Shown here piece after piece: positions 1 to 34,146 of a DNA stretch of 34,146 nt. A model generated the notes under the pieces. The model was not told where the DNA came from and did no database searches. It was given only the letters and a program-made list of their open reading frames with translations. This stretch comes from an uncultured Synechococcales cyanobacterium (GTDB taxonomy: Bacteria > Cyanobacteriota > Cyanobacteriia > Thermosynechococcales > Thermosynechococcaceae), in NCBI GenBank assembly GCA_902806435.1, contig CADCWO010000184.1, positions 1-34,146 of the forward strand. The letters are read 5' to 3'. The position numbers were made by a program, and so were the translations under genes. Within the stretch, counting starts at the first letter, position 1. Every line of letters starts with the position of its first letter.

Positions 1-2
1 AC

Positions 3-347
3 GCGATCGAAAGCCTTGGCAATTATCGTCAGTTCAATCATGGGGAAGGTGTTGCCCTCGGAATGGTCGCGGTAGGGCAGATTGCGGCTGAATTGGGTTT
101 TTGGGATGAGCAGAGTGCCCAACAGCAGTTGGTCTTGATCAAGAAAGCAGGGCTACCCACACAGTTACCCAACACTTTTGAAATTTCAGCTATCATGGCA
201 GCGTTGCAAACGGATAAGAAAGTTCAATCTGGCCAGGTGCGGTTTATTTTGCCGACGCAGATCGGGGTGGCGATCATTAGTGATCAGGTACCTTCAGAAG
301 CGATTGAGCGATCGCTACGACAAATGCAACAGCCGGATTTTAGTTAA
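3..347 (+). CDS. aroB: 3-dehydroquinate synthase, C-terminal part (cut by window edge)
   Basis: This is the 3' end of the gene for 3-dehydroquinate synthase, the NAD- and metal-dependent cytosolic enzyme that makes 3-dehydroquinate from DAHP in the shikimate pathway. The reading frame is open from the first base. Its first residues read [20 protein letters not shown]. This matches the family's GHAIE followed by HGEAVALGM, which carries metal and active-site histidine and glutamate residues. The later [14 protein letters not shown] stretch matches the conserved DKK-xxG-xxRFxLP segment near the AroB C-terminus. About 115 residues are visible and roughly 250 N-terminal residues lie outside the window. 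The methionine at position 63 is internal, not a start. The gene converges on the hydrolase gene, with 13 bp between stop codons. I am confident of the family. Confidence 0.93.
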
Positions 348-360
348 ATTCTAGCCCCTA

Positions 361-1263
361 CTATACCAAGCTAGCCGGGCGAGATTTTGGAGGCTGGCGT
401 AAAAAGCTGAGAAGTTCCCGGTTAACAACCCAGGGCGCTTCCTGTTGAACCCAGTGACCACAGTGCGACACAAACTTTAAGCGGAAAGGGGCATTAATCA
501 ACTGCTCCATACCTGCCACCAGTTTTGGACTAAAAATTGGATCCTCTTCTGCCCATAGCATCAAGGTTGGCACCGTTACAGGCTGGGGAGAGTGAACAAA
601 GTTCCGCCACAAAGCTTGTGGGGATAAAAGCTGACGATAATAACTGACTGCGGAGGAAAGGACTCCTCCTTTCTCAAGTGCTGCTTGATAAATCTGGAGG
701 GTTTCCGGGGTAAAAGCGGCTTTGCGCACCGCTTGTTTTTGAAACAAATCGCCAATGAAGGTTTTAGGATTTCGCTGGATCAGCCACTCTGGTACTTTTG
801 GCAGCTGAAACGCCAAAGTCTGCCAACTCTGCCGCAATTGCTCCCAACCCATTAGTTCTCGTAAAAGCTGGTACGGATGAGGGGCATTAAGTACAGCCAA
901 GCGATTCAAGCGGTGGGGAGAAGTCTGCGCTAAATGCCAGGCAATGATCCCACCCCAGTCATGGCCTACAACGTGAGCTCGCTGGTATCCTAAACTTTCA
1001 ATTAAACCTTGAATATCGGCGCTTAAGGTTTCCAAGTCATAGCCCTGACTGGGCTTGTCAGAGTCGTTGTAGCCTCGCAGATCAGGGGCAACCACCTTAA
1101 AGTGACGGGCTAAGGCTGGTAGCTGGTGACGCCAAGAGTACCAAAACTCAGGAAACCCGTGCAGTAAGAGGACCAGCTCACCCTCGCCCTGAGTGACGCA
1201 ATGCAACTGGATTTGGTTGGTTTTAATAAATTGGTGTTGCCAGAAATCCCGAATGAATGGCAT
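361..1263 (-). CDS. Epoxide-hydrolase-like alpha/beta hydrolase
   Basis: This is a 300-residue alpha/beta-fold hydrolase of the soluble epoxide hydrolase / haloalkane dehalogenase type. The oxyanion-hole motif HGFPE is at residues 35-39. The nucleophile elbow VVGHDWGG puts an aspartate at residue 102, which points to epoxide hydrolase or dehalogenase chemistry rather than a serine esterase. The probable charge-relay acid is D241 (WAEEDPIF) and the base is H270 (SHCGHWV). Tyrosines Y192 and Y208/Y209 in the cap could be the epoxide-activating pair. No signal peptide is visible, so it should be cytosolic. Length fits the family. The substrate cannot be read from sequence; fluoroacetate or haloalkane dehalogenase activity is the main alternative. 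It stands alone, convergent with aroB. Confidence 0.85.
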   Translation of the reverse strand: MPFIRDFWQHQFIKTNQIQLHCVTQGEGELVLLLHGFPEFWYSWRHQLPALARHFKVVAPDLRGYNDSDKPSQGYDLETLSADIQGLIESLGYQRAHVVGHDWGGIIAWHLAQTSPHRLNRLAVLNAPHPYQLLRELMGWEQLRQSWQTLAFQLPKVPEWLIQRNPKTFIGDLFQKQAVRKAAFTPETLQIYQAALEKGGVLSSAVSYYRQLLSPQALWRNFVHSPQPVTVPTLMLWAEEDPIFSPKLVAGMEQLINAPFRLKFVSHCGHWVQQEAPWVVNRELLSFLRQPPKSRPASLV

Positions 1264-1403
1264 GAAAATTCAGAAAATTTGAGATCGGGAGTTTTCCAGC
1301 TAAAAAATTACCTACCCGTAACGCTACGATAGCAAACTTATTCGCTTTAAATTGAACTTTTCTAAATTTCTAGAGCGTACCGTTGGAAATCACCTAGATT
1401 ATT

Positions 1404-1439
1404 GGGTAGTCCCTGACTGAAGTTGACTTTCAGCTACCC
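1404..1439 (-). terminator. Possible terminator of the DUF1815 gene
   Basis: GGGTAG at 1404-1409 pairs with CTACCC at 1434-1439, overlapping the stop codon of the minus-strand gene. The enclosed sequence can form a second arm from CTGAA/TTCAG elements. The sequence beyond the stem on the minus strand is only moderately T-rich (AATAATC), so intrinsic termination is uncertain. Confidence 0.35.
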
Positions 1440-1793
1440 TACTAGTGTTGCAGTATTCTCTACGGGTTTGGTTCGACACTTCACCATGTCTGCTAGCTCT
1501 TGAAGTTGGCTAATCGCCTCAGCGCCTTCTAACTTCATGAGTTCACGATCGTCCCGCATCTCAGTCCAGGTAATCCCGTAGTCAGATACAAGAAAGCGGA
1601 TTAAATGGCTATCACCCAGGCTGACCATAAATGAACCGCTGTTCATCTGGCCCCCGCAGGTATAGCAAGAAGCAAGATAGCCCCGTCGCTCTAATACAAT
1701 GGCTAAAGCTTGGAGATTCATCACTAAATCTTGAACAAATTGCCGATGTTGGTCTGCAAGTCTTGAGAACACTCTAAACCTCCCCTTTACCAT
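1434..1793 (-). CDS. DUF1815 family protein
   Basis: This 119-residue protein has no assigned function. I recognise it as the DUF1815 family, known to me from cyanobacteria, by the N-terminal FxRLADQHRQFVQDLVMNLQ stretch, the ERRGYLASCYTCG segment with two cysteines three apart, and the SGSFMVSLG and FLVSDYGITWTEMRDDREL segments. It has no signal peptide or membrane helix. The first methionine gives an N-terminus (MVKGRFRVFS) a few residues longer than I remember for the family, so a slightly later start is possible. The last 14 residues after LADMVK look like a variable tail. It stands alone on the minus strand and its upstream side faces the 526-bp gap before hemE. The CxxC pair could bind metal or be redox-active, but that is only inference. 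Confidence 0.85.
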   Translation of the reverse strand: MVKGRFRVFSRLADQHRQFVQDLVMNLQALAIVLERRGYLASCYTCGGQMNSGSFMVSLGDSHLIRFLVSDYGITWTEMRDDRELMKLEGAEAISQLQELADMVKCRTKPVENTATLVG

Positions 1794-2319
1794 ATTTTCC
1801 TATTCTAAACCCTTTAGAGTTTCTTAAGAATTTATGGTTAATTGTAAAAACTTATTACTGTTATTGCATTTAACGATAGGGATGTGTTTGAGCATATCCC
1901 TATTTTTATCGCAGCATAGTAAACATTTTCAGGATGTAAAGTATCGACAACAACAGTATTGACAAAAACAGTATATCTCTGATAGTAGCAAAGGCAACCG
2001 AAAGGTTAGTTGATATTGGTGTTAAAGGCTTTTGATATCAAGTCCAAGCTTGCAGTTAAGCTGTTTAGAGTCAAAGGATTCGCCTCTAGAAATAAACTGA
2101 GTTGGAAAGTCACTCAGCAGCACACCAAGGCTAATTTTAAGATTTTTAAACCGTCGAAGTGACTGAATTAGTTAAGGGAAGGGAAGCAAGTTGTAGACTT
2201 GACTATAGAACTGACAACTCAACTAGAAGCTGTTACCAGCTTCCTCCCGATAAGGGTGAACCGACGAATGCTAGAGTGAAACTTGGTTTAACGGCCTCAA
2301 AGTCAGTAGCTGAGATAGT
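1794..2319. other. 526-bp gene-free region upstream of hemE and DUF1815
   Basis: No convincing reading frame is present. The region must hold the divergent promoters of DUF1815 and hemE. Visible structure includes a short inverted repeat TCTAAA/TTTAGA (1804-1818), a terminator-like hairpin on the plus strand (1876-1908), a CTGAGT/ACTCAG repeat near 2097-2117, and a GAAGCTG-TTAC-CAGCTTC hairpin at 2226-2243. The last two would lie in a long hemE leader if transcription starts well upstream. No tRNA or known small RNA was recognised. Confidence 0.6.
1876..1908 (+). terminator. Terminator-like hairpin with no plus-strand gene before it
   Basis: ATAGGGAT at 1876-1883 pairs perfectly with ATCCCTAT at 1896-1903. 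Inner pairs extend the stem to about 11 bp around a small TTTGA-type loop. Five T residues follow on the plus strand, as in an intrinsic terminator. No plus-strand gene ends nearby: the nearest gene upstream is on the minus strand. It could end a short unannotated RNA or act as an attenuator in a long hemE leader. Confidence 0.45.
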
Positions 2320-3501
2320 TTGAACCCTCAAATGGAGACATTGCGTTCGATGACTGGATCAACAAGGCAAAACGGGCACGACATCCAAGAGGGATACCCC
2401 ACTTCTGCCGTTATTGCCGCTCAGAATGTCCCCCATGGAAGTGTGCAGGTGGAGGCACTACCCCGTTTATTGCGGGCTGCTCGTGGTGAAGTATTAGAAC
2501 GCCCCCCTGTGTGGATGATGCGCCAGGCGGGTCGCTATATGAAGGCTTATCGGGACTTGCGCGATAAATATCCTTCCTTCCGGGAGCGTTCCGAGATTCC
2601 AGAAGTGGCAATTGAAGTTTCACTACAGCCTTGGAGAGCATTTCAACCTGACGGTGTGATTCTATTTTCTGACATTGTTACTCCCCTACCTGGCTTGGGG
2701 ATCGAAATGGATATTGCCGAAGGTAAAGGACCGATTATCAAGCCAGCAATTCGGAGCCAGGAGCAAATTGACAACCTGCGTCCTTTGGAGCCAGAGGTAT
2801 CACTACCGTTTATTCGAGAAATTTTGCAAGCCTTGCGCGATGAGGTTGGGGATAAAGCCGCAGTGTTAGGCTTTGTCGGCGCACCTTGGACTCTAGCTGC
2901 CTATGTGGTTGAGGGCAAAGGTTCCAAGACTTACTCAGTTATTAAAGGGATGGCATTCTCAGAACCGGCGATGCTGCATCAACTTTTGAGTAAGCTGGCC
3001 GATGCGATCGCCATCTATGTTCGTTACCAAATTGACAGTGGCGCTCAGGTCGTGCAGATGTTTGATTCTTGGGCCGGCCAGTTAAGCCCTCAAGATTATG
3101 AGACCTTTGCGTTACCGTACCAGCAGCAAGTTGTGCGGCAGGTTAAACAGACTCACCCGGATACTCCTTTGATCCTGCTTGTCAGTGGCAGTGCAGGCTT
3201 GCTCGAGCGCATGTCAAAATCTGGAGTTGATATTATCAGTGTGGACTGGACTGTCGACATGGCAGATGCTAGGGCAAGATTAGGGGAAATGAAGGTACAG
3301 GGCAACATGGACCCTGGGGCCCTGTTTGGTTCCCAGGATTTCATTCGCGATCGCATTCTCGATACTATTCGCAAAGCCGGGAATCAAGGTCACATCATGA
3401 ACCTAGGACACGGTATCTTGCCGGGCACACCAGAGGAGAATGCTGCTTTCTTCTTCGAGACAGTAAAACAAGCCGATCAGTTACTGGCTAATGATGCTTA
3501 A
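2320..3501 (+). CDS. hemE: Uroporphyrinogen decarboxylase
   Basis: Uroporphyrinogen decarboxylase removes four acetate carboxyls from uroporphyrinogen III to give coproporphyrinogen III, on the route to haem and chlorophyll in the cytosol. The signature [13 protein letters not shown] is at residues 62-74. It is followed by the substrate-binding aspartate in [14 protein letters not shown], the [19 protein letters not shown] loop, and a C-terminal [18 protein letters not shown] motif. The catalytic domain begins near [12 protein letters not shown] (residue 47). The first 46 residues are longer than the usual HemE N-terminus, and the first codon is TTG. ATG codons follow at 2332 and 2350, and GTG at 2443 would give a family-typical length. 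No good ribosome binding site decides between them. The gene stands alone with its own terminator. Confidence 0.95.
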
Positions 3502-3521
3502 GCCTGCTTCGAGCAGGTTTT
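3501..3521 (+). terminator. Intrinsic terminator of hemE
   Basis: CCTGCT (3503-3508) pairs with AGCAGG (3512-3517) across a TCG loop, directly followed by TTTT. The stem begins at the last base of the hemE stop codon, so the gene is ended tightly. Confidence 0.75.
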
Positions 3522-3652
3522 AGTGTGAGACACCTCACGCCATGCCGATTGGCGACTACTGCTTAATCTTCGATACTCCAGAATCAAGATTTGCGGGTCG
3601 CGGAGACTAGTGCATTAGATACAACAGCAACTTTAGGTAATTTTTGGCGCTG

Positions 3653-4624
3653 ATGGGTTCAAAACGTATTATGGTCACGGGTGTCAGTGGTTGTATTGGT
3701 CACTACATCGCTGAAGCCCTGATCCAGGAGACAAACCACGAATTATTCTTTGTGGTTAGAGATCCTAGCAAGCTAAAGTTTAATTACCAAGCGCGTTCTG
3801 GCATCACCCTCTTACAGGCAGACTTACGAGAAATTGCTCAGTATAGCGATCTCATCAAAACTATCAACTGTGCGGTTCTAGTTGCGACGGCTTGGGGTGG
3901 ACCGCAGGAGGTTTTTGAAGTCAATGTTGAGGCAACGCTACGGCTCCTTAATCTGCTCGATCTAAAGACTTGCGACCAAGTTATTTATTTTTCAACTGCC
4001 AGTATCCTGGGCCGGGATGGTGACCTTCTTGAAGAGGCGGCCGAGATCGGCATTGATTATATTCGCTCTAAATACACCTGTCTTCAGCGTTTAAGCGAAT
4101 TGGCGATCGCCCCCAAAGTTACAACGCTTTTTCCGACTTTTGTGTTGGGGGGTGACGCCCAGAAACCCTATTCCCACCTTTCTGGAGGGCTGCCGGAAGT
4201 TCTCTCCTGGATCAACATCATTCGGTTTTTAAAGGCAGACGGAAGTTTTCACTTCATTCATGGACAGGATATTGCCCAAGTTGTGCAACATCTAATCGAT
4301 CATCCTCATGATGCTCGGCAACTGATTTTGGGGAACCAGCGTGTCACGGTCAATCAATGTATTGAAGAATTTTGTGCTTATTTGAATAAGAAAATTTACT
4401 TTCGGCTAGAGTTATCACCCTGGTTAGCCAATTTAATCATTAGAGGATTTCGGATCCAAATGGCTGCTTGGGATCGGTTTTGTCTGAACTATCGTCACTT
4501 TAGTTATAGTGATCCTGTCAGTCCTGCTACCTTCGGCTTGCCAACCTACTGCCCTACCCTTGCTGACATTCTAAGAGTAACAGGCATCCCCAGTGATCAA
4601 GCTGAGCATACGAATTTCCATTAA
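3653..4624 (+). CDS. NAD(P)-dependent epimerase/dehydratase (extended SDR)
   Basis: This is an extended short-chain dehydrogenase/reductase of the NAD-dependent epimerase/dehydratase type. The N-terminus reads RIMVTGVSGCIGHYIAEAL, with the GxxGxxG nucleotide-binding loop. The catalytic elements are a serine in YFSTASILG and a YxxxK pair in DYIRSKYTC. A conserved-looking FHFIHGQDIAQVVQHLID segment follows, as in family members whose substrate pocket is completed by the C-terminal half. I chose ATG at 3653; TTG at 3644 would add three residues. No signal peptide or membrane helix is obvious. Substrate is unknown; nucleotide-sugar or flavonoid-reductase-like roles are possible for this fold. It sits alone between hemE and the convergent grxD, with no sugar-pathway neighbours to help. 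Confidence 0.8.
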   Translation: MGSKRIMVTGVSGCIGHYIAEALIQETNHELFFVVRDPSKLKFNYQARSGITLLQADLREIAQYSDLIKTINCAVLVATAWGGPQEVFEVNVEATLRLLNLLDLKTCDQVIYFSTASILGRDGDLLEEAAEIGIDYIRSKYTCLQRLSELAIAPKVTTLFPTFVLGGDAQKPYSHLSGGLPEVLSWINIIRFLKADGSFHFIHGQDIAQVVQHLIDHPHDARQLILGNQRVTVNQCIEEFCAYLNKKIYFRLELSPWLANLIIRGFRIQMAAWDRFCLNYRHFSYSDPVSPATFGLPTYCPTLADILRVTGIPSDQAEHTNFH

Positions 4625-4630
4625 AACAAC

Positions 4631-4670
4631 AAAAAACCTCCTGAGACAGCTTTTGCTGGATCAAGGAGGT
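4631..4670 (-). terminator. Strong intrinsic terminator downstream of grxD
   Basis: Read on the minus strand, ACCTCCT (4670-4664) pairs with AGGAGGT (4642-4636), and an inner CAGC-AAAA-GCTG hairpin sits inside. A run of six T follows at 4636-4631. It lies 14 bp beyond the grxD stop and closes the bolA-grxD unit. It also faces the end of the convergent epimerase gene. Confidence 0.8.
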
Positions 4671-4684
4671 GACGGTTTGATTGC

Positions 4685-5008
4685 TTAGGAAGCTAATGCA
4701 ACTTCTACTATCTGCTGTAACTCCCCTTGCTGGTACAACTCGATTAAAATATCTGAGCCACCTACAAATTCACCATCAATGTAGACCTGCGGAATAGTCG
4801 GCCAATTAGAGTATTCTTTAATACCTTGACGAATTTCATAATCTTCTAAAACGTCAACTGTTTCGTAAGGAACACCTAAAGTATTCAAGATCTGAACAGT
4901 ATTGTTAGAGAAGCCGCACTGGGGCATCAGTTTCGAGCCCTTCATGAACACAACAATCTTGTTCTGCTTGACCAAATGATCAATTCGCTCTTGGGTTTCT
5001 GGCGTCAT
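4685..5008 (-). CDS. grxD: Monothiol glutaredoxin, Grx4/GrxD type
   Basis: This 107-residue protein is a monothiol glutaredoxin of the CGFS class, which binds and transfers [2Fe-2S] clusters with glutathione rather than acting as a general disulfide reductase. The active-site CGFS is at residues 31-34, preceded by the FMKGS substrate/glutathione lysine region. The [19 protein letters not shown] segment carries the cis-proline (TIP) and the GG-S/D glutathione-binding turn. Length is typical of the single-domain bacterial form. A GAGGA ribosome binding site lies about 5 bases before the ATG. The gene lies 94 bp downstream of bolA on the same strand. Grx4-BolA complexes are known in bacteria, eukaryotes and plastids, so the two products very likely work together in iron sensing or cluster transfer. 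Confidence 0.96.
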
Positions 5009-5102
5009 AGTTCCTCTTTAGGAAGTAGGTGGGCTTTTAAGACGGTAGGTTAGCCTACCGATAATTAATGTCAAGATAACGGGGCAATACTTTAAGCTGG
5101 CT

Positions 5103-5366
5103 TTAAACGATCGCCTGGCCTGATGCGATCCAGCTCTCAGGTGTGTAGGTTTTAAGGGCCAAGGCATGAATTTGTTCGGTAGACATTGCTTGCTGCACCG
5201 CACTGTAGACTAACTGGTGTTGTTGAACTAGCCTCTTGTCCTCAAAGAGTGATGAGACAACTACAACCTGGTAGTGATCACCACCGCCTGTTAAATCCTG
5301 GACTTGAATTTCGGCATCCGGTAGCTGAGCCTGGATCATGGCCTTAACTTTATCCGGGCTGATCAT
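5103..5366 (-). CDS. BolA family protein
   Basis: This 87-residue protein is a single-domain BolA/YrbA-type protein, a KH-like fold that partners with CGFS glutaredoxins around a [2Fe-2S] cluster. The [21 protein letters not shown] segment, the [20 protein letters not shown] core and the invariant-type [16 protein letters not shown]-terminal motif (with the conserved histidine) are all visible. Length is typical. It precedes grxD on the same strand with 94 bp between them and no terminator, which supports cotranscription and a shared role in iron-sulfur handling. A regulatory role in stress or morphology, as for E. coli BolA, is possible but not shown here. Confidence 0.93.
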
Positions 5367-5426
5367 GACTGTTCCCCATTCCTGCTGATACTAGTCTAAC
5401 TTGAACGCTCACCAACAACAGTTTTG

Positions 5427-6077
5427 TTACTTCGGTTGGCTTGGTTGCTGTGGAGCGGCTGGCGCAGGGGAACGAGGAGGAGCTGGTCGAGGATTCCTTT
5501 GTGGTGTGAAGGGGGCATCAACAAAGCCTAGCTCTAGAAGCTGCTGGTAGGACTTTTGGCCCAAATCACGGGTAGGCTGCTGGCTCTGGATAATCTGTAC
5601 GAAAAGTGGCACCGCTTGCTGGGGTTGATTTTGGGAGCGGTAGACTAACGCTAATTGATAGGTTGCCTGATCCCGCTTTTGAGCAGTATCCAGGGCCTTA
5701 CCTCTAAGGGTGCTAGAGACACGGTTGTCAATAGCTAGAAAACTTGCACTTAGCTGTTGATAAGAATTAGAAAGTTGATTGAATACTTGGCGCGCCTCTT
5801 GCAGCTTGTTGATCGCCTGGGTGTAATTCTGAGTCGCGATCGCGCTCTCGGCTTCCGAAAGCAAGGTTTGCCCCCCTTGCAGGCTAAAGCGGCTGCCAGT
5901 AGGAGTAGAGGGACTAAGTGTATTCAGGGCTGGGTTGGTGGGCTGAGGTGGGTTGGCGCCCCTAGGGGTGGGTGTTTGCGCTTGCACACTGGCCGGAAGT
6001 GTCAGACCAAAAGTGACCATGGCTGTCCACGCGCAGGAGGATGCCAGCCGGGGTAGGAAATGGGTAACAGAGAACAT
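5427..6077 (-). CDS. Secreted TPR-like repeat protein, proline-rich
   Basis: This 216-residue protein begins with a signal peptide: a hydrophobic AWTAMVTFGLTLPASVQAQT stretch ends in an ALA-type cleavage context (VQA-Q) near residue 33. A proline/threonine-rich linker follows. The middle, about residues 70-180, is alpha-helical with TPR-like character (AIATQNYTQAINKLQEARQV and ATYQLALVYRSQNQPQQAVP). The C-terminus is a low-complexity proline/alanine/glutamine tail. It is likely periplasmic or outer-membrane associated, perhaps a protein-protein scaffold. I do not recognise a named family. It lies 60 bp upstream of bolA on the same strand and may share its transcript, but no functional link is evident. 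Its promoter region is shared divergently with ftsQ. Confidence 0.65.
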   Translation of the reverse strand: MFSVTHFLPRLASSCAWTAMVTFGLTLPASVQAQTPTPRGANPPQPTNPALNTLSPSTPTGSRFSLQGGQTLLSEAESAIATQNYTQAINKLQEARQVFNQLSNSYQQLSASFLAIDNRVSSTLRGKALDTAQKRDQATYQLALVYRSQNQPQQAVPLFVQIIQSQQPTRDLGQKSYQQLLELGFVDAPFTPQRNPRPAPPRSPAPAAPQQPSQPK

Positions 6078-6341
6078 GAAGTAACTCTAGATATATAGAT
6101 GTGGATTTAGGCTTCGGGTATCTTATCATCTAAGAAGTTTGAGTCTGAACTTAAGGGATCCCTCAGCAATAACCGTGACAATGACTGGCCTCAGGACTAA
6201 ACTGTTCCCGTAGCAGTGCCTTTTCCGCAGCTATAACCTAGGCTGAATTGCCTTATTATCCAAAGCAAAATGGATTAGGTCATTAGCTGTGGTTGGGTTC
6301 TGACAAGCTTCACTTTTGTACCGCTTCAGTTAAATAGAGGA

Positions 6342-7289
6342 ATGACTAAGGTCGAACCAGACTCACAGTTAGACCCCGTTCTGCACCGGCGCAGGCAGTT
6401 ACGTTCTCAGCGGCGCTTCAAGCTAGTTCAATCTTTCTGGCGAACCTTAGCACTGCTCAGTCTTGCGGCTGGACTTTCTCGGGTCGCTAGCTTGATCGAC
6501 TGGCAACTTGACCAACCAGCACAAGTCCTGATCAAAGGTAATCGGCTGCTGGCAACCTCAGCCATTCGCTCTTTAATTCCGCTTTCGCTACCTCAGTCCT
6601 TAATTTACTTGCGGCCAGAGCTGATCACGCAAACTTTGACTGCAAAAGCCCCGCTTGATCAAGCGACTGTGACACGTCAACTATTTCCACCTAGGTTGGT
6701 GATTTCTGTCCAAGAACGTCAGCCAGTGGCGATCGCAGCTGTGTGTAATGATCAAAACGTTAAAAGTTTAAGTTGCAGGCTCCAGCCACCTGTAAAACCT
6801 GTACGGCAGGAGAGGGTAAAAATCTGGTTACTCGATAGCCATGGTATTTTGATGCCCCTAGAGAGTTACCCCACGCTACAGCAGTCTAACCTACCTCAAT
6901 TAACCGTTTGGGGTGTGCTTGAAACTGAGGATGATCGTCGCCAAACAGCTCAAGAGCCGGCATCAGTCACTCAAAAGGTGGAGTTGAACCCTGGGAATCC
7001 TATTAGCTGGAATCAGCGAAAGAAATCTCAATGGCCCTACCTTTACGAAGCTCTCAGACGCAGCCCGGTAAAAGTTTTTGAGGTCAACTGGCAGGATGAA
7101 ACCAATTTGATCTTGAAGACTGAGTTGGGCACCGTTCAGCTTGGTGCTTATAGTTCTAAGCTTACCAGTCAACTTTCAGCCCTTGCCCAACTGCGCAATC
7201 TTCCGCAGCAGTTTAAGCAGGGGCGGATTGCTTACATTGACTTAAAAAACCCCAAAAATCCATTACTTCAGATGAATAAACCTAAATAG
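6342..7289 (+). CDS. ftsQ: Cell division protein FtsQ/DivIB
   Basis: This 315-residue protein is a bitopic division protein of the FtsQ/DivIB family. It has a basic cytoplasmic N-terminus (RRRQLRSQRRFK), one membrane helix around residues 31-48, then a POTRA domain: QVLIKGNRLLATSAIRSLIP, followed by PRLVISVQERQPVAIA, which is characteristic of FtsQ. The beta-rich domain continues to ALAQLRNLPQQFKQGRIAYIDLKNP, matching the typical FtsQ ending. In the family the periplasmic part recruits FtsL/FtsB and FtsW/FtsI to the septum. An AGAGG site sits very close to the ATG. It is followed 281 bp later by ftsZ on the same strand, the usual cyanobacterial order without ftsA. Sequence conservation of FtsQ is low, but position and POTRA features agree. 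Confidence 0.9.
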   Translation: MTKVEPDSQLDPVLHRRRQLRSQRRFKLVQSFWRTLALLSLAAGLSRVASLIDWQLDQPAQVLIKGNRLLATSAIRSLIPLSLPQSLIYLRPELITQTLTAKAPLDQATVTRQLFPPRLVISVQERQPVAIAAVCNDQNVKSLSCRLQPPVKPVRQERVKIWLLDSHGILMPLESYPTLQQSNLPQLTVWGVLETEDDRRQTAQEPASVTQKVELNPGNPISWNQRKKSQWPYLYEALRRSPVKVFEVNWQDETNLILKTELGTVQLGAYSSKLTSQLSALAQLRNLPQQFKQGRIAYIDLKNPKNPLLQMNKPK

Positions 7290-7423
7290 GTAAGTGTAAG
7301 AAACATAATGATTTTTAAGGTACTTTTCACTCCATCTTGAATTTACCTGTTTCATTGAACAAATTATCTAGGCAAAAAAGGCTTTGACAGTTAGCAAAAA
7401 ATTTTCACTCGTTTGTTAACTTT

Positions 7424-7436
7424 ACTTCACTGAAGT
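7424..7436. promoter_or_regulatory. 13-bp palindrome in the ftsQ-ftsZ spacer
   Basis: ACTTCA and TGAAGT flank a single central C, giving a perfect 6-1-6 palindrome about 60 bp upstream of the candidate ftsZ promoter. It has the size of a dimeric regulator site. No matching regulator is known to me, so this is only a candidate operator. Confidence 0.25.
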
Positions 7437-7495
7437 GTGTTCTCTACCCGGCTACTGAAGGGCTTTTGAGTAGTTTGCCCCTGCGAGCGCGAGCA

Positions 7496-7524
7496 TTGGT
7501 TTTTCTGATGACTTGCCCTATAGT
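7496..7524 (+). promoter_or_regulatory. Candidate sigma70-type promoter for ftsZ
   Basis: TTGGTT (7496-7501) and TATAGT (7519-7524) are separated by 17 bases, the preferred spacing. Transcription would start near 7531 and leave a leader of about 40 bases before the ftsZ ATG at 7571. This suggests ftsZ can be transcribed independently of ftsQ. Confidence 0.4.
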
Positions 7525-7570
7525 GAACTAGAAAAGCCCAGAGTTAAATCGTTGTTTACGCTGCATTCCA

Positions 7571-8854
7571 ATGGTACTGAATCATAAAACAGAGCCTCAG
7601 CCGCTGAACGGCAAATCACAACTTGAGCACTCAAACTCTAACTCTGAAGAGCAGTCGGACTATTCCTTGGTAACTCAGGTGTCCAAACCGTACAGCCACT
7701 CTGGGGCCTACATAGGTCGTGCCCACGCTGCAGGCAATATTCCAGTTGAAGAAGCCAGAACCGACAATATTGTCCTGAGCAGCACAGCCAAGATCAAGGT
7801 GATTGGTGTGGGTGGCGGCGGTGGGAATGCAGTGAACCGGATGATTGCTAGTAATGTTTCGGGGGTTGAGTTTTGGTCTGTCAATACTGACTCTCAAGCA
7901 CTGGCGCACTCGGGAGCACCGAAACGCCTACAAGTGGGGCAAAAGCTAACCCGTGGCTTAGGAGCAGGTGGCAACCCAGCGATCGGCCAAAAAGCGGCTG
8001 AAGAATCACGGGAAGAAATTACGGCTGCTTTAGAAAACTCAGACTTAGTGTTTATCACCGCTGGGATGGGTGGAGGTACGGGGACTGGGGCAGCGCCAAT
8101 TGTGGCTGAAGTTGCAAAAGAGATGGGGGCCTTAACAGTAGGGGTTGTGACTCGGCCTTTTACCTTTGAAGGACGTCGGCGCACTCAACAGGCAGAGGAA
8201 GGGATCGCGGCTCTTCAAAGTCGTGTTGATACCCTAATTGTGATTCCAAACGACAAAATTTTATCAGTTATTTCCGAGCAAACTCCAGTTCAAGACGCTT
8301 TTCGGATGGCAGATGATATCTTGCGCCAGGGGGTGCAAGGCATATCCGACATTATTACAATTCCGGGACTCGTCAATGTCGACTTTGCGGATGTGCGAGC
8401 AGTGATGGCTGATGCCGGGTCTGCGCTGATGGGAGTTGGTTTAGCATCAGGCAAATCTAGGGCTAAAGAAGCAGCAACGACAGCAATTTCTTCTCCTTTA
8501 TTAGAATCTTCGATTCATGGGGCGAGAGGGGTTGTCTTTAACGTTACAGGGGGCACTGATTTGACGCTGCATGAAGTCAGCTCAGCAGCGGAAGCTATTT
8601 ATGCTGTTGTTGATCCCAGTGCCAACATTATTTTTGGTGCTGTGATTGACGAGCGGCTGCAAGGTGAAATCAAAATCACGGTGATTGCAACTGGCTTTTC
8701 TGGAGAGGGTTCAACGTCACCGCCCAGCCAAACTACAACAACAGTGCGATCGCTAGAGCCGCCTGAGCTTGAAGTTCCTCCAGTACCAAGCTCTAAACCC
8801 AAAGAGGGTCTTGACATTCCTGATTTTCTGCAGAAGCGTCGTCCTCTGCGGTAA
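7571..8854 (+). CDS. ftsZ: Cell division GTPase FtsZ
   Basis: FtsZ is the tubulin-like GTPase that forms the division ring. The nucleotide-binding core starts near residue 73 with [18 protein letters not shown]. The tubulin signature GGGTGTG is at residues 168-174, and the T7 loop region ([11 protein letters not shown]) that completes GTP hydrolysis in the next subunit lies near residue 265. The C-terminal conserved peptide [11 protein letters not shown] binds membrane partners (ZipN/Ftn2 and SepF in cyanobacteria). About 70 N-terminal residues precede the core and look low in complexity (rich in S, N, E); cyanobacterial FtsZ often carries such an extension. No ribosome binding site is obvious at the ATG. 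It lies between ftsQ and prs. Confidence 0.98.
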
Positions 8855-8962
8855 CTAACCTGGGTTTGACGCCAGCAACATTGCTGCTAAATTTTCTAGG
8901 TAATGACAAGGTGACAAAAACAGAATGCTAAAATTGCCATAAAAGCGCTTTGGGGACCTGCT

Positions 8963-9955
8963 GTGATCCAGCCTCTGACTCTGACTCTTCAGCCTGCCTC
9001 ACCACTTGTTGCTGAGCATAACCGTCTTAGGCTTTTCTCTGGATCTGCGAATCCTCAGCTTTCGCAGGAAGTAGCACGCTACTTGGGGATGGACTTAGGA
9101 CCGATGGTCCGTAAGCAATTTGCTGACGGAGAACTTTACATCCAGATTCAAGAATCTATCCGAGGGTGTGATGTTTATCTAATCCAGCCAGTCTGCCGCC
9201 CAGTGAACGCACACTTGATGGAACTGCTGATCATGATAGATGCTTGTCGTCGAGCTTCGGCACGGCAGGTGACCGCAGTCATACCCTATTATGGCTATGC
9301 TCGGGCTGACCGCAAAACAGCTGGCCGGGAGTCAATTACAGCAAAGTTAGTTGCTAACCTGATCACCGAAGCAGGTGCAAGCCGGGTTCTGGCAATGGAT
9401 CTACACTCGGCTCAGATCCAAGGCTACTTTGATATCCCTGTGGACCATGTGTATAGTTCACCAGCCCTAATTGATTACTTGCTCAGTAAGCAACTGTCGG
9501 ATATTGTTGTCGTTTCCCCTGATGTTGGCGGCGTGGCCAGAGCGCGAGCCTTTGCTAAGAAGTTGAACGACGCACCACTCGCAATTATTGACAAACGTCG
9601 TCAGGCTCACAATGTTGCCGAAGTGATGAATGTGATTGGCGATGTCGCAGGTAAAACGGCGGTCCTAGTTGATGACATGATCGATACAGGCGGTACAATT
9701 TTTGAGGCAGCCCGGTTACTTCGTCAAGAAGGTGCTAGTCAGGTATATGCCTGTGCAACCCATGCCGTCTTCTCTCCTCCTGCAATTGAGCGGTTATCCG
9801 GTGGTGTTTTTGAAGAGGTAATTGTCACCAACACGATTCCAGTTCAAGACGAGAACTGCTTTGAACAGCTCACATTACTTTCGGTTGCTAGTGTGCTGGG
9901 GGAAACTATTTGGCGAATTCACGAGGATAGCTCTGTTAGTAGCATGTTCCGTTAG
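8963..9955 (+). CDS. prs: Ribose-phosphate pyrophosphokinase
   Basis: PRPP synthase transfers pyrophosphate from ATP to ribose 5-phosphate, feeding purine, pyrimidine, histidine, tryptophan and NAD synthesis in the cytosol. The sequence shows RLRLFSGSANPQLSQEVARY, the FADGELYIQIQESIRG segment, the catalytic-flexible-loop region PYYGYARADRKTAGRE, the metal/substrate motif MDLHSAQIQGYFDIP, and the PRPP-binding loop VLVDDMIDTGGT at residues 234-245. Length of 330 residues is normal. Translation starts at GTG (8963), giving a roughly 20-residue N-terminal extension. It follows ftsZ by 108 bp on the same strand. A small CAGCAA/TTGCTG hairpin lies between them without a T-run. Confidence 0.97.
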   Translation: MIQPLTLTLQPASPLVAEHNRLRLFSGSANPQLSQEVARYLGMDLGPMVRKQFADGELYIQIQESIRGCDVYLIQPVCRPVNAHLMELLIMIDACRRASARQVTAVIPYYGYARADRKTAGRESITAKLVANLITEAGASRVLAMDLHSAQIQGYFDIPVDHVYSSPALIDYLLSKQLSDIVVVSPDVGGVARARAFAKKLNDAPLAIIDKRRQAHNVAEVMNVIGDVAGKTAVLVDDMIDTGGTIFEAARLLRQEGASQVYACATHAVFSPPAIERLSGGVFEEVIVTNTIPVQDENCFEQLTLLSVASVLGETIWRIHEDSSVSSMFR

Positions 9956-10023
9956 CTCAGGTTTACTCCATACCCCGTACGCCGTTTTTTAGTACGATCG
10001 CTGACCAAAAATTAAATTGTCTT

Positions 10024-13000
10024 CTAAATCAAGCCGCGAATGTTGTTGACCTTGATGCTCCTAAATTCCAGGCTTGGGAGGCCATAACCACCACCGCCGG
10101 GAGTTTCAATCACAAACACATCTCCAGCATTCATTTCAACTTCGGCTTTACTGCTTAATTCCTCTACGACTCCGTCACGCCGCTGAACCCAATTGTGGCC
10201 TACCGCCCCTGGATCACCGTCGGCCAAGCCATAGGGAGGAACAATCCGATGGCCGGAGAGGATGACCGCACTCATCGCTTCGGTAAAGTGGAGGCGGCGG
10301 ATCACCCCGTTACCACCCCGGTGGGTACCAGCACCACCACTATTTGCCCGGATGACAAAGCTTTCTAGCAGAACCGGAAAGCGCCATTCCAGCACCTCTG
10401 GGTCCGTTAGCCGGGAATTAGTCATGTGGGTGTGGACGGCGTCTGTGCCATGAAAATCAGGGCCAGCACCGGAGCCGCCACAAATGGTTTCGTAGTACTG
10501 GTAGTGACCATTGCCAAAGGTGAAGTTGTTCATTGTGCCCTGGGAAGCGGCCATTACCCCCAGCGCACCGTACAAGGCATCCGTAACTGCCTGGGAGGTC
10601 TCAACATTCCCAGCGACCACCGCTGCGGGATAACGCGGGTTGAGCATACAGCCTGCCGGAATGTTAATTTCCAAAGGTTGCAAGCAGCCAGCATTCAAGG
10701 GAATATCGTCATCGACTAATGTGCGGAATACATAGAGGACAGCGGCTTTGCACACGGCTACGGGGGCATTAAAGTTGTCGGGCTGCTGGGGAGAAGTCCC
10801 CGTGAAGTCAATCTGGGCACTGCGGTTAGCATGATCGATGGTAATCGCCACCTGGATTTGGCTGCCCTGATCCATGCGGTAAGTGAATTGACCGTCGTTA
10901 AGACGATTCAGGACGCGACGAACCGACTCTGCGGCGTTATCCTGCACGTGGTCCATATAAGCTTGCACCGTTGCCAAGCCAAACTGATCCACCAGCCGCT
11001 GCAGTTCTTGCACGCCGCGCTGGTTGGCAGCGATCTGCGCCTGGAGATCCGCCACATTTTGCGTGGGATTCCGCACCGGGTATTGGCCAGAGGTGAGTAA
11101 TTCTAGCAACGCTTGCTCTTGGAACTGCCCTTGGACAACCAATTGAAAGTTGTCAATCAGTACCCCCTCTTGTTCCACGGTTGTACTATTGGGGGGCATG
11201 GAGCCGGGGGTAATGCCGCCGATGTCGGCGTGATGAGCGCGGGAAGCTACGTAGAATAGAGTTTCGCTGCCTTGTTGATCAAACACGGGTGTAATCACCG
11301 TAATATCCGGCAAATGGGTACCACCGTTGTAGGGGTTGTTGAGCATATAGACATCCCCAGATTGCATTGTCTGCTTCCTGGTGGCAATGATTGCTTGCAC
11401 ACTCTCACCCATTGAGCCTAAATGGACAGGAATGTGGGGAGCATTGGCAACCAGTTTTCCCTGGCGGTCAAACACTGCACAGGAGAAATCTAGCCGTTCC
11501 TTGATATTGACCGAGTAGCTGGTATTTTGCAGGATAGTGCCCATCTGCTCTGCGATCGCCCGGAACAAATGGTTGAAGATTTCCAGCATCACCGGGTCGA
11601 CCTCGGTGCCAATCGCAGCCGTACAAGACAAGGGTTGAATTCGTTGCAACACCAAATGGTTGTGGGATGTGAGTGTAGCCTGCCAGTGCGGTTCAATCAC
11701 ATTCGTGCCCGTAGCTTCCAGAATTAGGGACGGACCGGGAATACAATCCCCCGGTTGCAGCGCCTGGCGGTGGAAGATAGGTGTATCGTGCCAGTCGTCT
11801 GCTGTGTACATCCTGACCGTAGCAATTGGAAGTGGTAGCTGAGAGTTCTGGCGATCGCTTAACGGTTCCACGGGGGCAGTTGTGGGGGCGATCGCTTCCA
11901 CGGCTACCGCTTCCACAATCAGGGGGCGCTCCATGACAAAGCCGTAGCGTTGCTGGTGCGCCTGTTCAAAATCCCTCAGCATAGAGGGAATATTCCCAAA
12001 AGCGATCACCAGCGGGGAGTCGGTGCCTGTGTAGCGCAGGTGAAGTTTGGACAGAACCTGTTGAGCACCTGTAACCCCTTGGCGCTGAAGCTCTACTTCT
12101 GCCTCAGCAGTGAGTTCCTGCAAAGTTTGCTGCAGTTGGGGCATGACGGCATTCGTTAATTCAACTTCAACCGCTTGCTCGCGTAGTACCCGCACGTCCG
12201 CTAAGCCCATGCCATAGGCTGACAGCACCCCGGCATAGGGATGGATTAATACCTGCCTCATCCCTAAAGCATCGGCAATCTGGCAGGCGTGCTGCCCCCC
12301 AGCTCCGCCAAAGCAGCACAGAGTATACGTCGAAACATCATAGCCGCGCTGCAGGGAAATCTTTTTAATCGCACTGGCCATTTTCTCAACAGCGATCGCT
12401 AAAAACCCCGTAGCTACCTGCTCTGGAGAGCGGGTATTGCCCGTAGCCACTGTGATTTCCCTGGCTAGGGTGCTAAACTTTTGCTCTACAATCGCCGCAT
12501 CTAAGGGTAAGTTGCCCTCGGGTCCAAAAACTTGTGGAAAAAACTGCGGCTGGACCTTGCCCACCCGAACATTACAATCGGTGATCGTCAGGGGGCCATT
12601 CTGGCGATAACAGGCCGGTCCTGGATTAGCACCCGCTGACTCTGGTCCCACTCGGTAGCGGCTGCCATCAAAGTGCAGAATCGAGCCACCCCCCGCTGCC
12701 ACGGTATGAATGGCCATCATCGGGGCGCGTAGACGGACCCCAGCGACTTCTGTTTCAAAGGTACGTTCGTACTCGCCGTTGTAGTGGGCGACATCTGTAG
12801 AGGTCCCACCCATATCAAAGCTAATAATTTTGGCGAAGCCCGCTTGCCGGCTCGTCTCTACCGCACCAACAATCCCGCCAGCGGGACCGGATAAAATACT
12901 ATCTTTACCTTGAAACTGAGGGGCATCCGTCAGCCCCCCGTGGGACTGCATGAACATTAGACGGGTATTCCCTAACTGGGCTGCCACTTGCTCCACATAG

Positions 13001-13662
13001 CGCCGCAGGATAGGGGATAAATAGGCATCGACAACCGTAGTATCTCCCCGGCTGACCAACTTCATCAAGGGACTGACTTGATGAGACAGAGAAACTTGGG
13101 TATAGCCAATCTCACGGGCGATCGCCGCGATCGCAATTTCATGCTGGGGATAGCGGTAGCCATGCATTAAAACAACTGCACAGGACCGAATTCCAGCAGC
13201 GTACGCTGCCTCTAAACCGGCCTGGGCACTTGCCAATTTGAGAGGGGTTAAGACTTCCCCTTGGGCCGTGAGCCGCTCCTCCACCTCGACGACCTGTTCG
13301 TAGAGCAGCTCTGGCAAAATAATCTGACGTGCAAAAATGTCAGGACGATTTTGATAGGCAATCCGCAACGCATCCCGCAAACCTGCGGTGATCACTAGAA
13401 CCGTCCGCTCTCCACCACGCTCTAACAAGGCATTGGTGGCAACGGTGGTACCCATCTTGACCACGGCGATTTGCTCGGCAGGGATTGGTTGATCACTAGC
13501 TAAACCAAGCACATCCCGGATTCCCTGCAGCGGCGCATCCACATAGCGGGAACTTTGGGACAGCAGCTTGTGAATGACCAGCGTCCGATCCGGTCGTTGC
13601 GCCACAATGTCGGTAAACGTGCCACCACGATCAATCCAGAACTGCCAACGGTTATCACTCAT
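10024..13662 (-). CDS. 5-oxoprolinase / hydantoinase A-B fusion (HyuA-HyuB)
   Basis: This protein of about 1,212 residues is a fused ATP-dependent 5-oxoprolinase-type enzyme, which hydrolyses 5-oxoproline to glutamate, or a related N-methylhydantoinase. The start at 13662 ([18 protein letters not shown]) fits the family; an ATG nine codons earlier is also in frame. The HyuA half (to about residue 685) has the actin-like phosphate loops [10 protein letters not shown] and [13 protein letters not shown], and a [15 protein letters not shown] motif. The HyuB half begins near [12 protein letters not shown] (about residue 697) and shows [29 protein letters not shown] and the C-terminal ETPGGGGYG. 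Length agrees with eukaryotic-type OPLAH and its bacterial homologues. It is monocistronic, divergent from the lipid kinase gene and convergent with prs. The exact substrate cannot be read. Confidence 0.9.
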
Positions 13663-13815
13663 GGAACTATCAAAGATTGCTGCTCTCAAAGATCCTAAGG
13701 GACTTGAGGTGAGTTTGCTAAACCACCATCGCGCTTTAAGCTATAGGTGACTGCCAAATGAAAGGGATCTTAAGTTGTTAAATCTGATTAGGTTGCAGAG
13801 GTTAACCTTCCTGCC

Positions 13816-14709
13816 ATGAGACGAGCACTATTTTTAGTGAACTACCATTCTCGCAAGGGCCAGCAAAGTTTACCGGAGGCAGTGAAGCAGTTGAAGCGGC
13901 TCGGCTTTGAACTGCTGGAGGAATCGACGGAACACCCGGAGCAACTCCCGGAACTGATCAGCCGTTACCGGGGCAAGGTAGATATAGTGATTATTGGCGG
14001 CGGTGATGGCACCCTCAATGCCGCAGCCGCCGGCTTAGTTGAAACGGGTTTGCCGCTGGGAATTCTGCCCCTAGGAACTGCCAACGATTTGGCCCGCACT
14101 CTTGGAATTCCGACCTCGATTCCCCAGGCTTGTGACATTATTGCCACAGGTCGCAACCTACCGATTGACTTGGGACGGGTAAACGACAAGTACTTCTTTA
14201 ACGTGGCTAGCTTTGGCCTGAGTACAAGGATTACTGAGAAACTGACCAAAGATGTGAAAAAACGCTGGGGTGTTTTTGCCTACGGGGTAACTGCTCTACA
14301 AGTGCTTTTGCGAACCCGGCCTTTCCGGGCTGAACTCCGGTTGAATGGCGAGATAATCCGTGTCAAAACCGTACAAGTCTCCGTCGGAAATGGCCGCTTT
14401 TATGGGGGGGGGATGGCGATCGCTCATGATGCGACGATCAACGACCAAACCCTGGACTTGTACAGCTTAGAGATTGATCATTGGTGGCAAATCATCCCGA
14501 TCTTGCCAGCAATGGCGCGGGGGCGCCAAGCAACCTGGCCTAGGGTCGTGGCACGAGAGGCAAAAGAAGTTGAAGTATTTACTCGTCGCCCGCGATCGAT
14601 CAACACGGATGGTGAGATCACAACCCAGACACCCGCCCGCTTCCGCGTCATTCCCCACGCTATTTCTGTGATGGTACCAGTGCGCGCAGACTCTCCGGGA
14701 CTGTCCTGA
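13816..14709 (+). CDS. YegS/DgkB-type lipid kinase
   Basis: This 297-residue protein belongs to the diacylglycerol/sphingosine kinase catalytic family (YegS, DgkB, BmrU). It shows the N-terminal NYHSRKGQQ phosphate loop, the signature GGGDGT at residues 61-66, the LPLGTANDLART motif at 84-95, and the SVGNGRFYGGGMAIAHDATINDQTLDLY segment with conserved glycines. The INTDGE motif near residue 258 carries the conserved catalytic-type aspartate/glutamate of the family. These enzymes phosphorylate diacylglycerol or other lipids with ATP at the membrane, recycling diacylglycerol or making phosphatidate. No membrane helix is present. It is monocistronic and divergent from the oxoprolinase gene. The true lipid substrate is unknown. 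Confidence 0.9.
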   Translation: MRRALFLVNYHSRKGQQSLPEAVKQLKRLGFELLEESTEHPEQLPELISRYRGKVDIVIIGGGDGTLNAAAAGLVETGLPLGILPLGTANDLARTLGIPTSIPQACDIIATGRNLPIDLGRVNDKYFFNVASFGLSTRITEKLTKDVKKRWGVFAYGVTALQVLLRTRPFRAELRLNGEIIRVKTVQVSVGNGRFYGGGMAIAHDATINDQTLDLYSLEIDHWWQIIPILPAMARGRQATWPRVVAREAKEVEVFTRRPRSINTDGEITTQTPARFRVIPHAISVMVPVRADSPGLS

Positions 14710-14746
14710 ATTTATTTTCTAATCAGTTCACAACGCAGGGTTAGAT

Positions 14747-14772
14747 TCAGGTAGCGGTGCATCAATACCTGA
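14747..14772. repeat. Inverted repeat downstream of the lipid kinase gene
   Basis: TCAGGTA (14747-14753) pairs with TACCTGA (14766-14772) across 12 bases, 38 bp beyond the kinase stop. No T-run follows, so it is only a possible terminator or processing hairpin. Confidence 0.3.
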
Positions 14773-14900
14773 TTGGTAACACAGCGATCCATCACTGGGA
14801 GAGCTGCAATATAAACTGATTGTCGAAACGTTTAGTGGGGAGACAAGTTAGGTAGAGCAAAGCGCTTCATTAAAGCAGTAGCGTTACCCAGAGGAAAGCC

Positions 14901-15506
14901 ATGTCTAAAGCAATCAATCACGCTTTGAAAGAGTGGGCAGTTGCCGTTGAAGCCTTGGAGACAAGTAAAACGATTATGCTGCTGCGTAAGGGTGGCATCG
15001 GGGAGCAAGGGGGACGGTTTGTGGTTGCCCATGACCAAGTTCTCCTTTACCCAACTTACGAACATCAAAACTCTCATCTGCTCAAATCTGCCTACAGCAA
15101 CCAGGTTAAACCAGTACCATCGGGCTGGCATCCAACAACCGTGCGGATTGGAGCCTGGGCACAAATTACTCATATTTTCCCCCTTAGTGAGCAGTCAGCT
15201 GTCACTGAGTTGCTACCCCACCATATATGGAATGCCCAATTTGCTAGTGAGCGCTTGGGGTGGAAGCCACGCCAGCCGCTTTATGTATTACTACTACGGG
15301 TCTACCGACTACCCCATCCCCAGATCATTCCGTACCGAGCTGAATATGGGGGCTGTAAATCCTGGATAGATCTAGCTGAGCCAATCACCATTGATGGAGC
15401 TGTACCCGTTCTCAGTGATTTTGATTACGATCAACAGGCTAAGGAGGTTCAATCTATTGTTGAGGAAAAATCAATTCTTCGCTCCCTCAATCATCTGCGA
15501 TCGTAG
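14901..15506 (+). CDS. DUF1802 family protein
   Basis: This 201-residue protein has no known function. I assign it to DUF1802 on the N-terminal HALKEWAVAVEALETSKTIM, the KGGIGEQGGRFVVAHDQVLL segment and LLYPTYEHQ. A GAGGAAAG ribosome binding site lies just before the ATG. There is no signal peptide or membrane helix, so it should be cytosolic. The middle (PHHIWNAQFASERLGWKPRQPLYVLLLRVYRLP) also looks family-like. The gene converges on the glucanase gene with only 6 bp between stop codons. Nothing in the neighbourhood suggests its job. Family assignment is from memory of conserved segments. Confidence 0.7.
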   Translation: MSKAINHALKEWAVAVEALETSKTIMLLRKGGIGEQGGRFVVAHDQVLLYPTYEHQNSHLLKSAYSNQVKPVPSGWHPTTVRIGAWAQITHIFPLSEQSAVTELLPHHIWNAQFASERLGWKPRQPLYVLLLRVYRLPHPQIIPYRAEYGGCKSWIDLAEPITIDGAVPVLSDFDYDQQAKEVQSIVEEKSILRSLNHLRS

Positions 15507-15512
15507 AGCTCA

Positions 15513-16367
15513 CTATTGATAAACGCGCACATAGTCCACCTCAAATCGGGCAGGGAAAGTGGTGTTAGAAGAGTTGCCACCATTGCGGCCGCCAACCGCC
15601 ATGTTTAGAAGCAGGTAGTGCGGCTTACGAAGTGGGTTCTTGCCATGACCATCATAAGTATTTTTCAGTTCCGTCGTATTTAGTAAAATATCATCCACAA
15701 AGATATTGATGCGGTAGGCATTCCAATCCATCCGCCAGACATGGAACTTCTTTGACCAATTTGGATCGTTGAAATCGGCAATGGGCTTACGCGAAAGGTC
15801 CCACTTTTTTACCCAACCCCACCACACGTTCGCGTGCAGTGCACCGAGATAGTACTCCAGGATGTCGATCTCACCATTTCTAGGCCACTTACCTGCTACA
15901 CCAAGCGTCCAGAATGATGGCCAGAGCCCCTTGCGCGTATCGATGCGTGCCCGCATCTCAAAAGTGCCGTACTTCCAGGCATGCAAGCCTTTGGTCATTA
16001 AGCTGGCGGATGTATACTCGGCATATTGGCGGGGTGCTCTCCAATTTGAGCCCTTCGGGTTGTAGTTCGGGTCGTAGTTCGGGTTCCGTTTGCGCTCCCG
16101 GCGAGCTTCAATGATCAGTAAGCCATCTTGGCACCAAGCGTTGTTTGGCTGGTACCACTGAAGTTCTCTATTGCGAACGAAGCCGGTCTCATAGGTCCAG
16201 TTCCGCCTACTAGGACGGCCGTTTTTGGTGAACTCATCTGCCCAAACCAGCTTCCGACCTTTGTACGATATAGCAGAATCGCTGGTAGCCTGTGCTGAAG
16301 CGGGTGTTATCGGGGTCTGTGTAAACAGCACTATGCAGGCAATCAAGACGCGTAAGGCTATTCTCAT
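15513..16367 (-). CDS. Secreted glycoside hydrolase family 16 (beta-glucanase type)
   Basis: This is a GH16 enzyme, a clan of retaining endo-hydrolases acting on beta-1,3/1,3-1,4-glucans and related polysaccharides. With the start at 16367 it has 284 residues and begins with a clear signal peptide (MRIALRVLIACIVLFTQTP, ending near ASAQA, residue 27). An AGGGA site about 6 bases upstream supports this start over a TTG 14 codons earlier. The catalytic motif EIDILE is at residues 166-171: E166 nucleophile, D168, E171 acid/base. The upstream GLWPSFWTLG and preceding YGTFEMRARI strands are typical of the laminarinase-like branch. A short repeat NPNYDPNYNP sits near residues 95-104. It is exported, so it may remodel the cell's own sheath or digest external glucans. 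It ends 6 bp from DUF1802. Confidence 0.9.
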   Translation of the reverse strand: MRIALRVLIACIVLFTQTPITPASAQATSDSAISYKGRKLVWADEFTKNGRPSRRNWTYETGFVRNRELQWYQPNNAWCQDGLLIIEARRERKRNPNYDPNYNPKGSNWRAPRQYAEYTSASLMTKGLHAWKYGTFEMRARIDTRKGLWPSFWTLGVAGKWPRNGEIDILEYYLGALHANVWWGWVKKWDLSRKPIADFNDPNWSKKFHVWRMDWNAYRINIFVDDILLNTTELKNTYDGHGKNPLRKPHYLLLNMAVGGRNGGNSSNTTFPARFEVDYVRVYQ

Positions 16368-16440
16368 GGCTGTCCCTGCTTTAGGTTGAACTCCAAATAG
16401 AGTGCCCAAGTTGCTAGGTATTTAACCCACAAGATAAGCA

Positions 16441-16466
16441 ATAAAATCTCCTTCGAAGGTAAGGAG
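16441..16466 (-). terminator. Possible terminator of the methyltransferase gene
   Basis: On the minus strand CTCCTT (16466-16461) pairs with AAGGAG (16453-16448), followed by ATTTTATT. It lies about 155 bp beyond the methyltransferase stop and about 75 bp before the glucanase start, so it could separate the two minus-strand genes. Confidence 0.4.
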
Positions 16467-16622
16467 GAATAAAGTACCACGATGATGTGTCTTTCCACGA
16501 ATGACAGTGTTGCTTCGTAATAGAATTCGGGTCAAGGATGAAGATACAGCGGTCATCTATCGACCCTGACTGTCTACCCAAATGTAGGAGGAGATTGCTT
16601 TGAGCAGATCTTATAGAAACAG

Positions 16623-17474
16623 CTATACCGTTGTATTTTTTCGAGCACGGACAAAGAAGGTTGTCATATCCTGCCAAACTCCCTCTTTTACGGCTAGCTG
16701 CTCAACCTCGACTCGAAATTCAGTCTGGAGTTGCTCCAGTTGGTGTTCAGATAGCTGTGATATTGGATTGCCTCTAGGATAAAACCCATCACCATTCCAC
16801 CATAATCTGCGATCGCTGAGGCTCAAGTACTGCCCAGATGCCTCTATTTGTACTTGGATGTCGCTAAAACCTGTCTGGAGCGGTAGATTGTGGCATTTCT
16901 CAGCAGTACCCAGGGGTGCATTAATGTGGGGCAAGGGAATGTTGAAGAGTTCAGCACAAACTTTGACTTGAATCGGAGCCAGGTAAGCAGTTTCAGCAGG
17001 GCAGGTAAATGCGACAAGTCCTCCCGGTTTAAGGAAGCGGTACCACTTCTGTAGTGTCGCGGGAAGATCAGGCAAATATGTGATTGCTGAACAACAGAAA
17101 ATCACATCAAAACTGTTGTCGTTGAAGTGAATGGAGCTTGCATCTGCTTCAATGAATTCAATGTTTTGTATTCGTGTAGCTTCAACCTTGCGCCTAGCTT
17201 GCTCAAGCATTCCAGCAGAAAGATCAACTCCAACGACATGACCGCCTGGACCAACTTTGTGTGCAGCAGGAATTGCGATTAACCCTGTGCCTGTTGCAAC
17301 ATCAAGAACTCTGTGGTTCTCCTGGAGCGCAACCGATTTCAGTAGCAGGTCAGCCTCATGTGGATGTCGAGGACCTTCTTGGTCATAAGCCGTTCTCTGA
17401 TTGAAGAATTTGACGACCTGCCGCTTGTAGTCATCCATCTGCTTCGGAACTAGAGTCCATACGATACTAGCCAT
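16623..17474 (-). CDS. Class I SAM-dependent methyltransferase (UbiE-like)
   Basis: This 283-residue protein is a Rossmann-fold methyltransferase. Motif I reads RVLDVATGTGLIAIPAA (residues 55-71). The acidic loop at the end of strand 2 reads VVGVDLSAGMLEQA, and motif II/III is IEFIEADASSIHFNDNSFDVIFC followed by FLKPGGLVAFTCPAE. These are typical of the UbiE/COQ5 and methyltransf_11 group. The C-terminal 120 residues are the variable substrate domain. A second ATG at residue 13 (MDDYKRQVVKFFNQRTAYD) is an equally good start. No membrane helix is seen. The substrate is unknown; quinone, small molecule or polyketide are all possible. It is 131 bp downstream of the phosphate permease on the same strand, with no evident functional link. 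Confidence 0.82.
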   Translation of the reverse strand: MASIVWTLVPKQMDDYKRQVVKFFNQRTAYDQEGPRHPHEADLLLKSVALQENHRVLDVATGTGLIAIPAAHKVGPGGHVVGVDLSAGMLEQARRKVEATRIQNIEFIEADASSIHFNDNSFDVIFCCSAITYLPDLPATLQKWYRFLKPGGLVAFTCPAETAYLAPIQVKVCAELFNIPLPHINAPLGTAEKCHNLPLQTGFSDIQVQIEASGQYLSLSDRRLWWNGDGFYPRGNPISQLSEHQLEQLQTEFRVEVEQLAVKEGVWQDMTTFFVRARKNTTV

Positions 17475-17605
17475 GCTAAACGAGGCAGAGCAACAAGATA
17501 GTTAAGAGACCGCCAAGCAGATTGTGGCCCCTTTCAAGCACCCGATCCTTCATCGGCCTCTGTTGAGATCGAGTAATTATTAGGTTTGTAAGGCAATCGC
17601 CGGGG

Positions 17606-18847
17606 CTACAACAGACGTGCTATTGTAAACACCCCCGCACTGAGTCCCACGGCGATTGGGATTGTGATCATCCAAGCCAAACTGATATTGCGCACCACAT
17701 CCAGACGGATAGACTTTAATCCTTGTACTAGGCCAATGCCAATTACGCCGCCTACCAAGGCATGAGTGGTCGAGACGGGTAAACCCAGGCGCGAGGCTAG
17801 CAAAATCGTAGTTGCCGCCGCTAGCTCCGCGCAGAAGCCGCTACTCGGTTGCAGCGGAATAATTCCTTCACCGACAGTCATAATTACGCGCTTACCCCAG
17901 ACGGCCAAACCACCGACAATGCCCGCTCCACCCAACACCAGTACCCACAGCGGCACCTCAAAGCCGACAGTGGGCATCAATCCAGTTGTATGAATATAGG
18001 TGATCGCGGCCAGGGGGGCCACAGCATTGCTCACATCATTAGAGCCGTGGGCGAAGGCAACAAAACAAGCACTTAGGACTTGGAACCTGCCCATGTGCTG
18101 TTCAATCTGCTGTCGTTCTGTGCCAATCAATGGTTGGTAGCTTAGCCGTCGCCAGCTTGAGAGGGTGAACCCAATTGCTGCTAATCCACCGCCAGCGATC
18201 GCTAGATCATGAGTGGGGACAAACAGACTAAACCGCTGCGCTAACCAGACGTGGATCGGGGTACTCAACGCCGGTAAAACAATGACGCCAAATACACCAA
18301 ACAAGGCCGTACTCAACCAAGGAATCCACTCTATGAATTGCTGGATCGGGTGCGGTTGATCCAACACCCACCGCTTGATTAAGCTGTAAAGCCCCGCTGC
18401 TATAGAACCACTGACCAGGGGTGTGAGAATCCAGGTGAGGGAAATGATCTTGATCGAATACCAGTCTACGGCTTCTGCCCCAGCAGCTACCCAGCTAAAC
18501 CCAGCGATCGCCCCCACCGCGGCATGGGAAGAAGCCACCGGCCAACCTTGACTGGTAGCGATTTGCAACCACAGCCCACAGGTAATCAAGACGGACACCA
18601 TGCCGGTGAGAAAAACCTCTGGGGCAAATATGGCTGGATTCACCACTTTTGTGGCTAGGGTTTGCGAAACCTCGCGTCCAAACAGCACTGCTCCCGTAAA
18701 CTCCAAGACCCCCGCGACTAGAAGTGCCTGCCGTAGCGTGATCGCCTTTGAACCGACAGAGGTGCCCATGGCATTAGCGACATCATTTGCCCCTAAGTTC
18801 CAGGCTAAGTAGAAGGCAAGGAGACCGACCAGAGCTAAAAACAGCAT
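17606..18847 (-). CDS. PiT family inorganic phosphate permease
   Basis: This 413-residue integral membrane protein is a PiT-type phosphate transporter, a low-affinity cation-coupled phosphate carrier of the inner membrane. The two inverted PD001131-like signatures are clear: LAWNLGANDVANAMGTSVGS near residues 14-33, and AFAHGSNDVSNAVAPLAAI in the second half. A third conserved stretch is GLPVSTTHALVGGVIGIG near the C-terminus, mirrored by QGWPVASSHAAVGAIAG in the first half. About ten hydrophobic helices with a central loop are visible. Length is typical. It is divergent from the J-domain gene across a 106-bp region with nested inverted repeats. No Pho box was convincing there. Sulfate/phosphate ambiguity exists for some homologues (CysP). 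Confidence 0.93.
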   Translation of the reverse strand: MLFLALVGLLAFYLAWNLGANDVANAMGTSVGSKAITLRQALLVAGVLEFTGAVLFGREVSQTLATKVVNPAIFAPEVFLTGMVSVLITCGLWLQIATSQGWPVASSHAAVGAIAGFSWVAAGAEAVDWYSIKIISLTWILTPLVSGSIAAGLYSLIKRWVLDQPHPIQQFIEWIPWLSTALFGVFGVIVLPALSTPIHVWLAQRFSLFVPTHDLAIAGGGLAAIGFTLSSWRRLSYQPLIGTERQQIEQHMGRFQVLSACFVAFAHGSNDVSNAVAPLAAITYIHTTGLMPTVGFEVPLWVLVLGGAGIVGGLAVWGKRVIMTVGEGIIPLQPSSGFCAELAAATTILLASRLGLPVSTTHALVGGVIGIGLVQGLKSIRLDVVRNISLAWMITIPIAVGLSAGVFTIARLL

Positions 18848-18883
18848 CCGCTTCCTAACAAAACTGCGATTTTTTTAAGAGCT

Positions 18884-18922
18884 TGGCAAGATGGTGCTCC
18901 CTTGTCTTTTAAAGACTTGCCA
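18884..18922. repeat. Nested inverted repeats in the PiT / J-domain divergent region
   Basis: TGGCAAG (18884-18890) pairs with CTTGCCA (18916-18922). Inside lies a perfect 6-1-6 palindrome GTCTTT-T-AAAGAC (18904-18916). The element is centred between divergent genes, about 37 bp upstream of one start and 40-75 bp upstream of the other, where a shared operator could sit. Confidence 0.35.
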
Positions 18923-18953
18923 GACTAGGGGCCCCCAGCGATAACATAGCGTT

Positions 18954-19652
18954 ATGGTAGTTCCAAATCACTATGACACGCTAGGGCTACATCCAGAGGC
19001 GACCCAGGCTGAGATCAAGCAGGCCTATCGGCGACTGGTGAAAGAATTTCATCCCGATCGCAATCTGCGCAGTGGCAACCATGAGCAAATGGCGCAGATC
19101 AATGTTGCCTACGAAATCCTAGGTGACCCGCACCATCGCCAGTCCTACGACTACCAACATCGCAATCAGGGCCAAACTAAAACAGCCCGACGCAATAGAG
19201 AATCTCGTCACCAGCGATCAACAACCGTTCCCAGGCAACCCAGTGGGCAACAGACGGATGAGCATTTACAGTTATGGATGAGACGGGTTTACACACCGGT
19301 CAACCAGCTCCTAAAATCTATTCTGGAGTCCCTACAAGAGCAACTGGATGAACTTGCGGCTGATCCTTTTGATGATGAATTGATGCAGGAATTTCAAACC
19401 TACCTGGAAAGCTGTCGCCAACAGTTGAATCAGGCTCACCAGTCTTTTTGCTCTCTACCCAATCCTGCCACTGTTGCTGGAGCCGCTGCTTACCTCTACT
19501 ACTGCTTAAATCACGTTGGGGATGGCCTAGAGGAGCTAGAATACTTTACGCTCAACTACGATGATCACTACCTGCACACCGGGCAAGAGTTATTCCGGAT
19601 TGCGACGGGTTTGCGTCGGGAAGCCGCATATGCCGTGAAAGCGATCGCTTAA
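18954..19652 (+). CDS. J-domain (DnaJ-like) protein with unknown C-terminal domain
   Basis: This 232-residue protein starts with a full J domain (residues 6-67): HYDTLGLHPEATQAEIKQAY, then the HPD motif at 33-35 and the helix IV region AYEILGDPHHRQSYDYQ. The HPD tripeptide stimulates Hsp70 (DnaK) ATPase. There is no Gly/Phe-rich linker, zinc-finger or DnaJ C-terminal domain, so it is a type III (class C) J protein with a specialised client. Residues 70-105 form a basic, glutamine/arginine-rich linker. Residues 105-232 are alpha-helical, acidic in places, and not recognised by me. There is no membrane helix. It is divergent from the PiT permease and 82 bp before the DUF3370 gene on the same strand. 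Confidence 0.85.
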   Translation: MVVPNHYDTLGLHPEATQAEIKQAYRRLVKEFHPDRNLRSGNHEQMAQINVAYEILGDPHHRQSYDYQHRNQGQTKTARRNRESRHQRSTTVPRQPSGQQTDEHLQLWMRRVYTPVNQLLKSILESLQEQLDELAADPFDDELMQEFQTYLESCRQQLNQAHQSFCSLPNPATVAGAAAYLYYCLNHVGDGLEELEYFTLNYDDHYLHTGQELFRIATGLRREAAYAVKAIA

Positions 19653-19734
19653 ATCAGCCTGGTAGGGGACGATGCTTCGCAAATGAGTTATATCTAGACA
19701 GTCTTGCCGTTAATCCGGTACTTAGCCGCTCTAT

Positions 19735-21123
19735 ATGTTACTTTTATTGTCTTTACTCGCCCAGATTACTCCAGCCTCACCTGCAATACCGACCGCACCA
19801 CCAGAAGAGATAGTCCAACCCCAGGAGATCCGAGCTTTACCAGGTAGGCTCAACTCCACACTGGTGTTTAACAGCAATAGTCCAGAGGTGGTGCAGTCGG
19901 AAGGAATTTTACTCTCAACGTTTTCCCCGACCAATAAACGCTTTCCTAAAGCTCACCTGAATCGGCCCCTCCAAGGACGCTTTGATCTGTTTACCCACCA
20001 CATTGCTAAAGCTAAATCCTCGACGGATCTTAAAACGCTTTACCTGGGTATTCTCCTGCACAACTCCGGGAAGCAACCAGTGACTGTCGATGTTCCCCAA
20101 GCCGCCAGTTACCTTAGTCAACCAGATGCCTCGTTTGTTGAGCTGCCAGCCTACGCAGAGAACCCCACAGGTAGTGTCTATGCTGGACCGGGCGATCGTG
20201 TTATGAATGACCTGCTGCGTGATAAACGGCAACCAGGTTGGCCAGCTAAACTGGTGATTCCCCCCGGGCAAAGCCGGATGCTGATGAATTTGCCCATACC
20301 CGTGCGCAGCCTCACACCACCCCTAAATGGCCGCTCTACTTTAATTCGGGTTCGCACGAGTGGACCTGTCTACGTCGCTAGTTTGGCGAAGTTTGCACCC
20401 CTTAATTCAGACCGGAGTGAACGAGCTCCCACCCTGGAAGAATGGCAAGCCGTTCTTGATAATGGCAAGCTAGCAGAGCCCAGGGATAAAGCTCCCACAC
20501 CCCCGAGCGTCACAACGAAAATTTCCTATGGTCGGGTAGCTGGAATTGCCCAGGGAACTGAGTGGCGGGCTCAACTATCCGACGCGGGTAACCGATCATC
20601 CCTGACCATTCCCCAGCCCGGTCGAGTGATTTCCTATCCCCTGAGTACTGTCAGGGCGGGGACGTTTGGCACTGGGCAAGTACAAAGCGCACCAATCCTG
20701 GCTCGCTACCCGGATACGGCCTACGAAGCGCACGGCAACTATGGAATTAAATATAATCTCAGTCTGCCTCTGTACAATGCCTCAAATCAACCGCAGAACG
20801 TTGCTGTGGGTATTCAAACGGCCCTAAAGGGAGACAAATCGGAAGCGGCATTACGCTTTTTGAACCCTCCTGCCTCTCAAGTCTTCTTCCGGGGAACGGT
20901 GCGCTTACGCTACCAAGATGATCGCGGTCTACCGCGGACCCGTTACATCCACCTAGTGCAACGCCGGGGCCAACAGGGCGCAGCGCTAGCCCAGTTTTTG
21001 CTGCCGCCGGAGGGTCGCCGTCTTGTGCAAGTGGAGTTTCTTTATCCCCCAGATGCAACACCGCCCCAGGTCCTGACGATTAAAACTCTGAATCCATCGC
21101 AACCGGTAGGGGCCAGAAAATAG
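19735..21123 (+). CDS. DUF3370 family exported protein
   Basis: This 462-residue protein belongs to DUF3370, which I know from cyanobacteria. Recognisable segments are PPEEIVQPQEIRALPGRLN, VFNSNSPEVVQSEGILLSTF, RPLQGRFDLFTHHIAKA and later NYGIKYNLSLPLYN. The first nine or ten residues (MLLLLSLLAQ) are hydrophobic and may be the core of a short signal peptide, suggesting the periplasm or outer membrane, but the usual positive charges are missing; an upstream start was not found. The protein looks beta-rich. Function is unknown. It follows the J-domain gene by 82 bp and converges on the SpoIID-type gene with 49 bp between stops, placing two probable envelope proteins side by side. Confidence 0.8.
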   Translation: MLLLLSLLAQITPASPAIPTAPPEEIVQPQEIRALPGRLNSTLVFNSNSPEVVQSEGILLSTFSPTNKRFPKAHLNRPLQGRFDLFTHHIAKAKSSTDLKTLYLGILLHNSGKQPVTVDVPQAASYLSQPDASFVELPAYAENPTGSVYAGPGDRVMNDLLRDKRQPGWPAKLVIPPGQSRMLMNLPIPVRSLTPPLNGRSTLIRVRTSGPVYVASLAKFAPLNSDRSERAPTLEEWQAVLDNGKLAEPRDKAPTPPSVTTKISYGRVAGIAQGTEWRAQLSDAGNRSSLTIPQPGRVISYPLSTVRAGTFGTGQVQSAPILARYPDTAYEAHGNYGIKYNLSLPLYNASNQPQNVAVGIQTALKGDKSEAALRFLNPPASQVFFRGTVRLRYQDDRGLPRTRYIHLVQRRGQQGAALAQFLLPPEGRRLVQVEFLYPPDATPPQVLTIKTLNPSQPVGARK

Positions 21124-21172
21124 GAGACCTTCTGACAGAGGTAGAGTGCCCACAAGCGTCTATGCGTGGCGC

Positions 21173-22207
21173 TTAGCGGGCAATTTCAACCTTAGCCAAC
21201 TTGGTGCCAGGGTAGTAGGCACCGAGAATAGAACGGTGGTCGTATCCCCGGGAGGCTAGTTTGAAGGCTCCTGTTTGGCTCATCCCTCTACCTTTGTGGG
21301 CATCCATCACAATCTCGTCTGTAGACGCATATAAAGACTCGACTAGGCCCCCTTTGTAACTAAGGAACTGCCCCCAGGTTTGATCCACGGCTTGATGGGT
21401 ACTACTAGTTTCCCCATCCAACCCCTTGTAGACCTGCCAGGCTTCCGTTGATCCTAGTTGGTAGAAGGGGCTAGCAGGGCGGATGTATTGAACTAGGGCG
21501 TAAGAGCGCGCAGCGATCGCTTGGGCTTTTAGAGCTTCCAAAGGCCAGTAGGAGGGCATTTCACAACCAACAACACTATACAAATAGTCTTCTAGCTTGA
21601 CGTGATTCACCGCTAGGAGGGTACTGCCTTCCCGAATCAGGCGCACCCGACCTCGATACCAATGCTCCCCGGTAAAGACGTACCCCCCCTGCTTGGGCTT
21701 GATCCAGACTGCTGGAGGCAGTTGCCAGTCATTTAAATCAATACCTTGGGCGGCGGGTTGAGCGTAGAGTGCCTCACCGGCGGGAATGGTCTTTAGCACC
21801 TTCCCGGCGTCATCTACTAGTTCTCCGCTAGTGGAGGTGGCGATCGCTAAAATATTGGCATCTTTGGCGATCTCAACGCCTAATTCCACCGTTGGCGTCT
21901 TGGCAGAAGCGGCATTGGGCTGAGGACGCTTCTGAGCTGCTGCCTGGGGGGTGGCACGAGGCCTTACTGCTGGGGAAGCGGTAGCACTCAAACTTTGGTG
22001 AACTACTTGGCGGTGCTGCTGTCTTGAGCCTGGTAATTCTTGATCCCGTAGCTGGGGTAAGGAAGCGGTTACTGATGCTAATTGCAGGGAAGGTAGAGAT
22101 TTTGCTAGGGCCAGTAGGGGCAAAAGTAAGGGAACGGCAACTAAAGGAATAGCCCAGAAACCCCAACCATCTTTGAGAAATCGGTGCTTGTTAGGCTTTC
22201 TAAACAT
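21173..22207 (-). CDS. SpoIID/LytB domain exported protein
   Basis: This 344-residue protein carries a SpoIID/LytB domain, related to the lytic transglycosylase that cleaves denuded glycan strands of peptidoglycan in sporulating bacteria. ATG at 22207 is preferred because an AGGAG site lies 5 bases upstream; an in-frame TTG directly before it is too close. A membrane anchor or signal peptide spans about residues 15-36. A low-complexity linker rich in A, P, Q, R follows to about residue 105. The SpoIID domain (about 185-340) shows VKLEDYLYSVVGCEMP, with the glutamate that aligns with the catalytic residue, then WPLEALKAQAIAARSYAL and GRGMSQTGA. In non-sporulating cyanobacteria the role is probably cell-wall remodelling; amidase-enhancer activity is the alternative. 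Confidence 0.88.
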   Translation of the reverse strand: MFRKPNKHRFLKDGWGFWAIPLVAVPLLLPLLALAKSLPSLQLASVTASLPQLRDQELPGSRQQHRQVVHQSLSATASPAVRPRATPQAAAQKRPQPNAASAKTPTVELGVEIAKDANILAIATSTSGELVDDAGKVLKTIPAGEALYAQPAAQGIDLNDWQLPPAVWIKPKQGGYVFTGEHWYRGRVRLIREGSTLLAVNHVKLEDYLYSVVGCEMPSYWPLEALKAQAIAARSYALVQYIRPASPFYQLGSTEAWQVYKGLDGETSSTHQAVDQTWGQFLSYKGGLVESLYASTDEIVMDAHKGRGMSQTGAFKLASRGYDHRSILGAYYPGTKLAKVEIAR

Positions 22208-22438
22208 CAATGCTCCTGTTGTGACTTGACGTACCTTGAAGGATTATGCCTGTTTCAGAAGAAATTAGTAAACTTTGAGCGACAATCTCATACTGCTCAG
22301 ATTTAAGGTTTGATCTGGAATGGCCGCTCTTCCTAGCGCAGTGGTGCTGGCTCAACGGCAAAAAGCAACCGGAGCCTAGAGCCAGGTTCTTGAGCGCTAA
22401 ACTGATTAAGATGATCACAAGTATGACGCTTAACAACT

Positions 22439-23161
22439 GTGTCTGGCCCAACAACCTATCCCGGAGAAATTTTTACTGACACCAGCGATTTTGACGCTGG
22501 TATCCGATTATTGTTGCCCCACTACGACGCAATGTTAGACGCTGTTGCTAACTGTTTGCCGGCAACGGCTACTCAGGTTTTGGAGCTTGGTTGCGGTACG
22601 GGCGAACTGAGCTTGAGAGTATTACGCCAGTGTCCTTCAGCCCGATTGACTGCCGTAGATTATTCGCCTCGGATGTTAAGTTATGCCCAAGCCAAGATTG
22701 AGGCAGCAGGTTTCAACAGAGTAAGTTGGATTGAAGCGGATTTTGGTGACTGGGCTGAAGGTGGGTTAGAGGCTCTACCGATCAATAGTTTTGATGCTTG
22801 TGTTTCTTCATTGGCAATCCATCACCTGAGAGATCCTCTGAAGCAAAGCTTATTCCGGCAAATTCACCGCAACCTGAAGCCGGGAGGATGTTTTTGGAAC
22901 GCCGACCCTACCCCACCAGAATCCCAGGTTCTAGCCAGGCTTTATCAAATAGTGAGGGAAGCATGGACAGCCCAGCAGGGAACAGCCCTAGCGGCTGTGA
23001 AGGCAAAAACAGGCCACGGAAAGCCAACTCACGGTCACTCTAGCCATGACCACCTGGCAACTTTAAGCGCCCACTTAACTATGCTGGAAGACGCCGGGTT
23101 CCATAACTTGGATGTGCCCTGGAAGTACTACGGTCTAGCTGTATTTGGCGGGTTTGCCTGA
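22439..23161 (+). CDS. Class I SAM-dependent methyltransferase with His-rich insertion
   Basis: This 240-residue protein is a Rossmann-fold methyltransferase. Motif I is VLELGCGTGELSLR (residues 47-60), followed by LTAVDYSPRMLSYAQAKIE with the ribose-binding aspartate, then SWIEADFGDW, NSFDACVSSLAIHHL and NLKPGGCFWNADP. The start codon appears to be GTG at 22439, with no strong ribosome binding site. Near residues 190-205 a histidine-rich stretch (TGHGKPTHGHSSHDH) interrupts the C-terminal half; this could bind metal or be a substrate-gate loop, and I do not recall it in related enzymes. There is no signal peptide. The substrate is unknown. It converges on the peroxiredoxin gene across a long perfect hairpin. 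Confidence 0.82.
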   Translation: MSGPTTYPGEIFTDTSDFDAGIRLLLPHYDAMLDAVANCLPATATQVLELGCGTGELSLRVLRQCPSARLTAVDYSPRMLSYAQAKIEAAGFNRVSWIEADFGDWAEGGLEALPINSFDACVSSLAIHHLRDPLKQSLFRQIHRNLKPGGCFWNADPTPPESQVLARLYQIVREAWTAQQGTALAAVKAKTGHGKPTHGHSSHDHLATLSAHLTMLEDAGFHNLDVPWKYYGLAVFGGFA

Positions 23162-23197
23162 TAGTTGAAATACTCAAGGTTCTCTACGAGAAGTTGA

Positions 23198-23253
23198 AGT
23201 TGAACGGGTAGAGGGATGGAAGGCATATCTTCCATCCCTCTACCCGTTCAACT
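23198..23253. repeat. Perfect 25-bp inverted repeat between convergent genes
   Basis: The left arm 23198-23222 is exactly complementary to the right arm 23229-23253, around a 6-base loop (GCATAT). It begins AGTTGAACGGG and ends CCCGTTCAACT. No T-run follows on either strand. The sequence CTGATAGTTGAA at about 23159-23170, over the methyltransferase stop, is complementary to the outer edge of the right arm and can compete for it. The position between convergent stops suggests a bidirectional terminator or mRNA 3'-end stabiliser; a small mobile repeat is the alternative. Confidence 0.8.
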
Positions 23254-23271
23254 ATCAGCGTCAGAGACAGA

Positions 23272-23910
23272 CTATTTGTTTGGCTGGGGGGTCATCCGTA
23301 GGTAGGGTTTGACCACTTCATACCCCTTGGGAAACTTTTGCTCTAACTCTTGCGGATCTTTGATTGAGGGAATAATCACACAGTCCTCACCATCTTGCCA
23401 GTTAGCGGGAGTAGCAACACTGTAGTTATCTGTTAGTTGCAGTGAATCGAGTACCCGCAGTAACTCATCAAAGTTGCGACCTGTGCTGGCCGGATAGGTT
23501 AGCGTGAGTCTCAGTTTTTTGTTAGGGTCAATGATAAATACCGAGCGCACCGTCAACGTATTGTTGGCGTTAGGATGGATCATGTCGTACATATCAGAAA
23601 CCTTACGATCTGGGTCTGCCAGAATCGGGTAGTTCAGGGCTACGTTTTGAGTTTCCTCAATATCTTTGACCCAACCTAAGTGAGACTCGACATCATCAAC
23701 GCTGAGAGCCAATGCTTTCGCATTTCGCTTCTCAAATTCTGGCTTCAAGCGGGCAACCTCACCAAGTTCTGTGGTGCAAACTGGGGTGAAGTCGCTAGGG
23801 TGGGAAAACAGCACAACCCAGCTATTTCCAGCCCACTCATGAAAGTTGATGTCGCCACTAGTAGAGGCTTGAGTGAAATTAGGGACAGTATCCCCTAGGC
23901 GCAAAGCCAT
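23272..23910 (-). CDS. 1-Cys peroxiredoxin (Prx6 type)
   Basis: This 212-residue thiol peroxidase reduces hydrogen peroxide and alkyl hydroperoxides in the cytosol. The peroxidatic cysteine is C45 in SHPSDFTPVCTTELG. The catalytic threonine (T42) precedes it, and an arginine of the active site lies in the NTLTVRSVFIIDPNKKLRL segment. The C-terminal arm PANWQDGEDCVIIPS and FPKGYEVVKPYLRMTPQP is typical of the Prx6 subfamily and distinguishes it from 2-Cys AhpC/TSA members. The second cysteine (ED-C-VI) is at the position common in this group and is not a classic resolving cysteine. An AGGAG ribosome binding site is 7 bases before the ATG. It is monocistronic. Confidence 0.95.
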   Translation of the reverse strand: MALRLGDTVPNFTQASTSGDINFHEWAGNSWVVLFSHPSDFTPVCTTELGEVARLKPEFEKRNAKALALSVDDVESHLGWVKDIEETQNVALNYPILADPDRKVSDMYDMIHPNANNTLTVRSVFIIDPNKKLRLTLTYPASTGRNFDELLRVLDSLQLTDNYSVATPANWQDGEDCVIIPSIKDPQELEQKFPKGYEVVKPYLRMTPQPNK

Positions 23911-24021
23911 AACAAAACTCCTTAGGTTACGAAGAAAATTTTACTTTTATTCAATCATGCCACATAACCCCGGTTTTCCAATCGGGATAGAGAGCTAGGC
24001 TGACAAGCTTGATCAGTATAG

Positions 24022-25137
24022 CTAAACCAGTTGGGGTTGCTGGAGATGCTGGATAATTTTTACTCCTCGTGCCGCCATAGATTGTTCAAATAAGGAAGTC
24101 GGTAAAACTTCTTCTACTGGCCAAACGCCCGGTTTTTGCAACTGTCCTGCCAGAACAAGTTGAGCAATACTACCTGCCCCATACCCGGCAGCGATCGCCG
24201 TATCTGGCTGCACTAAAGTGGAACGGACACGAGCTGGTAACCCATCTTTTTGACCACTGGCTTCCAAGCGAATCGCCACCCCGATACCGCTAAGACGATC
24301 AGTCACACGCGTCATGTGATGACTAACGTGGGCAAGAAATTCAATCATCCCTGGATGTTGTAACAATGGTTTCGGAAACCAGTGCGCAGCGAGCCAGGTG
24401 AGCCGACTGTAAAGATTCGGAATTGAACCAAATTTGGTGATCACCGTTTGTGCTGGGAAAGTTTGGGGCAAGGTAAACGCCTCCGGCATATCGAACCAGT
24501 AAACTTGGGCGCGACCATAGGGAGCTGGAAATTCAACAGTTTCTGGCTCGCTGTAGGGCTGTACCACCTGCCACTGACCCTCTTTCCAGACTTCGAAGGG
24601 ATGCTGTAAGCCCAGAAAAGTCGTTCGCATTACCGTGATGCCCGCTCCTCCAGAGCCGGCAACAATGTAGCTGAGGTGGATGCGTTCCGCGCAGTCTAGT
24701 TGCTCGACGGCTTGGCGCACCATGCTATTTGAAATACCGGGGAAAACACCTGCATGGATTACAGCAGTGATTCCTGCTGAAGCAGCAGCAGCTCGCTCGG
24801 CTAAACACTTAGCACTAAAGGAGCGATGATCACTGACGTCTAGGTAATTGACGCGCTCCTGAATGCAAGCTTGTAGTACTTGAGCATCCCGGTAGTGGAA
24901 TGGTCCAGCACAGTGAATCACTAGATCAGCTGCCGCGATCGCCGCCTTTAAACCAACTAAATCAGCTAGATCCAAGCCCAAAAATTGTACCCGTGGCCCT
25001 AAGCTGTCAGCAGCTTGAGAGCCAGTTTCAACGTTACGTCCGGTAATCGTAATTTGCGCCCCGGTATGAATCATCAAATCGGCGGCGACAGAACGGCCAA
25101 TTCGGCCAGAGCCACCTAAAATTAAAACCCGTTGCAT
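24022..25137 (-). CDS. Saccharopine dehydrogenase-like NAD(P)-binding protein
   Basis: This 371-residue protein has an N-terminal Rossmann domain of the saccharopine dehydrogenase/reductase superfamily. It starts MQRVLILGGSGRIGRSVAAD with the GxGxxG-type loop at residues 8-14, then ITITGRN, LGLDLADLVGLKAAIAAADLVIHCAGPF and VNYLDVSD. The GVFPGISNSMVRQA and GSGGAGITVMRTTFLG segments are typical of the cyanobacterial and plant homologues of this group. There is no signal peptide; a hydrophobic stretch near residue 250 (LTWLAAHWFPKPLL) may be a membrane-association helix. True saccharopine dehydrogenase activity is not implied. It stands alone, divergent from hflX. Confidence 0.78.
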   Translation of the reverse strand: MQRVLILGGSGRIGRSVAADLMIHTGAQITITGRNVETGSQAADSLGPRVQFLGLDLADLVGLKAAIAAADLVIHCAGPFHYRDAQVLQACIQERVNYLDVSDHRSFSAKCLAERAAAASAGITAVIHAGVFPGISNSMVRQAVEQLDCAERIHLSYIVAGSGGAGITVMRTTFLGLQHPFEVWKEGQWQVVQPYSEPETVEFPAPYGRAQVYWFDMPEAFTLPQTFPAQTVITKFGSIPNLYSRLTWLAAHWFPKPLLQHPGMIEFLAHVSHHMTRVTDRLSGIGVAIRLEASGQKDGLPARVRSTLVQPDTAIAAGYGAGSIAQLVLAGQLQKPGVWPVEEVLPTSLFEQSMAARGVKIIQHLQQPQLV

Positions 25138-25324
25138 GGTTAACTAGCGTGGTTCCCCCAGCCCCATTTTAATGCCGGCGGACAGGCCCATGCAGCGCAA
25201 AGACAATTAAGCCTGGATTACAATTTCTCACCTGCCACAGGGCAAGGCAGTAAAATGGACTCAGTCTTTAGTTGCCAGGTTACTGGTCAAGCCTATCGAG
25301 ATAATTTACGGTAATCTTCAAGGA

Positions 25325-26986
25325 TTGAAGCCCGCCCAGCTGAAGCAATTGCAGCGACTTTATCACCAGCGCCTGCCGGGTGATCGTTTAGTTTCACCTG
25401 ATTTTGCCCAGCGATTGAGCGCGATTACCCAAGAAATTCAACAGCCGGTCAGCAGCTACATCAATCGCCGGGGCCAAGTGATGCGGGTAGGTGTCGGCAC
25501 CCCACGCCAAACTCAGATTCCGCCCCTAGAGCTTCCCCGCTACGGTGCTGAACGCTTAAGTGGTATCCGCTGTATTGCTACCCAGCTCAAGCCTGAGAGC
25601 CCCCATGAAGACGTACTAACAGCAATGGCGCTCCAACGATTAGATGCTTTAGTCGTCTTGACCCTTTCAGGGGTTGGCTTTGAACGGCGAGGAGGCGGTG
25701 CGACGGGCTATGTTAAAGACGCTTATTTAGCTCACCTAAGACCGTCAGAAATTCCCTGGATTGTCTCACCCCCGCTTAGTCTTGATGTGGTTACCGAACA
25801 GGATTTTCTTGAGCTGGTAGCAGATTTAGAGGCAGAGTTCCAGCGATCTGGGGGTGCAACTTCAATCAAGATGGGGGAAGCCAGCCAAGATCAGGTTTTA
25901 CTGGTCGGGTTGCTAACCGAGGGAATGTCGCCCCAGCAGTTTCAGGCGAATCTTGAAGAGTTGACGCTGTTGGTGGAGAGCGCACAGGGACGTGTTCTAG
26001 AGACACTGCGGCAGCGGCGATCGCGTCCCCACCCCCAAACCGTCGTTGGGCAGGGGAAAGTCCAAGAGATTGCGTTGCGGGCCCAAACGACGGGTGCCAA
26101 TTTAATTCTATTTGACCGGGACCTTTCTCCCTCCCAAGTCCGAAATCTGGAAACGGCGATCGGGATTCGGGTGATTGATCGCACTGAGGTGATCCTGGAT
26201 ATCTTTGCCCAGCGAGCCCAATCCCAAGCGGGGAAGTTACAGGTAGAACTAGCTCAACTAGAGTACATGCTGCCCCGGCTAACCGGGCGAGGTCAAGCTA
26301 TGTCAAGGCTGGGGGGTGGTATTGGTACCAGAGGACCGGGGGAGACAAAACTGGAAACCGACCGTCGGGCGATTCAACGCCGGATTGCCCGCTTCCAGCA
26401 AGAAGTAAACCAACTGCAAGCTCATCGCTCTCGCCTGCGCCGGCAGCGGCAGCAGCGAGAAATTCCTTCTATTGCCGTCGTCGGCTATACCAATGCAGGT
26501 AAATCAACACTGCTGAATGTGCTGACGAACGCTGAGGTTTATACAGCGGACCAGTTATTCGCGACGCTTGATCCGACAACCCGACGTCTGGCTATACTCG
26601 ACCCTGTGACTCATGCTCCCAGGGAGTTCCTGCTAACAGACACTGTAGGGTTTATTCACGAGCTGCCGCCTCCTTTAGTTGATGCTTTTCGCGCCACCTT
26701 AGAAGAAGTCACAGAAGCCGACCTGCTTTTGCATGTGGTTGATCTTTCCCATCCCAATTGGGATGATCACATCCGCGCGGTTGTAGATATCCTTTCAAGC
26801 ATGCCGATTAGCCCGGGTCCAACCCTAGTTGCCTTCAACAAAATTGACCAAGTCAGTAGTGAGACACTGGCGATCGCTCAGCAAGAATTTCCCCAGGCTG
26901 TCTTTGTTTCTGCAATTCAGCGTTTGGGACTAGAAACCCTGCGTCAGAAGTTGGGGCAGTTGATCCACGATGCTGTCGCCCCCTGA
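25325..26986 (+). CDS. hflX: GTPase HflX
   Basis: HflX is a ribosome-associated GTPase that splits stalled or heat-damaged 70S ribosomes. The protein has a long N-terminal region, then the HflX nucleotide-binding domain beginning VLLVGLLTEGM, with RRSRPHPQTVVGQGKVQEI and LEYMLPRLTGRG and the glycine-rich GGGIGTRGPGETKLETDRR. The G domain has GYTNAGKST (residues 387-395), a G2 threonine region FATLDPTTR, the DTVGF G3 motif, and NKID (G4). TTG at 25325 is given as start, but the frame remains open and reads IEIIYGNLQGLKPAQLKQL from 25295, resembling the N-terminus I remember for cyanobacterial HflX (METIYGNLQG). The true start is therefore probably upstream. It converges on the CBS gene, 12 bp apart. 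Confidence 0.95.
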   Translation: MKPAQLKQLQRLYHQRLPGDRLVSPDFAQRLSAITQEIQQPVSSYINRRGQVMRVGVGTPRQTQIPPLELPRYGAERLSGIRCIATQLKPESPHEDVLTAMALQRLDALVVLTLSGVGFERRGGGATGYVKDAYLAHLRPSEIPWIVSPPLSLDVVTEQDFLELVADLEAEFQRSGGATSIKMGEASQDQVLLVGLLTEGMSPQQFQANLEELTLLVESAQGRVLETLRQRRSRPHPQTVVGQGKVQEIALRAQTTGANLILFDRDLSPSQVRNLETAIGIRVIDRTEVILDIFAQRAQSQAGKLQVELAQLEYMLPRLTGRGQAMSRLGGGIGTRGPGETKLETDRRAIQRRIARFQQEVNQLQAHRSRLRRQRQQREIPSIAVVGYTNAGKSTLLNVLTNAEVYTADQLFATLDPTTRRLAILDPVTHAPREFLLTDTVGFIHELPPPLVDAFRATLEEVTEADLLLHVVDLSHPNWDDHIRAVVDILSSMPISPGPTLVAFNKIDQVSSETLAIAQQEFPQAVFVSAIQRLGLETLRQKLGQLIHDAVAP

Positions 26987-26998
26987 GCAGATGTAAAA

Positions 26999-27475
26999 TT
27001 ATCTAGCTGCATCTAAGCGTAAGACTCGCATCAAATCACTACGGGTAAGGATGCCAATCAGCTTGTTGTCTTGATCCACTACTGGTAGACGGTTGATTTG
27101 TTTATCCAGCATTAAACTGGCAGCCTCAGAAATGGGTGCATCAACGCTAATGTTGATTGGTTCTGGTGTCATCACATCCTGTACCAGCATCCCCAGGGAC
27201 TTCTTCAGTTGCTGCTCAAATTTATCTAGGGACTCCAGGTAGATCACACTACCCAAGAAGGTGAGGTACAGCGGCATCCGGATCGGACGCTCTTTAAACA
27301 GGAGGTCGGTCTCAGAAACAACACCAACCACCTCGTTGTTGTCATTCACAACTGGTAACCCACTAATATGTTGTTCTTCTAGAAGCTTTAACACCGTTTC
27401 CACAGAGTCTAGAGGTTTTGCGGTTACAGGGTTTGCAGTCATGAAGTTTTGAACGAAAGCCGATTGAATAGCCAT
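26999..27475 (-). CDS. CBS-domain pair protein
   Basis: This protein of about 158 residues is made of two CBS domains and little else. The first covers roughly residues 8-60 (FMTANPVTAKPLDSVETVLK to HISGLPVVNDNNEVVGVVS). The second covers roughly 100-155 (DVMTPEPINISVDAPISEAA to NRLPVVDQDNKLIGILTRSD). They are joined by a linker (RMPLYLTFLGSVIYLESLDKF) typical of cyanobacterial and plant stand-alone CBS proteins. The pair forms a Bateman module that binds adenine nucleotides and may sense energy state. ATG at 27475 is given; an in-frame TTG four codons upstream is possible. There is no signal peptide. It stands alone and converges on hflX. Confidence 0.9.
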   Translation of the reverse strand: MAIQSAFVQNFMTANPVTAKPLDSVETVLKLLEEQHISGLPVVNDNNEVVGVVSETDLLFKERPIRMPLYLTFLGSVIYLESLDKFEQQLKKSLGMLVQDVMTPEPINISVDAPISEAASLMLDKQINRLPVVDQDNKLIGILTRSDLMRVLRLDAAR

Positions 27476-27644
27476 ACCTGAATCCAATTTAGAAATTAAG
27501 GGTATTTCCTGAGCATAGTCCTCTGATCATTAGAGTGAAAATCCACCCTTGTAGAGAGGATAAATGCTGTCAAATCTTTCAATAATAGGCATGGAGGATT
27601 TGATGCCCATAATCCTTATCTAAAAAGCTCTTAGGATAAACCAT

Positions 27645-28037
27645 ATGATTGGAAATTTGTTAACCGTACTAGCAACAGCTTTAAGCTTACTGGTTGTTGA
27701 TTTGGTATTTCCGAAAGGAGTTGATATTGCCAACTTTCCGGCAGCTTTAATTGCGGCAGTTGCGATTGGACTCGTTAATGCCTTTGTGAGGCCTGTGCTG
27801 TCGCTTTTATCATTGCCGCTTAACTTTCTCAGCTTAGGATTGTTTTCCCTAGTAGTTAATGGTCTTTGCTTCTGGCTTGCTTCTGTGGTTGTACCTGGCT
27901 TCTACGTGAATGGCCTCTTAGCCTTTATCCTAGGTCCAGTGATTCTGTCATCAGTCAGCACCTTTCTCAACAATTACTTTGCTGAGCGGCAGACGCTTAC
28001 CGGCAGTTCTAGCAGTCAACAGTTACCTGAAAGCTAA
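27645..28037 (+). CDS. Phage holin superfamily IV-like (YvlD-type) membrane protein
   Basis: This 130-residue protein has four hydrophobic helices (around residues 2-22, 31-50, 54-80 and 86-108). Its core AAVAIGLVNAFVRPVLSLLSL and LPLNFLSLGLFSLVVNGLCF match the four-TM holin-fold family (YvlD, DUF360) found on bacterial chromosomes. An AGGAT site 7 bases before the ATG supports the start. Despite the family name it is not evidence of a prophage: no phage genes are near. Function is unknown; envelope stress roles are suggested for YvlD relatives. The serine/glutamine-rich C-terminal tail is probably cytoplasmic. A terminator-like hairpin lies about 140 bp downstream. Confidence 0.85.
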   Translation: MIGNLLTVLATALSLLVVDLVFPKGVDIANFPAALIAAVAIGLVNAFVRPVLSLLSLPLNFLSLGLFSLVVNGLCFWLASVVVPGFYVNGLLAFILGPVILSSVSTFLNNYFAERQTLTGSSSSQQLPES

Positions 28038-28174
28038 ATCACGTTTTAAGCTAGTCGGGCAGACGATGAGTTGGCCGTATAGCTCTCAGTTAAAATAGTT
28101 CTGCCAGTAAGAAACGAAGTAGCAGCTTTAGTAAAACTTAAATCTGTTGCGTTCTGCTCAATTTAAAGGTAGCA

Positions 28175-28210
28175 AGGAGTTGCGGTGTAAGCCCAGCTCC
28201 TATTTCGTTT
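28175..28210 (+). terminator. Possible terminator downstream of the holin-like gene
   Basis: AGGAGTTG (28175-28182) pairs with CAGCTCCT (28194-28201), with one G-U pair and an 11-base loop, followed by ATTTCGTTT. It lies between this gene and convergent aroH and could serve both. Confidence 0.45.
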
Positions 28211-28227
28211 AATGAGGCGGTAATACA

Positions 28228-28629
28228 CTAATTGTTTCCCTGGGAAGATAAAGCGGGTTGGGCTATCCAATCAGGTCTTAGCACTTCTGCTTGACGCAGG
28301 TAAGGATGGTAGATCGGCGCATCGGGGTTGGGTGTATTGAAGTGGATTAAACAGCGGATACAGTACTCAAGGTCACTTTCAACATGCATCTGTTGCACAT
28401 CCAGTAAGGGAACGTTATCCCAGTGAGGACGTCTACGGGCGATGCTTGCCGGAAAAATCGCATTTAGGTCTTGAGTAACCGAGAAGGTGACGCTAACAAT
28501 TTCATCAATGATGAGCTGGTTGTGGGCTTCAAGTGCATCTAGAAGTTCATTAACTACTGCTTCAATTGCAACAATCGAGTTTTCTGAGGCAGTTGTGGCC
28601 CCCCGAATTGCCCGGACTCTCCATGCCAC
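28228..28629 (-). CDS. aroH: Chorismate mutase, AroH type
   Basis: This is a monofunctional AroH-class chorismate mutase (about 133 residues), which rearranges chorismate to prephenate for phenylalanine and tyrosine synthesis. WRVRAIRGATTASENS carries the active-site arginine of RGATT. SVTFSVTQDLNAIFPASIAR, the SDLEYCIRCLIHF region (aligning with the B. subtilis CIR motif that supplies an arginine) and the terminal YLRQAEVLRPDW follow the family. GTG at 28629 is chosen as start: GGAGG at 28638-28642 lies 8 bases upstream, and this gives VAWRVRAIRGATT, the family-typical N-terminus. TTG codons six and five codons earlier would place that GGAGG inside the gene. It lies downstream of sppA on the same strand, separated by a hairpin. 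Confidence 0.93.
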   Translation of the reverse strand: MAWRVRAIRGATTASENSIVAIEAVVNELLDALEAHNQLIIDEIVSVTFSVTQDLNAIFPASIARRRPHWDNVPLLDVQQMHVESDLEYCIRCLIHFNTPNPDAPIYHPYLRQAEVLRPDWIAQPALSSQGNN

Positions 28630-28637
28630 TATGTCAT

Positions 28638-28642
28638 CCTCC
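28638..28642 (-). promoter_or_regulatory. Ribosome binding site deciding the aroH start
   Basis: GGAGG on the minus strand lies 8 bases before GTG at 28629. It rules out the TTG codons at 28647 and 28644 as likely starts. Confidence 0.65.
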
Positions 28643-28695
28643 AACAAATCAACCAGCTCAAAATTTAACTAGATTTTGATTTCAGTGGATTAACA

Positions 28696-28731
28696 AATCT
28701 ACAGGTGCTGCGGCCAGGAAACCTGTAGATT
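28696..28731 (-). terminator. 11-bp inverted repeat between sppA and aroH
   Basis: AATCTACAGGT (28696-28706) is exactly complementary to ACCTGTAGATT (28721-28731), around a 14-base GC-rich loop. On the minus strand it follows the sppA stop and precedes aroH. The downstream sequence (TGTTAATCC) has no real T-run, so it may be an inefficient terminator or a processing hairpin. Confidence 0.45.
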
Positions 28732-28816
28732 GATAAACCTCAGTAATTTTAACCGCACTTCTAGTTCCTTGAGCATTTTCGCGTCAAAGCTTAACGCTGA
28801 TTGACCATTAAAATGC

Positions 28817-29638
28817 TTAGGGCCGATAGAGCCACAATGGTAGGCCGTTTGTCGATAGCTCGAACTCTAGCCAGCTCATGCCTGTCCCCAGCCTGGATTT
28901 TGTTTGGGTATTACCAGGCAGCAAACGACTCCAGAAGGGTTTTTGTTCCTCAAGCGTAAAGCATTTAGCTTTGTCCGGGTCAAGACCTGCTAATTCAGCT
29001 GCCCACCGCCGAGCTTCTTCTTCGGTACCTAAGCGATCGACCAAACCCAGCTCCAGAGCTTGTTGGCCGGTAAAAACCCGGCCATCGGCAAAACTTTTGA
29101 CACTCTCGGTGGCTAATTGACGGGCCTCAGCAACTGTTTGCACAAATTGGTGATAACTGGTGTCGATCAACTCTTGCAGGATGTTTTTTTCTGGATCAGT
29201 TAGCTCCCGGTCAAAGGCTAATATGTCTTTGTAGGGGCCAGACTTGATTACCTTAAAGGAAACGCCAACTTTCTGAAGTAGCCGCTCTAGATTATTGCCC
29301 CGCAGAATAACGCCAATGCTGCCAGTGATGGTACCCGGATTCGCCACCACGTGTTCTGCGCCCATACCGATGTAAACGCCACCGGAAGCGGAGATATTAC
29401 CAAAGCTTGCAACAATTTTCACTTTCTTTTGTAAGTGCCGCAAAGCGCTATAAATTTCTTGCGAATCACCAACGGTACCTCCAGGGCTATCAATCCGCAG
29501 TAATAGGGCAGGAAATCCTTTTTCTTCAACCGTCTTTAAGGCTTCTAGAACATGCTTGCGGGTTGCACCAGCAATTGCGCCGGAAACTTCAATCCGGGCA
29601 ATCTGCTTACGACGCGAAGGCTTAAAAGGCCAAATCAT
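28817..29638 (-). CDS. sppA: Signal peptide peptidase SppA, short form
   Basis: This 273-residue serine protease of the SppA/S49 family degrades cleaved signal peptides or other membrane-bound peptides. The catalytic serine is in ASFGNISASGGVYIG (about residue 85), and the general-base lysine in SGPYKDILAF (about 138), as in short bacterial SppA. LLLRIDSPGGTVGDSQEIY and GTITGSIGVI are also family-typical. It lacks the duplicated N-terminal half of E. coli SppA, as in B. subtilis-like forms, and also shows no N-terminal membrane helix, so it may be soluble or only peripherally attached. The hydrophobic C-terminal end (LSTNGLPLWLYRP) is short. It is divergent from the EamA gene and upstream of aroH. 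Confidence 0.93.
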   Translation of the reverse strand: MIWPFKPSRRKQIARIEVSGAIAGATRKHVLEALKTVEEKGFPALLLRIDSPGGTVGDSQEIYSALRHLQKKVKIVASFGNISASGGVYIGMGAEHVVANPGTITGSIGVILRGNNLERLLQKVGVSFKVIKSGPYKDILAFDRELTDPEKNILQELIDTSYHQFVQTVAEARQLATESVKSFADGRVFTGQQALELGLVDRLGTEEEARRWAAELAGLDPDKAKCFTLEEQKPFWSRLLPGNTQTKSRLGTGMSWLEFELSTNGLPLWLYRP

Positions 29639-29711
29639 AGGTACTTACGTTCAGGAAAGGATTTGAGGATCGCAAACGGACAAGGAACATCACGCCACAC
29701 AAAAAGCTGCC

Positions 29712-29735
29712 ATTGGCAAACCCAGGTTTGCCAAT
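29712..29735. repeat. 24-bp near-perfect palindrome upstream of sppA and the EamA gene
   Basis: ATTGGCAAACC (29712-29722) is exactly complementary to GGTTTGCCAAT (29725-29735), with only CA between them. It lies in a 264-bp divergent intergenic region, about 74 bp from the sppA start and 168 bp from the EamA start. It may be an operator, or the core of a dispersed repeat. Confidence 0.6.
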
Positions 29736-29902
29736 CTGCTTTGCTGGAGAACAATTTGAAGATACTCTCAATAAGCGCCAGGCTGCAAGGCAGCTCACTC
29801 CTGATTGGGAAGCAAAAGGGCAAAAGGCGTCATCAAACTTAATCTTCTTATTAAAAGTATACAATTAATCAGGGTCATGACGCCGTTGACTGACTAGGCC
29901 TC

Positions 29903-31021
29903 GTGTCTGCCCTTGAAACGTCCAATGATGTGAGTTTCTCGTCCCCTCGCATGCCACTAATGAATGACTCTAAGCCTCCGTTGATCCGGCTATTTATGAT
30001 TGCGCCGTTTTTCCTCTGGGGAACCGCAATGGTGGTAATGAAAAGTACACTACCGCAAACCACACCCTTCTTCATGGCTGGAGTCAGGTTGGTGCCAGCA
30101 GGTTTACTGGTTTTACTTGTCGGGTTTTGGCTAGGCCGTCCGCAGCCGAAAGGCTGGATGGCCTGGCTATGGATTACTTTATTTGCTCTGATCGATGGTA
30201 CGCTCTTCCAGGGTTTTTTGGCAGCAGGGTTAGTAAAAACTGGAGCAGGCTTAGGCTCAGTAATGATTGACTCACAGCCTTTGGTGGTCGCGTTGCTGGC
30301 TTTGTGGTTATTTGGTGAGCGGGTGGGTTTGTGGGGATGGTTAGGATTAACCGTCGGGGTAATTGGGATTAGCTTGATCGGTTTGCCTGACGAGTGGATT
30401 CTAAATTTCGGGAAGGGAAGTTGGCCAAGTAGCGCTTTTACTAATGTGCTGTGGTCTGATCATCTACAACGGCTTTTTACCAGTGGTCAGGGTTTGATGT
30501 TACTGGCAGCGTTTGCCATGGCGATCGGGACTGTCATGATCCGAAAAGTGTGTCGCCATGCAGACCCGATTATGGCTACAGGGTGGCATATGATTCTGGG
30601 AGGAATACCTTTGTTGGTTAGTTCCTACCTGTGGGAGTCTCAGCAGTGGGTACATCTGGAGCTAAATAATTGGTTGTCGTTGGGGTACGCGACTGTGTTT
30701 GGCAGTGCGATCGCCTACGGTTTATTTTTCTACTTTGCCGCTCAGACAAATTTGACTAGCTTCAGTGCCCTCACATTTTTGACGCCTGTGTTTGCCCTGG
30801 CCTTTGGTAACCTGTTTTTGGCAGAAACTCTGAGCACCCTTCAATGGGCAGGGGTTTGCTTGACGCTGGTGAGTATTTATTTGGTCAACCAGCGGCAGCA
30901 GTTGTCTAAGAGGTTTACCTTAAGGCAGCGGCTTGAACCTGTTGCAGTTACAAAAGCTGAAGGGTTAGAGACAACTCCAGTGCATTCAGCAATCCTGAAT
31001 CATTCTCGTAACCGGCATTAG
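29903..31021 (+). CDS. EamA/DMT family transporter
   Basis: This 372-residue protein is an inner-membrane transporter of the drug/metabolite superfamily (EamA, 10 helices in two repeats). The first repeat starts IAPFFLWGTAMVVMKSTLP and the second AMAIGTVMIRKVCRHADPI, and the C-terminal helix ends WAGVCLTLVSIYLVNQRQQ as is usual for EamA. A hydrophilic insert near residues 165-190 separates the repeats. The GTG start at 29903 gives a 25-residue hydrophilic N-terminus; ATG codons at 29951 and 29960 are alternatives and none has a good ribosome binding site. Substrate is unknown (amino acids or metabolites are common). Its stop codon overlaps that of the convergent NurA gene. Confidence 0.88.
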   Translation: MSALETSNDVSFSSPRMPLMNDSKPPLIRLFMIAPFFLWGTAMVVMKSTLPQTTPFFMAGVRLVPAGLLVLLVGFWLGRPQPKGWMAWLWITLFALIDGTLFQGFLAAGLVKTGAGLGSVMIDSQPLVVALLALWLFGERVGLWGWLGLTVGVIGISLIGLPDEWILNFGKGSWPSSAFTNVLWSDHLQRLFTSGQGLMLLAAFAMAIGTVMIRKVCRHADPIMATGWHMILGGIPLLVSSYLWESQQWVHLELNNWLSLGYATVFGSAIAYGLFFYFAAQTNLTSFSALTFLTPVFALAFGNLFLAETLSTLQWAGVCLTLVSIYLVNQRQQLSKRFTLRQRLEPVAVTKAEGLETTPVHSAILNHSRNRH

Positions 31022-32208
31022 GCAATACTGCCGCGTTTACGCGCTTCTTTGTAGGAAGTTCCGACATTTTTTAAACCGGAGCGGATCATCTCTTGTTCCA
31101 ACAGGGCGAAGAAGCGGGCGCGATCGCCACCGCGCACTACAGCTTGGTTGTGCGCCTCTGCTAGAGCAACTGGATAGCCGTAGCCTTTATGCACTTGCGC
31201 TAAGGTCAAACTGAGAGCTGACTCCAGCAGCCCATGATCTTCCGCCACCCAAGCCGGGAACTCTACCCGCACGACTTCCGAACCTACATGGACATAGCAA
31301 AAGTAGATAACTTGAGCTCCGTACAGATCTAGAACTCGGGCGGAACTTCGCCATAAGGGACCGCGCTGCCCTGGTTGTAGTAGTTGAGACCATAGAGCGG
31401 TATCCCGTAGAGGATCAAGCACTTGACAGGGGGTGCGGGCTGGCCCAGTTTTTGGATTGCAGTACGTATCGCAGTCTGGTACCTCGTAGGGACAGGTGTG
31501 CAGGCGTAAGAAATTTAGGGCTTCGCTGCTGCGGGCCGCACTCAGGTAGCCAATAACCGGAATGCCAGCAGTTCGCAACTGCTCCCAAGCTTGCAAAATT
31601 GGAACCAGGATGCGATCGCGAGCCTCTGCGGGTAAGGGTTCCAAAAACCAGTAAATCAGGGACCCATCCACCATGGCTAGAGCAGGAGCACTGGGATTTA
31701 CTTGCACCCAACTAGCAGCCAGTTCTGCCAGTATCGTTGTCTCCAACTGGGTGCGGCGGTGTCCCATCCATTCTTCTGTGCGGATACCCCACTGTCTGGA
31801 AACGTAAAGGTCTTCTGGTTGGTAGACAACTTCCGGCAGGCTATCCAGCAAGGCTTGCCGACCTTGGCCGTAGGCTAAAACTACCCGACCGACATTGAGC
31901 AAATAACAGTAGGCAATTTCATGGTGGCTGGGGGCAATCTGTGACCCATCCGTTGCCAGGATCGTGTGGTGGACTGGCGCCGCCACCAGATTAATCCGGG
32001 TATCTAGGGGTTCTACGGGTTCAGCTGCTGTAAACCGCAGGGCGTCGCGCCAAGCTTGCTGCTGATTTACTAACTCTGTTTGCACCCCTTGGGCTTGTTG
32101 CAAAAGTTGCTGGGCAAGCTCTAGCCGTTGATGAGTGGCGATCGCCTCAACTGTGAGTTGACGGCTAACTCCTTGCATTTGTTGAGCCAGCTTGGTCAGA
32201 TCCAGCAT
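31018..32208 (-). CDS. NurA-domain nuclease
   Basis: This 396-residue protein carries a NurA domain, a manganese-dependent 5'-3' exo/endonuclease fold that in archaea works with the HerA helicase at DNA breaks. The two metal-binding aspartates are visible in HTILATDGSQIAP (D87) and ALAMVDGSLIYWF (D181). The later AARSSEALNFLRLH, VEFPAWVAEDHG and YGYPVALAEAHNQAVV segments resemble the conserved C-terminal part with the final acidic/histidine cluster. An alpha-helical, glutamine-rich N-terminus (about 1-60) may be a coiled coil. No HerA homologue is nearby. The gene is convergent with the EamA gene, sharing stop-codon bases at 31018-31021, and is 41 bp downstream of a HAD hydrolase gene on the same strand. 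Confidence 0.85.
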   Translation of the reverse strand: MLDLTKLAQQMQGVSRQLTVEAIATHQRLELAQQLLQQAQGVQTELVNQQQAWRDALRFTAAEPVEPLDTRINLVAAPVHHTILATDGSQIAPSHHEIAYCYLLNVGRVVLAYGQGRQALLDSLPEVVYQPEDLYVSRQWGIRTEEWMGHRRTQLETTILAELAASWVQVNPSAPALAMVDGSLIYWFLEPLPAEARDRILVPILQAWEQLRTAGIPVIGYLSAARSSEALNFLRLHTCPYEVPDCDTYCNPKTGPARTPCQVLDPLRDTALWSQLLQPGQRGPLWRSSARVLDLYGAQVIYFCYVHVGSEVVRVEFPAWVAEDHGLLESALSLTLAQVHKGYGYPVALAEAHNQAVVRGGDRARFFALLEQEMIRSGLKNVGTSYKEARKRGSIA

Positions 32209-32249
32209 GGATAGTTTCCAACAGGTTTATCCATCACTCTAGCTTACGC

Positions 32250-33053
32250 TCAATCTGGCAAACTATGCCCTTCGGGGCTCTTCGGGTCGGGCCATGCAGC
32301 AAAGTCCTGAATAAATTGGGATAGAGGCAACAGTTGGATGCGTCTATCTTGACGGGCGACGGCTTGCTCCGCAGGCGTGTTGTAGCCCCAATCTGCCAAA
32401 AAAAGTCTGACCTCCTCTAGATCTGCTTGACTGGCAACAGTCTGGAGTGCAGAGAGCCGGTCTTCTACAAACCAAATTGGAGTTGCAGTTAAGCTGCGTA
32501 AGGTTTTGTATTTAGGCTGCTGACATTCCTTGCCAAAGATCTGCTCGCTCGGCAGTTGAATGCCTTGCTGTTGTAATAATTGCTGGACGAAACGGCCTTC
32601 TTTGGTAGTGACAATAAAAACTTCTAACCCACTGGTGATCCAACCTTTTAAGCGGCCTTCCACGCCAGGATAAAATCGATGGATTTTCAGCCAACCATTC
32701 AGATCATCGGCAATCCACTGGTCTCGGATGCTATCAACCCTAGTTGCTAAATCCTGAGGATTCAGGTTCTCGGCTGAGACAATCTGGGAGCAAATGCTAC
32801 TCCAACCGACCAGAATTTCCACCTCGGAAAATCCTTTCAGGATCGCTCTTAACAATACGGGCATTTCCCAGCCTGTTTCAATGACGGGTCGCAGGCGATA
32901 AAAGACGGGTGCTAAATCGTCTGGCGGCGTAGGGTTTGTAGGCGCCCAAACTTGGCGATAGGTGCGCCAGGTTGTCTGAAAGTACTCCAGCAAACCATCA
33001 CACAGAACACCATCAAAATCGAGAGCTAAAGTTTTGGGAACCTTTGATGTCAT
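32250..33053 (-). CDS. HAD-superfamily hydrolase
   Basis: This 267-residue protein is a HAD-fold phosphatase-like hydrolase. Motif I is TLALDFDGVLCDG, with the nucleophile aspartate at residue 13 and the acid/base aspartate at 15. Motif II threonine lies in GLEVFIVTTKEGRFVQQLL, motif III lysine in IFGKECQQPKYKTL, and the motif IV acid in PIWFVEDRLSALQTV. The helical cap is inserted between motifs I and II (C1 type, residues about 20-140). Length is usual for the family and there is no signal peptide. The substrate is not evident; a phosphoglycolate-phosphatase-like role is one option. It lies directly upstream of the NurA gene (41 bp) on the same strand and may be cotranscribed. Confidence 0.85.
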   Translation of the reverse strand: MTSKVPKTLALDFDGVLCDGLLEYFQTTWRTYRQVWAPTNPTPPDDLAPVFYRLRPVIETGWEMPVLLRAILKGFSEVEILVGWSSICSQIVSAENLNPQDLATRVDSIRDQWIADDLNGWLKIHRFYPGVEGRLKGWITSGLEVFIVTTKEGRFVQQLLQQQGIQLPSEQIFGKECQQPKYKTLRSLTATPIWFVEDRLSALQTVASQADLEEVRLFLADWGYNTPAEQAVARQDRRIQLLPLSQFIQDFAAWPDPKSPEGHSLPD

Positions 33054-33130
33054 ACCTTGTAGCCACTAAGTCTGATTCAGTATCTCACCAGACGGGCTAC
33101 GGCCAAAGATGTTGAGTTGAGTTTCTCTAA

Positions 33131-33202
33131 CTGGGGCGGAAGGATTCGAACCTCCGAATGGCGGGACCAAAACCCGCTGCCTTACCACTTGGCGACGCCC
33201 CA
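33131..33202 (-). tRNA. tRNA-Gln (anticodon UUG)
   Basis: The minus-strand sequence folds into a complete 72-base cloverleaf. The acceptor stem starts with U1 pairing A72, typical of glutamine tRNAs, followed by the GGGGCG/CGCCCC stem. The anticodon stem GCGGG/CCCGC encloses the loop TTTTGGT, giving anticodon UUG. The T arm GGAGG-TTCGAAT-CCTTC is normal. CCA is not encoded. It reads CAA and probably CAG codons. Confidence 0.95.
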
Positions 33203-33234
33203 ACACTGGTATTCATGAATCATTAAGCTTAAAC

Positions 33235-33266
33235 ATCTTAACAACTTTTTCCCCTATGGTGTCAAC
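33235..33266 (-). promoter_or_regulatory. Candidate promoter of tRNA-Gln
   Basis: A consensus -35 box TTGACA (33266-33261) is followed by TAAGAT (33240-33235) on the minus strand, 33 bp before the tRNA. The spacer of 20 bases is longer than ideal, so the assignment is tentative. Confidence 0.3.
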
Positions 33267-33368
33267 ACTTTCAAAGGTTGATTCTCCTCGTGACTAAAAA
33301 GTAGTCGCCAAGCTAGGGATGAACAGTTTCATAGGCAAAGGATGCGATGCTATGACTTTGGCAGATGC

Positions 33369-33587
33369 CTATTGATTAGACTGCTCAACCAGTCTCTTTA
33401 AATGGTGATACGCTTCCTCTGGGGTTAATGGACCCGACTCTCGTTCGTTTGGGACGTAAAACTCCCAAACATCGGGGAAGTATCGGATCACAAAACTGGG
33501 AATTAGCCCTAGTGCCATTGCCTGTTTTCCGAAGTCTGCTGCTTTTTCTTCGAGGGAGAGCTGATCGTGGTACAGATGTTCACTCAT
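33369..33587 (-). CDS. Small conserved-looking hypothetical protein (72 aa)
   Basis: This 72-residue protein is not recognised. It is soluble, acidic, and has the look of a real gene: an AAGGGA ribosome binding site lies about 6 bases before the ATG. The sequence has a helical N-terminus (SLEEKAADFGKQAMALG), a beta-like middle (FVIRYFPDVWEFYVP) and a helical C-terminus (TPEEAYHHLKRLVEQ). It has no cysteines, signal peptide or membrane helix. It follows, by 22 bp, the end of a frameshifted open frame on the same strand, so the two may once have formed a two-gene unit such as a small regulatory or toxin-antitoxin pair. That is inference only. Confidence 0.6.
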   Translation of the reverse strand: MSEHLYHDQLSLEEKAADFGKQAMALGLIPSFVIRYFPDVWEFYVPNERESGPLTPEEAYHHLKRLVEQSNQ

Positions 33588-33609
33588 GATTTCCCTTTAA
33601 ACTTTCGGA

Positions 33610-33853
33610 TTAGCTATCAATTGGGATTGGTTGTTTTTCAGTCCAGTGAAGTTGAAGGCGACTGAGTTGCGTGAGTAGGCTTAATTCTTTCTGCTGTCTC
33701 CACTCTATAAGATGATTCTCCAACCGGTGGGCCAGCGCGATCGCACTCTCGGCATGATTGCTTCATCCGAGCAGCTAGTGCGGCACCGTCAAGATTTCTG
33801 TACTGCGATAGGCCTCTCAGGATACTCCTATGGTTGGAATAAAATGGTTTCAT
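33610..33853 (-). pseudogene. Frameshifted gene remnant upstream of the 72-aa gene
   Basis: Two overlapping frames appear to be halves of one product. The first runs from an ATG at 33853 and includes NLDGAALAARMKQS. The second, open from 33762 to a TAA at 33610, reads SNHAESAIALAHRLENHLIE and then a helical, leucine-patterned stretch ending TEKQPIPIDS. The switch lies near 33756-33766, where frame one MKQS meets frame two SNHAES. The second frame has no ATG or GTG start of its own. I recognise no family. The remnant abuts the presumed left end of an insertion sequence, so truncation by that element is plausible; an assembly error is the alternative. Confidence 0.35.
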
Positions 33854-33976
33854 AGATTACGGACGCCCTGGGAGCCGAAGAAATCAGTTCCGCAGCAACA
33901 ACCTGTGTGGGGATCTACTAAGTACACACAAATCATTGTGCAGTAGTATGGCGTCAATACCCCCCTGGAGATGCTG

Positions 33977-34146
33977 ATGGAAAATCCCATTCTGATTCAT
34001 GCTGAAGCTGCCTTTGGTAAAGCTTTTGGAGATCGTCGTTTAGTCAAAAGGGGGCAGCGTTCTATGAAGCGATGAGCCGGGCGCAATCCGTCAACATCCG
34101 GGCCATGAGCCGCAATCGAGCCGAACAAGTGGGCTACTATCGGTTT
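33977..34146 (+). mobile_element. IS4-type transposase, 5' fragment, with a -1 frameshift
   Basis: The start of a transposase of the IS4 group runs off the window. ATG at 33977 is preceded by GGAG 6 bases upstream. The translation ENPILIHAEAAFGKAFGDRR resembles the Tnp_DNA_bind domain (Tn5/IS4-like WAxxxFGxAxLGDxRR). The frame stops at a TGA at 34073. However, the -1 frame continues from the AAAAGGGGGC run at 34046-34055 and reads GAAFYEAMSRAQSVNIRAMS and then ends with VGYYRF, the equivalent of the AAYRF motif. So one G is missing relative to an intact gene, or a programmed -1 shift is used. No terminal inverted repeat can be defined because the right end is missing. Confidence 0.65.

Follow-up and report, generated by a model that had tools for sequence, protein, structure and literature searches.

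Hairpins at the ends of bacterial transcripts have been described in several forms. In Synechococcus elongatus, according to the relevant parts of PMC13289151, a hairpin followed by a U-tract is found on just 22% of the transcription units, 75 of the 163 defined ends without a U-tract are structured, and the strength of termination climbs with the U content and with the number of consecutive U residues. I-shaped terminators (the WebGeSTer class, as in PMC7406221) consist of a stable stem without a U-tract; the portion of PMC7406221 relied upon here also reports that, in Synechococcus PCC 7002, U-less hairpins show shorter half-lives than U-tract hairpins, which argues against such structures being strong stabilisers. 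In E. coli, a preprint (PMC13082048) describes, in the sections used here, that a hairpin placed between converging polymerases fixes their stopping place and holds the collided complex together, whose lifetime rises from roughly 6 min to roughly 150 min. The hairpin reported here bears on how cyanobacteria terminate transcription in the absence of Rho.

The window (the whole stretch of 34,146 nucleotides that was analysed, from a genome with cyanobacterial relatives) harbors one hairpin that can be compared with each of these systems (Table 1). With the I-shaped terminators it shares a stable stem soon after a stop codon and the absence of a U-tract, even though its stem measures 25 bp, against a maximum of 12 bp in the analysis of PMC7406221, and the likeness is one of structure. 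Like the bidirectional terminators of E. coli (PMC13082048), it is a palindromic stem located between convergent genes and usable by both transcripts; the collision mechanism was demonstrated in E. coli, whereas the likeness here is one of structure and place. Canonical terminators following cyanobacterial 1-Cys peroxiredoxin genes occupy the same place and are U-rich in 9 of 43 relatives, but their sequences are unrelated to that of the window hairpin, which lacks their U-rich end. Finally, REP elements are likewise extragenic palindromes without a U-tract that could protect 3' ends; the window hairpin differs from them in being single-copy, and hence it is not a repeat.

Table 1. Position of the hairpin, of its third arm and of the flanking genes in the window.
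Feature	Position	Strand	Remarks
SAM-dependent methyltransferase gene (Methyltransf_25)	22439..23161	+	ends 36 nt before the hairpin
Third arm	23158..23169	+	12/12 complementary to 23247-23258; includes the methyltransferase stop codon
35-nt stretch	23170..23204	.	from the third arm to the part of the left arm still paired in the alternative fold
Left arm of the hairpin (25 bp, no mismatch)	23198..23222	.	complementarity; single copy in the genome
Hairpin loop	23223..23228	.	6 nt, GCATAT on the + strand
Right arm of the 25-bp hairpin	23229..23253	.	complementarity
Partner of the third arm	23247..23258	+	the right arm's outer 7 bases and the next 5
1-Cys peroxiredoxin gene (AhpC-TSA + 1-cysPrx_C)	23272..23910	-	ends 18 nt from the hairpin

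The mismatch-free 25-base arms and the 6-base loop described by an earlier, sequence-only reading of this DNA were recovered exactly, with 25 of 25 positions complementary, and no other perfect inverted repeat of at least 14 nt was found in the window at spacings of up to 150 nt. When the surrounding 121 nt were folded, z-scores of -9.7 (+ strand) and -8.6 (- strand) were obtained, and none of 200 shuffles equalled the native score on either strand. Since the hairpin is near-palindromic, the same 25-bp RNA stem would be present in either transcript. It is also the longest among the host hairpins scanned: a full scan of 904 kb of the host genome disclosed no stem longer than 25 bp, and neither did a scan of 1.17 Mb limited to intergenic spaces of 30-600 bp. 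At gathering scores, the window yields a single Rfam match, a tRNA gene (33131-33202, - strand), and the hairpin itself yields none.

The gap between the convergent methyltransferase (+) and peroxiredoxin (-) genes, of about 110 bp, contains the hairpin, which folds on both strands, as is expected of a bidirectional 3'-end hairpin. As in a canonical terminator, a stable stem (25 bp) lies shortly after the gene, 36 nt from the methyltransferase stop and 18 nt from the peroxiredoxin stop; a canonical 3' U-tract is missing, however, and a scan for consensus terminators does not list the structure. The absence of a T-run was likewise correctly noted in the earlier reading: 3' of the hairpin, the most U-rich stretch of 8 nt includes 3 U in the methyltransferase orientation and 4 U in the peroxiredoxin orientation, and no run of U exceeds 2. 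A stable post-gene hairpin without a U-tract corresponds to what is called an I-shaped (U-less) terminator. Given that no U-tract is present, an efficient classical release of RNA polymerase is unlikely. As an end signal, which it most likely is, the hairpin is of an unexceptional type, and the missing U run is what chiefly sets it apart; taken by itself, the sequence is in other respects unremarkable.

One possibility raised from the sequence had been a small non-autonomous repeat element; for such an element, mobile or of a REP- or MITE-like nature, several dispersed copies would be expected. The search of the arms in the host genome and its relatives disclosed no such copies: the 121-bp query matches itself alone in its own genome. 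There, the 18-nt inner arm does not recur when up to 2 mismatches are allowed, and its 4 matches with 3 mismatches are comparable with what the reversed pattern gave as a control. The hairpin sequence has no match in 57 other genomes (relatives search), in 387 other genomes (class search), or in phages or plasmids, and the exact 23-mer of the arm has none in viral contigs. The inverted-repeat shape alone would speak for an element of this kind; with one genomic site and no match in the other genomes, viral contigs, phages and plasmids searched, this candidate was rejected on copy number and must be regarded as extremely improbable.

The third segment reported to be complementary to the outer edge of the right arm does exist, with 12 of 12 pairs and a left edge at 23158, one base further left than had been proposed, and it does overlap the methyltransferase stop, the TGA at 23159-23161 falling within it. 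A complementarity of 12 was reached in none of 1000 flank shuffles (the longest was 11). Of the alternative fold that this segment was said to permit, the competition is confirmed for the outer 7 of the 25 pairs, which are replaced with a gain of 5, but not for the inner 18, which are retained and common to both folds. With the pairs enforced, the main stem and the third-arm fold reach -64.7 and -62.3 kcal/mol, respectively, on the + strand (a gap of 2.4) and -58.5 and -57.7 kcal/mol on the - strand (a gap of 0.8); the pairing probabilities of the third arm rise to as much as 0.70 on the peroxiredoxin strand. When 11 long hairpins of the host genome were checked for a third arm, only that of the window had 0 of 200 shuffles reaching it; for one other, A+T-rich, the third arm was reached by 2 of 200 shuffles. 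These probabilities and the complementarity, not matched by any flank shuffle, are what might favor an RNA switch based on competition between the left arm and the third arm for pairing with the right one. Such a role is very unlikely, though, and was rejected: the inner 18 pairs are unaffected by the choice of fold, so that no terminator/antiterminator switch would result, the two folds differ by the gaps given above, and the hairpin lies 3' of both stop codons, so that no downstream gene would be switched. The third arm is instead likely a trace of the history of the hairpin, i.e., of an arm once 30 bp long that was split by the 35-nt stretch, likely through an insertion or duplication. This stretch contains a small stem of its own (23180-23184/23188-23192), and its core (23172-23193) is single-copy in the genome.

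The regions downstream of relatives of the two flanking genes were then compared. The peroxiredoxin gene matched 53 other genomes, 44 of which were examined and one dropped because of a short downstream sequence, leaving 43 relatives, whose genus labels were entered by hand. A hairpin of at least 11 bp starting no more than 60 nt from the stop is present in 13 of the 43 relatives, representing 13 of 31 genera, versus 0/43 upstream stretches and 1/860 shuffles taken as controls. The sequences of these 13 hairpins are mutually different, and 9 of them have U-rich ends while 4 do not. The other 30 relatives, including all 11 examined genomes of the genus g5, are below the hairpin threshold, and the nearest relative examined by peroxiredoxin identity (G003, 87%) has no hairpin of at least 9 bp in the 300 nt after the gene, where weak 8-bp hairpins alone occur, beyond 100 nt. 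On the methyltransferase side, a comparable hairpin follows the gene in 1 of 48 relatives, with 2 of 48 in its own upstream control. The comparison between 13/43 and 1/48 thus makes the peroxiredoxin gene the better owner of this position, at which its relatives often have an ordinary terminator, and the assignment of the hairpin to the methyltransferase gene was rejected. Parallels exist in two relatives: in G051 (L174), 103 nt past the peroxiredoxin stop, a mismatch-free stem of 26 bp, longer than that of the window, is closed by a loop of 3 nt, and in G048 two convergent genes flank a 25-bp stem that is likewise perfect.

The distribution of long hairpins in the host genome was analysed by taking as genes all the ORFs of at least 100 codons, without annotation; spaces of 30 bp or less, those larger than 600 bp and those beside ORFs cut by the end of a stretch were left out of the space-based counts. 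In 1.17 Mb, a quarter of the host genome, stems of at least 14 bp occur in 7 of 90 convergent versus 2 of 497 other spaces (1/370 tandem and 1/127 divergent; p = 4.5e-5). With a stem of at least 13 bp and at most 1 mismatch, 25 hairpins were counted in 904 kb, three Markov shuffles giving 0, 1 and 1, and the density per 100 kb (stem of at least 13 bp, all spaces) is 30.7 in convergent spaces, 6.1 in tandem ones, 7.8 in divergent ones and 1.0 inside ORFs. If all spaces are kept, 7 of the stems of at least 14 bp in the 904 kb lie in convergent spaces, 4 in tandem and 1 in divergent ones, with 4 more inside called ORFs and 1 at the end of a stretch. Three further hairpins of 18-20 bp with at most 1 mismatch are located between convergent genes of the same genome (L189 11781-11825, L194 12796-12846 and L195 7971-8016), the first two being likewise U-poor.

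As for the U content, in the pooled sample of cyanobacteria U-rich stems of at least 14 bp fall in 10 of 211 convergent versus 2 of 1007 other spaces, a clear enrichment; the convergent enrichment of U-poor stems is not significant, either at 14 bp or more (4/211 vs 8/1007, p = 0.14) or at 12 bp or more (8/211 vs 19/1007, p = 0.08), and a U-poor class specific to convergent genes was rejected on these pooled tests. In the host genome alone, U-poor stems are found in at least 3 of 90 convergent versus 1 of 497 other spaces, in a subset that was picked after the data had been seen. The same script applied to Bacilli as a control gave, for stems of at least 14 bp, 2 U-rich and 0 U-poor in 21 convergent spaces, 0 U-rich and 3 U-poor in 56 tandem ones, and 0 and 0 in 24 divergent ones.

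On the whole, it appears rather probable that the structure is a bidirectional 3'-end hairpin common to the two convergent genes, with a poor U-tract, serving as an end barrier and/or a weak terminator, and that it is above all the positional successor of the terminator hairpin that follows the stop of many cyanobacterial 1-Cys peroxiredoxin genes. The analysis establishes its structure, its uniqueness, its place and the over-representation of such hairpins at such places; transcription across it, the position of the RNA ends and the mode of action are inferred. The bidirectional terminator or mRNA stabiliser suggested by the sequence-only reading would fit the position, the convergent-space enrichment and the peroxiredoxin relatives, while the repeat element offered beside it is contradicted. 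Most likely, polymerases coming from each side would pause, stop diffusely or collide head-on in the space of about 110 bp or just beyond it; the stem would restrain the backtracking of the polymerase and also bar the way to 3'-to-5' exonucleases, leaving stable mRNA ends at its base. No Rho above the curated cut-off was found in the genome (best 25.1 bits vs 509.45), as reported for cyanobacteria in the pertinent part of PMC13289151. A symmetric, U-poor stem between convergent genes could place the collision, hold off exonucleases or terminate weakly. Against the bidirectional 3'-end hairpin stand the nearest relative G003, which is devoid of it, the 30 of 43 relatives below threshold, the U-rich ends of 9 of the 13 relatives' hairpins, the lack of a significant enrichment of pooled U-poor long hairpins between convergent genes and, as regards strong stabilisation, the shorter half-lives that go with U-less hairpins in Synechococcus PCC 7002.

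The same very stable stem, the same lack of Rho above the cut-off and the same location between convergent genes would also suit a U-tract-independent (I-shaped) intrinsic terminator, in which the stem alone releases the polymerase on both strands. This is possible, albeit rather unlikely, considering that termination strength grows with U content in S. elongatus (in the data of PMC13289151 referred to above) and that the enrichment of long U-poor hairpins at convergent ends does not reach significance. Another explanation would see in the hairpin a mutational by-product, that is, a recent perfect inverted copy generated by replication template switching and as yet functionless. One template-switching event can yield a perfect stem, as stated in the part of PMC8794818 drawn upon here, the arms are perfect and single-copy, the third arm resembles the remnant of the split 30-bp arm, and the structure is missing from G003; indeed, the perfect arms are probably young, e.g., derived from template switching during replication, and the absence from the nearest relative is compatible with a young age. 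However, the long hairpins of the host cluster between convergent genes and seldom fall inside ORFs, a bias that would not be expected from mutation alone without counter-selection elsewhere and that argues against a mere by-product, which is thus distinctly unlikely.

Returning to the bidirectional 3'-end hairpin, a broader suggestion, which we hold as quite doubtful, is that long, near-perfect hairpins lacking a U-tract and situated between convergent genes serve Rho-less cyanobacteria as a functional class of end signals, which would position the head-on collisions of polymerases and thereby terminate both transcripts with neither Rho nor a U-tract. A symmetric, U-poor convergent stem represents a clean test object in this respect, as it can be asked whether it stops a lone polymerase, colliding ones only, or exonucleases only.

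Some minor observations concern the methyltransferase gene (22439-23161). No peroxiredoxin gene was found in the examined flanks of 49 methyltransferase loci, which thus gave no further instance of this gene pair. Most of the same-family genomes searched contain no close match to it (the best same-family match being 39%, in G021), while matches of 47-63% are found in many other cyanobacteria, suggesting that the gene has been patchily kept or acquired. In G003, whose assembly is 74% complete, just the C-terminal part of the methyltransferase is found (L196, contig C107, about 1133-1285; 61%, residues 194-239), and, with its internal TAG, it looks like a decayed copy.
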